A stretch of 64,000 nucleotides of DNA from contig AP019701.1 in the NCBI GenBank assembly GCA_006738865.1, positions 1,980,001 to 2,044,000 of the forward strand, read 5' to 3'. The notes under the pieces are model-generated. The model saw only the letters and a list, made by a program, of their open reading frames with translations. It searched no databases and was not told the origin of the DNA. Of the stretch, positions 1 to 64,000 are shown in pieces. Source of the DNA: Allostella sp. ATCC 35155. GTDB lineage: Bacteria; Pseudomonadota; Alphaproteobacteria; ATCC43930; Allostellaceae. Made by a program: the position numbers and the translations under genes. Numbering within the stretch: position 1 is the first letter of the stretch; every line of letters begins with the position of its first letter.

Positions 1-567
1 GCCGGCGGCGTGGTACTCGAAGATCCAGCGGGTGCGGGTGCGGTCGCCGCGCTCGGGATCGGGCCAGTCGAGGATCGACCGACCGAGGCCGCCGACATCG
101 ATCGGGCCGGGCGACAGGACGGCGACCAGCCGGCGCATCTGGCGCTGCACCTCGTCGACGGTGCGCGCCGTCATCAGGCGCCGGAAGCGCACCGGCTTCA
201 CGGCGGCCGTCTCCGGCTTGTCGTCGAAGTGCTTCCGTCCCGCGGCCCGCGCCGGATGCGTCCGCCGGCCCGCAGAATCGGCCGGGACGTCCTCCCGCAC
301 ATGCGCCAGCACCGTGGCGACGGCGGCGACCCAGGGCAGGCGGCCCGAAATCTCCCGCTCGCTGCTGCCGAGCCCGAGACTGCGATAGAGGTCGAGGACC
401 GCCGGATCGGCGAGCGCGTCGGCGACGCCGGCGCGGCGCAGCCGGGCCATGGCCGCCCGGTCGGCGTCGGGGTTGCGGCGGCCGTCCGGCAGGCGCGGCT
501 GGTGACGGCGCCACCAGCCGCGAATGATCGCGGCGGCCGACGGTCGAACGGGCTTGTCGCTGCTCAT
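1..567 (-). CDS. cse2: Type I-E Cascade small subunit Cse2/CasB (3' end cut by window edge)
   Basis: Cse2 is the helical small subunit of the type I-E Cascade complex; it lines the belly of the complex and stabilises the R-loop. The 189 visible codons read MSSDKPVRP, then a WWRRHQPRLPDGRR stretch, an arginine-rich LRRAG segment, LAHVRED near the middle and RFRRLMTA followed by WIFEYHAA near the end, the usual family landmarks. Only a few codons are probably missing at the edge. The ATG overlaps the stop of cse1 as ATGA, so the two are translationally coupled. The remaining Cascade and adaptation genes presumably lie beyond position 1. Confidence 0.87.
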   Translation of the reverse strand, partial: MSSDKPVRPSAAAIIRGWWRRHQPRLPDGRRNPDADRAAMARLRRAGVADALADPAVLDLYRSLGLGSSEREISGRLPWVAAVATVLAHVREDVPADSAGRRTHPARAAGRKHFDDKPETAAVKPVRFRRLMTARTVDEVQRQMRRLVAVLSPGPIDVGGLGRSILDWPDPERGDRTRTRWIFEYHAAG

Positions 568-2237
568 GAGGTCGCCTCCGCTTTCGCCTTGCCGCGGCCG
601 ACTTTCTTCTTCGCGCCGTCGGGCGGGGTCAGCCCCAGGCTGGCGAACATCGAGCGGCCGAGCCCGTAGCCCCGCATGGCGAAGAGGAGGCTGCGCCGGG
701 CACCGACCCGGCGGCGCGCCAGGGCCGGCCGCAAGGTCTCCAGCTCCTCCAGCGGGGCGAGCCGGTCGAAGACGGCGATGGCCGCGGCGCGCAGCGCGTC
801 CGCCCAGCGCAGGCGAGCGTCGAGGCTGGCCGTGGCGCCTCCGTCCGCGGCCTCCGCGAGATCGTGGGCAAGGCGTCGGGCCTCGTCATGGAAGCCGGCC
901 GTCGTCGTCTCCCAGAACTCGGTTCGGGCGGCTTCGGCCGGACCATCCGCCTCGCGGACGCAGCTCGCCAGCACCGCGGCGGCGTCGCGCGCGCCCAGCA
1001 CCATCTGCCGCACCGCCGCCTCGTGCAGTTCGCGCACCGGGGCGGGCGGCAGGTGCAGCGGCATCTCGCCCTCGGTGAAGTCGCGCGCCTTCATATTGTC
1101 GAAGTCGTAGCCGGCGGCGGTCAGCCGCAGCGGACCGATCGGATCGGGCAGCCAGTCGAGGCGCCGCGGCGCCTGCGCGACGGATGCGGCCGGCTCGCGA
1201 CGCGCGTTGCCGGGATCGTCCGAGATGGCGAGGCCCAGCCAGTCGCGATAGGCGATGCGCCCCGGCTGGCCGTGCACCGGCAGCCAGGAACTCGGGTCGC
1301 CCGGCTTGGCCTGGTAGTGGGGCGTCAGCGGATGGCGGAAGGCCGCATAGCTGGTGCCGTGGGGACGCGTGCGGCAGGTCCGGACGATGATCGGGTCGAC
1401 CAGCCCGGTCAGGTCGCACGGCCGGCCCTCCGGATTGGCGACGAAGTCGAGCCGGATGCGGCGCGGCATCCCCCAATAGGCCTGCAGCGGGTCGACATCC
1501 TCGGGCGTCGTCGTCTGGCCCTTGTCCGAAACCCGCGTGGCGGCGAGCCAGGGGAAGATCCACGCCGCCGACCGTTCGCGCCCGGTCGGCGCCGCCGGCC
1601 GTACGGCGTTGAGCCAGAGCGTGTGCCACAGCGCCTCCGGCCGACCCGGCCGCCGAGCAGGGCGGACCAGCGTCGTCAGCGGCCCGCCGCCGCGCAGCGA
1701 GGTGCGGACTCCGGCGCCGCCCGCGGGCGCATAGGTCTGCAGGGTGAAGAGCGCCATCGCCGCCGCCGGCCGCGACAGGCATTCGATGCCGCCGCGATGG
1801 ACGAAATGGTCCAGGTTCTTCTTCACCGTATTGCCGCCGGGCGCCTCGATGAGCAGCTGGCCGACCGGCACCGCATTGTCCGGCAGCTCTTCGCGGTCCT
1901 GGCCGAAGCGGGGGCCGTCGCCGTCGAGCCGGAACGCCTCGGCCAGCGGCGCGAAGGCGGCATCGAGGACGTCCGGCGCCGGCGGCCGCTCGTACCATTC
2001 CGCCCAGGCATCGTCCTGCATCCGCTCGCCGCAGGCGGTCGCCAGCAGCCCGATCAGAAACTCCCGCGTCGCGGCATCGAAGTCGGCCCGGCCCCAGGCG
2101 AAATCGACGACCGGGTTTCTGTCGACCTCCGCCGCGACCTCCGCCGGCCGCACCCATCGCCGCGACCCGTCGGCCAGAATGGCGGGAAGCCATGGGCCGA
2201 GCAGGGTGAGGGATACTCGGTCGGTAGGAACGGTCAT
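564..2237 (-). CDS. cse1: Type I-E Cascade large subunit Cse1/CasA (Cas8e)
   Basis: Cse1 is the PAM-recognising large subunit of type I-E Cascade, which licenses target DNA and recruits Cas3. The 557-aa length is normal for the family. Near residue 140 there is an FVHRG segment, then the SLRGGGPLTTLV signature (about 184-195), a W-rich PWLAATR stretch and a C-terminal four-helix bundle. The ATG at 2237 follows a 324-bp gap without a good protein ORF. That gap holds the predicted promoter and a crRNA-like element (separate entries). The gene overlaps cse2 by 4 bp. The C-terminal tail is lysine-rich. Confidence 0.93.
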   Translation of the reverse strand: MTVPTDRVSLTLLGPWLPAILADGSRRWVRPAEVAAEVDRNPVVDFAWGRADFDAATREFLIGLLATACGERMQDDAWAEWYERPPAPDVLDAAFAPLAEAFRLDGDGPRFGQDREELPDNAVPVGQLLIEAPGGNTVKKNLDHFVHRGGIECLSRPAAAMALFTLQTYAPAGGAGVRTSLRGGGPLTTLVRPARRPGRPEALWHTLWLNAVRPAAPTGRERSAAWIFPWLAATRVSDKGQTTTPEDVDPLQAYWGMPRRIRLDFVANPEGRPCDLTGLVDPIIVRTCRTRPHGTSYAAFRHPLTPHYQAKPGDPSSWLPVHGQPGRIAYRDWLGLAISDDPGNARREPAASVAQAPRRLDWLPDPIGPLRLTAAGYDFDNMKARDFTEGEMPLHLPPAPVRELHEAAVRQMVLGARDAAAVLASCVREADGPAEAARTEFWETTTAGFHDEARRLAHDLAEAADGGATASLDARLRWADALRAAAIAVFDRLAPLEELETLRPALARRRVGARRSLLFAMRGYGLGRSMFASLGLTPPDGAKKKVGRGKAKAEATS

Positions 2238-2276
2238 GGGCGCTCAACACCCGAATTTGCGCGATAATAAGAAGAG

Positions 2277-2333
2277 ATTAACCAACCTTCAGGTGGTAGA
2301 GTCAATCGTATTTTGATCGGGCGGCATAGACAA
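2277..2333 (-). promoter_or_regulatory. Predicted cse1 promoter region (two overlapping sigma70-like promoters)
   Basis: Reading the minus strand toward cse1, TTGTCT (2333-2328) and TACGAT (2310-2305) are 17 nt apart, each matching 4 of 6 consensus bases. A second pair, TTGACT (2305-2300) and GTTAAT (2282-2277), is also 17 nt apart. The first promoter's -35 box lies inside the segment matched by the crRNA-like spacer upstream. Which promoter is used cannot be told from sequence. Confidence 0.5.
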
Positions 2334-2353
2334 ACCGCAAGCGATTAGAACTT
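2319..2353 (-). promoter_or_regulatory. Protospacer-like target of the degenerate crRNA, with AAG PAM
   Basis: On the minus strand, AAG (2353-2351), the canonical type I-E PAM, is followed by TTCTAATCGCTTGCGGT (2350-2334). The first 17 nt of the spacer-like segment at 2439-2408 are TTCTGTTCGCTTGCGGT. They match at positions 1-4 and 7-17, with mismatches at 5 and 6 (6 is tolerated by Cascade) and no match after 17. The full 32-nt footprint (2350-2319) covers the -35 box of the predicted cse1 promoter. Partial matching suits binding without cleavage, that is repression (inference). Confidence 0.7.
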
Positions 2354-2378
2354 TTATCGGCCAATCTCCGGGCACCGC

Positions 2379-2468
2379 AGTGGGATCCCCGCGCAGGCAG
2401 GGAACAATTTTCAACCGGTTCGACCGCAAGCGAACAGAACGGTCCATCCCCCGCGCGGGGGCCGGCAA
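2379..2468 (-). ncRNA. Degenerate mini-CRISPR (repeat-like / 32-nt spacer-like / repeat-like), candidate Cas-regulating crRNA-like RNA
   Basis: Three parts are visible on the minus strand. The first repeat-like unit (2468-2440) has a CCCCC-GCGC-GGGGG hairpin followed by ATGGACCG, one base from the type I-E 5' handle ATGAACCG. Then comes a 32-nt segment (2439-2408), the standard I-E spacer length. The second repeat-like unit (2407-2379) starts TTGTTCCC, forms a CCCTGC-CTGC-GCGGGG hairpin and continues GAT. The outer halves are decayed. A TATATG box at 2479-2474 could start transcription at the first unit. The architecture and autoregulatory match resemble the CreA/CreR RNAs described for cas loci. 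Assignment is inference; no RNA data are available. Confidence 0.7.
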
Positions 2469-2555
2469 GCATGCATATACCTGCGGCCCCACCCGAATCC
2501 GAGCGGCAACTCGTGCCTGCGGTTCCCATTCCGCTGCTCCGGTCGCCGGGTGGAT

Positions 2556-2572
2556 ATCGCATCAGATGCGAT
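2556..2572 (-). terminator. Short hairpin across the antitoxin stop codon
   Basis: ATCGCAT and ATGCGAT form a perfect 7-bp inverted repeat with a 3-nt loop that includes the antitoxin stop codon. There is no T tract, so it may be a weak terminator or an RNA-stabilising hairpin. It separates the antitoxin gene from the crRNA-like element. Confidence 0.3.
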
Positions 2573-2804
2573 CGTCGTCCCGCATGGCCCGAACCAGTTC
2601 GGCGGCGCTGCCGGACTGCGGCGGTAGGGTCGCCGTCAGTGAACGTAGCAGACCGGCATCGACCGGCCGCCGTGGCGCGACCGCCGCGGTCAGCCGCGCC
2701 ACCGGCCGGCCACGGCGGGTGATAGTGAGCGAGTCGCCCGCCTCCACCCGATCGACGAGTTCGCTCAGATGCGCCTTGGCGCTCGTCAGACTGATCGTGC
2801 TCAT
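2562..2804 (-). CDS. Phd/YefM-type antitoxin, no toxin partner visible
   Basis: An 80-aa protein with the classic N-terminal Phd/YefM DNA-binding fold: it opens MSTISLTSAKAHLSEL, followed by VDRVEAGDSLTITRRGRPVA. The family binds its own operator and neutralises a PIN, RelE or Doc toxin through its C-terminal tail. No toxin ORF lies on either side: the next 324 bp hold only regulatory and crRNA-like sequence, and upstream is cas3. The gene sits inside the cas cluster between cas3 and cse1. It may be a solitary remnant or may have been recruited as a repressor of the cas genes; the sequence does not decide. Confidence 0.8.
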   Translation of the reverse strand: MSTISLTSAKAHLSELVDRVEAGDSLTITRRGRPVARLTAAVAPRRPVDAGLLRSLTATLPPQSGSAAELVRAMRDDDRI

Positions 2805-2881
2805 GTCGCGCTCCGGACCGTCGATGTGGCCACATGGTGCAACGCGCCGCGGATTTCCGGCAAGCTGGGCGAGTCCGGCGG

Positions 2882-5611
2882 CTACCGGAACTCCAGGCCG
2901 CGTTCGCTGCTGTAGCGCACCGTGACCGTGCGGTTCTCGCCAGCGATCCCCTCGCCGGCCAGGCCCTCGGCATCCTCGCGCAGTGCCACCAGGATCGTGT
3001 CCTGCTCATACCGACCCCAACCGGCCTTGGCCTGGGCGATTGCGGCGGCGAGCGGGCCCGCGGCGGCCGCTTGCCCGCTTATCCGGCCGGCACGCACCGA
3101 CACCTCCGACATTGCCCAGGCGCGGCGGGGGTCGGGATCGGGGCAGAGCGGCAGCACGGTTGCCCCGTCCCAGCGGGCGAGCCGCAGCGTGCGGCGATCG
3201 TCGGCGAGGCGGGTGGAGACGCGGGCCTCGTCCGGCCAGGGCTGGCCGGCGCGGACATAGCCGGCATCGAGATCGAGCAGGTTGTTGGTGGCGTGGCTAC
3301 GATCGGCCATGCGTTCGCCCTGCGCCGCCTGATGGATGCGCTCCAGCCCGGCCGGCACCGCTGCCCCGGATTGTTCGCCATAGACCTGCTCGATGAGGTC
3401 GGGAACGTCGCCCGGTACTGCGATCCCGCCGGTGCGGAAGGCGTGGCGCGCGGTGAGCCAGAGGATGCCGTGGTCACCGTAGACGAAGGCGGTGCCGGGC
3501 AGGGCGGCGCGGATCCAGTCCGCCGGGACCGTGTCGGCCGGATCCGGCGCGACGACGAGGAGGCGCGGTCCCGGCACCGGCCGGTCCGCCGCCGGCCGTC
3601 GGTCGAGATGGCGCCACACCCGTCCCGCGCGCTGCAGCAGCAGGTCGATCGGCGCGAGGTCACTTACCATGAGGTCGAAATCGAGATCGAGCGACTGCTC
3701 CACCACCTGCGTCGCCACCAGCACCCGGCCGCGCCGCGTCGCCGCTGCACCCTCGCGCCCGAACCGGTCGAGCACGGCGTTCTCGATCGCCAGCCGATGG
3801 CCCATGGCAAAGCGCGCATGGAAGAGGTCGGTGACGAGGCCGGCGGCGCGCAGGCGGTCGGCTGCCGCAATCGCGTCATCGACGGTGTTGCGCACCCAGG
3901 CGACCGCCGCTCCGGCGCGGGCGGCTGCCGTGATCGCCGTCACCGCCGCGTCGGCATCCGCGAGCCGCGTGACCCCGAGACGGCGCGGCAGGTCGGGCCG
4001 CGGCATGACCGGTTCTTCCAGCACGGGCCCGGTTGCCGAGAGGCGGGTTGCGCCGGGATAGGCGCGGCCGAGCCTGGGCGGCTCCGGTGCGCCCGCTGCC
4101 GCGGACCACGCGCGGGCGATCCGTTCCTTGGTGGGGCGCGGCAGGGTCGCGGAGAGGACGATCGCATGCCCACCCTGCATGGCATGGGCCGCCAGCAGAC
4201 GGTCGATCTCCGCCCCCATATAGGCGTCGTAGGCATGGGCCTCGTCGATCACCAGGACGCGGTCGGCGAGCGCCGCCAGGCGGATCGCCTGGTGCTTGGC
4301 GGGCAGCACCGCCAGCAGCGCCTGGTCGATCGTTCCGACGCCGATATCGGCCAGGAACGCCTTGCGTCGGTCATGGGCGAGCCAGGCCGCGCATTCGGCG
4401 GCGCAGTCGCCCTCCGCCCCGTCGTGCGACCGGGCCGGGCGCTGTCCGGGCGCCGGTTCGACGATGCTCTGCCGGAAGCCGTCGTCGAGTGCCGCACGGC
4501 CATGGGCGAGGACGAGAGACGGATCGGCCCCGGCCGCGAACATGCGGCGATGGGCGACGGCGAGCCGGCGGTACATGGCGTTGGCGGTCGCCATCGTCGG
4601 CAGCGCGAGGTAGAGGCCGTGCGCACGCCCGGCGGCCATCAGCCGATGGGTGATGGCGAGTGCCGCCTCGGTCTTGCCGCCGCCCGTCATGTCCTCCAGG
4701 AGGAAGAGGAGCGGTCCCTTCTCCGGCAGCGCGACGGTCTCGGCCCAGGCCTGCAGCGGGCTCGGCACCAGGGCCGGCCGGCCGAGGAGGGCCGCAAGGC
4801 CGGCATAGGGCGCGGGCGGCGCGGGCAGCACGCCGGCTGCCCGCACGGCAGCCTCGGCCCGCGGCAGGGCAACCTCGCTCCAGTAGGTCGCGAGCGGCGT
4901 TCCCACGTCGGTCGCATAGGGGAACCAGCGCTGGTTCGACCCGATCCAGTCGGCAGCGACCGACAGGCCGGCCAGCCGCCAGCTCACGCGGCGCAGTGCG
5001 ACGATGTCGGGCGGCGCAGGACGGGGTGCGGCCAGCAGCTCCAGGACCGACGCCGCGAATGCCCGTGCCGCGCTCTCGCCGGCCGTGCCGAAGGTGAGCG
5101 CCGTCTGCTCGTGCGGCTCGACCGGACGGCCGTGGTGCGCGAGCACCGGCTGGAAGAAGGCGTCGATGTGGGGGCGCCGCCAGCCCGGCAGCGCCGCCCC
5201 CAGCAAGGGTGGCAGCGATCGGCGCAGCAGGCCCATTCCGGTCGCCGGGTGGCCCGGGTCCGCCTGCCGCAGCATCGCCACGTCGAGCGGGCCGAGCGCG
5301 CCAGCCGGCCAATGGTCGGGGGCCTTGGCCTGGAACACGCGGGCGAACTTGCCGAGATCGTGCAGCGCCAGCGCCAGCGTCCACAGTCCGACCAGCTCGT
5401 CGTCCCTCCAGCCGAGTGCCCTCGCCATCGCGCGGAAGGGAGAGGGATGGTGCATGGCCAGCGTCCGGCCGACGGCGGCGACGTCGAGGCTGTGCATCCA
5501 CAGCGGATGCCATGCGCCGGCCGTGTCGTCGGCCGGTTGAGCCTTGCCCCAGAAGGCACGGAAGCCGGACGTGGTATCCATAGCTGGCGGCGCTCCATTG
5601 CCCTCGGCCAT
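2882..5611 (-). CDS. cas3: CRISPR-associated helicase/nuclease Cas3 (type I-E)
   Basis: Cas3 nicks, unwinds and degrades the DNA strand displaced by Cascade. The 909-aa protein has an N-terminal HD nuclease domain (His40, His84-Asp85 in LALHDLGKF, His159-His160), then a superfamily 2 helicase: Walker A GGGKTE near 310-315, DEAH at 456-459, LSATLPRPTKERI, and QRAGR motif VI near 690 preceded by ATQVVEQSLDLDFDL. All catalytic residues are present, so it should be active. The start at 5611 is preceded by no strong ribosome site; Met11 is an alternative. It is the first gene of the minus-strand cluster, 77 bp before the antitoxin. Confidence 0.95.
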   Translation of the reverse strand: MAEGNGAPPAMDTTSGFRAFWGKAQPADDTAGAWHPLWMHSLDVAAVGRTLAMHHPSPFRAMARALGWRDDELVGLWTLALALHDLGKFARVFQAKAPDHWPAGALGPLDVAMLRQADPGHPATGMGLLRRSLPPLLGAALPGWRRPHIDAFFQPVLAHHGRPVEPHEQTALTFGTAGESAARAFAASVLELLAAPRPAPPDIVALRRVSWRLAGLSVAADWIGSNQRWFPYATDVGTPLATYWSEVALPRAEAAVRAAGVLPAPPAPYAGLAALLGRPALVPSPLQAWAETVALPEKGPLLFLLEDMTGGGKTEAALAITHRLMAAGRAHGLYLALPTMATANAMYRRLAVAHRRMFAAGADPSLVLAHGRAALDDGFRQSIVEPAPGQRPARSHDGAEGDCAAECAAWLAHDRRKAFLADIGVGTIDQALLAVLPAKHQAIRLAALADRVLVIDEAHAYDAYMGAEIDRLLAAHAMQGGHAIVLSATLPRPTKERIARAWSAAAGAPEPPRLGRAYPGATRLSATGPVLEEPVMPRPDLPRRLGVTRLADADAAVTAITAAARAGAAVAWVRNTVDDAIAAADRLRAAGLVTDLFHARFAMGHRLAIENAVLDRFGREGAAATRRGRVLVATQVVEQSLDLDFDLMVSDLAPIDLLLQRAGRVWRHLDRRPAADRPVPGPRLLVVAPDPADTVPADWIRAALPGTAFVYGDHGILWLTARHAFRTGGIAVPGDVPDLIEQVYGEQSGAAVPAGLERIHQAAQGERMADRSHATNNLLDLDAGYVRAGQPWPDEARVSTRLADDRRTLRLARWDGATVLPLCPDPDPRRAWAMSEVSVRAGRISGQAAAAGPLAAAIAQAKAGWGRYEQDTILVALREDAEGLAGEGIAGENRTVTVRYSSERGLEFR

Positions 5612-5781
5612 GCCGCACGATCATCGCGCATGCCGGCGCATCCGATCCAGCAGGCGAACGGCTGCTCGCCGGCCGCGCGGCAGCGCCGCGGAATGGAATT
5701 GCGGCCGATGCAGACCCGCGGAGGTCAATCTGCCGCGATGCCTTGCCTTGAAGATCGGGATCGAGCGGTTGCGCCGTCAGG

Positions 5782-6522
5782 TCAGGCGCCCGCCGCCGCG
5801 CGCCGCGGGAACTGCATGACCAGCACCTCGGCGCCGGCCGGTCCTGCCGCGAAGGCAGGGGGTGCCTCGTCGGAGCGGACGTGGATCAGGGCGAGCGAGC
5901 CCAGTTCCTGGCCGTCGATGGCGGCTTCGCCCGAGACCACGAGGTGGAACTGGCCGCCGCCCGATGCCGGCTCCGGCCCGCTCCAGGCGGCGCCCGGCGG
6001 CAGGCGCAGCCGCCATGCACCGAGACCGTCTTCGGTCGTCTCGATCAGCGTCTGGCGGTCGGCGTCGGCAAGTCCGGCCAGGGCCGGCGGCTCCAGCGGG
6101 CGGTCGGCGTGCGCCGCCGCGTGCCGGCGCGTGACCCGGGGCAGTTCGGCGCGGGATTCGGGCATGAAGCGGGCACCGGGGTCGAAGGCGTCGCGCAGCG
6201 TGAAATAGAAGAGGCCGTCCTCGGCGCTGACGATCGGGCCGTAGGGGGTGAAGGCGCCGGCATAATGGACGGTCACCGGGCCGACCGGCAGCTTGCCGAG
6301 CAGGCCGCCGCCGGCGACGACGACCTGGAACTGATTGGCCTGGTGGAAATGCGGCAGAATCGTCGAGTTGCGCTCCTGCTCGACGAGATAGCCGACCGGG
6401 CCGACCGCGTCCTTCGGCATGCCGGCGCCGAGATAGCTCGTGATCTCGTACTCGGTGCCGTTGCCCAGGCGCCGGCGCACCCGGCTCGCCTCGGCCTGCC
6501 GCTGGGATGAGAACGTCGCCAT
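5782..6522 (-). CDS. Cupin-fold protein of unknown function
   Basis: A 246-aa protein without a signal peptide. The N-terminal half contains an HFHQANQFQVVVAGGG segment (about residues 58-74), a typical cupin metal-site motif, and the C-terminal half has another beta-rich stretch ending QFHLVVSGEA, so a bicupin is plausible. I do not recognise the exact family. It lies between cas3 and the MaoC/acyl-CoA ligase genes on the same strand, about 95 bp from MaoC, which fits a role in the same catabolic pathway (inference). Confidence 0.7.
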   Translation of the reverse strand: MATFSSQRQAEASRVRRRLGNGTEYEITSYLGAGMPKDAVGPVGYLVEQERNSTILPHFHQANQFQVVVAGGGLLGKLPVGPVTVHYAGAFTPYGPIVSAEDGLFYFTLRDAFDPGARFMPESRAELPRVTRRHAAAHADRPLEPPALAGLADADRQTLIETTEDGLGAWRLRLPPGAAWSGPEPASGGGQFHLVVSGEAAIDGQELGSLALIHVRSDEAPPAFAAGPAGAEVLVMQFPRRAAAGA

Positions 6523-6616
6523 GCCTTGCCTCTCATGCCTGCGTTTCAGCGTGGCGGGAAGGATGCCGGACCGGCCGCGGTTCGTCCACGGCCGGCCGGT
6601 GCCCTCGGAACAGTGG

Positions 6617-7759
6617 TCAGGCGCCGCGCGACGGCAGCTCGACGACGCCCTTGCCGACGACCGACAGCTCGCCGTCCTGGTTGCGCGCCTCCTGCTCGAT
6701 GGCGACCAGATGGCGGCCGTCCTCGACGGACTTGCCGACCACCTTGCCGCTGATGACCAGGATGTCGCCCTCGGGGTTGTGGCGGCGGATCTTGCAGCTC
6801 GCCTTGCGCAGGAAGCCGTCGTCGCCCATCCAGTTGGTCAGGTGGTGCGTCAGCCAGGAGCAGCGCTCCGGCCCGTAGTCGTAGGCGCCGGGGGCGCCGA
6901 CCATCAGCGCGAACTCGTTCTCCCAATGGACGCGCTCGGGGCAGTCCGGGATGTTGAAGCGGTTGCGGATGCCGAGGCCCTTGTGGCGATGGACCTGCTT
7001 CCAGGCGAGCTTGTTGGCGCGGATGTAGAGCCCGCCCCAACCCTGCGCGAAGGCGATGAACCCGGTCACCGTCATCGGCCCCTTGGCCATCTCGGGCAGC
7101 GCGTCGCCGACCGCGACATCCTCGTAGTAGCGCGGGGTCGCACCGCGCACTTCCTCGCGCGCATACATGTCCCACACCGCTTCCAGCTCGGCGTCGGTGT
7201 AGCGCCGCTCCGGCCGCGACTTCAGCTCGGCGTACTTGGTGCCCTCCTCGCGCGCGACGTCGCGGTCGGTGCGGAAGCACCAGCTGTCCGCCTCGGCCAC
7301 CAGCTCGTCGTTCTGATTGAAGAAGCGCACCGTGTAGATCTGCTGCACCGCGCGGCCGGCGAAGCGCGTCTGGTGCGGGATCAAGTCCTTGAGTGCCGCC
7401 TCGGTGCGGAACGCGTCGTTGCGGCGGATCGGCAGGTGCCAGGTCCAGTCGGCGCCGGCCCACATCGCATGGACGCCGGGCATGCCGCCGACATAGCCGG
7501 AGATGATGCGGTCGCACGCGAACAGGAACGAGGGCGGCGCCACCAGGGTGCCGAAGCGCGCGCCGGCCGCGTAGTCGGGATCGCACCACAGCGGGTTGTC
7601 GTCGCCGATGCCGTGGGCGTAGTGGCGGATGTTGTCGCGCGTCGCCTCGTAGCACCAGGGTTCGGCGGTATCGACGATCGGCACGCCGATGCGGCGGCGC
7701 AGGTCGTCGAGGGCCTCGTCGGTGATCTTGGGGAACAGGCGCGTGGATTCGGCGGACAT
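6617..7759 (-). CDS. MaoC-like enoyl-CoA hydratase / acyl dehydratase (double hot-dog)
   Basis: A 380-aa protein made of two hot-dog halves. The N-terminal half carries the (R)-hydratase-like segment HYAHGIGDDNPLWCDPDYA (about 46-64), with the Asp and downstream residues used for hydration; the second half is a MaoC-like domain. The family hydrates or dehydrates acyl-CoA double bonds. It lies just downstream of the acyl-CoA ligase on the minus strand (about 10 bp gap), so ligation to CoA followed by hydration is a plausible sequence. The substrate is unknown. Confidence 0.82.
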   Translation of the reverse strand: MSAESTRLFPKITDEALDDLRRRIGVPIVDTAEPWCYEATRDNIRHYAHGIGDDNPLWCDPDYAAGARFGTLVAPPSFLFACDRIISGYVGGMPGVHAMWAGADWTWHLPIRRNDAFRTEAALKDLIPHQTRFAGRAVQQIYTVRFFNQNDELVAEADSWCFRTDRDVAREEGTKYAELKSRPERRYTDAELEAVWDMYAREEVRGATPRYYEDVAVGDALPEMAKGPMTVTGFIAFAQGWGGLYIRANKLAWKQVHRHKGLGIRNRFNIPDCPERVHWENEFALMVGAPGAYDYGPERCSWLTHHLTNWMGDDGFLRKASCKIRRHNPEGDILVISGKVVGKSVEDGRHLVAIEQEARNQDGELSVVGKGVVELPSRGA

Positions 7760-7769
7760 GGGCTCTCCC

Positions 7770-9332
7770 TCAGGCAGCGGGCAGCGCGGCGGCCTGCCGT
7801 TCGCGCTCCCGCAGGATCTTACGATTGACCTTTCCGGCCGGCGTCTTGGGCAGTTCGCCCACCACTTCGACGCGACGCGGGAACTCGTGCTGGCTCAGGC
7901 GCTGGCGGACGAAATCCTGGATCTCCTGGACGAAGGCGTCGTCGGCGGTGCGCGGGCTCACCAGGAACGCCTTGACGACCTGTCCGCGGAGCGGGTCGGG
8001 CACGCCGATGACGGCCGCCTCGCGGACGTCCGGGTGCTTCAGCAGCTGGTTCTCGATCTCGACCGCGCTCATGGTCCAGCCGGCCGAGATGATGATGTCG
8101 TCGGCCCGGCCGCCGTGGAAGAAGTAGCCGTCGGCGTCGACATGGCCGAGATCCTTGGTCGGGAACCAGGCGTCGCGCCGCCAAACCTTGATCTCGCCGA
8201 TCTCGCCCGGCGCGCAGGGCCGCCCGTCCGGCGCCTGGACCTCGACCCGGGTGCCCGGAACCGCTTTGCCGAGCGAGCCCGGCTTGACCGGAAAGTCGGC
8301 GGCGCCCGGATAGCTGACGAGGATGACTCCGACCTCGGTCGTGCCGTAGATGCTGCAGACCGGCAGGTGGAAGGTGCGGTCGATGAAGTCGAGGGTGTCG
8401 GCGTCGATCGGCTCGCCCGTGTAGGACATCTTGCGCAGCTGGTAGCGGTACGCGTCGGCCCGGCCCGAGTTCTTCATCATGCGGTAGTGGGTGGCCGCGG
8501 CCGACAGGTTGGTGATGCCGTAGTCCTGCAGCGCGCGCAGCAGGCGGTCGGCGTCGAAGCGGCCGGAATAGGCGCCGGTGGTGACGCCCATCGCCAGCGG
8601 CGCCAGGGTGCCGTGCCACAGCCCGTGGCCCCAGGCCGGCGATGACGGGCAGAAATACTGGTCGCCCGGCCGGATGCCGGTGCCGTAGAGGGCGGCGATC
8701 ATCACCGTCACGATGGCGCGGTGGGTGTGGCGCACCGCATCGGGCAGCTCGCGCGTCGTGCCGGAGGTGTACTGGAACATCGCGAGGTCGTCGGCGCGCG
8801 TCGCAACCGCGAACGTCGCCGGCTGCTGCGCGAGCTCGGCCTCCAGTCCCGATCCGACGATCAGCACGTCGAGGTCGGGGATGCCGTCGGTGATCGCCGC
8901 CTTCTCGGGGTTGGTCACCAGCACCCGCGGCGTGCAGTCGTCGACGCGCAGGCGCAGCCCGTCCGGCCCGAACAGGGTGAACAGCGGCACCGCGATGGCA
9001 CCCGCCTTCATCGCCCCGAACAGGCTGGCATAGAAGGGCAGGGACGGCTCCAGCATGATCGCGACCCGGTCCCCGGGCGCGACGCCCCGCGCCACCAGCA
9101 GGTTCGCGAATCGCGACGACTCCTCGGCCAGCTGGCGGAAGGTGATCACCTCGTCGCTGCCGTCGGCATGGGCGATGCGGACGGCGATGCGCGCGGGGTC
9201 CGCGGCATGCCGGTCGATGCATTCGTGCGCCAGGTTCAGCCGCTCGCGGGTGCCGTCGAACAGCTCCCACAGGCGGGCGGACGAGAACTGCGCCTGGGCG
9301 TCGGCGTAGGTCGATAGATCGGTCAGCTTCAC
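7770..9332 (-). CDS. AMP-dependent acyl-CoA synthetase/ligase
   Basis: Activates an organic acid to its CoA thioester through an acyl-adenylate. It has the P-loop-like segment TSGTTRELPDAVRHTH (a subfamily variant of TSGTTG-P-K), the YGTTEVGVI adenylate motif, and the C-terminal catalytic lysine in TPAGKVNRKIL. I place the start at the GTG at 9332 (VKLTDLS), which has GGAAGGGGAG upstream; the frame opens farther up to 9401 but those codons do not look like protein. It is divergent from the IclR gene, 90 bp away, and heads a two-gene run with the MaoC protein. Confidence 0.86.
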   Translation of the reverse strand: MKLTDLSTYADAQAQFSSARLWELFDGTRERLNLAHECIDRHAADPARIAVRIAHADGSDEVITFRQLAEESSRFANLLVARGVAPGDRVAIMLEPSLPFYASLFGAMKAGAIAVPLFTLFGPDGLRLRVDDCTPRVLVTNPEKAAITDGIPDLDVLIVGSGLEAELAQQPATFAVATRADDLAMFQYTSGTTRELPDAVRHTHRAIVTVMIAALYGTGIRPGDQYFCPSSPAWGHGLWHGTLAPLAMGVTTGAYSGRFDADRLLRALQDYGITNLSAAATHYRMMKNSGRADAYRYQLRKMSYTGEPIDADTLDFIDRTFHLPVCSIYGTTEVGVILVSYPGAADFPVKPGSLGKAVPGTRVEVQAPDGRPCAPGEIGEIKVWRRDAWFPTKDLGHVDADGYFFHGGRADDIIISAGWTMSAVEIENQLLKHPDVREAAVIGVPDPLRGQVVKAFLVSPRTADDAFVQEIQDFVRQRLSQHEFPRRVEVVGELPKTPAGKVNRKILRERERQAAALPAA

Positions 9333-9380
9333 TCGGGCGGCTCCCCTTCCGGCGGGTCGGAAGTCGGTGTTCGCTGCGCA

Positions 9381-9402
9381 CTTGTCGTTGTCAGGGTACA
9401 AG
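9381..9402. promoter_or_regulatory. Candidate IclR operator in a divergent intergenic region
   Basis: The 90-bp gap between the divergent acyl-CoA ligase and IclR genes contains the inverted repeat CTTGT-N12-ACAAG. It overlaps a possible iclR promoter, TTGTCA (9388-9393) and TATCTA (9411-9416), spaced by 17 nt. That promoter would start transcription at about the ATG at 9423, suggesting a nearly leaderless mRNA. IclR proteins usually bind such dyads in their own divergent promoters; the link is inference. Confidence 0.4.
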
Positions 9403-9422
9403 CGGCGTGGTATCTACGCAAT

Positions 9423-10364
9423 ATGACGGGAACGCGGCATGCGTCAACAAGCGAGCGATCGGGCCGTTCGTCGATCGCTCGAACAGCCGATGGGGTGGCG
9501 GCGCGGGCGGTGCCGGCGATCACCCGCGGCGTCGCCATCCTCAAACTGCTGGCGCGCAGCCCCGAGCCCCTGGGCGCGGTGGCGATCGCGCGCGCCCTCG
9601 ACATCATCCCGAGCACCGCCCTGCACATCCTGCGGGCGCTGGTGGCCGAGCAGCTCGTCGCCTTCGACGGCGAGAAGAAGCGCTATTCGCTGGATGCGGG
9701 AATCCTGACGCTGGCGCGCAGCACGCTGCGCCAGGACAGCTTCTCGGCCTTCGCCCAGCCGCACCTCGACGCGATCGCACGGACCTATGGCGTGACGGCC
9801 ATCGGCACCCGGGTCCTCGGCCTGACTCACATGATCGTCGTCTGCATCTCCCACTCGGAGATGATGCTGCGCATCCATGTCGACATCGGCAGCCGCTTCC
9901 CGGCGCTGATCAGCGCCACCGGCCGCTGCCTCGCCGCGTTCGGCGACCTGCCGGAGCCCGATCTGCGCCGCGCGTTCGAGCGACTGCGCTGGGACGATCC
10001 GCCGGACTACGCGCTCTGGCAGCGCCAGGTCGAGCAGGCGCGCCAGCTCGGCTACGGCGTCGACGACGGCAGCTACATCCGCGGCATCACCATCCTGGCC
10101 GCACCGGTATTCAGCATCAGCGGCCGCATGACCCATGCGCTCGCCGTGGTGGCGCTGCGCGACCAGGCCCAGGCCGATCGCTTCGAGCAGATCGGCGCGG
10201 CCATGCGCGAGGCGGCCCGGTCGATCTCGGAGCGGCTCGGCTTCGCCGGGCCGGCCGCGGACGGGCAGCCTGCCATCGACCATGACAAGCCTGCGGCACG
10301 GCAGGCAATTCGACGAACCAACGGGACGGGAAATGCCAGAAAGCGGAGAACGACCGGTACCTGA
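9423..10364 (+). CDS. IclR-family transcriptional regulator
   Basis: A 313-aa IclR protein. An N-terminal winged helix-turn-helix starts at about VPAITRGVAILKLLA (residues 30-44) and continues PSTALHILRALVAEQLV. It is followed by the effector domain with VTAIGTRVLGLTHMIVV and the family's RGITILAAPVFSISGR near the end. The first 28 residues and last 40 are low-complexity extensions. It sits between the divergent ligase/hydratase genes and the downstream CoA-transferase/TRAP genes, so it probably controls both arms in response to a pathway acid. The effector is unknown. Confidence 0.88.
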   Translation: MTGTRHASTSERSGRSSIARTADGVAARAVPAITRGVAILKLLARSPEPLGAVAIARALDIIPSTALHILRALVAEQLVAFDGEKKRYSLDAGILTLARSTLRQDSFSAFAQPHLDAIARTYGVTAIGTRVLGLTHMIVVCISHSEMMLRIHVDIGSRFPALISATGRCLAAFGDLPEPDLRRAFERLRWDDPPDYALWQRQVEQARQLGYGVDDGSYIRGITILAAPVFSISGRMTHALAVVALRDQAQADRFEQIGAAMREAARSISERLGFAGPAADGQPAIDHDKPAARQAIRRTNGTGNARKRRTTGT

Positions 10365-11547
10365 CACCGGCCAGAAGAATCCTGGGCAGAAGGACCATTG
10401 GCAGCCGCTGGCGGGCGTCCGCGTCGCGGACTTCTCGCTGCTGCTGCCGGGCCCCTTCGCCACGGTCACCTTGGCCGACCTCGGGGCGGACGTCGTGAAG
10501 GTCGAGCCGCCGCAGGGCGACTTCGCGCGCCAGATGCCGGTCGCCATGTTCCGCATGGCCAACCGCAGCAAGCGCAGCATCGCGCTCGATCTCAAGCACC
10601 CGTCCGCGACCGCGGTGGTGGCCCGGCTGGCCGCCTGGGCCGATGTCGCGATCGAGGGCTATCGGCCGGGGGTGGCCGACCGCATCGGCATCGGCTACGC
10701 CGCGCTGTCGGCGATCAACCCCGGCATCGTCTACTGTTCGATCTCCGGCTACGGCCAGACCGGGCCGGAGCGGCTGCGGCCGGGGCACGATCTCAACTAC
10801 CTCGCGGCCGGCGGCGCGATGGCGCTGCCGGGGCACTGGCTGGAGCCGCCGCGCCGCTCCGGCCTGCCGATTGCCGACCTCGTCGCCGGCAGCTATGCGG
10901 TGATCGCGATCCTGAGCGCGCTGCATGAACGCGGCCGGACCGGGCGCGGCGCCTATCTCGACCTCAGCCTGGCGGAGACGGCGCTGTCGCTGGCAGCCGT
11001 GCGGCACGGGCCCGAACTGGACCATCCCACGCGCGACCATATGTATCCGACCAACGACCTGTACCGGACCGCGGACGGCAAGGCGATCGCGTTCGGCATC
11101 GTCGAGCAGCATTTCTGGCAGGCGCTGGTCGATGCCGTCGGCGATCTCGCACCCGAGCTGCGCGATCCCGCCTATGCCGACGAGCCGGGCCGCCGCCGCA
11201 TGGGCGACCAGCTGTCGCGCCAGCTGCATGCGCTGATGGCGACCCGCACGGCGGCCGAATGGATGGCGATCTTCGATGGCCACGACGTGCCGGCCAGCAT
11301 CGCGCTGACCCCGGCCGAGGCGGTCGCCAGCCCGCAGATGAAAGCGCGCGAGATGATGGTCGAGCATGAGGGGGAGGGGCATGTGCCGTTCCCGGTCCGC
11401 GTGAACGGCGGTCGCGGCGCCGGCGTGCGCTGGAACGCGCCGCCGGTCGGCGCCCATGCCGAGGCGGTGCTGGCCGATCTCGGGTTTTCCGATGCGGAGC
11501 GGCGGGAGCTCGGGCGGTCCGGCCTCTTCGGCCGCTCGGGCCGCTAG
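10333..11547 (+). CDS. Class III CoA-transferase (CaiB/BaiF family), first copy
   Basis: A 404-aa class III CoA-transferase. It shows the N-terminal GVRVADFSLLLPGPFATVTLADLGADVVKVEPP signature (in two parts: LLLPGPFATVTLADLG and ADVVKVEPP), the RSKRSIALDL segment, and the catalytic Asp in PGHDLNYLA. The family moves CoA between acyl donors and acceptors via an aspartyl anhydride. The ATG at 10333 overlaps the end of iclR by 32 bp. It is followed 12 bp later by a second, related enzyme, so the two may form a heteromer or act on different intermediates. Confidence 0.88.
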   Translation: MPESGERPVPDTGQKNPGQKDHWQPLAGVRVADFSLLLPGPFATVTLADLGADVVKVEPPQGDFARQMPVAMFRMANRSKRSIALDLKHPSATAVVARLAAWADVAIEGYRPGVADRIGIGYAALSAINPGIVYCSISGYGQTGPERLRPGHDLNYLAAGGAMALPGHWLEPPRRSGLPIADLVAGSYAVIAILSALHERGRTGRGAYLDLSLAETALSLAAVRHGPELDHPTRDHMYPTNDLYRTADGKAIAFGIVEQHFWQALVDAVGDLAPELRDPAYADEPGRRRMGDQLSRQLHALMATRTAAEWMAIFDGHDVPASIALTPAEAVASPQMKAREMMVEHEGEGHVPFPVRVNGGRGAGVRWNAPPVGAHAEAVLADLGFSDAERRELGRSGLFGRSGR

Positions 11548-11559
11548 GGGGGCGACGCG

Positions 11560-12756
11560 ATGGCAGGCCCTCTCGCCGGGATCCGCGTGCTGGATCTCAC
11601 CATGAACATCCTCGGGCCGCTGGCCGCCCAGATTCTCGGCGACATGGGCGCCGACGTCTGGAAGGTCGAGCCGCCAGAAGGCGACACGCTGCGCGGCATC
11701 GGCAAGGGGCGCAATCCGCGCATGGGCCCCCTGTTCATGCACCTCAACCGGAACAAGCGCAGCATCGCGCTCGACCTCAAGTCGGCCGCGGCCAAGGAGG
11801 TTCTGGCGCGCCTCGTCGGCCGCGCGGACGTGCTGCTGCACAACATGCGGCCGCAGGCGCTCGACCGTCTCGGCCTGTCCTATGCCGACGCCGCCCGGAT
11901 CAATCCGCGGATCGTCCATTGCGGCGCCTTCGGCTTCGGCCAGGGCGGTCCCTATGCCGCGCGCCCGGCCTATGACGACCTCATCCAGGGGGCGGTCGGC
12001 CTGCCGATCCTCCAGGCCGAGCCCGGGCGCGAGCCGCGCTACGTCGCCTCGGCCGTCGTCGATCGCGCGATCGGCATGGCGCTGGCGTCGGCCGTCGGGA
12101 TGGCGCTCTTCGCGCGCGAGCGCACCGGCCGCGGCCAGGCGGTCGAGGTTCCGATGTACGAGAGCATGGTCCAACTGGTCTGGTCCGATCATCTGTTCGG
12201 CGAGACCTTCGTGCCGCCGACCGGCAGCGCCGGCTATCCGCGCATGCTCGATCCCGAGCGTCGGCCCTATCGCACGACCGACGGCTACATCAGCGTCCTC
12301 ATCTATACCGACCGCCACTGGGCGCGCTTCTTCGAGGCGATCGGCGAGCCGGAGATGGCGCGCGATCCGCGCTATGCCACGATCACCGGCCGCACCGAGC
12401 ATATCGGCTGGCTCTACGCCTTCCTCGCCCGCACCTTCGTCTCGCGGACGACGGACGAATGGATGGAACTGCTGACGCAGGCGGACATTCCGGCCGCCCC
12501 GCTGCTGACCGCGGCCTCGCTGCTGACCGACGCGCACCTGCAGGCGACGGGCTTCCTGCGCCAGGTCGAGCATCCGACCGAGGGCACCATCCGCGCCTTC
12601 GGCATTCCCTCGAACTGGAGCGATACCGCACCCGAGATCGTGCGGCAGGCGCCGCGGGTGGGCGAGCACACGGTCGAGGTGCTGCGCGAACTCGAATACT
12701 CCGCGGCCGAGGTCGACGGGCTGCTGTCGTCCCAGGCGGCGGTGGCGGCCCGATGA
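11560..12756 (+). CDS. Class III CoA-transferase (CaiB/BaiF family), second copy
   Basis: A 398-aa paralogue of the preceding gene, with GIRVLDLTMNILGPLAAQIL at the N terminus, GADVWKVEPPEGD, NKRSIALDL, and the catalytic Asp probably in RPAYDDLIQG. Tandem class III CoA-transferases are common in organic-acid degradation clusters, including heterodimeric forms such as succinyl-CoA:mesaconate or benzylsuccinate types. Its stop overlaps the dctQ start as ATGA, which couples uptake and activation genes in one transcript. Confidence 0.87.
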   Translation: MAGPLAGIRVLDLTMNILGPLAAQILGDMGADVWKVEPPEGDTLRGIGKGRNPRMGPLFMHLNRNKRSIALDLKSAAAKEVLARLVGRADVLLHNMRPQALDRLGLSYADAARINPRIVHCGAFGFGQGGPYAARPAYDDLIQGAVGLPILQAEPGREPRYVASAVVDRAIGMALASAVGMALFARERTGRGQAVEVPMYESMVQLVWSDHLFGETFVPPTGSAGYPRMLDPERRPYRTTDGYISVLIYTDRHWARFFEAIGEPEMARDPRYATITGRTEHIGWLYAFLARTFVSRTTDEWMELLTQADIPAAPLLTAASLLTDAHLQATGFLRQVEHPTEGTIRAFGIPSNWSDTAPEIVRQAPRVGEHTVEVLRELEYSAAEVDGLLSSQAAVAAR

Positions 12757-13256
12757 TGGACGGGACGGCGAACCCGGCCCGCCGCGACGCGCTCGCAGTC
12801 TTCGAGGACGTCCTGCATTGGGCGGGGTGCCTGTGCTTGGCGGCCGTGCTCGTGCTCGTCACGGCCGACGCCCTCCTGCGTTATGCACTCAACGAGCCGA
12901 TCGCCTTCCAGTTCGAATTCACCGAGATGTACCTGATGCCGGCGATGGCGACCCTGTCGCTGGCTCGGGTGCAGCGCCGGGGCGGGCATCTCGCCATCGA
13001 CTTCGTGCAGATGCGCTGGTTCGGTCGTGCCGGGCCGCTCCTGATCCGGCTGAACGCCCTGCTGCCGGCCATCTTCTTCGCGCTCGTCGCCTGGCAGTCG
13101 GGCGAGTACGCCTGGGCCGCCTATGTGCGCGAGGACATCTACATGGGCGTCATCGACTGGCCCAGCTATCTCGCCTTCGCGAGCATCCCGATCGGCACGG
13201 GAATGCTGACGCTGCGCCTGCTGGCGGACGCCGTCCGCCCGCCGCCGCAGCACTAG
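12753..13256 (+). CDS. dctQ: TRAP transporter small permease (DctQ-type)
   Basis: A 167-aa membrane protein with four predicted hydrophobic segments: LCLAAVLVLVTADALLRYAL, MYLMPAMATLSLA, LLPAIFFALVAWQS and YLAFASIPIGTGMLTLRLLA. It matches the DctQ small permease of tripartite ATP-independent periplasmic transporters, including the ARVQRRGGHLAIDF segment. Partners are the binding protein and large permease immediately downstream. The start ATG overlaps the stop of the preceding CoA-transferase. Confidence 0.88.
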   Translation: MMDGTANPARRDALAVFEDVLHWAGCLCLAAVLVLVTADALLRYALNEPIAFQFEFTEMYLMPAMATLSLARVQRRGGHLAIDFVQMRWFGRAGPLLIRLNALLPAIFFALVAWQSGEYAWAAYVREDIYMGVIDWPSYLAFASIPIGTGMLTLRLLADAVRPPPQH

Positions 13257-13298
13257 AAGAGCCGCAATCGAACCCCATAGAGGAGGAGAGGAGACGTC

Positions 13299-14324
13299 AT
13301 GAAGACATATGCCCCTCGCACCGTCGGACTGGCCGCCGCAGGCCTGCTGCTAGCGCTCGGCTCGGGCACCGCGCTTGCCCAGACGATCGAGCTCAAGGTC
13401 GGGGACTTCCAGTCGCTGCAGCATGTGCAGTCCAAGGAAGGCACCCAGTGGTTCATGCGCGAGGTCGAGAAGCGCACGAACGGCAAGGTCAAGTTCGTCC
13501 ACTTCCCGGCCGAGCAGGCGGCCAAGGCGCGCGGCCTGCTGGACGCCGCCAAGAGCGGCGTCATCGACATCGCCCTTGCCGGCAACCTCTATACGCCGGA
13601 CCGGCTGCCGCTCAATTCGATCGTCGGCCTGCCGGGCCTCGGCAAGACGGCGGAAGAGGGAACCCGGGCCCTCAACTCCCTCCTGAAGAAGGGGCCGCTG
13701 CGCGACGAGTTCATCGAGGAAGGCGTCGTCCCGATCTACGCCTACGAACTGACGCCCTACCAGATCCTGCTCCGCAGCAAGCCGGTCGCCTCGGTCCAGG
13801 ACTGGCGCGGCCTCAAGATCCGCACCGGTGGCACCACCCAGGCCCTGACCATGCGGGCCCTGGGCGCCTCCGGCGTCAATCTTCCGGGGCCCGAGGTCTA
13901 TACCGCGGTCGAGCGCGGCACGGTCGACGGCGTGCTGTTCCCGATCCCGTCGGTGCCCGGCTACAACCTGCAGGAAGTGGTCAAGTACATCTCGACCAAC
14001 GGCTCCTTCGGCAATTTCGGCATGACGCTCGTCATGAATGCCGGCGTCCACGCCAAGTTGCCGGCGGACGTGCGCAAGGTGATCGATGAGGTCGGGTTCG
14101 ACGCGGCGATCAACGTCGCCCGCGCCCAGGACAATTCCACCGCCGGCCTGCTGGCGGAATGGAAGGCCAAGGGCATCACCCTCATCGAGTTCACGCCCGC
14201 CCAGCTCAAGGCGTTCAGCGAGGCGATGAAGCCGGTGGCCGACGACTGGGTCACCCGCATCGGCAAGCAGCGCCCCGCGGCCAAGCAGGTGCTGGAGTCC
14301 TTCCAACAGGCCTTTGCCCAGTGA
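13299..14324 (+). CDS. dctP: TRAP transporter substrate-binding protein (DctP-type)
   Basis: A 341-aa periplasmic solute-binding protein. A signal peptide (positive MKTYAPR, hydrophobic core, cleavage after TALA at about residue 27) precedes the mature DctP fold. The family's substrate-binding Arg is likely in DWRGLKIRTGG (about 168-178). It captures a carboxylate and hands it to DctQM. A strong GAGGAGAGGAGA ribosome site precedes the ATG. The last bases and stop are part of a 17-bp tandem duplication, followed by a long GC hairpin before dctM. Confidence 0.9.
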   Translation: MKTYAPRTVGLAAAGLLLALGSGTALAQTIELKVGDFQSLQHVQSKEGTQWFMREVEKRTNGKVKFVHFPAEQAAKARGLLDAAKSGVIDIALAGNLYTPDRLPLNSIVGLPGLGKTAEEGTRALNSLLKKGPLRDEFIEEGVVPIYAYELTPYQILLRSKPVASVQDWRGLKIRTGGTTQALTMRALGASGVNLPGPEVYTAVERGTVDGVLFPIPSVPGYNLQEVVKYISTNGSFGNFGMTLVMNAGVHAKLPADVRKVIDEVGFDAAINVARAQDNSTAGLLAEWKAKGITLIEFTPAQLKAFSEAMKPVADDWVTRIGKQRPAAKQVLESFQQAFAQ

Positions 14325-14347
14325 TCCCGGGCTCCCAGTGATCCCGG

Positions 14348-14380
14348 GCGGCCGGCGCCTCGATCGAGCGCGCCGGCCGC
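14348..14380 (+). terminator. Long perfect GC hairpin between dctP and dctM
   Basis: An 11-bp perfect inverted repeat (GCGGCCGGCGC / GCGCCGGCCGC) flanks a self-complementary CTCGATCGAG loop. There is no T run. Its place after the binding-protein gene suggests partial termination or 3'-end protection, so that more binding protein than permease is made (inference from position). Confidence 0.5.
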
Positions 14381-14426
14381 ACCACTCGTCCGGCTCCATC
14401 CGTTCCTGCCTGGAAGGCCGTCTTCC

Positions 14427-15713
14427 GTGATTCTGGCCATCGTCGTCGCTCTTCTGTTCGTCCTGCTGCTGTGCCGGATGCCGGTCGCGTTCGCCATGGG
14501 CATCGCCGGCTTCGTCGGGCTGGCGAGCCAGATGCCCATGAGTGCCGCCCTGTCGATCCTGGAGCGGGTCGTCTTCGACACCACCTCGGCCTTCATCCTG
14601 GTGGCGATCCCGCTCTTCATCCTGATGGCCGAGATCCTGACCGCGGGCGACATGACGCGACGCGCGGTGATCGCCTGCCAGGCCTGGCTCGGCCATTTCC
14701 GCGGCGGGCTGGCGCTGGCGACGCTCGGCACGGCCGTCCTGCTGGCCGCGCTGGTCGGCTCGAGCACCGCGTCGAGCGCGACCATGGCCTCCTCGGCCTA
14801 TCCGGAGATGAAGAAGCACGCCTATGACGACCGGCTGTCGACGGCCATCGTCAGCGTCGGCGGCACGCTCGCGATCCTCATCCCGCCCAGCATCATCCTG
14901 ATCTTCTACGGGGTGATGACCGAGACCTCGATCGGCAAGCTCTTCCTCGCCGGCGTCGGGCCGGGGCTGCTGACGGCAGCGGCGCTCGCGACCACGATCC
15001 TCTGGGTTTCCCGCCGGCCGGGCATGGCGCCGTCGGCGATGCAGTTCAGCCTGCGCCGCGCCATCTCCTCTTCGGCCCCGATCTGGCCGGTCATCGTGCT
15101 GCTGGTCGGGCTGATGCTGGTCATCTATGCCGGCGTCGCGTCGCCGACCGAGGCGGGCGCGCTCGGCGCGTCGGGCGCGCTGCTGCTGGCGCTGGCCCGG
15201 CGCTCGCTCAGCGGCGGGGCGCTGGCCCGCGCCTTCGGCCGGGCGGTGCAGACCACCGTCATGATCGTGACGATCATCTACTGCTCGCAGATCTTCTCCA
15301 GCTACCTCGTCTTCACGCGAGTGACGCAGGATTTCATCCTGCTGGTGCAGGGCGCCGATCTGCCGTCCGTGCTGGTGCTGGTCGCGGTCCTGCTGGTCGT
15401 CCTGGTCCTCGGATTCTTCCTCGACCAGCTGGCGATCATGTCGCTGACGCTGCCGCTGCTGTTCCCGCTGATGATGGCGCTGCAGTACGACCCGGTCTGG
15501 TTCGGGATCATCGTCACCAAGACCGTCGAGATCGGCCTGCTGACGCCGCCGCTGGGCCTCAACGTCTATGTCACGGCCAGCCAGACCGGGGTGCCGCTCA
15601 AGACGGTGTTCCGCGGCGTCGTGCCGTTCCTGTTTGCCGAGATGATCGTGCTCACCCTGCTCGTCAGCATTCCGGAGATCACGCTCTGGCTGCCGAACCG
15701 GATGGGCTTCTGA
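14427..15713 (+). CDS. dctM: TRAP transporter large permease (DctM-type)
   Basis: A 428-aa, very hydrophobic protein with about 12 transmembrane segments. It has the DctM landmarks FAMGIAGFVGLA near the N terminus, LVGSSTASSATMASSAYPEM in the first half and EIGLLTPPLGLNVYVTAS near the end. It forms the Na+-coupled transport channel with DctQ. I use the GTG at 14427, preceded by GGAAGG at about 10 nt. It completes the TRAP set dctQ-dctP-dctM embedded in the catabolic cluster. Confidence 0.9.
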   Translation: MILAIVVALLFVLLLCRMPVAFAMGIAGFVGLASQMPMSAALSILERVVFDTTSAFILVAIPLFILMAEILTAGDMTRRAVIACQAWLGHFRGGLALATLGTAVLLAALVGSSTASSATMASSAYPEMKKHAYDDRLSTAIVSVGGTLAILIPPSIILIFYGVMTETSIGKLFLAGVGPGLLTAAALATTILWVSRRPGMAPSAMQFSLRRAISSSAPIWPVIVLLVGLMLVIYAGVASPTEAGALGASGALLLALARRSLSGGALARAFGRAVQTTVMIVTIIYCSQIFSSYLVFTRVTQDFILLVQGADLPSVLVLVAVLLVVLVLGFFLDQLAIMSLTLPLLFPLMMALQYDPVWFGIIVTKTVEIGLLTPPLGLNVYVTASQTGVPLKTVFRGVVPFLFAEMIVLTLLVSIPEITLWLPNRMGF

Positions 15714-15745
15714 CCGGTCGGTCCGAAGGATAGGGAGTAGCGGGA

Positions 15746-16636
15746 ATGCGCGTCGGATATGTCGGATTGGGCAACATGGGCGGGGCGCTGGCCCGGCGGC
15801 TCCAGCTCTCCATGCCGCTGCATGTCTTCGACCTGAACCCGGCCGCGGTCGACGGCCTCGTGGCCGCGGGCGCCGTCGCCTGCGCGTCGGCGCGCGAGGT
15901 CGCGGCCCGCTCGGATATCGTCCTGACCTGCCTGCAGACCTCGCGCCAGGTGCGCGACGCCGTCATGGGCGAGGACGGCATCGCCGCCGGGCTGGCCGCG
16001 GGCGGCATCATCGCCGACCAGACGACCGGCGACGCCTTCGAGACGCGGGCGCTGAACGCCGAACTTTCCGGCCGCGGGCTTCATTTCATCGACGCGCCGG
16101 TCAGCGGCGGGCCACCCGGGGCGGCCGCCGGCACCATCGCGATCATGGTCGGCGCCCCGGCGGAACTCTATGCGCGGGTCGAGCCGGTGCTGCGGGCGAT
16201 CAGCAGCAACGTCTTCCACACCGGCGACGTCGGCACCGGCCACGTCATGAAGGTGGCGAACAACCTGATGGCCGCTGCCCAGCGCCTGCTGACCCACGAG
16301 GTCATGTGCCTGGCGGTCAAGAGCGGCGTCGAGCCGGCGAAGGCCGTCGAGGTGATCCAGCGCAGCTCGGGCCGCAACTACACGATCGACGTCACCTATC
16401 CGCGCCACATCCTGACCGGCGACCTGTTCCAGGGCTTCACCCTGGCCCTGATGCACAAGGACGTGGCGCTGGCCAACGACCTCGCCGCCAAGGCCGGCGT
16501 GCCGCTGTTTCTCGGCGCCCAGGTCAAGGAGCACTATCAGGCCGCGATCAACGAGTTCGGCGCCGGCGGCGACGTCAACGATGCGGTGCGGATGTTCGAG
16601 CGCATGGCCGGAACCCGGGTCCGGCCGGCCGAATGA
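15746..16636 (+). CDS. Beta-hydroxyacid dehydrogenase (3-hydroxyisobutyrate dehydrogenase family)
   Basis: A 296-aa NAD(P)-dependent dehydrogenase. The Rossmann motif GYVGLGNMGGALARRL is at residues 4-19, the substrate-binding DAPVSGGPPGAAAGT segment follows, and the catalytic Lys lies in GHVMKVANNLMAA. Members oxidise 3-hydroxyisobutyrate, tartronate semialdehyde, glyoxylate and related acids. In this cluster it could oxidise the hydroxyacyl product of the MaoC step after CoA release (inference). The stop overlaps the next start as ATGA. Confidence 0.87.
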   Translation: MRVGYVGLGNMGGALARRLQLSMPLHVFDLNPAAVDGLVAAGAVACASAREVAARSDIVLTCLQTSRQVRDAVMGEDGIAAGLAAGGIIADQTTGDAFETRALNAELSGRGLHFIDAPVSGGPPGAAAGTIAIMVGAPAELYARVEPVLRAISSNVFHTGDVGTGHVMKVANNLMAAAQRLLTHEVMCLAVKSGVEPAKAVEVIQRSSGRNYTIDVTYPRHILTGDLFQGFTLALMHKDVALANDLAAKAGVPLFLGAQVKEHYQAAINEFGAGGDVNDAVRMFERMAGTRVRPAE

Positions 16637-17412
16637 CGCCCGGGATGGTGGCGGGGCAGGTCGCGCTCGTCACCGCCTCGACCTCCGGCATCGGCCTCGC
16701 GACGGCGGCGGCCTTTGCCGCGGCCGGCGCCGAGGCGGTCATCCTCAACGGGCGGAACGCGGAGCGGGGGGCGCTGGCCGTCGCCCATGTCCGGCAGGCC
16801 GTGCCGGAGGCGGACGTGTCGTTCCTGGTCGGCGACCTCACCGGCCTCGACGCGGCGGGCGCGGTCGTGCAGGGCGTGCTCGATCGCCACGGCCGGATCG
16901 ACGCGCTGGTCCATTGCGGCGGCGCCCAGGTGGCGCCGGACCTTTTCGTGCGGACCGATCCTGCGGACTATCGCGCTCTCGTCGACGGCTACTTCACCGC
17001 GATCCTCAATTGCTGCCATTGGGTCGTGCCGGCGATGGCGGCACAGGGGCAGGGCACGATCACCGTCGTCGCGTCGGACGCGGGCAAGATCGCGACGCCC
17101 GGCGAGGCGGTCATCGGCGCGCTCAAGGCGGCGGCGATCATGTTCGTGCGCACCCTGGCGCTCGAGGTCGGGCGGAACGGCGTGCGGGTCAACTGCATCT
17201 CGCCGTCGCTGGTCGCCGAGACGCGCTCCTACGAGCGCATCATGAGCGGCCCGTTCAGCGCCAAGGTCTTCGAGAAGGCGATCCGCAAGGCGCGCCTCGG
17301 CCTGCCGACCCCGGCCGACATCGCGCCGATGGCGGTCTTCCTGGCCAGCCCGCAGGCCGCCAAGATCACCGGCCAGGCGATCAGCATCAACGGCGGCATC
17401 TCGGCCGCCTGA
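16633..17412 (+). CDS. Short-chain dehydrogenase/reductase-like protein, catalytic Tyr replaced
   Basis: A 259-aa SDR fold protein with the cofactor motif TASTSGIGLATAAAFAAAG near the N terminus and NGRNAERG. The family's catalytic tetrad is damaged. Where Y-x-x-x-K is expected the sequence reads EAVIGALKAAAI: Ile replaces Tyr, while the Lys and an upstream Ser (VVASDAG) remain. It may be a non-catalytic subunit, or use another residue. It ends with GQAISINGGISAA, a normal SDR C terminus. It is coupled by ATGA to the upstream dehydrogenase and followed 35 bp later by the decarboxylase-like gene. Confidence 0.83.
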   Translation: MTPGMVAGQVALVTASTSGIGLATAAAFAAAGAEAVILNGRNAERGALAVAHVRQAVPEADVSFLVGDLTGLDAAGAVVQGVLDRHGRIDALVHCGGAQVAPDLFVRTDPADYRALVDGYFTAILNCCHWVVPAMAAQGQGTITVVASDAGKIATPGEAVIGALKAAAIMFVRTLALEVGRNGVRVNCISPSLVAETRSYERIMSGPFSAKVFEKAIRKARLGLPTPADIAPMAVFLASPQAAKITGQAISINGGISAA

Positions 17413-17447
17413 CCGACACCGCAACGATCACCCAGGGAGAAGCGACG

Positions 17448-17828
17448 ATGGACAAGCGCGAGACCGGCCGCCAGGTCATGAACGAGGTGCTGGGCGTCGA
17501 CTACATGACGCGCCGGGACCAGTCGAAGAACGCCTTCAACGCCCCGCTGCGCCAGTTCTCGGAAGAGGCCTGCTTCGGTACGATCTGGTCCCGGCCCGGC
17601 CTGCCGCGGCAGACGCGCAGCCTGCTCTGCCTCGTCATGCTGACCGCCCTCGGCCGCGCGCCTGAGCTCCGCATCCACGTCAACGCCGCGCTCAACAACG
17701 GCTGCACGCCCGAGGAGATCCAGGAGGCGCTCTACCAGACCGCGGCCTATTGCGGCCTCCCGGCCGCGATCGAGAGCTTCCGCGTCGCCGAGGATGTCCT
17801 GCGCGAGCGCGGGGTGCTGCCGGAGTAG
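17448..17828 (+). CDS. Carboxymuconolactone decarboxylase (CMD) family protein
   Basis: A 126-aa CMD-fold protein similar to PcaC-type gamma-carboxymuconolactone decarboxylases, with ACFGTIWSRPGLPRQTRSL, then ELRIHVNAALNNGCTPEEI and TAAYCGLPAAIESFR. Such small helical proteins decarboxylate lactones or act as peroxidase-like enzymes. A good AGGGAGA ribosome site precedes the ATG. It is the last gene of the catabolic run. Its 3' 158 bp recur about 5 kb downstream at 22653-22810, bracketing an inserted segment. Confidence 0.87.
   Translation: MDKRETGRQVMNEVLGVDYMTRRDQSKNAFNAPLRQFSEEACFGTIWSRPGLPRQTRSLLCLVMLTALGRAPELRIHVNAALNNGCTPEEIQEALYQTAAYCGLPAAIESFRVAEDVLRERGVLPE
17671..17828 (+). repeat. 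Direct repeat, copy 1 (3' end of CMD-family gene)
   Basis: These 158 bp, ending with the stop codon of the CMD-family gene, recur at 22653-22810 with 155 identical bases. The three differences (GAG/GAA, CTC/CTG, CGC/CGT) are all synonymous. The pair brackets the helicase insertion and resembles the attachment repeats left by elements that enter a gene's 3' end and restore it. Confidence 0.85.
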
Positions 17829-17898
17829 GAGCGGGAAACTTGGCGGTCCGGGCGAAGCTGCAGCTGGCATAGTCCGTAGGGGGCGCCGTGTGGAGTAG

Positions 17899-17937
17899 AG
17901 CTGGCAATGGCAGGTGGATGTGAGGCTATTGCCAGCT
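17899..17937. terminator. Inverted repeat between converging genes
   Basis: AGCTGGCAAT and ATTGCCAGCT form a perfect 10-bp inverted repeat with a 19-nt loop, followed by TTT. It lies between the plus-strand CMD gene and the minus-strand helicase gene, where a bidirectional terminator is expected. Confidence 0.45.
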
Positions 17938-18005
17938 TTCGGACAAAATTCCCGCAGGGCGCTGGTTCGCGGACAATTCTCAAACAGAGACCCGGTGCCA
18001 ATGTG

Positions 18006-20837
18006 CTACCTTATAGATATCCGTCCTGTCGTACAGGCTGCTGCGAGCAAGACCAGACCATTTGGATGCTTGAACCGAGAACTCTCATCGCCGAGACGTT
18101 GGTTGGCTGACTTGGCAATGCTTTCGAGCGCCTCTCGGCGCCGTGTCTGATTCAGTGGCTGCGACTGCGCGACTTGGGCCGTCTGACGCAGCCAATCTCC
18201 GATGGCCCGTGGATCGACCGTCACGTTCAATGCCTCATCGGCATGAACGATCCGAAACTCATCTACTATCGGCTCACCCTGATCGTTTTGCCATCGGAGC
18301 CGGTGAGCTGCGAGTACGCCCGCCGGCAAGCCTGAAAATTCGACATCAGCGTAGGTCCCTCCGAACTCGGGACGTTGTGCGCAACGAACCAACTCCTGAA
18401 AGAAATCGCTCTCAAAGTCGAGCAGTACAACGTCCGCGATACGCAGAGTCAGCGCGCGATCTGTTGTAACTCGTACCAAGGTCCGCTGATCGAATTCGCG
18501 AAAGCGGCCCCGCATCTCCTCTGGAAGACGAAGGTGGAGAACTCGCCCGTCGTATGTGGCGGCCTCTACAGCGACTCCCAGGAATGGAAGCATCGAGGAA
18601 ATGAAGCTGCGTACATCGTCCATGCCTAGACCTAGAGAGCGAGCCAACGCGGTTGGGTCGAAGCCAGCAGCATAGCTCAACATCTCGTCCTGCATTTGTT
18701 TGGCCGCCTGCGCGTCGCGGATCGCCTCCTCGATCTCCTCTTTGGTTCTGGAGTCCCGCCCACCTATGGCGCGTTGTAGGATCGACGCCATGTCGATGCT
18801 CTCAAGCAGCTCACCCAGTATCTCGGCGTAGAGCGCATCGCCGAATTCTGGCCCTACCGGTGCCATCTCTCGCGCAACGGTCGCAACACGATCTAGCATC
18901 AGGCTGATCGATTGATTGTCGAAGCTGTCAGCTGCATGAAGGTTAAAGACAACAACTTTAGACTTTTGACCATACCGATAGAGACGGCCGATCCGCTGAA
19001 TGATACGGGCTGGGTTCCATGGGAGGTCGTAATTGACCATCACATGACACGAGTCCTGGAGATTAATGCCTTCACCCCCCGCCTCTGTAGATACCATAAA
19101 GGTGGCTTCGTCGCGAAAGGACTGGATGGCCTCGAGTTTTTCCGGCAATCCCATAGAACCGTTGATCAAAGCGACCGAGTGATTAGGAAAACGTGTCTGC
19201 AAGGCCTCGTGGATATAGGATTGAGTGGCGCGATACTCCGTAAAAATTAGCAATCGCTTGCCTTGCGCCACAACGGGAGCCACGACCGAGTCAAGGAACT
19301 GGGACAATTTTTCATCTGACTGGCGAGCGATCTGCGCCGCCTCGATGAGTTCCTGCAACAGGGCTTCCTCGTTGTCGAAGAAGCTAGAACTGGGTATGTC
19401 ATCCTCGATTGTGTCTTGATCGTCACCACCATCCAGAAGCTGATCGATCGACGCGCTATCCGACCGGATCACGCCAGCTAGGTCTTGCCCGCCAAGTTTC
19501 TGGAGCCTTGTCCGTAGCGCCTTCTCGATGGCTGCTACCGACGAAGATGCTAGCTTCCGATAGATCACCATAACGAAGCCGATGGCCCGTCCGGCAGTAC
19601 CACCAGCATCCCCGGCCTTGTAACCTCGACGGAGGTACTCGGTAAGTCTCTGGTTAAACCAGATTGATTGCGGCGACGGGGTAATCGGGACGCGGTGGAC
19701 CTCGTGCCCCTGGAAGATCAGGTTTCCGTCAGCATCGGTGACCGCTGACTTGCGGTTGCGAAGTATCAGTTGTGATACCAGTTCCGGAGTGGCTTCCAGG
19801 CCGTCAATCTGGGGACGCAGATCAGGACGAATGAGGTGCAGCAGGCCCTTAAACCGGTCTGTGTAGCCCTGGTGGGGCGTCCCACTCAGCAGCAGGAACG
19901 CATCCGCGAATTCTCGAAGTGCCTCGGCGAGCCGGTACCTATCAGAACGCTCGCCATCGCCGTGGCGGTTCAACCGGTGGCCTTCGTCGAAGATCACGAT
20001 GTCCCACGCGCCGGCTGCGCGAAGCCGTGTCAGATGATCCTCACGCTTGGCGAGGTCAAGCGAGACGATCACCTGATCATATAGTTTCCACCGGGCGGGA
20101 TCGTGCTCGGTGAAGTCGAGGCCATAGATCCTAAACAGCTGCTGGAATTTGTACTGCATCTCGTCGCGCCACTGGCGCGTCAACCCCGCAGGCGTGACCA
20201 CGAGAATGCGGCGCGCGCGTCCCTGTCGCCTGAGGGCGGCCAGAAGCAAACCGACTTCTATCGTTTTCCCGAGTCCGACGTCATCGGCGATAAGCCAGTT
20301 CGTGTGACCGGAGCTGACAATGCGGTGGACGAGCTGGACTTGGTGCGGTAGCGGATCGATATCCAATCTGTCGAGAGAGCCAGTCAATTGGTTCCAATTC
20401 TCCAGCGCGTGGGAGAGCATGCGAAGGCGGAACCGCTCGGCGGCATCGGCGTGCTGCTTCTCGTCTCGCTGAAGGCGCAACTGTGGGTTCTTGACACGCC
20501 GTAGGTTCTCATAGGGCATCCAGGTCGACCGACCGGTGTCGTGCCATTGGACTAGGATCTGCTCGCGCCGACCGAGCAATCGCGTCTCGACGGTATCGCC
20601 CATGCCGAGGGGCTTTCGCACGGCCGAAACGGGGATGTCCTGCACCGTCCAGCCCCGCTGGATTCCACATCGAACGTCTGACAGGGGCACCCATTCGGGG
20701 CCGCCGGGAACCCAATTCACCTCCAGCATCCACCCTTGGCTGTTCTGTAACCGTCGGTTGACGAGGCCGAGGAGGGGCTCTTTGCTGCCGCGGCGCACCA
20801 CCCAGCACCCCTCCACAGGCAATATGGGGTCTGTCAT
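18006..20837 (-). CDS. SNF2/RapA-type DEAD-like helicase
   Basis: A 943-aa double-stranded-DNA translocase of the SNF2 class. After an N-terminal region with small beta-barrel-like repeats (residues 1-120) come motif I DDVGLGKTIE (186-194), VTPAGLTRQWRDEM (Ia), the DEGH box (284-287), and LLSGTPHQG (III). The C-terminal lobe has LLIFTEYRATQSYI, STEAGGEGINLQ and QRIGRLYRYGQ. All ATPase motifs look intact. It resembles RapA and the SNF2 helicases of phage-defence systems such as DISARM DrmD; a specific assignment is not possible by eye. It overlaps the upstream 505-aa gene by 4 bp, so the pair is one operon. Confidence 0.85.
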   Translation of the reverse strand: MTDPILPVEGCWVVRRGSKEPLLGLVNRRLQNSQGWMLEVNWVPGGPEWVPLSDVRCGIQRGWTVQDIPVSAVRKPLGMGDTVETRLLGRREQILVQWHDTGRSTWMPYENLRRVKNPQLRLQRDEKQHADAAERFRLRMLSHALENWNQLTGSLDRLDIDPLPHQVQLVHRIVSSGHTNWLIADDVGLGKTIEVGLLLAALRRQGRARRILVVTPAGLTRQWRDEMQYKFQQLFRIYGLDFTEHDPARWKLYDQVIVSLDLAKREDHLTRLRAAGAWDIVIFDEGHRLNRHGDGERSDRYRLAEALREFADAFLLLSGTPHQGYTDRFKGLLHLIRPDLRPQIDGLEATPELVSQLILRNRKSAVTDADGNLIFQGHEVHRVPITPSPQSIWFNQRLTEYLRRGYKAGDAGGTAGRAIGFVMVIYRKLASSSVAAIEKALRTRLQKLGGQDLAGVIRSDSASIDQLLDGGDDQDTIEDDIPSSSFFDNEEALLQELIEAAQIARQSDEKLSQFLDSVVAPVVAQGKRLLIFTEYRATQSYIHEALQTRFPNHSVALINGSMGLPEKLEAIQSFRDEATFMVSTEAGGEGINLQDSCHVMVNYDLPWNPARIIQRIGRLYRYGQKSKVVVFNLHAADSFDNQSISLMLDRVATVAREMAPVGPEFGDALYAEILGELLESIDMASILQRAIGGRDSRTKEEIEEAIRDAQAAKQMQDEMLSYAAGFDPTALARSLGLGMDDVRSFISSMLPFLGVAVEAATYDGRVLHLRLPEEMRGRFREFDQRTLVRVTTDRALTLRIADVVLLDFESDFFQELVRCAQRPEFGGTYADVEFSGLPAGVLAAHRLRWQNDQGEPIVDEFRIVHADEALNVTVDPRAIGDWLRQTAQVAQSQPLNQTRRREALESIAKSANQRLGDESSRFKHPNGLVLLAAACTTGRISIR

Positions 20838-22351
20838 TCTGGCACTCCCCCCTCGACCCGCCGCTCGGTCGGATCGACGATGCTCAGCGACATTGGTGTG
20901 CCGTCGTCGGGATGTCTGATTTCGCGATGCCAGCCCCGGCGATCAGCCTGTTCTGTCGGGTCATAGGCAAAGGCTCTGAGCCGCAAACCTTCGTCCAGAA
21001 GTCGGCAATGCTCCTCTGCCACCCGCTGTCCCACGAACTCGGCGAACGAGATGGCGGCCCTGCTGTCACGAGGCAACGCGTACCAATCATCGAGCCAGTC
21101 GGAGTCGATCATCTCTTCAGGCGGAAGGTGTGCCCGCGCCTCGCAAATGCGCTGGGCGGCGGCCCATGTGAGCGCTTGCGGCCCATTTGCCAGCCGCTTC
21201 ACTACGCCGAACCCGTTTGACGTACCGGGCCGCACGACGCGGCAGATCCACCACTCTGGACGATCTTCCCAAACCGCACGAAGTGCGTCCATGGCTCGAA
21301 GCGTGTTCCAATCCAACCCGCGCAGAGCCCCACGCTCGATGGCACGGAATGTGGGGGCAGCAGTGCGACGAGTGAAGAATTCCTCAAGCCATTCCATTGC
21401 AGCCGACTGTTCCGTACGTGAGTGGACGTCCAGGAGCGCGACGATCTGCGCCGCCCGCTGTCGCGCCCGGGATGTCGGCGGAAACTCCCGTGCCCAATCC
21501 TCCGACCCGAGGCGCTGACTGATGTCAGGATCATAGTCTGGAAGATCGAGATCCGTGGCATCCAGCATCGGATCCTGCCGGGCATCGAAGCCAGCGTCGT
21601 CCTCTGCTAGGCTTTGAACTGGGTTGGCGACTGTGTCGGAATGGGAGACATCCCAAGCGCTGTCGTCGCAGTCCGACGGTGACGGACATCCGATGGGGAT
21701 AACTTCGCGTGACGCACTGTCGGCGTGCTGCGCCAAGCGTTGCTGTGGGGCCGCTGGTTCTGGGCCGGATAGGCTTACTGCAACAGCAGGACTTGGGGTT
21801 GACACTGCGGGCGCTTCAGGCGGTAGCAACTTGGCCGTGGGCGCATCGTCGGCAGCCTGCACGACAGCGAGCGATTTCGCGAGTTTCCGCAAGCCATCCG
21901 TGGTCGGTACCACAGCTGTCTCGCCCGTCACTGCTGCCCCGACCTGCGCTCCCGCCAGCGCGGGCCGGGGAGGCTTCGCTTGCGTGGCAAGACCTTCGGC
22001 AGCCGAATTGTCGGCACGAGTGGTCATGCTCGGCGAGCGGACTGCGGCAACGGCATCTTTAGCCTGATCCGCATCGCGTCTTGCTATAGCCGCCGGCAGA
22101 CCATTCGCATTACGCCGCGGCCGGGCACCGATTGGCGGGATAGAAGGACTTTCGTCGGCGTCGGGTATTGGGAGTTCGGTTGGCTCGTCGCCGAAAGGCG
22201 CCCAAGGGTCCGGGGGCTTCGCGTCTCGAACCTGGACCTGCGCATCCTCACGGTGCCAAGAATGATCGCGGGGTGGCGCTTCAGGAACCAACGGGAGCGG
22301 GGCGCGCCCGCCTGACAGTAGGCTACGCAGTTTGCGAAGCCAGCCACTCAC
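20834..22351 (-). CDS. Unrecognised 505-aa protein paired with SNF2 helicase
   Basis: I do not recognise a family. Residues 1 to about 260 are low-complexity, rich in Ala, Pro, Ser and Asp, and probably disordered. From about 270 the sequence looks folded: REFPPTSRARQRAAQIVALL, MEWLEEFFTRR, then PEWWICRVVRPG, MIDSDWLDDWYALP and AAISFAEFVGQRVAEE, ending with polar FAYDPTEQADRRGWHREI. There is no signal peptide or membrane segment. Its stop overlaps the helicase start (ATGA). The context suggests a substrate-recognition or effector partner of the helicase in a two-gene defence-like module, which is inference. Confidence 0.65.
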   Translation of the reverse strand: MSGWLRKLRSLLSGGRAPLPLVPEAPPRDHSWHREDAQVQVRDAKPPDPWAPFGDEPTELPIPDADESPSIPPIGARPRRNANGLPAAIARRDADQAKDAVAAVRSPSMTTRADNSAAEGLATQAKPPRPALAGAQVGAAVTGETAVVPTTDGLRKLAKSLAVVQAADDAPTAKLLPPEAPAVSTPSPAVAVSLSGPEPAAPQQRLAQHADSASREVIPIGCPSPSDCDDSAWDVSHSDTVANPVQSLAEDDAGFDARQDPMLDATDLDLPDYDPDISQRLGSEDWAREFPPTSRARQRAAQIVALLDVHSRTEQSAAMEWLEEFFTRRTAAPTFRAIERGALRGLDWNTLRAMDALRAVWEDRPEWWICRVVRPGTSNGFGVVKRLANGPQALTWAAAQRICEARAHLPPEEMIDSDWLDDWYALPRDSRAAISFAEFVGQRVAEEHCRLLDEGLRLRAFAYDPTEQADRRGWHREIRHPDDGTPMSLSIVDPTERRVEGGVPE

Positions 22352-22652
22352 GGCATCAGTCCGGCATGCAAAGCGATCTGGTGCATATGCAGTTCGCCGA
22401 ACTGGCGGCGCCGCACCCTTGAACCTGGACCGGCAGCCAGAGAATGCTGCTCCCTTTGCACGGCCACGGATCCGAGAGCTGCATCGTAGCAGTCGATGAG
22501 GCGGGGCTTTGAGGAGGGGAGGAAGCTGACGAGCATGGCGGCGGGGAATTTGGAAGGTTCTCGGCCACCTTGGTCAAGAAGTTAGTTGAGCGGGGTCGCA
22601 TTAATGCAACCGCGGCCTCCGGTATGCCGGCCGGGCCTGCGGCGTCAGACCG
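22352..22652. other. Non-coding end of the inserted segment
   Basis: About 300 bp upstream of the 505-aa gene up to the second direct repeat. It should contain the promoter of the helicase operon, but I see no convincing protein gene, integrase remnant or clear -35/-10 pair. At its right end (about 22625-22650) weak similarity to the CMD gene begins (the encoded RPGLRRQT matches RPGLPRQT of the intact gene), followed directly by the strong repeat. Confidence 0.4.
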
Positions 22653-22810
22653 GCATCCACGTCAACGCCGCGCTCAACAACGGCTGCACGCCCGAGGAAA
22701 TCCAGGAGGCGCTGTACCAGACCGCGGCCTATTGCGGCCTCCCGGCCGCGATCGAGAGCTTCCGCGTCGCCGAGGATGTCCTGCGCGAGCGTGGGGTGCT
22801 GCCGGAGTAG
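22625..22810 (+). pseudogene. Truncated second copy of the CMD-family gene (direct repeat copy 2)
   Basis: Bases 22653-22810 are 155/158 identical to the 3' end of the intact gene at 17448-17828 and keep its stop codon. Just upstream, RPGLRRQT aligns to RPGLPRQT of the intact protein, and the roughly 18 codons between that motif and IHVNAALNN are deleted. The N-terminal 45 codons are missing. It cannot make a complete decarboxylase. It is best read as the displaced 3' end left on the far side of the insertion. Confidence 0.75.
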
Positions 22811-22938
22811 CGCCGGGTCGAAGCTGGCGCGGACGGAACCGATCCGTGCGATGACGGCGGCAGCCCGGGCGCGCTTGCGGGCGCGATGATGCCGGCGCCG
22901 CCTGTCATCCGCGCCCTTCAGGCGCCGACCGTCCGGCC

Positions 22939-24129
22939 TCAGCTCTGTGGGGTCAGGCGGATCAGCGCGCCGTTGCGGGAGTCGGTCAGGATCATCACCG
23001 CCCCGTCCCGCGCCACGTCGACATCGCGAACTCGACCGATGCCCTGCGGGTAGCGCGCCTCGCCCGTCACGCGGCCGCCGTCGACCTCCAGGCGGACAAG
23101 CGCCTGAACATGAAGACCGCCGATCAGGATGCTTCCCTGCCATTCCTGGAACATTGCTCCGTCGTAGAAGGCCATCCCGGAGGGGGCGATCACCGGATCC
23201 CAGTAGTAGATCGGCTGTTCCATCCCAGCCTTTGCCGTAATGCCGTCCCCGATGGGTGCTCCGCTGTAGTCCTCGCCATAGGTGATGACCGGCCACCCGT
23301 AGTTCAGGCCCGGTTCGGGCCGGTTCAGCTCGTCACCGCCGCGCGGACCGTGCTCGACGATCCAGAGTGCCCCGTCCGGGCCGAGGGCCGCCGACTGGAT
23401 GTTGCGGTGTCCGTAGGACCATATCTCCGGCTTGCCGCCGGGCAGTTTCGGGTTGCCGTCGGCGGGGCCGCCCATCGGGTCGATCCGCAGCACCTTGCCG
23501 ATATGGGTGGAGACATCCTGGGCGAGTTGCCGCGGCTCGGGCAGCGACCGTTCGCCCGTCGTGACGAAGAGCGCGCCGCTGCGGTCGAAGACGAGGCGCG
23601 AGCCGAAATGCAGGGTCGAGTTCCAGGCTGGCTGCTGCTGAAAGATGACCCGGACTCCGGTCATCCGGCTGCCGTCCTTGGAAAGCACGCCGGTCGCCAC
23701 GGCCGTCGCGTTCTTCCCGGCGCCGCGCGGCTCCGCATAGCTCCACCACACGCGGCGCGTCTTGTCGAAGTCGTCCCGGACGACCACGTCCAGCAGTCCG
23801 CCCTGGCGCCGGGCATCGACCTCGGGCAGGCCCTGGACCGGGGCGGAAACCGTCCCATCGGCCGCGACCACGCGCATCCGGCCCGGCCGCTCCGTTACCA
23901 GCCAGCTGCCGTCCGGCAGCTGATCCATACCCCACGGGTTCTCGAGACCGTCCGCGATGATCTCTCGCGACAGCGCGACCCGGTCGTTGATGATGGGTGC
24001 GCGGGTCTGTCCCTCGAACGCAGGTCTCTGACCGGGCGCGTTCGGCGGCGCCGCGTTGAAGTCCTGCGCCGATGCAGCGTTGAAGTTCGCGGCGAGGGCG
24101 AGCGAGAAGACGAACGCGAAACGGGTCAT
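22939..24129 (-). CDS. PQQ-dependent sugar dehydrogenase (soluble aldose dehydrogenase family), exported
   Basis: A 396-aa beta-propeller protein of the YliI/soluble glucose dehydrogenase family. A signal peptide (MTRFAFVFSLALAANFNAAS, cleavage near ASAQ) is followed by LENPWGMDQLPDGSWLVTER, TTGERSL, SYGHRNIQSAALGPDG, WIVEHGPRGGDELN and NYGWPVITYG, typical PQQ and Ca2+ site landmarks. It would oxidise aldoses in the periplasm. I chose the ATG at 24129, which begins the signal peptide and has AAGGGGA upstream; the frame stays open beyond it but without protein-like sequence. Confidence 0.88.
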   Translation of the reverse strand: MTRFAFVFSLALAANFNAASAQDFNAAPPNAPGQRPAFEGQTRAPIINDRVALSREIIADGLENPWGMDQLPDGSWLVTERPGRMRVVAADGTVSAPVQGLPEVDARRQGGLLDVVVRDDFDKTRRVWWSYAEPRGAGKNATAVATGVLSKDGSRMTGVRVIFQQQPAWNSTLHFGSRLVFDRSGALFVTTGERSLPEPRQLAQDVSTHIGKVLRIDPMGGPADGNPKLPGGKPEIWSYGHRNIQSAALGPDGALWIVEHGPRGGDELNRPEPGLNYGWPVITYGEDYSGAPIGDGITAKAGMEQPIYYWDPVIAPSGMAFYDGAMFQEWQGSILIGGLHVQALVRLEVDGGRVTGEARYPQGIGRVRDVDVARDGAVMILTDSRNGALIRLTPQS

Positions 24130-24416
24130 CTCATGGTCCCCTTCTGTTGCGCCTGCGACGACCCCGCTTGAGTGCAGCGAGAGATCGAGGGCGTCCGCTG
24201 TGCCGTTCCCCAACGGCCGCGTCGCATGCGCGCGCAGAGCCGCGGCGGCTGACGGCTCGCCAGTCTGAAAGGGCCAACCCTTTCTGCCTCGATGGGTTCC
24301 TTCGGCGTCCCCGCGCCGACCTCGCCTCTGCGATCGGAACGACCGCGTCGTTGGCGGCAGGGTCCGGCGGCCCGCGCCTCCGAGCGTTCCCGCAAGCGGC
24401 GCAAGAAGGTGGCCTA
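24130..24416. other. Intergenic region with a short palindrome
   Basis: Upstream region of the sugar dehydrogenase gene. It contains a 7-bp perfect hairpin, GAAAGGG-CCAA-CCCTTTC, at 24267-24284. I see no convincing gene on either strand. Confidence 0.35.
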
Positions 24417-24592
24417 ATACCAAGTCCGAAAAGCGATGACTCATGGCGCCGGCCAGCGACCGTGCGTCCCTCGACTTCGCTCGGGATGAGCCACCTTCTT
24501 GATATGATTAAGAAATTATCCTCATCCCGAGCGAAGTCGAGGGACGCAACGGCATCAATGACGGGTCGTTCCCCATCCACCGGATTTGGTAT
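24417..24592. repeat. Palindromic MITE/REP-like element, copy 1 (176 bp)
   Basis: The ends carry imperfect terminal inverted repeats, ATACCAAGTCCG (24417-24428) and CGGATTTGGTAT (24581-24592), 11/12 complementary. The centre has a perfect 27-bp inverted repeat (24464-24490 and 24521-24547), starting GCGTCCCTCGACTTCGC, around a 30-nt AT-rich loop. A related copy of almost the same length lies at 34128-34302. It has no coding capacity; the ends suggest mobilisation by a transposase elsewhere. Confidence 0.75.
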
Positions 24593-24609
24593 AAGTATTT
24601 GAAAATAAA

Positions 24610-24686
24610 TGGTGTCCCCGGCGGGATTCGAACCCACGGCCCCAGGATTAGGAATCCTGTGCTCTATCCGGCTGAGCTACGGGGAC
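24610..24686 (-). tRNA. tRNA-Arg (anticodon CCT)
   Basis: A cloverleaf on the minus strand: acceptor GTCCCCG pairs with CGGGGAC, D arm AGCTCAGCCGGATAGAGC, anticodon loop TTCCTAA giving CCT, T arm GGGTTCGAATCCC, and an encoded CCA end. It reads AGG codons. A possible -10 box TATAAG lies at 24704-24699. The MITE-like element ends 17 bp from its 3' end. Confidence 0.95.
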
Positions 24687-24765
24687 AGGCCAGGGGCGCT
24701 TATAGCAAGGGGAGGCGGTCCTTCGGAAGATGGAAGGCGCCCGGCGGCGCGGCTAGAGTCGGGGG

Positions 24766-25572
24766 ATGTCCGATGCCGCAGTTGCCGCCGATCCCGATCT
24801 CGCCGCCGCCATGCCCTTCTTCGCGTCGGAGTTCGACCTGCCGCCGCCGACGCGGCCGGTGCGCAGCTACATCATCGCCTCGACGCCGCGCAGCGGGTCG
24901 ATGCTGCTGTGCGATCTGCTGCACCGGACGGGCACGATGGGGGTGCCGACGGAGTACTTCAACCAGCGCGACATGATCGTGCCGACCGCCCGGCGCCTCG
25001 GCCTGGCGCTGCCGGTCGGGACGGGAACCTACATCGCCGCCCTGACGCGCCGCCGCACCAGCGCCAGCGGTGCCTTCGGGGTGAAGATGCACTTCCATCA
25101 GGCTTGGCCCCTGCTCGGCCAGCGGGCCTTTCGCCAGTACCTGGCTAGCAGCCGCTTCGTCTGGCTGCGCCGCGGCGACCTGATGGCCCAGGCGACCTCG
25201 CTCGCCATCGCGACGCGCACCAATCGCTGGTTCCGGCTGCGCGCGGCACAAGGTGCGGCGGAGCCGGACGCGGGCACCGTCGACATCGGCGCGCTGTTCG
25301 ACGCCGTCGCGCGCATCCGGGCCGAGACCACGTTCTGGCAGCAGTTCTTCGCGATCAACCGCATCCGGCCGCTCGAGATCACCTACGAGCAACTGCTGGA
25401 GGATGCCGGCCGCACCGTCGCCGCCGTCGGCCGGCTGATCCAGGTCGAGCCGGGCCCGGTCCCCACGCTCGACCAGTCGCGCTTCCTGCCGTCGGCGGCC
25501 GACGAATCCGCCCGCTGGCGCGACGGCGTGACGACCATGATGCGCATCACGGACGACCGGGCGAAGGCCTGA
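24766..25572 (+). CDS. Stf0-like sulfotransferase
   Basis: A 268-aa PAPS-dependent sulfotransferase of the Stf0 (trehalose 2-sulfotransferase) group. The 5'-phosphosulfate-binding loop is in SYIIASTPRSGSMLLCDLL (about 34-52), followed by GTMGVPTEYFNQ and FGVKMHFHQAWPLL. The 3'-phosphate site is probably in RFVWLRRGDLMAQATS. The C-terminal Stf0-like ITYEQLLEDAGRTV is also present. It should sulfate a carbohydrate or lipid-linked acceptor, unknown here. It lies alone between tRNA-Arg and the kinase gene. Confidence 0.85.
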   Translation: MSDAAVAADPDLAAAMPFFASEFDLPPPTRPVRSYIIASTPRSGSMLLCDLLHRTGTMGVPTEYFNQRDMIVPTARRLGLALPVGTGTYIAALTRRRTSASGAFGVKMHFHQAWPLLGQRAFRQYLASSRFVWLRRGDLMAQATSLAIATRTNRWFRLRAAQGAAEPDAGTVDIGALFDAVARIRAETTFWQQFFAINRIRPLEITYEQLLEDAGRTVAAVGRLIQVEPGPVPTLDQSRFLPSAADESARWRDGVTTMMRITDDRAKA

Positions 25573-25667
25573 TCCGGCCGCCGCGGCGGCGCTGCCGTCT
25601 TTCGCATCCTGCTCTCGCGCTTCTGTTGGGTTGTCGGGCCGTGCTTCTGCTATAGGCTGAACTCCGG

Positions 25668-28154
25668 ATGCTGGGGACGGGGGCGATGGAACAGCCGGAC
25701 GCGCGCAGAGGGCGGCCATCGATCGGCGGGTTCCTGCTGCTGCGGATCGTCGCCATCTGCGTCGTCGCGGTCACCCTGTTCAGCGTCGCGATTCATCTGC
25801 TGATCGTCCGGCCGGCGCAGGACCAGCTGGCCCGCGTCTCCATGGACCTGTCCACCGACCGTCTGGAGGCGGAGTTCCGGCTGACCGCGGCCGGCGCCGA
25901 GCAGTTCCTCGCCTTTCTGCGCGACTGGGTCGCCCTCGGCCCGACCGACCTGGAAGACCCCGACGACCTCGTCCGCCTCAGCATCGCGCAGCTGCGCAAC
26001 CGGCCGTTCCTGCTCAACATGCTGTTCGCCGAGCCCGACGGCAGCGGGCTGATCGTCGGCAAGCATGGCGACGGCTACCTGGTCCGCAAGATCGACGAGG
26101 CGGCGACGCCCGGGCGCCAGCGCTGGCGGCGCTACGAGCTGGACGGCCGCCCGCGCGGTGCGGAGGAAGTGGTCGCGCGGACGTACGATCCCCGCCGCCG
26201 CCCCTGGTTCGCCGGCGCGGCCGAGGCCGGCGCCGGACGCATCCACTGGACCGAGCCCTACATCTTCTTCGAGACGCGCGATCCCGGGATCACGGTCTCG
26301 ACGCAGCTCGCGCCGAGCGGGCCGCATGGCGGCATGGTCGTCGGGCTCGACTTCACCGTGCGCGACATCTCGAACATGACGCGCGGCTTCCGGGTCGGCC
26401 AGTCGGGCGGGATGACCCTGCTGACGGGCGATGGCGGGGTGCTCGGCCTGCCCTACGGGGCCGACGCGGCGCCGTGGCTGTCGGGCCGGTCGGCACGCCT
26501 GCCGCAGCCGGCCGAGATCGGCCTGAAGCCGGTCGCGGCCGCCTGGGCCGCCCGGCAGGGCCAGGCCGGGTTGCACGCCGATGGCGACACCCGGGTCGTG
26601 ATCGACGGGAAGACCTGGATCGTCCGCTTTCGCCCGATGATGCTGGACAATCTCGGGCTGGTCATCGCGGCGGCGGCTCCCAGGGACGACTTCACGTTCG
26701 GCAGCCAGCGGGACGCGCTGGTCCTCGCCGGCCTGGTGCTGGCCGTGCTGATCCTGGCCTTCGCCCTGTCGCGCCAGATGGCGCGCCGGTTCCAGCGGGT
26801 GATGCAGGAACTGGCGGCGGAGAGCGCGCGGATCGGTGGACTGAAGCTCGATCGCCCCGTCGTGGTCGCCAGCCGCCTGCGCGAGATCGCCACCCTGGTC
26901 GATGCGCAGGAGCGGATGCGCCTGATGCTGCGGGCGGCGACCAACGAGCTGGAGGCGACGGTCGCCGAGCGCACCCGCGATCTGGCCGACCGCGAGGCGC
27001 TGCTGCGCAACATCCTCGATACCGTCCCGATCGGCCTCGCCATGCTGCGCCTGGAGCGTGGATTCGCGCCGACCATCGTCATGATCAACCGGGCCGGGGC
27101 GGCGATGCTCCGCCAGGCTCCGGGCGAGCTGACCGGCGCCGGCGCCACCGGCTTCTGGGCGCAGCCGCGGGCAGTCGCGCGGCAGGCCCGGTGTCTGCGC
27201 CGCGACGGCACGATCGGCGACTTCGAGACCCGCCTGCGGCGATCGGACGGCAGCGAGTTCTGGGCGGCGCTGACGGCGGTCGTCACGCAGCATCTCGGGC
27301 GGACGGTGGCGCTCGGCGCCTTCCTCGACGTGTCGGCGCGCAAGGCCGAGGAGGAGCGCGCCGACGAGGCGCTGCGTCAGCTGCGCGACGCCCAGGCGCA
27401 GCTCGTGCAGGCGGAGAAGCTGTCGGCCCTGGCGCGCCTCGTCGCCGGCGTCGCGCACGAGATCAACACGCCCGTCGGGATCGCCTTCACCGCCGCCTCG
27501 ACGCTGGCCGGCGAAGCGCGGGCGGTCGAGGCGCTGGCGCAAGCCGGCGGGGCGAAGCGCTCGGACGTGATGCGCTTCCTCGCCATGGCGCGGGAGACGG
27601 CGGCGCTCATGGAGACGCACTGCAGGACCGCCGCCGACCTCATCCAGAGCTTCAAGAAGGTGGCGGTCGACCAGTCGAGCGACGACCGGCGGCAGTTCCG
27701 CCTGGCGCCCTATCTGGAGGAGGTCGTCGTCAGCCTGCGGCCGGAATACCGCAAGGGCGGACACCAGGTGAGCGTCGACTGCCCGGACGACATCGCCCTC
27801 GACAGCTATCCCGGCGCCGTCGGCCAGATCGTGACCATTCTCGTCGTCAATGCGACGATCCATGCCTTTCCCGACGGGGTCGCCGGCAATGTCCGGCTGA
27901 CGGTGCGGCGGCTCGATGGCGGGATGGTCGAACTGCGCTACCAGGACGACGGGCGCGGCATTCCCCCCGAACATCGCGGGCGCCTGTTCGAGCCCTTCTT
28001 CACCACCCGCCGGGGGCAGGGGGGCAGCGGCCTCGGCCTGCATATCCTGCACAATCTTGCCGTCGCCAAGCTCGGCGGACAGGTACACTATGAGGACGGA
28101 CCAGGAGGCGGCGCGGTCTTCGTCATCCGGTTCCCGACCACGGCTCGCGCATGA
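25668..28154 (+). CDS. Membrane sensor histidine kinase (Cache-PAS-HisKA-HATPase)
   Basis: An 828-aa hybrid-free sensor kinase. TM1 (GGFLLLRIVAICVVAVTLFS, about 22-41) and TM2 (ALVLAGLVLAVLILAFAL, about 350) enclose a periplasmic Cache-like sensor. A HAMP-like linker and coiled coil, then a PAS domain (about 445-570), precede HisKA with the phospho-acceptor in ARLVAGVAHEINTPVG (His near 597). The HATPase has DDGRGIPPEHRGRLFEPFFTT and GGSGLGLHIL. The ATG at 25686 with GGGGACGGGGG upstream is an alternative start. It overlaps its response regulator gene by 4 bp, so they form a cognate pair. Confidence 0.9.
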   Translation: MLGTGAMEQPDARRGRPSIGGFLLLRIVAICVVAVTLFSVAIHLLIVRPAQDQLARVSMDLSTDRLEAEFRLTAAGAEQFLAFLRDWVALGPTDLEDPDDLVRLSIAQLRNRPFLLNMLFAEPDGSGLIVGKHGDGYLVRKIDEAATPGRQRWRRYELDGRPRGAEEVVARTYDPRRRPWFAGAAEAGAGRIHWTEPYIFFETRDPGITVSTQLAPSGPHGGMVVGLDFTVRDISNMTRGFRVGQSGGMTLLTGDGGVLGLPYGADAAPWLSGRSARLPQPAEIGLKPVAAAWAARQGQAGLHADGDTRVVIDGKTWIVRFRPMMLDNLGLVIAAAAPRDDFTFGSQRDALVLAGLVLAVLILAFALSRQMARRFQRVMQELAAESARIGGLKLDRPVVVASRLREIATLVDAQERMRLMLRAATNELEATVAERTRDLADREALLRNILDTVPIGLAMLRLERGFAPTIVMINRAGAAMLRQAPGELTGAGATGFWAQPRAVARQARCLRRDGTIGDFETRLRRSDGSEFWAALTAVVTQHLGRTVALGAFLDVSARKAEEERADEALRQLRDAQAQLVQAEKLSALARLVAGVAHEINTPVGIAFTAASTLAGEARAVEALAQAGGAKRSDVMRFLAMARETAALMETHCRTAADLIQSFKKVAVDQSSDDRRQFRLAPYLEEVVVSLRPEYRKGGHQVSVDCPDDIALDSYPGAVGQIVTILVVNATIHAFPDGVAGNVRLTVRRLDGGMVELRYQDDGRGIPPEHRGRLFEPFFTTRRGQGGSGLGLHILHNLAVAKLGGQVHYEDGPGGGAVFVIRFPTTARA

Positions 28155-29767
28155 CCCGCGAGGTTCGGCCGACGGAGCAATCGATGGTGGAAGACGACTT
28201 CTTTCCCGACGAGCCGGACGAGGCCGGGCCGCCGTCGGCGGAAGCCGGCGGCGACCCATGGAACGTCCTGATCGTCGACGACGAGCCGGGCATCCATCAG
28301 GTGACGCGGCTGGCACTCGGCGGGATCCGGTTCCAGGGCCGGCCGGTCGAGTTCCTTTCCGCCTATTCGGGGCGGGAGGGGCTGGCGCTGCTGTCCGCGC
28401 GCATGGACATCGCCCTGATCCTGCTCGATGTCGTCATGGAGTCGGACCATGCCGGGCTCGACCTGGCGCGGGCTGTCCGGGAGGAGCTGCACAATCATCA
28501 GGTGCGGATCATCCTGCGCACGGGGCAGCCCGGGGTCGCGCCGGAACGGCAGGTGATCGAGGCCTACGACATCAACGACTACAAGGCCAAGACCGAGCTG
28601 ACGCGGGACAAGCTCTATACCGCGCTGATCGGGACGCTGCGCTCCTACGCCGACATCGTCACGATCGAGCAGAGCCGGCGGATGATCGAGGCACACCGCC
28701 AGGGGCTGCTCAAGGTGATCGAAGCCTCGTCCGCGATCTTCCGCCTCCAGACCGTCCCATTGTTCGCGCAAGGGGTGCTGGAACAGCTCAATGCCCTGAT
28801 CTTCACCGACGACGAGGCCGTCTTCGCCCGCGGCGGCGGTTTGGCGGCGCTGTCGCTGGCGGCGCCGCTCAATGTCGTAGCGGCGACCGGCCACTATGCC
28901 GGCAGCAACGACCGCGAGCTCCGCTCGGTGGTCGCGCCGCCGCTCGCCGCGACCATCGACCGGGCACTCGCCGAACGCCGCAGCATCCGCGCATCCGACC
29001 ATTTCGTAGGCTTCGTCCAGGGGCGCGGCGAGGAGGCGAACCTGCTGGTGATCGACGGGCCGGTGCATCTTTCTGCGGCCGACGCCTCGCTGCTGGAGCT
29101 GTTCTGCCGCAATGTCGGCATCGGCTACGAGAACCTGCTGCTGCGCGGCGAGGTCGAGCAGACCCAGCGCGACATCATCTATCGCCTGGGCGAGGTGGTG
29201 GAGACGCGCTCGAAGGAGACCGGCAACCACGTCCGCCGTCTGGCCGAATACTCCTACATCCTGGGCCGCGCCCTGGGCCTGGACGAGATCGAGGCGGAGA
29301 TCCTGCGGACGGCCTCGCCAATGCACGATATCGGCAAGGTCGGCATCCCCGACAGCATCCTGAACAAGCCGGGGCCACTGACGCCGGAGGAGCGGTCGGT
29401 GATGCAGACCCATGCCGCGATCGGCTGGCAGATGCTGCGCGACGCCCGGCCGCGCATCCTCCAGGCGGCCGCCGTGATCGCCCACGAGCATCACGAGAAA
29501 TGGAACGGCAGCGGCTATCCGCGCGGGCTGGCCGGCGATGCGATCCATCTCTTCGGCCGCATCACCGCCCTCGTCGACGTCTTCGACGCGCTGGCGAGCG
29601 AGCGGGTCTACAAGAAGGCATGGGAGTTGCCGCGCGTGCTGGACCTGCTGCGCAGCGAGCGCGGCCAGCATTTCGACCCGGCCGTCGTCGACGCCTTCTT
29701 CGGCGTCCTCGACCAGATCGAGGCGATCCGGGGCCGCTATTCGGACGCGGCGGCGCCGGCGGGCTGA
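28151..29767 (+). CDS. Response regulator with DUF3369 and HD-GYP c-di-GMP phosphodiesterase
   Basis: A 538-aa output protein. The receiver domain has WNVLIVDDEPGIHQVTRLAL (acidic pocket) and phospho-Asp in ALILLDVVM (near residue 92), with Lys in DYKAKTELT. A central DUF3369 domain (about 170-330) precedes HD-GYP: HVRRLAEYS, HDIGKVGIPDSILNK (HD pair), HEHHEKWNGSGYPRGL (GYP) and ALVDVFDAL. Active-site residues look intact, so it should degrade c-di-GMP when phosphorylated. The frame starts inside the kinase stop codon (ATGA). Confidence 0.92.
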   Translation: MTREVRPTEQSMVEDDFFPDEPDEAGPPSAEAGGDPWNVLIVDDEPGIHQVTRLALGGIRFQGRPVEFLSAYSGREGLALLSARMDIALILLDVVMESDHAGLDLARAVREELHNHQVRIILRTGQPGVAPERQVIEAYDINDYKAKTELTRDKLYTALIGTLRSYADIVTIEQSRRMIEAHRQGLLKVIEASSAIFRLQTVPLFAQGVLEQLNALIFTDDEAVFARGGGLAALSLAAPLNVVAATGHYAGSNDRELRSVVAPPLAATIDRALAERRSIRASDHFVGFVQGRGEEANLLVIDGPVHLSAADASLLELFCRNVGIGYENLLLRGEVEQTQRDIIYRLGEVVETRSKETGNHVRRLAEYSYILGRALGLDEIEAEILRTASPMHDIGKVGIPDSILNKPGPLTPEERSVMQTHAAIGWQMLRDARPRILQAAAVIAHEHHEKWNGSGYPRGLAGDAIHLFGRITALVDVFDALASERVYKKAWELPRVLDLLRSERGQHFDPAVVDAFFGVLDQIEAIRGRYSDAAAPAG

Positions 29768-29924
29768 CGGCCCGCCGGGAGTGGGACCGCCGGCAGCGGG
29801 GCCGGCGAGGGGCGCGATGCCGCGGCTCGGCGGGGATGCCGGCGATGGCGAACTGCGCTACTGTCGCGGCGCGGCCGGGCAACGGCCGGGTCAACGGATC
29901 GAGATTTCCCGGGAGGGATCCAGA

Positions 29925-32090
29925 ATGTCGGTACAGAGCGAGCGGGCCGCGGCGGTCGCCGCGACCGTGGCGCGGGTGCGTGCGATCGAGGCGACGCAGG
30001 GCACGGGGGCGGACGCGCTGGGCGCGATCGCCGCCGAACTGACGGGGCTGGCGTCCCGGACGGCGCTGTTTCCGCCCGGCCATTTCCCCGTCGCCGGCGG
30101 CAAGGGCACGATCTACCGCCTTTCGGAGGATGCCGACCACCGGTTCGCCCTCTATGCCTCCGCCGGCGTGCCGGGCAAGGCGCAGCCGCCGCACGACCAC
30201 ACCACCTGGGCGGCGATCAGCGGCGTCTATGGCGAGGAGCGCAACACCTTCTGGAGCCGCACCGACGACGGTACGGTCGCCGGCCGGGCGACCATCGTCG
30301 AGACGGGGGGCAAGACCGTCCGCCGCGGCAATGCGGTCTCGTTCGGCCCCGACGACATCCATTCGATCCATGTCGAGGGCAAGGTGCCCTCGCTGCACCT
30401 GCACCTCTACGGCATGAGCCTGGAGCACCTGCCGGCGCGGCTCGCCTTCGAGCCGGAATCCGGGACCTGCGCCGTCTTCCCGCCGCCGGGCATGGTGAAG
30501 GCGCCGCTGGTCGAGGCCGGCGAACTGAAGGCGATGCTGTCGGACGGCGAGGAACTGGCGCTGGTCGACGTGCGCGAGGAGGGCCCGTTCAGCGACGGTC
30601 ATCTCCTGTTCGCGATATCGGTGCCGCTGAGCAAGCTGGAGCCGCGCTTCGCGGCGGTGGTGCCGCGGCGCACCGCCCGGATCGTGCTGGTCGACGCGGA
30701 CGAGACGCTGGCCCATCGCGCGGCCGCGAAGCTGCAGCAGGCCGGCTACGGCAACGTCTCGGTGCTGGCCGGCGGCCAGGCATCGTGGAAGGCGGCCGGC
30801 TACGAGATCTTCTCGGGCGTCAACGTGCCGAGCAAGGCGTTCGGCGAGATCGTCGAGCATGCCTGCGAGACCCCGCGCATGGAGGCGTCGGAGATCAAGC
30901 AGCTGATGGACGCCGGCACCGACATGGTGGTGCTCGACAGCCGCCCCTGGCCGGAATACCGCAACATCAGCATCCCGACGGGCATCGACTGCCCCGGCGC
31001 CGAGCTGGTCTATCGCATCAACGATGTCGTCCGCTCGCCGGACACGCTGGTCGTCGTCAATTGCGCCGGGCGCACGCGCAGCATCATCGGTGCGCAGTCC
31101 CTGATCAACGCGGGCGTGCCGAACCGCGTGGTCGCGCTCAAGAACGGGACGATGGGTTGGCACCTCGCAGGCCTGCAGGTGGACCGCGGGGCGAGCCTCG
31201 TCGCACCCGACCCCTCGCCCGAGGGCATCGCCCGGGCGCAGGAGATGGCGGCCGAGGTCGGCCGGCGCGTCGGCGTCCGCAGCATCGACGAGGCGGAACT
31301 GGCGCGCTGGCGCGGCGAGCCGGATCGGACGACCTTCCTCCTCGACGTCCGCACGCCGGAGGAGTTCGAGGCCGGCCATCGCGCGGATTCGCGCCATGCT
31401 CCCGGCGGCCAACTCGTGCAGGCGACCGACACCTATGCCGGCATCCGCGGGGCACGCATCGTCCTCGTCGACAATGACGGGGTGCGCGCCATCATGACCG
31501 CCTCCTGGCTGGTCCAGATGGGCTGGGACGCGGTCGTGCTGCCGGACGGACTGAAGGACCGGCCGCTCGTCGCCGGGCCGGCGCCGGTGGAAATCCTGGG
31601 TGGGATGCCCGACGTGCGCGAAGTCTCGCCCGCCGAGCTCCAGGCCCTGCAGGCGTCCGGCAAGGCGGTCGTCGTCGACATCGACACCAGCCTGCGCTAC
31701 CGCGCCGGCCATGTCCCCGGGGCGTGGTTCGTAGTGCGCTCGCAGTTCGCCCAGTCGCTGCCGAAGGTTCCGCCGTCCGAACTGGTGGTGATCGCCTCCT
31801 CCGACGGGATGTTCGCGCGACTGGCCGCGCCCGAGGCGGCGGCGATCCTCGGCCGGCCGGCGGCGATCCTCGCCGGCGGCACCCGGGGCTGGAAGGCGGC
31901 CGGCATGCCGCTCGCAAAGGGCTTCGAGCATATGGCCGATGCGCCCGACGACGTCTGGTATCGGCCCTATGATCGCGACACCGGCATCGAGGAGGCGATG
32001 CACCAGTACCTGACCTGGGAGGTCGACCTCGTCGGCCAGCTCGAGCGCGACGGCGACGCGCGCTTCCGGGTCGTCCCGCCTGCGGCCTGA
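29925..32090 (+). CDS. Cupin-like domain fused to four rhodanese domains
   Basis: A 721-aa cytoplasmic protein. Residues 1-180 resemble the cysteine dioxygenase-like cupin (HDHTTWAAISGVYGEERNTFW and DDIHSIHVEGKVPSLHLHLYG). Four rhodanese modules follow, starting near 188, 318, 452 and 565. Only the second has an active-site loop with Cys (VVNCAGRTRSI, near residue 380). The others have Asp or Ser there and are probably structural. The likely role is moving or oxidising sulfane sulfur from cysteine or a persulfide. A GGGAGGGA ribosome site precedes the ATG, and cystathionine beta-lyase follows 49 bp later, supporting a sulfur role. Confidence 0.87.
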   Translation: MSVQSERAAAVAATVARVRAIEATQGTGADALGAIAAELTGLASRTALFPPGHFPVAGGKGTIYRLSEDADHRFALYASAGVPGKAQPPHDHTTWAAISGVYGEERNTFWSRTDDGTVAGRATIVETGGKTVRRGNAVSFGPDDIHSIHVEGKVPSLHLHLYGMSLEHLPARLAFEPESGTCAVFPPPGMVKAPLVEAGELKAMLSDGEELALVDVREEGPFSDGHLLFAISVPLSKLEPRFAAVVPRRTARIVLVDADETLAHRAAAKLQQAGYGNVSVLAGGQASWKAAGYEIFSGVNVPSKAFGEIVEHACETPRMEASEIKQLMDAGTDMVVLDSRPWPEYRNISIPTGIDCPGAELVYRINDVVRSPDTLVVVNCAGRTRSIIGAQSLINAGVPNRVVALKNGTMGWHLAGLQVDRGASLVAPDPSPEGIARAQEMAAEVGRRVGVRSIDEAELARWRGEPDRTTFLLDVRTPEEFEAGHRADSRHAPGGQLVQATDTYAGIRGARIVLVDNDGVRAIMTASWLVQMGWDAVVLPDGLKDRPLVAGPAPVEILGGMPDVREVSPAELQALQASGKAVVVDIDTSLRYRAGHVPGAWFVVRSQFAQSLPKVPPSELVVIASSDGMFARLAAPEAAAILGRPAAILAGGTRGWKAAGMPLAKGFEHMADAPDDVWYRPYDRDTGIEEAMHQYLTWEVDLVGQLERDGDARFRVVPPAA

Positions 32091-32139
32091 CGGCACGACG
32101 TCACGCCCTTCCGCTCCACACGAACGAAGATCCGGAACC

Positions 32140-33348
32140 ATGGACCAGGAACATCAGGCGCGCATGCGCAAGGACACGCTGCTGACCCATCTCGGCAGCC
32201 ATCCGCGGGACAATCACGGTGCGGTCAACCCGCCCGTCTATCACGCCTCGACCATCACCTTCCCGACGGTCGCCGCCCGCGAGGCGGCCCGGGCCAAGAA
32301 GTTCGAGGGCGTGACCTACGGCCGCTCCGGCACGCCGACCATCTTCGCGCTGGAAGAAGCGCTGGCCGGGGTCGAGGGCGGCTATCGCGCGATGCTCGTC
32401 TCCTCGGGGCTGGCGGCGATCACCGTCGCCATGCTGGCCTTCGTCTCGGCCGGCGACCATGTGCTGGTGGCCGACACGGTCTACGGCCCGGCCCGCAACC
32501 TGTGCGAAAAGGTGCTGAAGCGGTTCGGCGTCGAGGTCACCTACTATGATCCGCTGATCGCCGGCGGCATTGCCGAATTGATCCGGCCGAACACCAAGCT
32601 CGTCTATTGCGAGAGCCCGGGGTCGCTGACTTTCGAGATCCAGGACATTCCGGCGATCGCGGCGGCCGCCCATGCGCGCGGCGTCAAGGTGCTGCACGAC
32701 AACACCTGGGGCACGCCCTACTTCTTCCCGTCCTTCGAGCGCGGCGTCGACGTGTCGATCCATGCGGCGACGAAGTACATCGTCGGCCATTCCGACGCGA
32801 TGCTGGGCGCGATCGTCACCAATCAGGAATGCTTCCTGCCGGTGCGCCAGTCCATGGCCGACCTCGGCTACTGTGCGGGCCCCGACGACGTCTATTTCGG
32901 CCTGCGCGGCATGCGCACCATGGCGGTGCGCCTGAAGCAGCACCAGGAGAGCGCGCTGACGGTCGCGCGGTGGCTGCAGGAGCGGCCGGAGGTGGCGCAG
33001 GTGCTCTATCCGGCGCTGCCCGGCGCGCCCGGCCACGACCTCTGGAAGCGCGACTTCCTCGGCGCGTGCGGGCTCTTCTCGATCGTCCTCCAGCCGGCGG
33101 CCAAGCCCGGCATCGACGCGATGCTGGACGGCATGCGCCTCTTCGCCATGGGGGCGAGCTGGGGCGGCTTCGAAAGCCTGATCCTGCCCTCGCATCCGGA
33201 GGATCTGCGCACCGCCACCCGCTGGCAGGGAGCGGGGCCGGTGCTGCGCCTGCATATCGGGCTGGAGGATCCGGCCGACCTGATCGAGGACTTGGCGGAC
33301 GGGTTCGGCCGCATGGCCGCGACCAATCGCGCGGAGGCGGCCGAGTAG
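32140..33348 (+). CDS. metC: Cystathionine beta-lyase (Cys/Met metabolism PLP enzyme)
   Basis: A 402-aa PLP-dependent enzyme of the trans-sulfuration family. It shows NPPVYHASTITFPTV near the N terminus, the YGRSGTPTIFALEEALA segment, YCESPGSLTFEIQDI, DNTWGTPYFF and the PLP-binding Lys in ATKYIVGHSDAM. It cleaves cystathionine to homocysteine, pyruvate and ammonia; some members also release sulfide from cysteine. It directly follows the rhodanese protein and probably shares its transcript. Confidence 0.9.
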   Translation: MDQEHQARMRKDTLLTHLGSHPRDNHGAVNPPVYHASTITFPTVAAREAARAKKFEGVTYGRSGTPTIFALEEALAGVEGGYRAMLVSSGLAAITVAMLAFVSAGDHVLVADTVYGPARNLCEKVLKRFGVEVTYYDPLIAGGIAELIRPNTKLVYCESPGSLTFEIQDIPAIAAAAHARGVKVLHDNTWGTPYFFPSFERGVDVSIHAATKYIVGHSDAMLGAIVTNQECFLPVRQSMADLGYCAGPDDVYFGLRGMRTMAVRLKQHQESALTVARWLQERPEVAQVLYPALPGAPGHDLWKRDFLGACGLFSIVLQPAAKPGIDAMLDGMRLFAMGASWGGFESLILPSHPEDLRTATRWQGAGPVLRLHIGLEDPADLIEDLADGFGRMAATNRAEAAE

Positions 33349-33352
33349 GGGG

Positions 33353-34120
33353 CTACGACCCGTCGAGCTCGGCGACCTGCCGGCCGGCACCGCCCACCGC
33401 GACATATTCGGCGGGCGGGCCGCCGGCATCGGCGATCTCGCGCAGCAGCTTTTGCAGCACCGCCCGCGGATAGGCCGCGGGCTCTGTCGCGACGATGAGG
33501 AAGCTGTTGGCGCCGCCCACCACGTTGTCCCGGTAATATTCGTCGAGCGGCGGCTCGGGCGGCCAGCTCCAGGCCGGCTTGGGCCGCATGATGACCAGCC
33601 CGTTGACGGTGACGCCGGCCGCCAAGGCCAGTTCGCGGGAGAGGGCCGGCGGGCGGCCGCTGTTGTTCACGCCGTCGCCCGAGACGTCGATGACCTTGCG
33701 CTGGCCGTCATAGGCATTGGCCTCGATCATCGCGACCCCGGCCTCGATCGCCGCGCCGATGGCCGTCCAGCTCTGCGACACGCGCGGCTGCGCGGCGAGG
33801 CGCGCGGCAAAGCCGTCGGCCGCGTCCTTGCCGTCGATCAGCGACCAGCCCACGACCACGCGCTGATAGTCCTCGGCCGACCATTCGACATAGGTGACGG
33901 CGATGGCGCCGGTGCGTCCGGACCGGATGGCGTCGAGGATGCGCGGGTCGCGGAAGGCTCGGACATAGCCCTCCCGTTGCAGCCTGCCGTCGGCCTCGTC
34001 GATCGAGTGCGATACGTCGACCGCCAGCACCAGCTCGAGATCGACCGGGGCACCGGAAGCGCTGGCTGGCGTGGCGAGGAGGGTGGCCAGGAGCCACGGA
34101 ACCAACCGTCCGAACCGCAT
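33353..34120 (-). CDS. DUF1194 secreted von Willebrand-A-like protein, copy A
   Basis: A 255-aa exported protein. The signal peptide (MRFGRLVPWLLATLLATPAS, cleavage near ASAS) is followed by a VWA-type fold with a MIDAS-like LVLAVDVSHSIDEADGRLQREGY, VTYVEWSAEDYQ, VIDVSGDGVNNSGRPP and NGLVIM. The function of DUF1194 is unknown; the MIDAS motif suggests metal-dependent adhesion or assembly. It converges on metC and is separated from a paralogue by exactly one MITE-like element. Confidence 0.83.
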   Translation of the reverse strand: MRFGRLVPWLLATLLATPASASGAPVDLELVLAVDVSHSIDEADGRLQREGYVRAFRDPRILDAIRSGRTGAIAVTYVEWSAEDYQRVVVGWSLIDGKDAADGFAARLAAQPRVSQSWTAIGAAIEAGVAMIEANAYDGQRKVIDVSGDGVNNSGRPPALSRELALAAGVTVNGLVIMRPKPAWSWPPEPPLDEYYRDNVVGGANSFLIVATEPAAYPRAVLQKLLREIADAGGPPAEYVAVGGAGRQVAELDGS

Positions 34121-34127
34121 CCGGCCG

Positions 34128-34302
34128 ATACGAAGGCGGCTGCTCCACGACTCGTGGTGCTGGCCAGCATCCGAGCGTCCCTCGACTTCGCTCGGGATGA
34201 AGCAATGCTTTGTTTTGATTGAAGAAAACGACTCATCCCGAGCGAAGTCGAGGGACGCAACGGCATCGGCTACGAGTCTTTTCATGCTCACCCGGCTCAG
34301 TG
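34128..34302. repeat. Palindromic MITE/REP-like element, copy 2 (175 bp, decayed ends)
   Basis: The left 41 bp align without gaps to the left end of copy 1 at 24417 (28 of 41 identical). The central 26-bp inverted repeat (34175-34200 and 34233-34258) is perfect. The right terminal repeat has decayed. The element fills the whole gap between the two DUF1194 genes. Confidence 0.7.
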
Positions 34303-35046
34303 TCAGCCGTCCGAGCCCGGTGGAGCGGCGGTGCCTTCGCCGGCCGGCCGGTCCGCGATCTCCTTGAGGAGCTTGTTGAGGATCGCCTCGCCGAACGCCT
34401 CGAAATCCTCGGCGACGGAGAGGAACGCGCCGGGGCCGCCGATCACGTTCTCGCGGTACCAGGCATCCAGTTCCCGGTCCGGCGGCCGGCCGAAGTTCGT
34501 CCGGTCGTTCATGATGGCGAGGCCGTTGATGGTGATGCCGAGGGCGATCGCCTCGTCGCGCGCGGCCGGGGCCGGGCGGCCGGAATTGTTCCGCCCGTCG
34601 CCCGATATGTCGATGACCCGGCGTGTGCCCTCGAAGACCTGCCCGAACAGCGGCACGGCGTAGTCGATGGCGCCCGATATCGAGGTCCAGCCCCAGGACT
34701 GCAGCGGTGCGGCGTCCAGCCGGTCGGCGAAGTCCCGGGCGCTCGCCTCGTCCTTGATGACGGTCCAGCCGACGACCGGACGCTGATAGTCGGTGACCGC
34801 CCATTCGAAATAGGTGACGCCGATGCGACCGAGCGGGCCGTTGGCGATCGCGCGCTGGATGCGTGGATTGCGGAACGCCGCGACATAGCCCTGGCGCTGC
34901 AGCTGCGCCTCGACGGCATCGACCGACCGCGAGACGTCGATCGCCAGAACCAGTTCGACATCGACCGGCTCGAGCGCGACGGAAGGTTCGGCGGCCAGGC
35001 CGAGGATCAGAAACGCCGCCAGATTCGCACGCGACAGCAGACCCAT
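34303..35046 (-). CDS. DUF1194 secreted von Willebrand-A-like protein, copy B
   Basis: A 247-aa paralogue of the neighbouring DUF1194 protein. The signal peptide MGLLSRANLAAFLILGLAAE is followed by VELVLAIDVSRSVDAVEAQL, VTYFEWAVTDYQRPVVGWT, RVIDISGDGRNNSGRP and NGLAIMNDRTN. The start at 35046 was chosen because it begins the signal peptide; the frame remains open upstream with arginine-rich, non-protein-like codons. Tandem duplication followed by MITE insertion between the copies is the simplest reading. Confidence 0.84.
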   Translation of the reverse strand: MGLLSRANLAAFLILGLAAEPSVALEPVDVELVLAIDVSRSVDAVEAQLQRQGYVAAFRNPRIQRAIANGPLGRIGVTYFEWAVTDYQRPVVGWTVIKDEASARDFADRLDAAPLQSWGWTSISGAIDYAVPLFGQVFEGTRRVIDISGDGRNNSGRPAPAARDEAIALGITINGLAIMNDRTNFGRPPDRELDAWYRENVIGGPGAFLSVAEDFEAFGEAILNKLLKEIADRPAGEGTAAPPGSDG

Positions 35047-35056
35047 GACGAAGACA

Positions 35057-36013
35057 CTACCGCGTTGTGGAGCGTCCGTCCTGCCCCGTATTTGCGCCGA
35101 GCCGCGTCTTCGCGTTCCGCTTCGCCTTCGCTTCCCGCCAGGCGATGTAGACGGTGGAGGCGAAGATGACCGTGCCGCCGATCCAGGTCCAGGCATCGGG
35201 CACTTCGCCGAATGCGAGGAACCCCAGTGCCGTCGCCCAGATCAGCTTGAGATAGTCGAACGGCAGGACCACCGTCGCATCGGCCTCGCGGAACGACTGG
35301 TTGAGGGCGAGCTGCCCCACCGTGCCGAGGGCGGCGATGCCGGCCAGCATCAGGAACTGGCCGGGGTCGGGCCAGGTCCAGTAGGGGATCGCCGCGGCCA
35401 GTGCCAGCGGCGACATGACCACGCCCATGTAGAGCGCGATGGTCACGGCGGAATCGGTCCGTGACTGGAGCTTGATGATGAGCAGGGCCATCGCCCACAG
35501 CGCGGATGCCACCACCATCAGGATGGGGCCCAGCCCGACCTCGGCGAAGCCGGGCCGCAGGATGAGGAGCGCGCCGAGAAAGCCGACGCCGATCGCCAGC
35601 CACCGCCGCAGCCGGACCCGCTCGCCGAGGAAGAGAATCGCACCCAGCGTCGCGAAAAGCGGGGCGGTGAAGGACAGGGCGGTGACCTCGGCCAGCGGCG
35701 TGATCGAGAGGGCGACGAAGGTGCACAGCATCGAGACCGTGTTGATCGTGCCGCGGAAGATGTGAATGAGCGGCCGTGCCGAGCGCCATGCCGCCGGCCC
35801 GATGCGCACGATCCAGGGCGTGAGCCAGAGCAGGCCGAGGAAGGTTCGGAAGAAGCCGACCACAAACGGATGCAACTCGCCGGTCATGTGGCGGATCCCC
35901 GTCTGCATCGTCATGAAGGCGGCGGTCGCCACGATCATGTAGAGGATGCCGCGCAGCACGGAGGGGATGCGACCGCCGCCGCGCGGCGGGGTACTGTCGG
36001 GGGATGCGGCCAT
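35057..36013 (-). CDS. EamA/DMT-family transporter
   Basis: A 318-aa inner-membrane protein with about ten transmembrane helices in two EamA repeats: the first ends ERVRLRRWLAIGVGFLGALL and the second contains FDYLKLIWATALGFLAFGE. RhaT/EamA members export or import metabolites such as amino acids or S-adenosylmethionine. It follows no obvious partner; its stop lies 11 bp from the start of the DUF1194 gene, so the two could be cotranscribed. Confidence 0.86.
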   Translation of the reverse strand: MAASPDSTPPRGGGRIPSVLRGILYMIVATAAFMTMQTGIRHMTGELHPFVVGFFRTFLGLLWLTPWIVRIGPAAWRSARPLIHIFRGTINTVSMLCTFVALSITPLAEVTALSFTAPLFATLGAILFLGERVRLRRWLAIGVGFLGALLILRPGFAEVGLGPILMVVASALWAMALLIIKLQSRTDSAVTIALYMGVVMSPLALAAAIPYWTWPDPGQFLMLAGIAALGTVGQLALNQSFREADATVVLPFDYLKLIWATALGFLAFGEVPDAWTWIGGTVIFASTVYIAWREAKAKRNAKTRLGANTGQDGRSTTR

Positions 36014-36058
36014 GGGAGCCCGACCAGCCTAGCACCCGGATGACGGAGGTGTCGCCCG

Positions 36059-36571
36059 ATGACCACGCTCACGATCCGACATTATCCCGACACGGCGCTG
36101 GCGACCCCTTGTCGTCCGGTCGAACGCTTCGACGACGATCTCCGCGTTCTCGCCGACGGGCTGCTGGCGGCGATGCGGGCCGCGCCGGGCATCGGCATCA
36201 CCGCCGCCCATGTCGGCGTGCCGCTGCGGCTCGTCGTGATCGACATCGATGGGCGCGTCCGCCGCTACTGCAATCCCGTGGTCGAATGGGCGTCCGACGA
36301 ACGCACGGTCCACCCCGAGGGCAGCGTGTCGATGCCCGGCGTGAGCGACCTGGTGGAGCGGCCGGCGCGGGTCCGCGTGCGGCACCAGAACCTCGACGGC
36401 GAACCGGCGGTCGAGGATGCCGACGGCCTGCTCGCCGTCTGCCTGCAGCACGAGATCGACCAGCTCGATGGCATCTTCTGGCTGCAGCGCCTGTCGCGCC
36501 TTCGCCGCGACCGCGTTTTGCGCCGATATGCGAAGATCAAGCGAATTCAAAGTATCAGAAATGAGGCATAA
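36059..36571 (+). CDS. Peptide deformylase-like protein lacking two metal ligands
   Basis: A 170-aa deformylase fold protein: APGIGITAAHVGVPLRLVVID corresponds to the GxGLAAxQ motif. The EGCLS motif reads EGSVSMPG, so Ser replaces the metal-binding Cys. The HExxH motif reads HEIDQ, so Gln replaces the second His. Loss of two of three ligands makes ordinary Fe2+/Zn2+ deformylase activity unlikely. A true def gene should exist elsewhere. It may be a regulatory or substrate-binding relative. It is divergent from the EamA gene and is followed by an unusually AT-rich gap. Confidence 0.85.
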   Translation: MTTLTIRHYPDTALATPCRPVERFDDDLRVLADGLLAAMRAAPGIGITAAHVGVPLRLVVIDIDGRVRRYCNPVVEWASDERTVHPEGSVSMPGVSDLVERPARVRVRHQNLDGEPAVEDADGLLAVCLQHEIDQLDGIFWLQRLSRLRRDRVLRRYAKIKRIQSIRNEA

Positions 36572-36660
36572 TCGATTGATATAATGGATGAAATTGCATG
36601 TAGTTAAGATAATGAATTAGCTTAAATCCTCTAAATTATTGATTTTTTGACCAATTATGG
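36572..36660. other. AT-rich intergenic island
   Basis: In 36601-36660 only 14 of 60 bases are G or C, against about two thirds or more nearby. The stretch holds TAAATTATTGATTTTTTG and no gene. It could be a promoter/UP-element region for the FAD oxidoreductase gene, or a scar of foreign DNA. Confidence 0.5.
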
Positions 36661-36765
36661 GATTTGACGCGCGCACGACCGCCACCGCGGCGGCTGGGCA
36701 AGGGCCGCTGGGCGGGCTAAAGTGCGTGCCCGATTTCCTCCACAGGTCCGAGACCCTTTCGTCCC

Positions 36766-37872
36766 ATGGAATCCCTCGACTGCGTCGTGATCGGCGCCGG
36801 CGTCGTCGGTCTGGCCGTCGCGCGGGCGCTTGCGGAGGCCGGCCGCGAGGTCGTCGTGCTGGACAAGGCCGAGGCGATCGGTACCGAAACCAGCTCGCGC
36901 AACAGCGAGGTCATCCATGCCGGCATCTACTATCCGACCGGGAGCCTGAAGGCGGAACTCTGCGTCGAGGGCAAGCATCGCCTCTATGCCTATTGCCGGG
37001 AACGCGGGGTGCCGTTCCTCGACTGCGGCAAGCTGATCGTCGCGACCGACCCCGACCAGGTGCCCAGGCTGATGGCGATCCGCCAGAAGGCGGCCGACAA
37101 CGGTGTTCCCGACCTGGTGCCGATGACGGCGGCCGAGGTGTCGCGCATGGAGCCGGCGGTGCGCTGCGAAGCGGCCCTCTTCTCGCCGTCGACCGGGGTG
37201 ATCGACAGCCATGCCTTCATGCTGGCCCTGCAGGGCGACGCGGAGGCGGCCGGCACGATGATCGCCTTCCACACGCCGGTGCTGCGCGGACAGGTCGAGC
37301 CGGACGGTATCGTCCTGGAGGCCGGCGGCGAGGAGCCGATGACGGTCCGCTGCCGGGCCGTCGTCAATTCCGCCGGGCTGCACGCGCCGCGGCTGGCGGC
37401 GGCGATCGCCGGGGTGCCGCGCCAGACGATCCCGCCGCAGCTCTATGCCAAGGGCAACTATTTCTCGCTGCTGGGGCGCCAGCCGTTCGGCCGCCTCATC
37501 TATCCCATGCCCGACCGGCACGGGCTCGGCGTCCACGTCACCATCGACCTCGGACGGCAGGCGCGCTTCGGGCCGGACGTCGAATGGATCGACGAGATCG
37601 ACTACGACGTCGACCCGAGCCGCTGCGAAGGGTTCTACGCCGCCGTCCGTTCGTACTGGCCGGACCTGCCGGACGGTGCGCTCACCCCCGCCTACAGCGG
37701 CATCCGGCCCAAGATATCCGGCCCGGACCAGCCGGCGGCGGACTATCGCATCGACGGGCCGGAGGTCCACGGCATCCCCGGGCTGGTGAACCTCTTCGGG
37801 ATCGAGTCGCCGGGGTTGACCTCCGCGCTCGCGATCGCCGAACGGGTGCGCGCGCTGATCCCCGCCGCATGA
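36766..37872 (+). CDS. FAD-dependent oxidoreductase (DAO superfamily, L-2-hydroxyglutarate oxidase-like)
   Basis: A 368-aa flavoprotein. The dinucleotide-binding motif is [20 protein letters not shown] (5-24), then [26 protein letters not shown], the KGNYFSL segment and a terminal [15 protein letters not shown]. These are typical of LhgO and related NAD(P)/FAD oxidoreductases that oxidise 2-hydroxyacids. The stop overlaps the TauE-like permease start by 4 bp, suggesting a coupled uptake/oxidation unit with the dehydrogenase after it. Confidence 0.87.
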
Positions 37873-38591
37873 GCCTCGTCCTCGGCCTGTTCCTGACGGG
37901 GGCCGGCCTTGCGGGGTTCGTGTCGGGGCTGGTCGGCTTCGCCTTCGCGCTGGTCGCGGCCCCGCTGTGGCTGCGCGTGCTCGATCCCCTCGAGGTGATC
38001 GCGCTGGTCGTCTGCTTCGGCGTGTTGACCCAGGGCTACGCGCTCTGGAACATGCGGCGCGAGATCGACTATGTCCCCTCGCTGCCGTTCATCCTGGGCG
38101 GCGTCGTCGGCGTGCCGCTCGGGGTCTGGATCGTGCGCCAGATCGATCCGCACCTGTTCCAGGTCGCGGTCGGCATCTTCATGATCGCCTACACCGGGTT
38201 CCTGCTGCTGCGCCCGGATGTCGGGCGCATCACCCGCGGCGGCCGGCCGGCCGACTGCGCCATCGGCTTCGTCAGCGGCGTCCTCGGCGGCATGACCGGC
38301 TTCAGCGGCCCGATCGTGACCCTGTGGTGCGCGCTGCGGCCCTGGAACAAGTACGAGCAGCGGCAGGCCTACCAGCCCTATCTGCTGGTGATGCACCTGA
38401 CGACGATCGCCTCGCTGGCGATGGCGGGAAGCGTCACCTGGCGCACCGGCGAACTCTTCCTGATCGGCACGCCGCTGGTCGTCGCCGGTCTCTGGGCCGG
38501 GTTCCGGCTCTACCGCCGCATTGACGACCGGGCCTATCGGCGGGTCGTGCTGTGGCTGCTGTTGGCCTCCGGTTTTTCGCTCCTGTGGTGA
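37869..38591 (+). CDS. TauE/SafE-family membrane permease
   Basis: A 240-aa integral membrane protein with about eight helices. It has the TauE repeats: [20 protein letters not shown] near the N terminus and [20 protein letters not shown] in the middle. The family moves sulfonates, sulfite or organic anions. Its substrate here is unknown. It is coupled by ATGA to the upstream flavoprotein and ends 7 bp before the Ldh2-type gene, so the three form one operon. Confidence 0.88.
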
Positions 38592-38598
38592 GGTGACG

Positions 38599-39600
38599 AT
38601 GACGGTCCTGTCCCTGGCGACGCTGACGGAAACCGCCCGCAGGGTGCTGCTCGCCGCCGGCACGGAGGCCGGCAGCGCCGCCATCGTGGCCGACGCCCTG
38701 GTGGCGGCCGACGCCGACGGCATCGCCTCGCACGGCGTTGCCCGGCTTCCGGCCTATGCCGACCAGGTTCGGTCGGGCAAGGTCGACGGCGATGCCCGGC
38801 CGGTGGTCCGGCGGACGGCGGCCGCGACGCTGGCGGTCGACGCGGCCGACGGCTTCGCCTTCCCGGCGGTGCGCCTCGGCCTCGCGGCGGCGGCCGATCT
38901 CGCACCGGAGACGGGGATCGTCGCCGTCGGCGTCCACCGCTCGCATCATTTCGGCGTCGCCGGTCATCATGTGGAGCGGCTGGCGGAGCGCGGGCTGGTC
39001 GGCCTGGCCTTCACCAACTCGCCGGCGGCGCTGGCGCCCTGGGGCGGCCACCGGCCGATCTACGGCACCAATCCGATCGCCTTCGCCTGTCCCAGGCGCG
39101 GTGCTCCGCCGCTCGTGATCGATCTCTCCCTGTCGAAGGTCGCACGCGGCCGGATCATGGTGGCTGCCCAGAAGGGCGAGCCGATCCCCGAAGGCTGGGC
39201 CGTCGATTCCACCGGCCGGCCGACGACGGACGCCGCCGCGGCGCTCGCCGGCACGATGCTGCCGCTGGGCGACGCCAAGGGCGCGGCGCTGGCGCTGATG
39301 GTCGAGCTGCTCGCCGCCGGCCTGACCGGGGGCAACTACGGCTGGGAGGCGGGGTCTTTCTTCACGGCCGATGGGTCGAAGCCGCGCATCGGCCATCTCT
39401 TCATCGCGATCCATCCGCCGGCCCTCGCGGGGGAGGGTTTCCTCGAGCGGGTGGAGGTGCTGCTGGGTGCCGTCCTCGGCCAGGAGGGCGTCCGCCTGCC
39501 CGGCGATCGCCGTCTGGCTGCGCGCGCCCGCGCCGCGGCCGAGGGAGTGTCGATTCCCGATGCGCTGGCCGCGGAGCTGTCGCGGCGCGCCGCGGCGTGA
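38599..39600 (+). CDS. Ldh2-family malate/(S)-lactate-type dehydrogenase
   Basis: A 333-aa NAD(P)-dependent oxidoreductase of the malate/L-lactate/ureidoglycolate family. It carries ADGIASHGVARLPAYADQV near the N terminus, the catalytic His in HRSHHFGVAGHHVE, NPIAFACPRRG and the GAALALMVELLAAGLTGG cofactor segment. It oxidises a 2-hydroxyacid such as malate, 2,3-diketogulonate or an imino acid. It is the last gene of the flavoprotein-permease run. Confidence 0.88.
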   Translation: MTVLSLATLTETARRVLLAAGTEAGSAAIVADALVAADADGIASHGVARLPAYADQVRSGKVDGDARPVVRRTAAATLAVDAADGFAFPAVRLGLAAAADLAPETGIVAVGVHRSHHFGVAGHHVERLAERGLVGLAFTNSPAALAPWGGHRPIYGTNPIAFACPRRGAPPLVIDLSLSKVARGRIMVAAQKGEPIPEGWAVDSTGRPTTDAAAALAGTMLPLGDAKGAALALMVELLAAGLTGGNYGWEAGSFFTADGSKPRIGHLFIAIHPPALAGEGFLERVEVLLGAVLGQEGVRLPGDRRLAARARAAAEGVSIPDALAAELSRRAAA

Positions 39601-39604
39601 CCCG

Positions 39605-40078
39605 TCAGATCTCGCCGCGGTTGCCGGGGTCGCTGCGCCGGCCGGTGTTGAACTTGCCGATATTGCCGATGAGCTGCTCGATGAAGGTCATCTCCTTGCC
39701 GACCGACGGCGTCTGCCGGGCGACGTGCTCGACCGGCTGGCTGTCGCGCAGGTCGAACTGACGCACCCCGGCGACCACGCCGGACGCATCGAAGTCGATG
39801 GCCACGGTCTCCTGGCTCTTCGTCTCGGGCGCGAAGAAGGCGACCTGCGCGGTGCGTCGGCTGACGTAGAACCAGCTGCGGTCGTTGAACGTGGACAAGG
39901 TCGAGGGCGTGCCGAGGATCTGCTGGACCTCGTCCTTGGTGGTCGCGCCGGGACGAATTTCGGCCAGCTTCTCGGTGGCGATCTGGTGTCCGTGCTGGTT
40001 GACGATCGGCGCGCAGGCGCCAAGCGCCACACCGGCCAGGAGCAGGGCGGTCGCGGTGCTGCGGATGGGCTTTGTCAT
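39605..40078 (-). CDS. bamE: Outer-membrane assembly lipoprotein BamE (SmpA/OmlA family)
   Basis: A 157-aa lipoprotein of the BAM complex, which inserts beta-barrel proteins into the outer membrane. The signal peptide ends with the lipobox LAGVALGAC (Cys near residue 22). The SmpA/OmlA core has GATTKDEVQQILGTPSTLS and RSWFYVSRR. In alphaproteobacteria bamE commonly sits divergently beside the Cbp3-type chaperone and DUF177/rpmF genes, as here. Confidence 0.92.
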   Translation of the reverse strand: MTKPIRSTATALLLAGVALGACAPIVNQHGHQIATEKLAEIRPGATTKDEVQQILGTPSTLSTFNDRSWFYVSRRTAQVAFFAPETKSQETVAIDFDASGVVAGVRQFDLRDSQPVEHVARQTPSVGKEMTFIEQLIGNIGKFNTGRRSDPGNRGEI

Positions 40079-40242
40079 GGGCGATCTCTGGGCTGCGGCA
40101 GCGGGAGCGACGGCATGTCCGATTGACGCCGACGGGCTCTCGTCACCATGCTCTGCCGATCCGCAAAACTGCCGTCGTCGCCGGCTCCTGTCAATCGGGA
40201 GGCCGGCCGCGGCCGGGCGCCAGAGGGAAGGTCGAAGGGCGC

Positions 40243-40812
40243 ATGGGACTGGCTCGATGGTTCGGACGACGCTCGGCACCGCCGACGGCGGCCGCGGCCC
40301 ATCTCTATGTCGTCGCCGTCGAGCAGGCGCGGCGGCCGGAATTCTATCGCCGTTGCAGCGTTCCGGACACGCTCGACGGCCGCTTCGAGCTGATCGCGCT
40401 GCACACCTTCCTGGCGTTGCACCGGCTGGCGGCGGAAAGCGACCAGGCGTCGCGGGACATCGCCCAGGCGCTGTTCGATCGCCTCTTCGCCGACATGGAC
40501 CGCAGCCTGCGCGAGATGGGGGTCGGCGACATGGGAATCGGGCGCCGGATCCAGCAGATGGCGCAGGCGTTCTATGGTCGCATGGCCGCCTACCGTCAGG
40601 CGCTCGCCGACGACGACGAAGCCCTCGAAGGGGCGCTCCGCCGCAATCTCTACGGCACGGTGGAGGTGGCGCCGGCGACGGCGGCGGTGATGGTCGCCTA
40701 CGTCCGGCGGGCCGCGGCGGAACTCGCCGACCAGCCCGCAGCCCGGCTGGCGGCGGGTCGCATCGTATTTCCGCCGCCCCCGGGCGGCCCGGACCGAGAG
40801 GAGGTGCCATGA
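40243..40812 (+). CDS. Ubiquinol-cytochrome c chaperone (Cbp3/UQCC family)
   Basis: A 189-aa protein of the cytochrome bc1 assembly chaperone family: a positively charged N-terminal segment (MGLARWFGRRS), FELIALHTFLALHRLA, LFADMDRSLREMGVGDMGIG and RIQQMAQAFYGRMAAYR. It acts at cytochrome b maturation. The start at 40243 is followed by protein-like sequence, while the frame above it is arginine-rich noise. The last codon overlaps the DUF177 start as ATGA. Confidence 0.9.
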   Translation: MGLARWFGRRSAPPTAAAAHLYVVAVEQARRPEFYRRCSVPDTLDGRFELIALHTFLALHRLAAESDQASRDIAQALFDRLFADMDRSLREMGVGDMGIGRRIQQMAQAFYGRMAAYRQALADDDEALEGALRRNLYGTVEVAPATAAVMVAYVRRAAAELADQPAARLAAGRIVFPPPPGGPDREEVP

Positions 40813-41315
40813 CGTCCGAGACTCCCGAATTCTCCCGCATGGTGGCGGTCGATCGCATCGACCGGCGCGGGCTGGTGCGCGAGATCGAGGCGGACGCGGC
40901 GGAGCGGGCGGCGCTCGCCCGACGCTTCGACCTGATCGGGATCGATTCGTTCCGCGCCACCGTGCGTGCGCGCTCGGTCAACGGCGGGACGGCGATCCGC
41001 CTCGACGGCCATGTCGATGCGGAGGTCACCCAGCGCTGCGTCGTCACCCTGGGACCGGTGCCCGAGACCGTCTCGTCCGACTTCGTACTCCTCTTTACGC
41101 GCGAGGAGCCGGGTGAGGAGGTAGACGTGGCGTTCGAGGACGAGATCGTCGAGCCCCTGGAAGGGAACGAGATCGACATCGGCGAGGCGGCGGCGCAGGA
41201 ACTGGCGGTCGCACTCGAGCCCTATCCCCGCGCGCCGGGCGTGTCCCTGGAATCCGTCGACGGCGAACGCCCCGACGGCGAATCCCTTGACGGCGACGGC
41301 GGGCAGGCGGCATGA
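40809..41315 (+). CDS. DUF177 protein (YceD-like), upstream of rpmF
   Basis: A 168-aa protein of the YceD/DUF177 family: EFSRMVAVDRIDRRG, LDGHVDAEVTQRCVVTLGPV and EDEIVEPLEGNEIDIGEAA. The family is linked to 23S rRNA accumulation in plants and bacteria and is normally encoded just before ribosomal protein L32. It follows that order here: chaperone, DUF177, rpmF, plsX, fabH. Confidence 0.9.
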   Translation: MTSETPEFSRMVAVDRIDRRGLVREIEADAAERAALARRFDLIGIDSFRATVRARSVNGGTAIRLDGHVDAEVTQRCVVTLGPVPETVSSDFVLLFTREEPGEEVDVAFEDEIVEPLEGNEIDIGEAAAQELAVALEPYPRAPGVSLESVDGERPDGESLDGDGGQAA

Positions 41316-41465
41316 AGCTGGGGAACCGGACAAGACGCGCCCGATGGTCGCGCCGCGTCGGCGCATAGTTGCGGCCGAGCGGAGCGATTGCGCGCCCGCA
41401 CCGGATCGGATACAACGCCCGGCCTTTTGCGCCGCACACCTGTCTGCCGTTAGGATACCTGAGCC

Positions 41466-41648
41466 ATGGCCGTTCCGAAGAAGAAGACTTCGAAGTCCCG
41501 CCGCAACATGCGCCGTTCGCACCACGCCCTGACGCCCTCGGCGCATGTCGAGTGCTCGAACTGCGGCGAGCTGAAGCGCCCGCACCATATCTGCGGTTCC
41601 TGCGGTCATTATGACGGCCGCGAAGTGGTGGCTGCGACCGGCGCCTGA
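41466..41648 (+). CDS. rpmF: 50S ribosomal protein L32
   Basis: A 60-aa protein beginning [19 protein letters not shown], with the C-x-x-C pair and later C-x-x-C of the L32 zinc ribbon (ECSNCG and CGSCGH). It is part of the large ribosomal subunit. It lies 150 bp after DUF177 and 29 bp before plsX. Confidence 0.98.
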
Positions 41649-41677
41649 TCCCAAGACGATCCCGGGCGGGGCTGGCA

Positions 41678-42730
41678 TTGGGCGACCGACTGACCATCGC
41701 TCTCGACGCGATGGGCGGCGACGATGCCCCCGGCATCGTGATCGATGGCGCCAATCTGGCGCTCAGCCGCTTTCCGCAGGTCGACTTCCTGCTGTTCGGA
41801 CCCGAGCCGCAGCTGGCTCCGCTCGTCGAGCGGGCCGCGCGGCTGAAGGATCGGGTACGCATCGTCCACACCGACATGGTCGTCTCCGCCGATGCGAAGC
41901 CGTCGGCGGCGCTCCGCAACAGCCGCCAGTCGAGCATGCGGCTGGCGATCAACGCGGTGCAGGAGGGGCAGGCGGTCGGTGTCGTCTCCGCCGGCAACAC
42001 CGGCGCACTGATGGCCATGGCCAAGCTGGTGCTGCGCACGCTGCCCGGTATCGACCGGCCGGCGATCTGCTCGTTCTTCCCGACGCTGCGCGGCGAGAGC
42101 GTGATGCTCGACCTCGGCGCCAACATCGATTGCGACGCCGACAACCTGTTCCAGTTCGCGGTGATGGGCCAGGTCTTCTCGCGGACGGTGCTGGGACTCG
42201 CGCGGCCGAGTCTCGGCCTGCTCAACGTCGGCGCGGAGGACCAGAAGGGGCACGAGGCGCTGCGCATCGCGAGCCAGCGCCTGCGGGACGCCGACCTGCC
42301 GATCGAGTTCCACGGGTTCATCGAGGGCAACGATATCGCGACCGGAACGGTCGATGTGATCGTCACCGACGGGTTCACCGGCAACGTCGCCCTGAAGACG
42401 GCCGAGGGCACCGTCAAGCTGTTCACCCAGTCGCTGCGCGCGGCCTTCCACAGCTCGCCGCTGGCGAGCATCGGCTATTTCTTCGCCCGCCCGGCCCTGC
42501 GCAAGCTGCGCCGCCGGCTCGACCCGCGCCGCTACAACGGCGCCGTGTTCCTGGGGCTGAACGGCATCGCGGTGAAGAGCCATGGCGGTGCCGACGCGCT
42601 CGGCTTCGCCAATGCCATCGGCGTGGCCGTCGACATGGCGCTGCACGGATTTCTCGACACCGTGCGGGAGGAGTTCGAGACGCTGCATCCGAGCCTGGGT
42701 CTCGCGCCCGCGGCGGCGGTCGCCCCGTGA
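41678..42730 (+). CDS. plsX: Phosphate acyltransferase PlsX
   Basis: A 350-aa enzyme making acyl-phosphate from acyl-ACP for phospholipid synthesis. It has [20 protein letters not shown] at the start, [18 protein letters not shown] and [16 protein letters not shown]. It starts with TTG at 41678, the first codon of the conserved frame, preceded by a GGGCGGGG stretch. Its stop codon overlaps the fabH GTG start. Confidence 0.95.
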
Positions 42731-43725
42731 GCGTGATCCGCCCTGCGAGTGTCATCCGTTCCGTCGTCGCGGGCTTCGGCGCCGCCCTGCCGCGCGAACA
42801 GGTGGACAACGACGCGCTCGTCGGCCGTGGCGTCGATACGTCCGACGAATGGATCCGCCAGCGGACCGGCATCGGCGCCCGCCACGTCGCCGGCGCCGAC
42901 GAGACGACGGTGACCCTGGCCACGGCGGCGGCCCGGCAGGCCATGGAGCGCGCCGGCGTCGGCCCGGACGAGGTCGACCTCATCGTCCTCGGCACGACGA
43001 CTCCCGACGATACCTTTCCGGCCTCCGCGACCCGGGTGCAGGCCGCGCTCGGCGTGCACGGCGGCTTCGCCTTCGATGTCCAGGCCGTCTGCTCGGGCTT
43101 CGTCTATGCGTTGGCCATGGCGGACAACTGCCTGCGGCTGGGCCAGGCGCGGACGGCGCTCGTCATCGGCGCCGAGACGTTCACCCGGCTGCTCGACTGG
43201 GAGGACCGGACGACCTGCGTCCTCTTCGGGGACGGCGCCGGTGCCCTGGTGCTGCGCGCCGAGCCCGGCGCGGGCACGGCCGCCGACCGTGGCGTGCTGA
43301 CGACGCATCTCCATTCGGACGGCCGCCATCGCGACGCCCTCTACGTCGACGGCGGTCCTTCGACGACCGGGACCGTCGGCCATGTCCGCATGAAGGGGCA
43401 GGAGGTGTTCCGCCACGCGGTCAACCGCCTCGCCGAGGTGGTGGACGAGGCCCTGGCGGCGACCGGCCTTTCGGCCTCCGACATCGACTGGCTGGTGCCG
43501 CATCAGGCCAACCGGCGGATCATCGACGCGATGGGCCGTAAGCTGGGCCTGCCGGCCGAGAAGGTGGTGGTGACGGTCGACCGCCATGCCAACACCTCCG
43601 CCGCCTCCATTCCGCTGGCGCTGGCCGAAGCGGCCGGCGACGGACGCATCCGGCCCGGCCAGCTCGTGCTGATCGAGGCCATGGGCGGAGGCTTCACCTG
43701 GGGATCGAGCCTCATCCGCTGGTGA
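42727..43725 (+). CDS. fabH: 3-oxoacyl-ACP synthase III (KASIII)
   Basis: A 332-aa initiating ketoacyl-ACP synthase. The catalytic Cys is in [11 protein letters not shown], His in [10 protein letters not shown] and Asn in [12 protein letters not shown], with [14 protein letters not shown] near the N terminus. It condenses acetyl-CoA with malonyl-ACP to start fatty acid synthesis. The GTG start at 42727 overlaps the plsX stop. Confidence 0.95.
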
Positions 43726-43863
43726 GACCGGCGGCCCCGAGCCGCCTGCGCGCGGCAAGGACGGCCGACAAATGCTTGCAAATCATGGTGATGGCGGATT
43801 GACGCCCATCCCGGCCTCTGCTTAGTTTCTGCGCGGGGACCGCACAGCGTAGCCGGGGGGCGG

Positions 43864-44190
43864 ATGGCCGGGCGGACGATCACACGAGCGCATCTGAGCG
43901 AAGCCGTCTATCAGGAGGTCGGCCTGTCGCGGAACGAGTCGGCGGCGCTGGTCGAGCGCGTGCTGGAAGAGGTCGTGGGCGCGCTGGAGCGCGGCGAGAT
44001 GGTGAAGATCTCCTCCTTCGGCAGCTTCTCCGTCCGCCAGAAGGGCCAGCGCGTCGGCCGCAACCCGAAGACCGGCGACGAGGTGCCCATCCTGCCGCGG
44101 CGCGTGCTGGTCTTCCGGGCGTCCCATGTGTTGAAGAATCGGATCAACGGCGTCGAGGAAGCTGTTGATACCAATGATGAAGATTGTTGA
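43864..44190 (+). CDS. ihfA: Integration host factor subunit alpha
   Basis: A 108-aa HU/IHF-fold DNA-bending protein: [40 protein letters not shown] and [14 protein letters not shown], with the Pro needed for DNA kinking. The alpha-subunit pattern fits its position between fabH and a merR gene. It acts as a nucleoid protein in transcription, recombination and replication. Confidence 0.93.
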
Positions 44191-44201
44191 GAGGCGCGTC
44201 G

Positions 44202-44708
44202 ATGGCGGTGTCTTCCGGGGATGAGGCGGTATCGGCCCGGCGCGCGAAGTCGGCGTCGGCCTTCCGCACGATCAGCGAAGTTGCCGAGGAACTCGACATC
44301 CCCCAGCACGTGCTGCGCTTCTGGGAAACCAAGTTCGGCCAGATCCGGCCCCTGAAGCGTGGCGGCGGGCGCCGCTACTACCGGCCGGAAGACGTCGTGC
44401 TGCTGCAGCGCATCCGCCGGCTGCTCTACGACGAGGGCTACACGATCAAGGGCGTGCAGCGGCTGCTGCGCGACAGCGGCCGCGGCGGCAAGGCCGCGCC
44501 GGCACCGGAGCCCGCGACGGCCGCGGAACCGCAGTTCCAGGCTTCGGAGGGCGTGGACGAGGATGCCCTCGACGATGCCCATGCCGAGATCGCGGCGCTG
44601 CGCTCGGCGCTGGAAGAGGCGCTGAACGAGCTGGTCGTCCTCCGTGCCATTCTCAAGACGGCGGAGAAGCGCGGCTTCACCCGCGAAGAGGCGCCGCCGG
44701 AAGGATGA
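44202..44708 (+). CDS. MerR-family transcriptional regulator
   Basis: A 168-aa MerR protein. The N-terminal winged helix has [41 protein letters not shown] and the [12 protein letters not shown] helix, then an Ala/Pro-rich linker and a C-terminal coiled coil. It follows ihfA with an 11-bp gap and is the usual partner in this syntenic block. Its effector is unknown. Confidence 0.9.
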
Positions 44709-44740
44709 GGCTGCGACGTCGCGGCGGCCCAATCGAGGGT

Positions 44741-44768
44741 TTGCATCCGGCGGCGAGACCAGTATAGT
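44741..44768 (+). promoter_or_regulatory. Predicted promoter for tRNA-Pro
   Basis: TTGCAT (44741-44746) and TATAGT (44763-44768) are separated by 16 nt, giving a start about 40 bp before the tRNA. A GC-rich stretch typical of stable-RNA leaders follows. Confidence 0.55.
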
Positions 44769-44815
44769 CCCGCTCCCTTCCGGGGGTGGCCGACGCGCCG
44801 CCCCGCCGGACCGGT

Positions 44816-44892
44816 CGGAGCGTAGCGCAGCCTGGTAGCGCATCAGTCTGGGGGACTGGGGGTCGTCGGTTCAAATCCGGCCGCTCCGACCA
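44816..44892 (+). tRNA. tRNA-Pro (anticodon GGG)
   Basis: Cloverleaf: acceptor CGGAGCG pairs with CGCTCCG, D arm AGCGCAGCCTGGTAGCGC, anticodon stem-loop around TGGGGGA giving GGG, T arm CGGTTCAAATCCG, and an encoded ACCA end. It reads CCC/CCU codons. It follows the merR gene as in related genomes. Confidence 0.96.
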
Positions 44893-45148
44893 TTATTCTC
44901 AAGCTTCTGCCTCTCGCTTCGCTGGTCGTGGCCGCATGGGCGCGGCCGTATGGGCGTGCCCCTGACGAACGCGGCGAGATCGCGGCTCATGACCGCCGCG
45001 CTGCTTCGCTGTTGGCTTGGCGCAGGACCTCTGCTTGTCTTCGGCGTGACAGCCGACATCGGTCCTGCCCGGCCGGCGGCGAGAGCGGGGGCCGGGCGAA
45101 CCCGTGTCGTCCATGCGCCGGACGAGGCGAGCCGGACGAGGCGAGACG

Positions 45149-45742
45149 ATGGCGCCCCGAGTACCCACTTCCGTCCTTCTTTCCGATCTGATGGTCGATG
45201 GCGACGCGGACGCCATGACCGCGTTCGGCCTCATCGCGCGGCTGGGCGATCGCTCGTTCGGGCTCATCCTGACGGTGCTGGGGCTGCTGGCCATGCTGCC
45301 GGGCGTGTCGGCCGTGGCCGGCATCGCCATCGTGATCCTGGCCGCTCAGATGGCCGCCGGCCGGAGCGGGCCGTTGCTGCCGCGGCGGCTCGGGAACCGG
45401 AAGCTCGGGCGAGCCGGGCTGGCGAAGCTGATCCGGTGGTCGGGGCCGGTGCTGCGGCTCGTCGAGCGCATCGCCAGGCCCCGCTGGCCCACCCCCGTCC
45501 GTGCGGCAAGAAGGCCGGTCGGCGGCGTGATCATGGTGCTGGGCGGGCTGCTGTTCGCGCCGATCCCCTTCTCCAACGTGCCTCCGGCGCTCGCGATCGT
45601 GCTGATCGCGGTGGCGTATGTCGAAGAGGATGGGCTCCTGCTCGGCGCCGCCCTGCTGGGCGGCCTGTTCCTGCTGATCGGCGCCGCAGGAACCCTGTGG
45701 GAGGGCATGAGCCGCCTGGGGTGGGTCGGCGGCATCCTGTGA
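45149..45742 (+). CDS. exoD: ExoD-family exopolysaccharide synthesis membrane protein
   Basis: A 197-aa protein with several hydrophobic segments: GLILTVLGLLAMLPGVSAVA, PVGGVIMVLGGLLFAPIPFS and LLLGAALLGGLFLLIGAAG. The ExoD family is required for exopolysaccharide production and alkaline tolerance in rhizobia. I use the ATG at 45149; the 15 upstream codons are arginine-rich and contain a short tandem GGACGAGGCGAG repeat. It stands alone after tRNA-Pro. Confidence 0.83.
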   Translation: MAPRVPTSVLLSDLMVDGDADAMTAFGLIARLGDRSFGLILTVLGLLAMLPGVSAVAGIAIVILAAQMAAGRSGPLLPRRLGNRKLGRAGLAKLIRWSGPVLRLVERIARPRWPTPVRAARRPVGGVIMVLGGLLFAPIPFSNVPPALAIVLIAVAYVEEDGLLLGAALLGGLFLLIGAAGTLWEGMSRLGWVGGIL

Positions 45743-45843
45743 CCGCCGACGCGGGGCCGCTGTCTTGGACCTGCTGGCGTCCCGGACCTGCGGGGCGCCA
45801 GCCTGTTCCGCTCGGGGGACGCCGTTGCGTCCCCCGGGGTCGA

Positions 45844-46515
45844 TCAGCGGGTGCCGGCGGCCGCGCGGGCGGGCGCCGAGGCGATGGCCTCGTCGACATA
45901 GCGGTCGACGACCTCGACGAGCTGGTCGACCTTGTCCTTGTAGAAATGGTCGGCGCCCTTGATCGACTTCAGCGTCACCGTGATGTCGCGCTGGCTGTTG
46001 AGCTTGTTGGCCAGCTTCAGCACGGCCTCCTCGGGCACCAGCGTGTCATGGTCGCCATGGACGATGAGGCCGGAGGAGGGGCAGGGGGCCAGGAACGAGA
46101 AGTCGAACATGTTGGCCGGCGGCGAGATCGAAATGAAGCCCGCGATCTCCGGCCGCCGCATCAGGAGCTGCATGCCGATCCAGGCGCCGAACGAGAAGCC
46201 GATCACCCAGCAGGACGGGGCATTGGGATTGTAGGTCTGCAGCCAGTCGAGTGCCGATGCGGCGTCCGACAGCTCGCCCTCGCCGCGGTCGTAGGTGCCC
46301 TGGGAGCGGCCGACGCCGCGAAAGTTGAAGCGCAGGGATGAGAAGCCGCGGCGGACGAAAGCCTGATACAGGTTGTAGACTATTTTGTTGTTCATGGTGC
46401 CGCCGTGCTGCGGGTGCGGATGCAGCACCAGCGCGACCGGCGAATTCGGGGTGCGGGCGTGGGAATAGCGGCCTTCCAGGCGGCCTTCCGGACCGTTGAT
46501 GATGACTTCCGGCAT
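45844..46515 (-). CDS. Alpha/beta hydrolase (dienelactone-hydrolase-like)
   Basis: A 223-aa hydrolase. The oxyanion segment [19 protein letters not shown] is followed by [15 protein letters not shown]. The nucleophile elbow is probably GFSFGAWIG. The catalytic Asp is in HGDHDTLVP and the His in GADHFYKDK. Related proteins hydrolyse small esters or thioesters; the substrate is unknown. It is divergent from the cysE operon, with the start ATG at 46515 about 55 bp from the cysE promoter. Confidence 0.87.
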
Positions 46516-46570
46516 CGCACTCCTCGGATCACGGCGCAGGCGGGACGGCAGGGCCCGCGCACGCCCATAC

Positions 46571-46599
46571 TTGACTGGTTTAGTCGGAAAACCTATATG
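46571..46599 (+). promoter_or_regulatory. Predicted cysE-isc operon promoter with dyad over -35
   Basis: TTGACT (46571-46576) and TATATG (46594-46599) are separated by 17 nt, the strongest promoter-like pair in the window. The perfect inverted repeat GACT-GGTTT-AGTC (46573-46585) overlaps the -35 box. IscR is encoded in the operon, so this is a candidate IscR/Rrf2 operator giving Fe-S-responsive repression (inference). Confidence 0.6.
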
Positions 46600-46660
46600 C
46601 TCGGCATCGGCCCCCGCGCCCGACGCGACCCCGAAAGCCACAGCTAACATAGTGGGATCG

Positions 46661-47374
46661 ATGGTCTTTACCAACCTTCGCGATGATATCGCCGCCGTCA
46701 TGGCCCGCGACCCGGCCGCGAAGTCCCGGCTGGAGGTTCTGCTGTGCTATCCGGGCATCCATGCGCGCATCTTTCACCGCTGGGCGAATGCCCTGTGGCG
46801 TCGCCGCTGGTGGACGCTCGCGCGCTTCGTCTCGCATGTCGGACGGATGGCGACCGGGATCGAGATTCATCCGGGCGCGACGCTCGGCCGGCGGCTGTTC
46901 GTCGACCATGGCATGGGCGTGGTGATCGGTGAGACCGCCGAGGTGGGTGACGACGTCACCCTCTATCAGGGCGTGACCCTGGGCGGTACCTCGCTGGAGA
47001 AGGGCAAGCGGCATCCGACGCTCGGCAACGGCGTGATCGTGGGTGCCGGGGCCAAGGTTCTGGGGCCGCTGATGATCGGCGACGGCGCCCGCATCGGCTC
47101 CAACGCCGTCGTCCTCAACGACGTGCCCGCCTGCGCCTCGGTGGTGGGCATTCCGGCCCGGGCCGTGAAGAGCAAGAATCCGCCGGTGCCGGACGCGTTC
47201 GCCGCCTATGCGAACACGCCGGGCGAGGTCGCCGATCCCGTCGCCCGCGCGCTCTCCGAACTGCGCGACGAGGTTTCCCGTCTGCGCTCGCGCGTCGCCG
47301 AACTCGAATGCGCCAGCGACGATCATCGCCGAGCCTCCGAGGCGGCCATGCGCATGGAAAGGGTCGAGCCATGA
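46661..47374 (+). CDS. cysE: Serine O-acetyltransferase
   Basis: A 237-aa left-handed beta-helix acetyltransferase. It has [39 protein letters not shown] (catalytic His), [20 protein letters not shown] and [17 protein letters not shown]. It acetylates serine, the precursor for cysteine, and so supplies sulfur for the isc genes behind it. A C-terminal coiled coil ([16 protein letters not shown]) is an addition. It is the first gene of the operon and overlaps iscR by ATGA. Confidence 0.93.
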
Positions 47375-47835
47375 AGCTCAGCACGAAGGGCCGCTATGCG
47401 GTCATGGCCATGGTCGATCTCGCCAGCCACAGCGACGGGCGTCCCGTCGCGCTGGCCGACATCGCCGAACGGCAGGAAATCTCGCTCTCCTACCTCGAGC
47501 AGCTCTTCGCCAAGCTGCGCCGCGGCGGCCTCGTCCGCAGCGTGCGCGGGCCGGGCGGCGGCTACCTCCTGTCGCGGGAGACCGCGGACATGCGCATCTC
47601 CGACATCATCCTCGCGGTCGACGAGCCGATCCGGGCGACGCGCTGCTCGCCCGGGGTCGCGCGCGGCTGCCATTCCGACAAGAGCCGCTGCCTGACGCAC
47701 GACCTCTGGGAGGAACTGGGCAACCAGATCCACCTCTATCTCAGCGCCGTCAGCCTCGCGGACGTCTGCGACCGCCGCGTCCTCGGCACCAGCGGCGTCG
47801 TCCATCATCGCGCCGTCGCGGCGGCGGCGGAGTAG
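47371..47835 (+). CDS. iscR: Fe-S-responsive Rrf2 regulator IscR
   Basis: A 154-aa Rrf2 winged-helix regulator: [18 protein letters not shown], then [20 protein letters not shown] and [10 protein letters not shown]. The three cysteines that ligate the 2Fe-2S sensor cluster are in [17 protein letters not shown]. It should repress the isc operon when the cluster is loaded. It is encoded between cysE and the cysteine desulfurase genes. Confidence 0.93.
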
Positions 47836-47849
47836 GGAGCGGACCCGGC

Positions 47850-48953
47850 ATGATCGCCTATCTCGACCATAACGCCACCTCGCCGCTGCGCCCCGAGGCG
47901 CGGGCGGCGATGCTGGAGGCGCTGGGCGAGACCGGCAACCCGTCGTCGCCCCATGCGGCCGGCCGGGCCGCCCGCGCGCGGCTGGAGCAGGCGCGGCGCA
48001 CCGTGGCGGCGGCCTTCGACATGCCGTCGGACGCAGTGGTCTTCACCTCCGGCGGCACCGAGGCGAACAATCTGGCTCTGCGCGGCCTCGGCGCCGCGGC
48101 GACGCTGATTTCGGCGGTCGAGCATGATTCCGCGCTGCGCGCCGCTCCCGATGCCGAGCGCATTCCGGTCGACGGTGAAGGCATCGTCGACCTGGGCTGG
48201 CTGGAGCGGCGGCTCGCCGAGGGCGGGGTCGGCCTCGTCTCGGTGATGCTGGCGAACAATGAGACCGGCACGATCCAGCCGCTGGCCGAGATCGTGCGGC
48301 TCGCCCATGCCGAGGGTGCCCTGGTCCATACCGACGCGACCCAGGCGGCCGGACGCATCCCGCTGTCGTTCACGGCGCTGGACGTCGAGATGATGACGGT
48401 GTCCGCGCACAAGCTGGGTGGGCCGCCCGGCGCGGGCGCCCTGCTGATCCAGGAGGGCCTGCCGCTGCGCCCGCTGCTGCGTGGCGGCCGCCAGGAATCC
48501 GGCCTGCGGGGCGGAACCGAGAATGTGCCGGCCATGGCCGGCTTCGCGGCGGCTGCCGCGGTCGCGAGCGAAGGCGACGACGGGCGGATTGGCCGCCTGC
48601 GCGAGCGGCTGGAGGCAGGGCTGGCGGCGGCGGATCCGGCGGCGCGCATCTTCGGCCGGGGCGCGGCACGGCTGCCCAGCACGGTCTGCGTGGCGATGTC
48701 GGGCGTGCCCGCCGAGACGCAAGTCATGGCGCTGGACCTGGCCGGGGTGGCGGTTTCCGCCGGTTCGGCATGCTCGTCGGGCAAGGTCCGGATGTCGCAC
48801 GTCCTGGAAGCGATGGGAGTGGAGGCGGCGGTCGCGCGCACGGCGATCCGCATCAGCCTCGGTTGGAACAGCACGGCCGACGACGTCGACCGCTGCGTCG
48901 GAGCCTGGGCGGCCCTTGCCGCGCGGGCAGGCGAACGCGCGCGGGCGGCCTGA
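47850..48953 (+). CDS. Cysteine desulfurase, first copy (NifS/IscS family)
   Basis: A 367-aa PLP enzyme: [45 protein letters not shown], the PLP Lys in [11 protein letters not shown] and the persulfide Cys in [14 protein letters not shown]. It takes sulfur from cysteine. A second, longer desulfurase follows directly. The shorter form probably serves a separate acceptor or is a paralogue, as is usual in alphaproteobacterial isc operons. Confidence 0.88.
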
Positions 48954-48982
48954 GGCCGGACCGGAATTCGAGGAGCGAACTC

Positions 48983-50227
48983 ATGCCCGAAGGCACCATG
49001 ATCGAACGCAACGACACCGGCTATCCGATCTATCTCGACTATCAGTCGACGACGCCGACCGACCCGCGCGTGGTCGAGGCGATGCTGCCCTATTTCACCG
49101 AGCATTTCGGCAATCCGCACTCGCGCAACCACCGCTACGGCTGGGAGGCCGAGGATGCGGTCGAGAAGGCGCGCGCCCAGATCGCCTCGATCATCGGCGC
49201 GGACGCCAAGGAGATCATCTTCACCTCGGGCGCGACGGAATCGAACAACCTCGCTATCAAGGGGGCGGCCTACTTCCACCGCGACAAGAAGCGGCACGTC
49301 GTCACCGTCGTGACCGAGCACAAGTGCGTGCTCGACAGCTGCCGCCACCTCGAGGAGGAGGGCTTCCGCGTCACCTACCTGCCGGTGGGCCAGAACGGCC
49401 TCGTCGACCTCGACCAGCTGCGCGCGGCGATCGAGGACGACACGGTGCTGGTGTCGGTGATGGGCGTGAACAACGAGATCGGCGTCATCCAGCCGCTGGC
49501 CGAGATCGGCCGCATCTGCCGCGAGCGCGGGGCCTATTTCCACACCGACTGCGCCCAGGCGGTCGGCAAGATCCCGCTTGACGTCAACGCCATGCAGATC
49601 GACCTGCTCAGCATCTCGGGCCACAAGATCTACGGGCCCAAGGGGATCGGCGCTCTCTATGTCCGGCGCCGCCCGCGGATCCGGCTGCAGCCGCTGATCA
49701 CCGGCGGCGGCCAGGAGCGCGGCCTGCGCTCGGGCACCCTGCCGACGCCGCTCTGCGTCGGGCTGGGCGAAGCCTGCGCCATCGCCGAGCGCGAGATGGC
49801 CGCGGAGGCCGAGCGCCTGGAGGGCCTGCGGCGGCGCTTCTACGACAAGATCACGCAGCAGCTGCCGGAGGTCTACCTCAACGGCGACGCCGCGCAGCGC
49901 ATCCCGGGCAACCTCAACCTCAGCTTCGCCTATGTCGAGGGCGAGGGGCTGATGATGGGGATCAAGGGCCTTTCGGTCTCCTCCGGTTCGGCCTGCACGT
50001 CGGCCTCGCTGGAGCCGTCCTATGTCCTGCGGGCGCTGGGCGTCGAGGTGGAGATGGCGCACACCTCGCTGCGCATCGGCCTCGGCCGCTACACCACCGA
50101 GGCCGAGGTCGACTCCGCCGTGGAGCAGATCGTCGCCAACGTGACCAAGCTGCGCGAGATGAGCCCGCTCTGGGAGATGGCCCAGGAAGGGATCGATCTG
50201 CGCTCGATCGAGTGGGCGGCTCACTGA
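48983..50227 (+). CDS. iscS: Cysteine desulfurase IscS
   Basis: A 414-aa main cysteine desulfurase: [58 protein letters not shown], the PLP Lys in [14 protein letters not shown] and the active Cys loop [17 protein letters not shown]. It supplies persulfide sulfur to IscU and, later in this operon, to MnmA for tRNA thiolation. The ATG at 48983 has an AGGAG site upstream. Confidence 0.95.
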
Positions 50228-50287
50228 ACGGTTGCGCCGGCGGCTCCGAGCCGCCACATCGGGTACAAGGATTCGAGGAGTAGCGAC

Positions 50288-50689
50288 ATGGCCTACAGCG
50301 ACAAGGTGGTCGACCACTACGAGAACCCGCGGAACGTGGGTACGCTCGACAAGAGCGCGAACGATGTCGGAACCGGCCTCGTCGGCGCGCCCGCCTGCGG
50401 CGACGTCATGAAGCTGCAGATCAAGGTCGGGGCCGGCGGACTGATCGAGGACGCGAAGTTCAAGACCTTCGGCTGCGGCTCGGCGATTGCGTCCAGCTCG
50501 CTCGCGACCGAATGGATCAAGGGCAAGACGCTGGAAGAGGCGGCCTCGATCCGCAACACCGAGATCGCCCAGCACCTGTCCCTGCCGCCGGTCAAGATCC
50601 ATTGTTCGGTTCTCGCCGAGGATGCTATCAAGGCCGCCGTCGCGGACTATCGCGCCAAGCAGCCGAAGGCGAGCGAGGCGGCGGAGTAG
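50288..50689 (+). CDS. iscU: Fe-S cluster scaffold IscU
   Basis: A 133-aa scaffold. The three cluster cysteines are in GAPACGDVMKLQ, FGCGSAIASSS and KIHCSVLAED, and the HscA-binding motif LPPVK is present. It assembles 2Fe-2S clusters on sulfur from IscS, then transfers them with HscA/HscB. An AGGAG site precedes the ATG. Confidence 0.96.
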   Translation: MAYSDKVVDHYENPRNVGTLDKSANDVGTGLVGAPACGDVMKLQIKVGAGGLIEDAKFKTFGCGSAIASSSLATEWIKGKTLEEAASIRNTEIAQHLSLPPVKIHCSVLAEDAIKAAVADYRAKQPKASEAAE

Positions 50690-50745
50690 AGGCGGCCCCG
50701 AGGGCCAGCCCTGCATAGACAATCTTCATCTGGAGCTGAGTGAAA

Positions 50746-51084
50746 ATGGCGCGACCGCAGGCCATGCAGATCACGGATGCCGCCGCCGAGCGCGTGAAGG
50801 CGCTGCTCGACAAGCGCGGCAAGCCGTCGGCGGGCATCCGTATCGGCGTGCGCACCAAGGGCTGTTCCGGCCTGTCCTACACGCTGGAATATGCCGACGA
50901 GGCGAGCAAGTTCGACGAGGTGGTCGAGGACAAGGGTGTGCGCATCCTGATCGACCCCAAGGCGAGCATGTTCATCATCGGCACCGAGATGGATTTCGTC
51001 GACGGCAAGCTCGAGTCGGGCTTCGTCTTCAACAATCCGAACGAGAAGGGCCGCTGCGGCTGCGGCGAATCCTTCCACGTCTGA
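50746..51084 (+). CDS. iscA: A-type Fe-S carrier IscA
   Basis: A 112-aa A-type carrier: MQITDAAAERVKALLDKRG, GCSGLSYTLEYADE (first Cys), and the C-terminal GRCGCGESFHV (two Cys). It passes clusters to 4Fe-4S targets. I use the ATG at 50746; a GTG 6 bp earlier is possible. Confidence 0.93.
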   Translation: MARPQAMQITDAAAERVKALLDKRGKPSAGIRIGVRTKGCSGLSYTLEYADEASKFDEVVEDKGVRILIDPKASMFIIGTEMDFVDGKLESGFVFNNPNEKGRCGCGESFHV

Positions 51085-51184
51085 CCCCTCGGCCGTTCTG
51101 CGCCTTCGCGCCTCAGCCCTCACCTAGCGGAGCGATCGCCGAGGCCGTTCGGGAAGCCGGACGGCCTCGGTCCTTACCGGAACC

Positions 51185-51820
51185 ATGGCGACACCATTCA
51201 CCGACACCGCGCCCGGCGGCGCCCACTCCATCCGGCCCTGCTGGTCCTGTCGCGGGCCGGCGGCGGGCGATGCCGCCTTCTGCGAGACCTGCGGCGTCAT
51301 CCAGCCGCCGGGGCAGGAGGACCATTTCGCGCGCCTCGGCCTGGAGCGCCGGTTCGATCTCGATGCCGGAACGATCGACCGGGCCTATTTCGCCCGCCAG
51401 CGTCAGGTCCACCCCGATCGCTTCGCTCGGCGGGCGCCGCGGGAAGCGGCCATCGCGGAAAGCCGCTCCGTGTCGTTGAACGCGGCCTACCAGACCCTGC
51501 GCGACCCGCTGCGACGCGCGACCTATCTTCTGGAACTGGCGGGCCATCCGATCGCCGGGGACGGGAAGACCATCGCCGATCCCGAGTTGCTGGCCGAGGT
51601 GATGGAGCGCCGCGAGGCGCTGGCCGAGGCCGATAGCCCCGAGGCGGTCGCTGCCGTCGCCGCGGACGCCCGGCACGAGCGCGTATCGGCCGAGGCGGCC
51701 CTCGGCGCGGCATTCGCGGCCGGTGACTATCCGGCCGCCCGTCGCCACGCGACCCGTCTGCGCTATCTCGGCCGCCTGGCCGAAGAGGCTCGGCGGCGCA
51801 GCGCGATGCGGGCCGCCTGA
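51185..51820 (+). CDS. hscB: Co-chaperone HscB
   Basis: A 211-aa J-domain protein with HPD in RQVHPDRFAR, preceded by an unusual N-terminal zinc-ribbon-like C-x-x-C pair (CWSC and CETC), as seen in many alphaproteobacterial and mitochondrial HscB proteins. It presents IscU to HscA. The stop overlaps the HscA start (TGATG). Confidence 0.92.
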   Translation: MATPFTDTAPGGAHSIRPCWSCRGPAAGDAAFCETCGVIQPPGQEDHFARLGLERRFDLDAGTIDRAYFARQRQVHPDRFARRAPREAAIAESRSVSLNAAYQTLRDPLRRATYLLELAGHPIAGDGKTIADPELLAEVMERREALAEADSPEAVAAVAADARHERVSAEAALGAAFAAGDYPAARRHATRLRYLGRLAEEARRRSAMRAA

Positions 51821-53703
51821 TGCTGCTGCAGATCCACGAGCCGGGCCAGACGCCGCAGCCGCACGAGGAAGCGGGCGTTGCCATCGGCATCGACCTCGGC
51901 ACGACCAACTCGGTCGTCGCGGTCGCCACCGACGGTAAGGCCGAGGTGCTGCGGGACGCCGACGGCCGCGGCCTCGTGCCGTCCGTCGTGGCCTATCCCG
52001 ATACCGGCGAGCCGGTGGTGGGCGAAGCGGCGCGGCGAACGCTGCTCGACGAGCCGGACCGGGTCGTCTCCTCGATCAAGCGCCTGATGGGCCGCGGCGC
52101 GAAGGAAGTCCAGGCCCTGGCCGGCACGCTGCCGTACCGCATCGTCGACGAGGCGTCGGGCGGCATGGTCCATATCGAGGTTGCCGGCCGCCGACTATCG
52201 CCGGTCGCGGTTTCGGCCGACATCCTGCGCGCGCTGAAGGCGCGGGCCGAGGCGGCGCTGGGACGTTCCGTCGACCGCGCCGTCGTCACTGTGCCGGCCT
52301 ATTTCGACGACGCCGCGCGCACGGCCACCCGCGATGCCGCGCGCGTCGCCGGGCTGGAGGTGCTGCGCCTCGTCAACGAACCGACGGCGGCCGCGCTGGC
52401 CTACGGGCTCGATCGCGAGGCCGAGGGGCTCTATGCCGTCTACGACCTCGGCGGCGGCACCTTCGACCTCTCGATCCTGCGGCTGGAGCGCGGCATCTTC
52501 CAGGTGCTGGCGACCGGCGGGGATGCGGCGCTGGGCGGCGACGATTTCGACCATGCGGTGGCCGAGCATTTCCTCGCCCGGATCGGCGGCGCGGCGCCGA
52601 CCGCGGGGGAGGTGAAGCTGACGCTGGCGACCGCGCGGCTCGCCAAGGAGTGCCTGACCAGCCAGGAGGCCGGCGAGTGGCAGGTCGAACTGGCCAACCG
52701 GCGGCATCCCGTTCGCCTCGACCGGCCGACGCTGGAAGGACTGATCGCACCCTTCGTCGAGCGGACCACCGAAATCTGCCGCGAGGTGATGGCGGAGGCG
52801 GGGATCGAGCCGGCCGAGATCGCCGGCGTCGTCCTCGTCGGCGGAGCGACCCGGGTGCCGCTGGTGCGCCGGGCCGTCGCATCCGCCTTCGGGCGCGAAC
52901 CGCTGGCCGACATCGACCCCGACGAGGTGGTGGCGCTGGGGGCCGCCCTCCAGGCGGAGGCGCTGACGGTCGGCTCCGACACGCTGCTGCTCGACGTGAC
53001 GCCGCTCTCGCTCGGCATCGAGACGATGGGCGGCATCGTCGAGAAGGTGATCCCTCGCAACACGCCGATCCCGGTGTCGCGCGGCCAGGAATTCACGACC
53101 TACCAGGACGGCCAGGACGGGATGCTGTTCCATGTCGTCCAGGGCGAGCGGGAGACCGTCGACGGCTGCCGCTCGCTGGCCCGCTTCGAGCTGCAGGGCA
53201 TCCCGCCGATGACGGCCGGCGCGGCCCGCGTGCTGGTGACGTTCGCGGTCGATGCCGACGGGCTCCTCACCGTCTCGGCCGAGGAGCGCACGACGGGCGC
53301 GCGCCAGCGTGTCGAAGTCCGCCCCTCCTACGGTCTGGCCGAGGAGGAGATGGTGCGGATGCTGCGCGAGAGCATGGAGCACGGGGCCGACGACATGCAG
53401 CGCCGCCTCCTGATCGAGGCGCGGGTCGAGGCCCGCCGGGTGTTGCTTGCGCTGGCGGCGGCGCGCTCGGCCGACCCGGAACTGCTGCCGGCCGATGAGG
53501 GCGCAGCCCTGGGCGAGCAGGCGGTGCGTCTCGAAGCCCTCTTGTCCGGCGACGACCGGGATGCGATCGACGGTGCGGTCGAGGAACTGGAGCGACGTTC
53601 GCAGTCCTTCGCCCAGCGCCGCATGGACAAGGCGATCCGCCTGGCGCTGGCCGGACGGTCGATCGACGAAGTGGCGGCCGAGACCCCGGGTCCGGCCGCC
53701 TGA
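51820..53703 (+). CDS. hscA: Fe-S assembly chaperone HscA (Hsp70 family)
   Basis: A 627-aa Hsp70: GIDLGTTNSVVAVATDG, VVTVPAYFDDAARTATRDAA, DLGGGTFDLSILRLERG, VVLVGGATRVPLVRRAV and the LSLGIETMGGIVEKVIPRNT hinge region. ATP-driven release of clusters from IscU is its role. It is preceded by hscB and followed by fdx, the standard order. Confidence 0.95.
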   Translation: MLLQIHEPGQTPQPHEEAGVAIGIDLGTTNSVVAVATDGKAEVLRDADGRGLVPSVVAYPDTGEPVVGEAARRTLLDEPDRVVSSIKRLMGRGAKEVQALAGTLPYRIVDEASGGMVHIEVAGRRLSPVAVSADILRALKARAEAALGRSVDRAVVTVPAYFDDAARTATRDAARVAGLEVLRLVNEPTAAALAYGLDREAEGLYAVYDLGGGTFDLSILRLERGIFQVLATGGDAALGGDDFDHAVAEHFLARIGGAAPTAGEVKLTLATARLAKECLTSQEAGEWQVELANRRHPVRLDRPTLEGLIAPFVERTTEICREVMAEAGIEPAEIAGVVLVGGATRVPLVRRAVASAFGREPLADIDPDEVVALGAALQAEALTVGSDTLLLDVTPLSLGIETMGGIVEKVIPRNTPIPVSRGQEFTTYQDGQDGMLFHVVQGERETVDGCRSLARFELQGIPPMTAGAARVLVTFAVDADGLLTVSAEERTTGARQRVEVRPSYGLAEEEMVRMLRESMEHGADDMQRRLLIEARVEARRVLLALAAARSADPELLPADEGAALGEQAVRLEALLSGDDRDAIDGAVEELERRSQSFAQRRMDKAIRLALAGRSIDEVAAETPGPAA

Positions 53704-53727
53704 ACCTGCCACTATGGAACCACCCAG

Positions 53728-54066
53728 ATGCCCAAGATGACCTTCGTCGAGCCGGACGGAACCGCCCGCGAAGTCGACGCCCCCGTCGGCCTGTCGGTGC
53801 TGGAGATCGCCCACCGCAACAACATCGACCTCGAAGGCGCCTGCGAAGGCTCGCTCGCCTGCTCGACGTGCCACGTCGTCGTCGACCCGGAATGGTTCGA
53901 GCTGCTGCAGGAGCCGACCGAGGACGAGGAAGACATGCTCGACCTCGCATTCGGCCTGACGCACACCTCGCGGCTTGGCTGCCAGATCATCATGCGCGAC
54001 GAGCTCGACGGGCTGAAGGTCAAGCTGCCCTCGGCGACCCGCAACATGATGGTCGACAAGCGCTGA
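53728..54066 (+). CDS. fdx: 2Fe-2S ferredoxin of the isc operon
   Basis: A 112-aa adrenodoxin-type ferredoxin. The cluster cysteines are in [17 protein letters not shown] and the later RLGCQI. It supplies electrons for IscU cluster assembly. It lies 24 bp after hscA and 11 bp before iscX. Confidence 0.95.
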
Positions 54067-54077
54067 GGACGTCCGAG

Positions 54078-54284
54078 ATGCCCCGCACGCTGCGCTGGAC
54101 CGATGTCACCGACATCGCCATCGGCCTTGAGGAGGCGCATCCCGAGGCCGACGTCGTGAACCTGCGCTTCACCGACCTGTGGCGCTGGGTGCAGGAACTG
54201 CCGGACTTCGCGGACGATCCGCAGAAGTCGAACGAGCGCGTCCTGGAGGCGATCCAGATGGCGTGGCTCGACGAGCGGAGCTGA
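54078..54284 (+). CDS. iscX: Fe-S assembly protein IscX
   Basis: A 68-aa acidic protein: LRWTDVTDIAIGLEEAHPEA, VNLRFTDLWRWVQELPDF and LEAIQMAWLDE. IscX binds IscS and iron and tunes desulfurase activity. It is the last canonical isc gene, 7 bp before tenA. Confidence 0.94.
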   Translation: MPRTLRWTDVTDIAIGLEEAHPEADVVNLRFTDLWRWVQELPDFADDPQKSNERVLEAIQMAWLDERS

Positions 54285-54291
54285 CCGGCCG

Positions 54292-54984
54292 ATGAGCGAG
54301 ATCGTGCTCGGGCCCGATGGCGGGCTGTTCCAGCGCCTGCGCGGGGCCTGCCTCGACGAGTGGTACGGCTACACGCGCCACGACTTCGTGGCGCAGCTCG
54401 CCGCCGGCACCCTGCCGGAGGAGTCGTTCCGCCACTACCTGATCCAGGACTACCTGTTCCTGATCCAGTTCGCCCGCGCCTACGCCCTGGCCGCCTACAA
54501 GGCGGACGATGTGGCCGACATCCGCCAGGCGGCGAAGTCGCTGTCGACCATCGTCGACGGCGAGACCAGCCTGCATGTCCGCTTCTGCGCCCGCTGGGGT
54601 ATCCCGGAGGCCGACATCCTGTCGGCGCCCGAGGCGACGGCGACCATGGCCTATACCCGCTATGTGCTGGAGCGCGGCATGGCGGGCGATCTTCTCGACC
54701 TGCTGGTGGCGCTGGCGCCCTGCGTCGTCGGCTATGCGGAGATCGCGCAGAACCTGATGGCCCACCCGGCCACCCGCGTCGACGGCAATCCCTACCGCGA
54801 GTGGCTGGAGATGTATTCCGGGACCGACTATGGCGCGGTGGCGGCCGGGGCGGCGGCGGCGCTCGACCGGCATTTCGCGCGCCGCGGCTCCGAGGGGCGG
54901 CTCGCCCAGCTGGAGACGACGTTCCGGGCCGCGACGCGGCTCGAGGGTCAGTTCTGGCAGATGGGCCTCGACCGCGCCATGTGA
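54292..54984 (+). CDS. tenA: TenA-family aminopyrimidine aminohydrolase (thiaminase II)
   Basis: A 230-aa TenA protein with [39 protein letters not shown], the active-site Cys in [15 protein letters not shown] and the final [18 protein letters not shown]. The enzyme salvages thiamin pyrimidine. Finding it between iscX and mnmA is unusual; thiamin and tRNA thiolation both use IscS sulfur (context inference). Its stop overlaps the mnmA start. Confidence 0.9.
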
Positions 54985-56117
54985 TGGCGATGATCGACCT
55001 CGGCATTCCCAAGCCGCGTGCGGCGACGCGGGTCGTCGTCGCCATGTCGGGCGGCGTCGACAGTTCCGTGACCGCGGGCCTTCTCAGAGAGGCCGGCTAC
55101 GATGCGGTCGGCGTCACGCTGCAGCTCTACGACCACGGCCAGGCGGCCGCCAAGCCGGGTGCCTGCTGCGCGGGGCAGGACATCCGCGACGCCCGGCGGG
55201 TCGCCGACGGGCTTGGCATGCCGCATTACGTCCTCGATTTCGAGGAACGGTTCCGCCGGGCGGTGATCGATGATTTCGCCGATTCCTACCTCGCGGGCGA
55301 GACGCCCATTCCCTGCGTGCGCTGCAACCAGCGCGTCAAGTTCCGCGATCTGCTGGATGTCGCCCGCGACCTCGGCGCCGATGCGCTGGCGACCGGCCAC
55401 TATGTCCGCCGCAGCATCGGGCCGGAGGGGCCGGAGCTGCGGGCCGGTGCCGACCCCGCCCGCGACCAGAGCTACTTCCTCTTCGCGACGACGCCGGCGC
55501 AGCTCGATTTCCTGCGCTTTCCGCTGGGCGAGATCGACAAGGACGAGACGCGTGCGCATGCCGCACGCATGGGGCTGACCGTCGCCGCCAAGCCCGACAG
55601 CCAGGACATCTGCTTCGTGCCGACCGGCCGCTATGCCGCCGTCGTCGAACGGCTGCGGCCGGGTGCGGTCGAGCCGGGTGAGATCGTGCATGTCGACGGG
55701 ACGGTGCTCGGGCGCCATGACGGGGTCATCGGCTTCACGGTCGGCCAGCGCCGCGGCCTCGGCATCGGCGGTCGCGGCGACGCCGACGAGCCGCTCTACG
55801 TCCTCCGCCTCGATGCGGCGCAGCGTCGCGTCGTCGTCGGTCCGCGCGCGGCCCTGGCGGTCGACCGCGTGCGCATCCGCGAGACCTGCTGGCTGGCTGC
55901 GGTCGGCGAGACGCCGCTCTCCGTCGCGGTGAAGCTGCGGTCGGCCCAGGCGCCGGTCGCGGGTACCGTCCGGGTCATGGGCTCCGACACGGCCGAGATC
56001 CGGCTGGATACGCCCGCCCACGGGGTGGCGCCCGGTCAGGCGGCCGTCTGCTACGACGGCGACCGGGTGCTGGGCGGAGGGTGGATTTCCGGGGCGGAGC
56101 GGGCTTCGTTTCCTTGA
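54984..56117 (+). CDS. mnmA: tRNA-specific 2-thiouridylase MnmA
   Basis: A 377-aa enzyme that thiolates U34 of tRNAs for Lys, Glu and Gln using sulfur relayed from IscS. The PP-loop SGGVDSSV is near the N terminus, the two catalytic Cys are in [12 protein letters not shown] and [11 protein letters not shown], and the C-terminal tRNA-binding barrel starts near GRRGLG-like [12 protein letters not shown]. It ends the cysE-isc operon. Its stop codon lies inside the predicted tRNA-Met -35 box. Confidence 0.95.
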
Positions 56118-56143
56118 CAGGGGGCGCTTCCAACCCCTATATC
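56114..56143 (+). promoter_or_regulatory. Predicted promoter for tRNA-Met
   Basis: A perfect TTGACA (56114-56119) and TATATC (56138-56143) are 18 nt apart. The -35 box contains the mnmA stop codon (TGA at 56115-56117). The predicted start is about 11-13 bp before the tRNA. Confidence 0.6.
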
Positions 56144-56161
56144 CCGCGTCCGTTCCGCGGC

Positions 56162-56236
56162 GGCGGAGTAGCTCAGCGGTAGAGCAGGGGAATCATAATC
56201 CCTTGGTCGGCGGTTCAAATCCGTCCTCCGCTACCA
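56162..56236 (+). tRNA. tRNA-Met (anticodon CAT, elongator-like)
   Basis: Cloverleaf: acceptor GGCGGAG pairs with CTCCGCT (one G-U), D arm AGCTCAGCGGTAGAGC, anticodon loop ATCATAA giving CAT, T arm GGCGGTTCAAATCCGTC, and an encoded ACCA end. It lacks the initiator-type mismatch at position 1-72 and the GGG run in the anticodon stem, so it is an elongator Met. A tRNA-Ile(CAT) cannot be fully excluded by eye. Confidence 0.93.
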
Positions 56237-56254
56237 CCGCGAAATCAATGACTT

Positions 56255-56287
56255 AGGGGCGCCTCGGCCAGCTGGCCTGGCGCCCCT
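56255..56287 (+). terminator. Hairpin terminator after tRNA-Met
   Basis: AGGGGCGCC and GGCGCCCCT form a 9-bp stem around a loop that itself contains the palindrome GGCCAGCTGGCC, followed by TCG. It is probably the end of the tRNA transcript; there is no long T tract. Confidence 0.55.
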
Positions 56288-56526
56288 TCGTGTTCCGGCA
56301 TGGCGCGTCGCGACCATCCTCGACGCACGGCGCCGCGCCTGCCTGGCCCGCTCGTTCAAGGTCCGGTTATCCGGCCGCCCTCGCCATCGCAGCGAACTCG
56401 CGCCAAAACTATTGCAGGGAATCCGCAGGCGCGCTCTAGTTGCCGCGTGCAGCACCCTGAAAATGGGCGACAGCCTCTGGCTGTGGCGGGCGGCCGATAC
56501 GGGTTTCGACAACGGGGAGGCATGCG

Positions 56527-56733
56527 ATGACGAACGACCACGCGGACCGGGAAGCCGCGCCACCCGGCGATCCGTCGACGCTGCCGGGCTTGGGTAGCGT
56601 TCGCGATCTGCTGACCGGCCCCGGGCTCGTCGGCTTCCAGATGGAGGAGCAACGACCGCTCCATTCGAGCAGTGCGAAGGTCGGCAAGCCGTCGGACGAT
56701 CCGCCTCCGCCGCCTCCACCGCCTCCGCCCTGA
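56527..56733 (+). CDS. Small proline-tailed hypothetical protein
   Basis: A 68-aa open frame with a good GGGGAGG site 6 bp before the ATG. It has an acidic, hydrophilic start (MTNDHADREAAPPGD), a short LVGFQMEEQRPLHSSSAKVG segment and a run of ten prolines at the C terminus. No family is recognised. Translation of ten prolines in a row would need EF-P. It may be a real short protein or a random frame; a tandem 15-bp repeat follows just after its stop. Confidence 0.4.
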   Translation: MTNDHADREAAPPGDPSTLPGLGSVRDLLTGPGLVGFQMEEQRPLHSSSAKVGKPSDDPPPPPPPPPP

Positions 56734-56734
56734 C

Positions 56735-56779
56735 GCGTCCGAACTTGGCGCGTCCGAACTTGGCGCGTCCGAACTTGGC
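56735..56779 (+). repeat. Tandem repeat, 3 x 15 bp
   Basis: Three perfect copies of GCGTCCGAACTTGGC in a row, directly after the small proline-tailed gene. They hold no gene and precede the convergent end of the AI-2E permease gene. Confidence 0.9.
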
Positions 56780-56827
56780 GCGGCGGGCGCCGGGTTGGCT
56801 TCGGTCCGGCGGGTATTCCGGCTCCCG

Positions 56828-57829
56828 TCATGCCCTTGCTTCATGCTCCAGGAAATCCCGGACATAGGCGAGGCGCAGGATGGTGATCATGGCGGCGGCG
56901 ATCGGCGTCGCGAGCATCAGGCCGAGCAGCCCGAACAGCACGCCGAAGAATAGTTGCGCCGTGATGATGATGGCTGGCGAGAGATTGACCTTCTCCTGCT
57001 GCACCAGCGGCGTGATGATGTAACTCTCGAGCGCCTGCACGCCGACATAGACTCCGAGCACGAGCAGCATCGCCGTCTGGCCCTGCGGCACCGCCAGCAG
57101 CAGGGCGGGCGTGATCGCGATGACCGGCCCGATATTGGGGATGAAGGCGAGCAGCCCCGCGATGAGGCCGAGCACGAAGGCCAGCGGGATGCCCGCCAGC
57201 CACAGGGCCAGGGCCGTCAGCCCTCCGACCACGGACATCGAGATCAGCTGGGCGGTGAGCCAGTTGCGCAGGGTCGCCGCGGTGGCGTGCAGGATCTCGT
57301 CCGCCCGTGCGCGGAGGGAAGGCGCCAGCAGGCGCGTCAGGCCGCGCCGGTAGGCCGCCGGGTCGATCGCCGCATAGAGCCCGATGAAGAATATGATGAT
57401 GCCGGTGCCGAGCGCTCCGAAGGTCGTGGAGAGCGCCGATGCGGCGGTGCTTCCGGCGCCGGACATCGCCAGCGAGGAGGGAGCGAGCCGGTCCAGCAGC
57501 TTCTGCCCCCAGGAATAGTCCGCGATGCGGTCGCGCAATGCGTTGAACGCCTCGGGAAGCCGCCGTGCGAGCTCGTTGGCCTGCTCGGCGACGGCGGGCG
57601 CCGCAGCGGTCGCGAACCCCGCGAGCGCGGCGACGATGGCGATGAGGAACAGGGCGATGCCCCAACCCTCGCCGATACCGAGCTTGGCGGAAATCCAGCT
57701 GCCGCCGCCATGGATGAAGACCGCCAGCAGCACACCTGCGATGACGATGAGCAGAACATCGGGTGCCAGCACCAGCACCGCCGCCAGAGCCGCGGACAGT
57801 GCCAGCAGCGAGATCGCACGTTTCGTCAT
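56828..57829 (-). CDS. AI-2E family transporter
   Basis: A 333-aa inner-membrane protein with about eight helices. The family landmarks are PNIGPVIAITPALLLAVPQG, VQALESYIITPLVQQEKVNL (the EsyIitPlv motif) and GLLGLMLATPIAAAMI. Members have been linked to export of autoinducer-2 or other solutes. It has no operon partner; the ATG at 57829 follows an RBS-like GAAGAGGGGGCC. Confidence 0.88.
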   Translation of the reverse strand: MTKRAISLLALSAALAAVLVLAPDVLLIVIAGVLLAVFIHGGGSWISAKLGIGEGWGIALFLIAIVAALAGFATAAAPAVAEQANELARRLPEAFNALRDRIADYSWGQKLLDRLAPSSLAMSGAGSTAASALSTTFGALGTGIIIFFIGLYAAIDPAAYRRGLTRLLAPSLRARADEILHATAATLRNWLTAQLISMSVVGGLTALALWLAGIPLAFVLGLIAGLLAFIPNIGPVIAITPALLLAVPQGQTAMLLVLGVYVGVQALESYIITPLVQQEKVNLSPAIIITAQLFFGVLFGLLGLMLATPIAAAMITILRLAYVRDFLEHEARA

Positions 57830-58018
57830 GGGCCCCCTCTTCAGGGGGAAACGCCCGTCCGCGCGCGGGGTTTCATCCGACAGCCGAAACCATCGCCGTG
57901 CGAGCGTGGATCGCTTCGCCGTTCGCCGCCGCTGCCGGCGGGGAACGGACGGCGGGATGCCGTTGTGGAATGCCCGCGGTTATGGCCAATTGCCGACGGC
58001 ATTGCAGGGGGAGCGTCG

Positions 58019-58396
58019 ATGCACGGGGTTTCGCGGTGGTTCCTGGCCGCGTCTGTCATATTTGCGCTGGTCGGGATGACGCTGGGGCTGCGCATGGGCC
58101 TCAGCCAATCTCACGACCAGATTCCGACCCACGCCCACATCATGCTGGTCGGCTGGGTGAACTTCGCCCTGATGGGGTTCTTCTACCATCTGTTTCCCGC
58201 CGCCGCGGGTTCGCGGTTGGCCTATGGGCACTTCCTCATCCAGACGCTCGGGGCGGTCGTCATGTCCCTGTCGCTCTGGATGATCTATTCGGGGCATCCC
58301 GCATTCGGCCCGGGGGCGGGCATCGGCGCGTCGGCGGTGCTGATCGGGATGGCAATATTCGCCTGGGTGGTGCTGCGGCTGGCCTGGAAGCGATAG
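58019..58396 (+). CDS. Small membrane protein resembling a cbb3 oxidase subunit I fragment
   Basis: A 125-aa protein with four hydrophobic segments. The IPTHAHIMLVGWVNFALMGF stretch resembles the H-x-H ligand region of heme-copper oxidase subunit I. It also has FYHLFPAAAG and VVMSLSLWMIY. The protein is far too short for an oxidase; similar small stand-alone proteins exist with unknown role, perhaps heme or copper sensing. It is preceded by AGGGGGAG. It is the only gene between the AI-2E permease and the large GGDEF-EAL gene. Confidence 0.65.
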   Translation: MHGVSRWFLAASVIFALVGMTLGLRMGLSQSHDQIPTHAHIMLVGWVNFALMGFFYHLFPAAAGSRLAYGHFLIQTLGAVVMSLSLWMIYSGHPAFGPGAGIGASAVLIGMAIFAWVVLRLAWKR

Positions 58397-58409
58397 GCCC
58401 GCGCCCTGC

Positions 58410-61400
58410 CTAATGCAGGCGGCGGCCGGAGCCGGGGAAGAGCGTCTCGAACGGCACGGGCGTGCCGAGATAGTAGCCCTGGGCCATGTCGACGCCGATG
58501 GCGCGGACGGCGGCCAGCGTCGCCTCGTCCTCGACGCACTCGGCGACGGTGGTGATGCCGAGCGCGTGGCCGACATCGTTGATCGATTCGACGATGCGGC
58601 GATCGACCGGATTGTCTTCGATGTGGCGGACGAAGCCGCCGTCGATCTTGAGTTGATCGACCTCGAACTGCTTGAGGTAGGAGAACGAGGAGAGCCCGCT
58701 GCCGAAATCGTCGAGGACGACCCGGGCGCCCGCCGCGCGAACGGCGGTCACGAACTGGGAAGCGATGGCGAAGTTGTTGATGATCGCCGTCTCGGTGATC
58801 TCGAAATGGAGCCGTTCGGCGGCGATCCCGGACTCGCGCAGCTCGTCCAGGACGAACGGCCAGAGCAGCGGGTCGCTCAGGGAATTGGCCGATAGGTTGA
58901 TGGCCAGCGAGATGTCGGGGTGGTCGCGCATGCCGTGGCGATGATCGCGAAGGACGGCGGAGATGACCCAGCGGTCGATCGACCCCATCAGATCGTAGCG
59001 CTCGGCGGCCGGAATGAAGGCGGCCGGATTTGTCAGCTCGCCGTTCTCGTCCATCAGCCGCAGCAGGATCTCATAGTGCCGGCGCCGGTCGGCCGGCGTG
59101 CGCAGGTCGCGGATCTCCTGGGCGTAGAGCCGGAACCGGTTGGCCTCGATCGCCGCGCGGATGCCCGATGCGACCTGGATGTCGCGATGGTAGCGCTCGG
59201 CGTCGCCATCGCCGGCGACATAGACCGACAGACGGTTGCGCCCGCCCGCCTTGGCGGCATAGCAGGCGACGTCGGCCTCCTTGAGGAGTTCCTCGTAGGA
59301 GCGCGAGCGGTCGCTGATCTCGGTCATGCCGACGCTGGCGCCGACGTCGTAGAGGCGGTTCTCCCACGGGAAGCGGACGGTCTTGACCGCCTCGATGACG
59401 CGCTCGGCGATCGTCCGCGCCTCGTCGATGCCGCAGTCGCGCAGCAGGATGCCGAACTCGTCGCCGCCCAGCCGCGCTGTCATGTCGCCCGGGCGGACCA
59501 TCGCCTTGATCGTCCGCGCGACGAGCCGCAGCAGCCCGTCGCCGGCGGCGTGCCCGGCACTGTCGTTGACGACCTTGAAGCGGTCGAGGTCGAGGAAGCA
59601 CAAGGTCGAGCGCTGATCGCCCGACACCGTGCGCCGCGCCTCCTGCAGGGCGAGTTCGAACGCCGACCGGTTCGGCAGGCCGGTCAGCGCGTCGTGCAGC
59701 GCCGAATGCGTCAGCTGCTTCTGCAGCTCGTGCGCCCGGGTGATGTCTTGGAACACCAGCACCGCCCCGATGATCTCGCCCGATGCGGTGCGCACCGGTG
59801 CGGCGGAATCCTGCACGTTCATGCGGTCGCCACCGCGGCTGATCAGCACCGCGCCGTCCTGCAGATAGAACGGGCGCATATGGCGCAGGCATTCCTCGAC
59901 GGGGCTGGCGATCGTCTCGCCCGTATGCTCGTCGACGATCCGGAACACGACGTCCAGGGGCTGGCGGTCGGCCTCGCTCATCGCCCAGCCGGTCAGCTGT
60001 TCGGCGATCGGGTTCATGAAGGTGACCCGCATCTCGGCGTCGGTGCAGATCACGGCGTCGCCGATCGAGTAGAGCGTGATGCGCAGGCGCTCCTTCTCTT
60101 CGAACAGGGTGTCGGTCAGGCGGCGCTCCTCGGTCATGTCCCACTGGGTGCCGATGACCCGCAGCGCGCCCGCGGTCCGGTCCGCGGCGCCCCGGTCCGG
60201 GGCCGTGCGGCCGAGGAGGCCGAGGTGGCGGACGCTGCCGTCCGGGCGGAGGATGCGGAACTCGGTCTCGAACGGCTCGTCGCGGGCCAGCGCCTGATCG
60301 AACTCGCGTCGCACCCGGGGCAGGTCGTCGGGGTGCAGCAGGCGCTCCCAGTCCGCGCGGGTCGCGCCGAAACCCGCGGCCGTGCTGCCGTAGATCTCGT
60401 GCATGCGCCCGTCCCAGGAGAGCTGGCCGCTGGCGGCCTCCATCTCCCAGATGCCGATGCCGGCGGCCTCTACGGCCAGCTGCGTGCGCTCGGCCAGCGT
60501 CTGGAAGGCCGTCTCGCCCTGCTTGCGCGCCGTGATGTCGGTGCAGGTGCCGATCATGCGCAGCGCCCGGCCGTCGCTGGCGCGTTCGATGACGCGGCCG
60601 AGATCGTGCACCCAGATCCAGTGACCGTCGCGGTGCCGCATCCGGAACTCGGCCTCGCGGAACGCCGTCTCGCCCGCGATGCAGCGCCGGTCGAGATCGA
60701 GGACGCGTGCCCGGTCCTCGGGATGCACGAGCGCCTCCCAGAAGGCGGGCTCGCCGCCGACGGCGTCCTCGCCGTAGCCCATCAGCGACCGCCAGGTCGG
60801 CGAATAGTATGTGCTGCCGGCGACCAGATCCCGGTCCCAGACGCCCTGGCCGGCGCTTTCCAGCGCGAACTGCCAGCGGCTCTCGCTGCGGCGGAGCCGC
60901 TCCTCGCTGCGGCGGCGCTCGTCGATGTCCTCGATCTGGACGATGAAGTGGCGCGGCTCGCCGGTCATCTCGTCCTGCACGAGCGAGAGCGCCAGCAGCG
61001 TCCAGACTTCCGCACCGTCGCTGCGCCGGCAGCGGATCTCGAGGCGGTCGTCGAAGCGGCGGCCCTCGATCAGGGCGGGCAGCCGTGCGATGACCTGTTC
61101 GACATCCTCGGGATGGACGAACTCCCGCACGGACCGGCCGGCGAATGCGTCGGCCCTCTGGCCAAGCATCCGCGCGGCCGCCCGGTTCATCCGCAGGATC
61201 CGCCCGCCCGGGTCGATCAGCGCCATGCCGACGGCGGACTCTTCCATCGCGTGCCGGAAATGGCTCTCGCTGGCCAGCAGGCTGTCGCGCAGGACGGCGA
61301 CCACGAAAGCGGGAAGGGTCGTCAGCGCCGCGGCGATGTGAGCATCGAGCGCGATCGTCGCGCCGTCGCCGAGCGGCGTTCGCCACCGCAAGAGGGCGAT

Positions 61401-62189
61401 GACGGCGGCCACCGTCACTGCCACGAGGAGGCCCGTGCGGAACGCGTCGAGCCGGATCGCGGCGAGAATCAGGGGCAGTGCCACGACGATGAACGGATAG
61501 GAGGCATATTCCAGCGCGAGAGCGGCGGCGGCCAGCACCAGGACGGCATAGAGCGCGAACTCCCATCGCTGGGGGCCGCGGAAGGTGCGCTCCAGCGCGG
61601 CGCGGCTGACGGTCAGCGCGGGCGGCAGGAGCAGCGCGGCGCCGGTCGCCGAACCGACCCACCAGGCGACGAGGACGGACTGGAAGTCGGCCTCGGTCGC
61701 AGCCGCGAGCACCCCCGCTCCGAGCGGTGCGGCGAGGCCGGGCGCGACCAGCCCGGCGCTGAGCAGCACACCCAGGACGCGCCGGATGTCGGACGCCTCG
61801 CCGGCGGCGATCCGGCTGGCGAGCGCGAGCGCCAGCCAGATCTCGAAGCCGTTGGCAAGCGCCAGGCCGGCCGCGGCGGCCGGGGTGGTGCCGGTGAGAA
61901 GGTTGGCGGCCGCGCAGGCGATGACGGCAACCGCGATGCCCGCTGGGCGTCGGGCGCCTAACCAATGGAATAGGGTGCCCACCGCAAGCGCGTTCGGCAG
62001 CCAGATCGCCGCCACGTTGCCGGGCAAGCGGGCAAACAGGATGCAGCCTGCGGCCAGCATGAGATAGGCGGCGCCGAGCGCGGCTGCGGCCATCCACGCC
62101 GTCTCGGGCCGGGCTGAGGCTGGTCGCGCTATAGCGTGCGCTTTGCCGGAGCGGCCTGGCGGTTCCAATGTGGAGGGTGCGGGGTACAA
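58410..62189 (-). CDS. MASE1-PAS-GGDEF-EAL c-di-GMP turnover protein
   Basis: A 1259-aa membrane signalling protein. The N-terminal MASE1 domain has about eight helices (residues 30-300). Four PAS/PAC domains (about 310-800) are followed by GGDEF with an intact LGGDEFG (near 907) and EAL. The EAL signature reads EILL in place of EALL; DDFGSGLSSFSYL (near 1159), FEITETAI and NLSANSLSD are intact. So the cyclase site looks active, and phosphodiesterase activity is likely but less certain. The start at 62189 is plausible because hydrophobic MASE1 begins about 30 residues later. Confidence 0.92.
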   Translation of the reverse strand: MYPAPSTLEPPGRSGKAHAIARPASARPETAWMAAAALGAAYLMLAAGCILFARLPGNVAAIWLPNALAVGTLFHWLGARRPAGIAVAVIACAAANLLTGTTPAAAAGLALANGFEIWLALALASRIAAGEASDIRRVLGVLLSAGLVAPGLAAPLGAGVLAAATEADFQSVLVAWWVGSATGAALLLPPALTVSRAALERTFRGPQRWEFALYAVLVLAAAALALEYASYPFIVVALPLILAAIRLDAFRTGLLVAVTVAAVIALLRWRTPLGDGATIALDAHIAAALTTLPAFVVAVLRDSLLASESHFRHAMEESAVGMALIDPGGRILRMNRAAARMLGQRADAFAGRSVREFVHPEDVEQVIARLPALIEGRRFDDRLEIRCRRSDGAEVWTLLALSLVQDEMTGEPRHFIVQIEDIDERRRSEERLRRSESRWQFALESAGQGVWDRDLVAGSTYYSPTWRSLMGYGEDAVGGEPAFWEALVHPEDRARVLDLDRRCIAGETAFREAEFRMRHRDGHWIWVHDLGRVIERASDGRALRMIGTCTDITARKQGETAFQTLAERTQLAVEAAGIGIWEMEAASGQLSWDGRMHEIYGSTAAGFGATRADWERLLHPDDLPRVRREFDQALARDEPFETEFRILRPDGSVRHLGLLGRTAPDRGAADRTAGALRVIGTQWDMTEERRLTDTLFEEKERLRITLYSIGDAVICTDAEMRVTFMNPIAEQLTGWAMSEADRQPLDVVFRIVDEHTGETIASPVEECLRHMRPFYLQDGAVLISRGGDRMNVQDSAAPVRTASGEIIGAVLVFQDITRAHELQKQLTHSALHDALTGLPNRSAFELALQEARRTVSGDQRSTLCFLDLDRFKVVNDSAGHAAGDGLLRLVARTIKAMVRPGDMTARLGGDEFGILLRDCGIDEARTIAERVIEAVKTVRFPWENRLYDVGASVGMTEISDRSRSYEELLKEADVACYAAKAGGRNRLSVYVAGDGDAERYHRDIQVASGIRAAIEANRFRLYAQEIRDLRTPADRRRHYEILLRLMDENGELTNPAAFIPAAERYDLMGSIDRWVISAVLRDHRHGMRDHPDISLAINLSANSLSDPLLWPFVLDELRESGIAAERLHFEITETAIINNFAIASQFVTAVRAAGARVVLDDFGSGLSSFSYLKQFEVDQLKIDGGFVRHIEDNPVDRRIVESINDVGHALGITTVAECVEDEATLAAVRAIGVDMAQGYYLGTPVPFETLFPGSGRRLH

Positions 62190-62281
62190 CGGGGCCCTGG
62201 CGCCTCGGCGCGGTCGTTGCTGGTGGCGCGAATAAGACTACAGGAACCAGCGCCGTCCGCCCACCGTGCCGGCGCCATGCC

Positions 62282-62905
62282 TCATCCGGCCCACGCCTCG
62301 CGGAGCGCTCGCGCCTTGGCCGCGACGGCAGCCGGCGAGTCGCCCGGCCGGTAGATGGACGATCCGAGACCAAAGCCGGCCGCGCCGGCCCGGTGGTAGT
62401 CGGCCATGTTGCCGGCGTCGATGCCACCCACCGGCAGCAGCCGGGTGCCGCGCGGCAGCACGGCCATCAGCGCCTTGACCGCAGCGGGAGGCAGCGCCTC
62501 GGCGGGGAACAGCTTGACGGCCGTGGCGCCCGCCCAGAGTGCCGCGAATGCCTCCGTCGGGGTGAAGGCGCCGGGCACCGCTGCCATCCGCCGGCGCACG
62601 GCGGCGGCGATCACCGCCGGATCGCAATGCGGGCTGACGATGAGGGAGCCGCCGGCCGCGTGGACGGCGGCGACTTCCTGCGCTCGCGTCACGGTCCCGG
62701 CGCCGATCACCGCCCTGTCCCCGAATGCCGTGGCCAGCCGCGCGATCGAGTTGCAGGGGTCGGGCGAATTCAGCGGCACCTCGATGATCGAGAAGTCCGC
62801 ATCGACGAGCGCGGCACCGACGGCGACGGCTTCCTCCGGACGGATGCCGCGCAGGATGGCGACGAGCGGGCAGCGCGCAAAGGCGGCTTCGAAGTCGAGC
62901 GGCAT
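62282..62905 (-). CDS. dgoA: 2-dehydro-3-deoxy-6-phosphogalactonate aldolase
   Basis: A 207-aa KDPG-type class I aldolase: LVAILRGIRPEEAVAVGAAL with the conserved Arg-Gly, the IEVPLNSPDP segment, VIGAGTVTRAQEV, the Schiff-base Lys in ATAVKLFPAEAL and PVGGIDAGNM. It splits KDPGal to pyruvate and glyceraldehyde 3-phosphate. It lies 25 bp after the kinase on the minus strand, the usual pair. Confidence 0.92.
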   Translation of the reverse strand: MPLDFEAAFARCPLVAILRGIRPEEAVAVGAALVDADFSIIEVPLNSPDPCNSIARLATAFGDRAVIGAGTVTRAQEVAAVHAAGGSLIVSPHCDPAVIAAAVRRRMAAVPGAFTPTEAFAALWAGATAVKLFPAEALPPAAVKALMAVLPRGTRLLPVGGIDAGNMADYHRAGAAGFGLGSSIYRPGDSPAAVAAKARALREAWAG

Positions 62906-62930
62906 CCGGGGTTCCTGCGTTCGAAATGTT

Positions 62931-63824
62931 TCAGACGGCGAGGAGGCCGGCCTGCCGCGCGAGTGCGAGATGTCCCGTGGCGACGCAGTCGGCTGGCGCC
63001 GCCTCGACGACCCGGCCCAGCCGCCCGGCCGCGCGACGATAGCGCGCGACGAGATCGTCCGCACCGATCAAGACTGGGGGCGCGTCGGCGGGCAGGGACG
63101 TCAGCTCGCTGGCGATCAGCAGGCCGGACAGGTAGTCGGCCGCTTCGCTCTCGGCCAGTTCGTCCATCAGGCGCAGGGTGCGGGCGCCGAATACGGCGTG
63201 GAGGAGGGGGCGCTCGGCGGCCGCGTCGACACCGCGATCGAAGCCCGAACCGTCGCCGCTGCCCGCCATCATGCGTCCCAGGATGGTGTGATGGCGCAGC
63301 GCCGCGAAGACCTCGCCCGTCATGAAGGTCCGGAAGCTGGTGATTGCGCCGCCTGCGGCGACGGCGTGCTTGGAATGGGTGCCGGGCAGGACGAACGTGC
63401 CCGCCGATCGCCCCATGGCCGCCAGGGCCCCCAGGATCTGGCACTCCTCCCCGCGCATGACGTCCGGGACGCCGTCCGACCGGACCAGGATGCCCGGGAC
63501 GAGGCGGACCGGGCCGAAGCCCTCGACCGTGACGGGCATCAGGGCAGCGGCGAGTTCGGCAGGGCCGGCCGGTCCGGCGACATACGGGGCCTCGATCCAG
63601 CCCTGGCGGCTGCCGATCATGCCCGAGAGCATGACCGGCAGGTGGCCGGCGCCGGCAATCCAGTCCCGGCAGGTCGAGTGGAGAATGTCGGCAAAGCGGC
63701 CGTCCTCGACCGCGAGGATCCCCTGTGGCCCGTCGCGGCGCTCGATCACGCGGCCGTCGGCGGCGACGAGATAGGCGCGGAGCGACGACGTTCCCCAGTC
63801 GATGCTGATCAGTGTCGGTAACAG
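62931..63824 (-). CDS. dgoK: 2-dehydro-3-deoxygalactonokinase with a probable CTG start
   Basis: A kinase phosphorylating 2-dehydro-3-deoxygalactonate. The conserved ISIDWGTSSLRAYL begins about 5 codons into the frame, followed by LSGMIGSRQGWIEAPYV, MRGEECQILGAL, LPGTHSKHAV and FRTFMTGEVF. The frame has no ATG, GTG or TTG before the conserved start. The best start is CTG at 63824, six bases after GAGGAG, giving 297 aa, the family length. A GTG at 63755 and an ATG farther in would cut off the ATP-binding N terminus. The aldolase gene follows. Confidence 0.82.
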   Translation of the reverse strand: MLPTLISIDWGTSSLRAYLVAADGRVIERRDGPQGILAVEDGRFADILHSTCRDWIAGAGHLPVMLSGMIGSRQGWIEAPYVAGPAGPAELAAALMPVTVEGFGPVRLVPGILVRSDGVPDVMRGEECQILGALAAMGRSAGTFVLPGTHSKHAVAAGGAITSFRTFMTGEVFAALRHHTILGRMMAGSGDGSGFDRGVDAAAERPLLHAVFGARTLRLMDELAESEAADYLSGLLIASELTSLPADAPPVLIGADDLVARYRRAAGRLGRVVEAAPADCVATGHLALARQAGLLAV

Positions 63825-63896
63825 TGGCGGCTCCTCGCGATGGCGCGTCGCCGGCCATCTGAGCGCCGCCGAGGCGGCCGCGCAACCGCGAACCGG

Positions 63897-64000
63897 CTAC
63901 GCGACCATCCGTTCGCGGTGGGATCCTGCGGCGCGGGTCGCGTCCGGACGCCGGACGGTCACGCCGGGTGCCGGTTCGTCCGACATCAGTTCGACGTCGT
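63897..64000 (-). CDS. C-terminal end of an unidentified protein (5' end beyond window)
   Basis: The last 34 codons of a minus-strand frame entering from the right edge, reading VELMSDEPAPGVTVRRPD and ending RMVA before TAG. I do not recognise the protein. Its position upstream of dgoK suggests another galactonate-pathway gene, regulator or transporter, but this is only context. Confidence 0.45.
   Translation of the reverse strand, partial: DVELMSDEPAPGVTVRRPDATRAAGSHRERMVA

What the first reader, a model, noticed from the sequence alone, without database searches (positions are those of the whole stretch)
2379..2468. Degenerate mini-CRISPR between antitoxin and cse1: candidate Cas-regulating crRNA-like RNA
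Two imperfect type I-E repeat-like hairpins on the cas-coding strand bracket a segment of exactly 32 nt, the standard I-E spacer length. The first unit keeps the 3' handle (ATGGACCG against ATGAACCG) and a GC stem that Cas6e could cut; the second keeps a six-pair stem with one G-U. No ordinary array is visible in the window. This is the architecture described for CreA and CreR RNAs, which direct Cascade to host promoters. A TATATG box sits just upstream of the first unit. Its exact family cannot be assigned here, so this type I-E version may be new.
Basis: partly seen in the sequence, partly recalled or inferred. Interest (0 to 1): 0.92.

Follow-up and report, generated by a model that had tools for sequence, protein, structure and literature searches.

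The report
Self-repressing guide RNA for CRISPR genes
Next to its CRISPR defence genes this star-shaped bacterium carries a worn-down one-spacer CRISPR whose guide matches the DNA just in front of those same genes, so the defence machinery very probably turns its own production down; this kind of self-control has been reported before in other bacteria.

Summary
Minus-strand 2468-2379 holds two degenerate I-E repeats around a 32-nt guide (2439-2408). The host's true array lies 4 kb outside the window; psiR2 keeps 18/21 of the repeat's first 21 nt, psiR1 7/8 of its handle. Positions 6 and 12 apart, it is the genome's only other site with at most one mismatch. None of the host's 23 array spacers matches there as well. 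Of 62 cse1 loci, 18 (window included) show an AAG-flanked guide/target pair upstream of cse1, with positions 6 and 12 unconstrained, as Cascade pairing predicts. Best explanation: a type I-E CreR that makes Cascade repress the cse1-led operon. Type I-E CreRs are already reported (PMC13131331), so this is a new member of a known kind. In 14 of those 18 loci an SD-led small ORF lies between target and cse1 (possible toxin, CreTA-like); the window has none. Expression, processing and repression are untested.

The parts
2440..2468 (-). psiR1, degenerate I-E repeat; 5-bp GC stem with 4-nt loop, then the 8-nt handle ATGGACCG at 2447-2440 (host ATGAACCG)
   Evidence: 17/29 of the host repeat; last 8 nt 7/8, first 21 nt 10/21; fold
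2408..2439 (-). guide (spacer-like psiS), exactly 32 nt; positions 1-17 are the matching part
   Evidence: all 23 spacers taken from the host array are 32 nt too
2379..2407 (-). psiR2, degenerate I-E repeat keeping the stem (7 pairs folded, one G-U), handle lost
   Evidence: 21/29 of the host repeat; first 21 nt 18/21, last 8 nt 3/8; fold -11.7 kcal/mol, z -2.28
2351..2353 (-). AAG PAM of the target, directly 5' of the protospacer
2319..2350 (-). target (protospacer) upstream of cse1; seed part 2350-2334 matches the guide 15/17 (mismatches at 5 and 6), the rest 1/15
2305..2333 (-). possible cse1 promoter TTGTCT (2333-2328), 17 nt, TACGAT (2310-2305), its -35 inside the protospacer
   Evidence: read by eye, 8 of 12 consensus bases; below the threshold of the promoter scan, which found none: weak
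564..2237 (-). cse1 (casA/cas8e), first gene of the operon that would be repressed
   Evidence: PF09481 E 2.1e-95; PADLOC Cas8e
1..567 (-). cse2 (runs out of the window); cas7, cas5, cas6e and cas1 follow outside the window in L002
   Evidence: PF09485; PF09344 (Cas7), PF09704 (Cas5), PF08798 (Cas6e), PF01867 (Cas1, part of the domain)
2882..5611 (-). cas3, upstream of the mini-CRISPR; none of the listed best guide matches lies near its start
   Evidence: PF18019, PF22590; guide scan, best eight per strand listed
2562..2804 (-). Phd/YefM antitoxin gene between cas3 and the mini-CRISPR; taken as a bystander
   Evidence: PF02604; only match in the genome; no room for it between cas3 and the mini-CRISPR in Stella vacuolata

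Best explanation
It is a type I-E creR gene. A transcript of the minus strand through 2468-2379 is cut by Cas6e at the two repeat-like hairpins, giving a crRNA-like RNA with handle AUGGACCG, a 32-nt guide and the psiR2 stem. Cascade loaded with it finds AAG at 2353-2351 and pairs with the first ~17 nt of the protospacer (2350-2334). Pairing stops there, so there is binding without destruction of the target, and the bound complex blocks transcription into cse1 (start 2237) and the Cascade genes behind it. More Cascade gives more repression; array crRNAs or anti-CRISPRs that take Cascade away relieve it. Shown here: the anatomy, the relation to the host repeat, the guide/target/PAM match, its uniqueness in the genome, and the same arrangement with different guides in relatives. 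Inferred: expression, Cas6e processing, Cascade loading, the position of the promoter, repression, lack of cleavage, and relief by competition.
For: The guide is fixed by the repeat boundaries; its best match on both strands of the window, itself apart, is the site before cse1, with AAG. 0 of 20,000 dinucleotide shuffles of the 144-nt intergenic stretch, both strands, reach its score (14 of 15, positions 6 and 12 ignored) with any PAM (best 13); with AAG the best was 11. It is the only site in the genome with at most one mismatch of 15, the guide apart. The host's 23 array spacers reach at most 10 of 15 (any PAM) and 9 (AAG) in 2500-2238; the creR guide reaches 14. Match 15/17 up to position 17, then 1/15, Fisher p 7e-6 (the cut at 17 is the length I scanned with). 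The repeat parts kept are those needed (handle in psiR1, stem in psiR2), as described for haloarchaeal CreA (PMC9458426 section 13). In 62 loci: 32 filtered hits upstream of cse1, 19 with AAG in 18 loci, AAG base rate 1.6%; tiles of the rest of the same loci (1.03 Mb): 106 hits, 4 with AAG. The four co-directional guides score 12-15 of 15 on their own targets and 1-10 on each other's. In leave-one-out detection positions 6 and 12 match in 7 of 19 loci each, positions 1-5 in 94-95%, 7-11 in 79-94%, 13-17 in 52-85%.
Against: No RNA or reporter data. No promoter passes the scan for creR or cse1. psiR1's hairpin is no better than shuffles and the whole RNA prefers psiR1-psiR2 pairing in silico. 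A first, cruder control that left CRISPR arrays in gave the window p = 0.006, L006 0.013, L008 0.020, L007 0 of 1175. 14 of the 18 guide/target loci have an SD-led small ORF between target and cse1, so by kinship the module could be or have been a CreTA. 44 of the 62 loci show no such pair at the settings used. That AAG is this host's PAM is taken from knowledge of type I-E, not measured in this species.
Confidence: 0.82

Rival explanations
1. It is the CreA half of a CreTA module: the target is the promoter of a small toxin (RNA or peptide) that is set free when Cascade fails, as shown in the cas3-casA gap of Citrobacter rodentium.
For: Same place in a type I-E locus (PMC12055562 section 13). 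14 of 18 guide/target loci have an SD-led ORF of at least 20 aa between target and cse1 against 2.9 expected from shuffles, among them S. vacuolata of the same genus (46 aa, shuffle P 0.07).
Against: In the window only 81 nt separate target and cse1, the shortest of the 18, and no SD-led ORF was found there. The short frames that do start there are a 12-codon ATG frame beginning inside the protospacer and TTG frames of 12-23 codons; none has an SD at a usual distance (by eye).
Confidence: 0.09
2. A relic: a former CreTA or CreR that has lost its toxin or its transcription and is decaying.
For: psiR1 is only 17/29 like the repeat; an antitoxin gene now sits between cas3 and psiR1, absent there in S. 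vacuolata; no promoter found.
Against: The parts needed for function (handle 7/8, stem with a G-U, PAM, 14 of 15 scored seed bases) are kept while the dispensable parts differ; neutral decay would spread mismatches evenly.
Confidence: 0.07
3. Chance similarity, or an ordinary remnant of a CRISPR array with an unrelated spacer.
For: The locus is GC-rich and I-E repeats are short palindromes; crude unfiltered control p = 0.006; full-length repeat score nearly equalled once in the window.
Against: Shuffles, genome-wide uniqueness, array spacers as controls, AAG enrichment and different guide/target pairs in relatives.
Confidence: 0.01

Closest known systems
CreR (cas-regulating RNA) of type I-B, I-E and V-A systems
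   Same: crRNA-like RNA from a mini-CRISPR, partial complementarity to the cas promoter, generally no toxin; type I-E named (PMC13131331 passage; PMC12737573 passages; PMC12948488 passage)
   Different: The primary paper (Liu et al. 2023, Cell Host Microbe, doi 10.1016/j.chom.2023.08.005) is not held and was not read, so orientation, spacing and species of the published I-E cases could not be compared. Here creR is co-directional with cse1, its guide starting 89 bp upstream of its target.
CreTA of Citrobacter rodentium type I-E (PMC12055562, section 13 read)
   Same: same cas3-casA interval, repeat-like and spacer-like parts, partial match to a PAM-flanked target near a promoter
   Different: there CreA lies on the strand opposite to the toxin ORF, the PAM is ATG, and a translated 96-bp toxin follows; in the window the strand is that of cse1, the PAM AAG, and no SD-led ORF follows the target
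Haloarchaeal CreTA (H. hispanica, H. hubeiense; PMC8501985 passages, PMC9458426 passages and section 13)
   Same: two diverged repeats, psiR1 keeps the handle and psiR2 loses it, guide positions 6 and 12 free
   Different: type I-B, PAM TTC, target is the promoter of a toxin RNA, not of cas genes
Type I-E CRISPR array of the same genome
   Same: 29-nt repeat, 32-nt spacer, same strand
   Different: 23 near-identical repeats against two degenerate ones; its 23 spacers do not match the region before cse1 (best 10 of 15)

Membership tests
CreR (cas-regulating RNA) | mini-CRISPR with degenerate repeats at a cas locus of the matching type | tested here: met
CreR (cas-regulating RNA) | partial, PAM-flanked, seed-side match upstream of the cognate cas operon | tested here: met
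   AAG, 15/17 then 1/15, ending 81 nt before cse1
CreR (cas-regulating RNA) | the matched site lies in the promoter of that operon | tested here: inconclusive
   weak promoter by eye overlaps the site; the scan found none
CreR (cas-regulating RNA) | no toxin gene under the target | tested here: met
   no SD-led ORF in the 81-nt gap; a toxin RNA without an SD is not excluded
CreR (cas-regulating RNA) | expressed, processed by Cas6, represses cas transcription together with Cascade | not testable with these tools
   needs RNA and reporter work
CreTA (CreA antitoxin RNA plus CreT toxin) | guide RNA matching a PAM-flanked site in part | tested here: met
CreTA (CreA antitoxin RNA plus CreT toxin) | toxin gene directly downstream of the target | tested here: not met
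   for SD-led ORFs
Functional (adaptive) CRISPR array | two or more near-identical repeats | tested here: not met
   psiR1 and psiR2 13/29 identical

The most novel reading that the evidence does not exclude
In the genus Stella the same Cascade-guided module has switched jobs: S. vacuolata keeps a guide, a target and a possible small toxin in front of cse1 (CreTA-like), whereas in the window's species there is no toxin segment and the guide acts on the cse1 promoter itself (CreR). Guide and target have both been replaced between the two species. That would show CreTA and CreR to be interconvertible states of one module, with the change traceable within a genus.
Probability: 0.3. Interest if true: 0.6.

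Novelty: new member of a known kind. Interest (0 to 1): 0.45.

Why it matters
It gives a concrete, testable case of a CRISPR effector regulating its own genes in an alphaproteobacterium, with guide, PAM and target all named. The survey adds that AAG-flanked guide/target pairs stand in front of cse1 in 18 of the 62 type I-E loci examined, 14 of them with a possible toxin ORF, so how toxin-guarding and self-repressing modules are related can be approached directly.

Tried and rejected
Chance: rejected by shuffles, genome uniqueness, array spacers and relatives. CreA with a toxin in the window: SD-led ORFs sought, none found; the frames without SD are listed. Antitoxin gene as part of the module: its only copy, and not at this place in S. 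vacuolata; treated as a bystander; the DNA beside it was not searched for a toxin remnant beyond the ORF list. Guide aimed at cas3: none of the eight best matches per strand lies near its start.

Controls that were changed: the first control left CRISPR arrays and other mini-CRISPRs in the null (1175 tiles) and gave window p 0.006, L006 0.013, L008 0.020, L007 0; one search showed that many of the high null scores were array repeats or further mini-CRISPRs on the other strand; searches then dropped hits whose target looks like a repeat (33 and 32 hits left, 19 with AAG in both). The comparison of positions 6 and 12 with the others is biased because the detector did not score them; the leave-one-out run is relied on. 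It used 12 of 16 for positions 6 and 12 and 11 of 14 for the rest, found 18-21 loci depending on the position, and had no repeat filter.

Limits of the survey: the 61 relatives are what one protein-pattern scan returned. Except for the window and L006, 'cse1 start' is the start of the tblastn match, so the gap lengths are approximate. Some contigs end less than 900 nt upstream. In one search the gap of L008 was started 11 nt earlier than so as to include the SD. Six further loci (L005, L067-L070, L072) were scanned with looser settings (handle at least 5/8, score at least 11 of 15, AAG only): L072 gave a plausible pair, L068 only array repeats, four nothing. L071 was left out because its contig ends near the match; L003 repeats the window and L004 repeats L006. 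Small ORFs of six relatives matched no Pfam family at E up to 1. The host's PAM was not tested with its own spacers. cas2 was not identified (the one ORF tried had no family). The primary CreR paper could not be read: searches listed only works that cite it or use the words and a look-up by DOI found it not held; what I know of its abstract is recalled.

Full report
WHAT WAS CHECKED. The window is G000:C1:1980001-2044000 of a 5,339,096-bp single-contig genome. No tool named the species. cse1 relatives are rare nearby: 3 of 43 genomes of the order and 7 of 385 sampled from the class, the window's own included.

THE LOCUS. On the minus strand the order is cas3 (5611-2882), a Phd/YefM antitoxin gene (2804-2562), the reported feature (2468-2379), cse1 (2237-564), cse2 (567 to the window edge). 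Outside the window, in L002, come Cas7, Cas5, Cas6e and Cas1 (cas2 not identified) and then a true I-E array: 22 exact copies of GTGTTCCCCGCCCGCGCGGGGATGAACCG and one with a single mismatch at C1:1974629-1975999, on the same strand, with 32-nt spacers. A second set of repeats, differing by one loop base, lies at C1:4426497-4430878.

psiR1 (2468-2440) and psiR2 (2407-2379) bracket exactly 32 nt. psiR2 matches the host repeat 21/29 (first 21 nt 18, last 8 nt 3); psiR1 17/29 (first 21 nt 10, last 8 nt 7); the two are 13/29 alike. psiR1 has thus kept the handle and psiR2 the stem. The same split is described for haloarchaeal CreA: psiR1 keeps the Cas5-binding handle, psiR2 degenerates there, psiR1 is the more diverged (PMC9458426, section 13). 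As single units they are not all distinctive: over 29 nt another place in the window scores 20, and psiR1's last 13 nt are equalled at five other places. As a pair they are: a handle of at least 6/8 followed 61 nt on by a repeat start scores 7 and 18/21 here, the next best of 493 places 6 and 14/21. Folding is mixed evidence: psiR2 alone z -2.28, host repeat z -2.73, psiR1 alone z -0.37, and the 90-nt RNA prefers to pair psiR1 with psiR2.

THE TARGET. The finding names none. The guide TTCTGTTCGCTTGCGGT... matches minus 2350-2334 (TTCTAATCGCTTGCGGT) 15/17 with AAG immediately upstream; beyond position 17 the match is 1/15. In 20,000 dinucleotide shuffles of the 144-nt intergenic stretch, both strands, none reached 14 of 15 (positions 6 and 12 ignored) with any PAM, and none passed 11 with AAG. 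In the whole genome, with up to 2 mismatches of 15, there are 23 sites (18 for the reversed control pattern): the guide itself with none, the target with one, 21 others with two. The 23 spacers of the host array, put to the same test on 2500-2238, reach at most 10 (any PAM) and 9 (AAG), the creR guide 14. The protospacer ends 81 nt before the cse1 ATG. By eye a weak promoter, TTGTCT-17-TACGAT (2333-2305), overlaps it; the scan, which asks for 9 of 12, found none in 2200-2900.

RELATIVES. The search for related loci gave 61 loci with cse1 relatives. I scanned up to 900 nt upstream of cse1, both strands, in those and the window, for a handle (at least 6/8 of ATGAACCG) followed by a guide with at least 12 of 15 matches (17 nt, positions 6 and 12 ignored) to a site within 400 nt, PAM free. 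After dropping hits with repeat-like targets there were 32, of which 19 had AAG, in 18 of 62 loci; the other 13 were spread over trinucleotides with at most two each; AAG base rate 1.6%, binomial p 2e-26. Tiles of the remaining DNA of the same loci (1.03 Mb) gave 106 hits, 4 with AAG. The loci are partly related (eight of the 18 are Gilliamella, two of these with the same guide), so the p-value overstates the independent evidence. Four are co-directional with cse1 (window, S. vacuolata, Methylobacterium platani, a Rhodovibrionaceae MAG); fourteen, in gamma- and betaproteobacteria, are divergent, with the target between the mini-CRISPR and cse1. The four co-directional guides fit their own targets (12-15 of 15) and not each other's (1-10). 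In leave-one-out detection, positions 6 and 12 match in 7 of 19 loci each, positions 1-5 in 94-95%, 7-11 in 79-94%, 13-17 in 52-85%: the mark of Cascade, which leaves every sixth base unpaired (established knowledge; stated for positions 6 and 12 of CreA in PMC8501985, passage). In M. platani the pair is the last repeat-spacer unit before cse1 of what looks like a longer array, with the target in the flank of its final degenerate repeat, an apparent intermediate.

CreR OR CreA. In Citrobacter rodentium the cas3-casA interval holds a CreA on the opposite strand, a target with ATG PAM and a translated 96-bp toxin that Cascade represses (PMC12055562, section 13). In my set, 14 of 18 loci have an SD-led ORF of at least 20 aa between target and cse1, against 2.9 expected from shuffles, so many may be CreTA. 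The window is one of four without (with L025, L030, L063) and has the shortest gap, 81 nt. Hence CreR is the better reading for the window. S. vacuolata has a 290-nt gap with a 46-aa GTG frame behind AAAGGAGG (shuffle P 0.07), which suggests that loss or gain of a toxin may have turned one into the other; this is the novel case and is not proven.

MECHANISM. See Best explanation. Shown: anatomy, match, PAM, uniqueness, recurrence with replaced guides. Inferred: transcription, Cas6e cutting, Cascade loading, repression, absence of cleavage, and relief by crRNA competition or anti-CRISPRs (the last as described for CreR in PMC12737573, passages).

NOVELTY. [quoted passage not shown] The primary paper is not held. 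So: a new member of a known kind. I do not claim that the co-directional layout or its presence in Stella is unpublished: the only search made for Stella listed six of 21 papers, none with CRISPR in the title.

Noticed in passing
L006 4787-4927 (+): Stella vacuolata: SD-led 46-aa GTG frame between its own guide's target and cse1, a possible CreT-like toxin; shuffle P 0.07.
   Followed up: partly
L007 4454-4573 (+): Methylobacterium platani: the last repeat-spacer unit before cse1 of what looks like a longer I-E array serves as the guide unit; its final repeat is degenerate and its flank supplies AAG and a 16/17 target, an apparent array-to-regulator intermediate.
   Followed up: partly
L017, L018, L023, L031, L043, L045 about 4747-4930 (+): Six of the eight Gilliamella loci with a divergent mini-CRISPR and AAG target have a 52-58-aa SD-led ORF before cse1, alike by eye; candidate translated CreT toxins; the one tested (L031) has no Pfam family.
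   Followed up: partly
L034 4857, L036 4857, L027 4843 (+): Mixta, Erwinia and Pluralibacter carry 25-26-aa hydrophobic SD-led peptides between target and cse1, alike by eye; shuffle P 0.14-0.31, so not significant one by one; no Pfam family in the two tested.
   Followed up: partly
window 2562-2804 (-): Phd/YefM antitoxin gene between cas3 and the mini-CRISPR, the only match in the genome, not at this place in S. vacuolata; no partner toxin gene recognised.
   Followed up: partly
L112 936-5378 (G000:C1:4426436-4430878): Second set of I-E repeats (one loop base different) far from the cas genes, split by a 3.6-kb segment holding what looks by eye like a transposase (2690-3649).
   Followed up: partly
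L072 upstream of cse1: Another alphaproteobacterial candidate: handle ATGAACCA, guide and AAG target both starting GCTTGAGAAAA, 12 of 15, co-directional.
   Followed up: no
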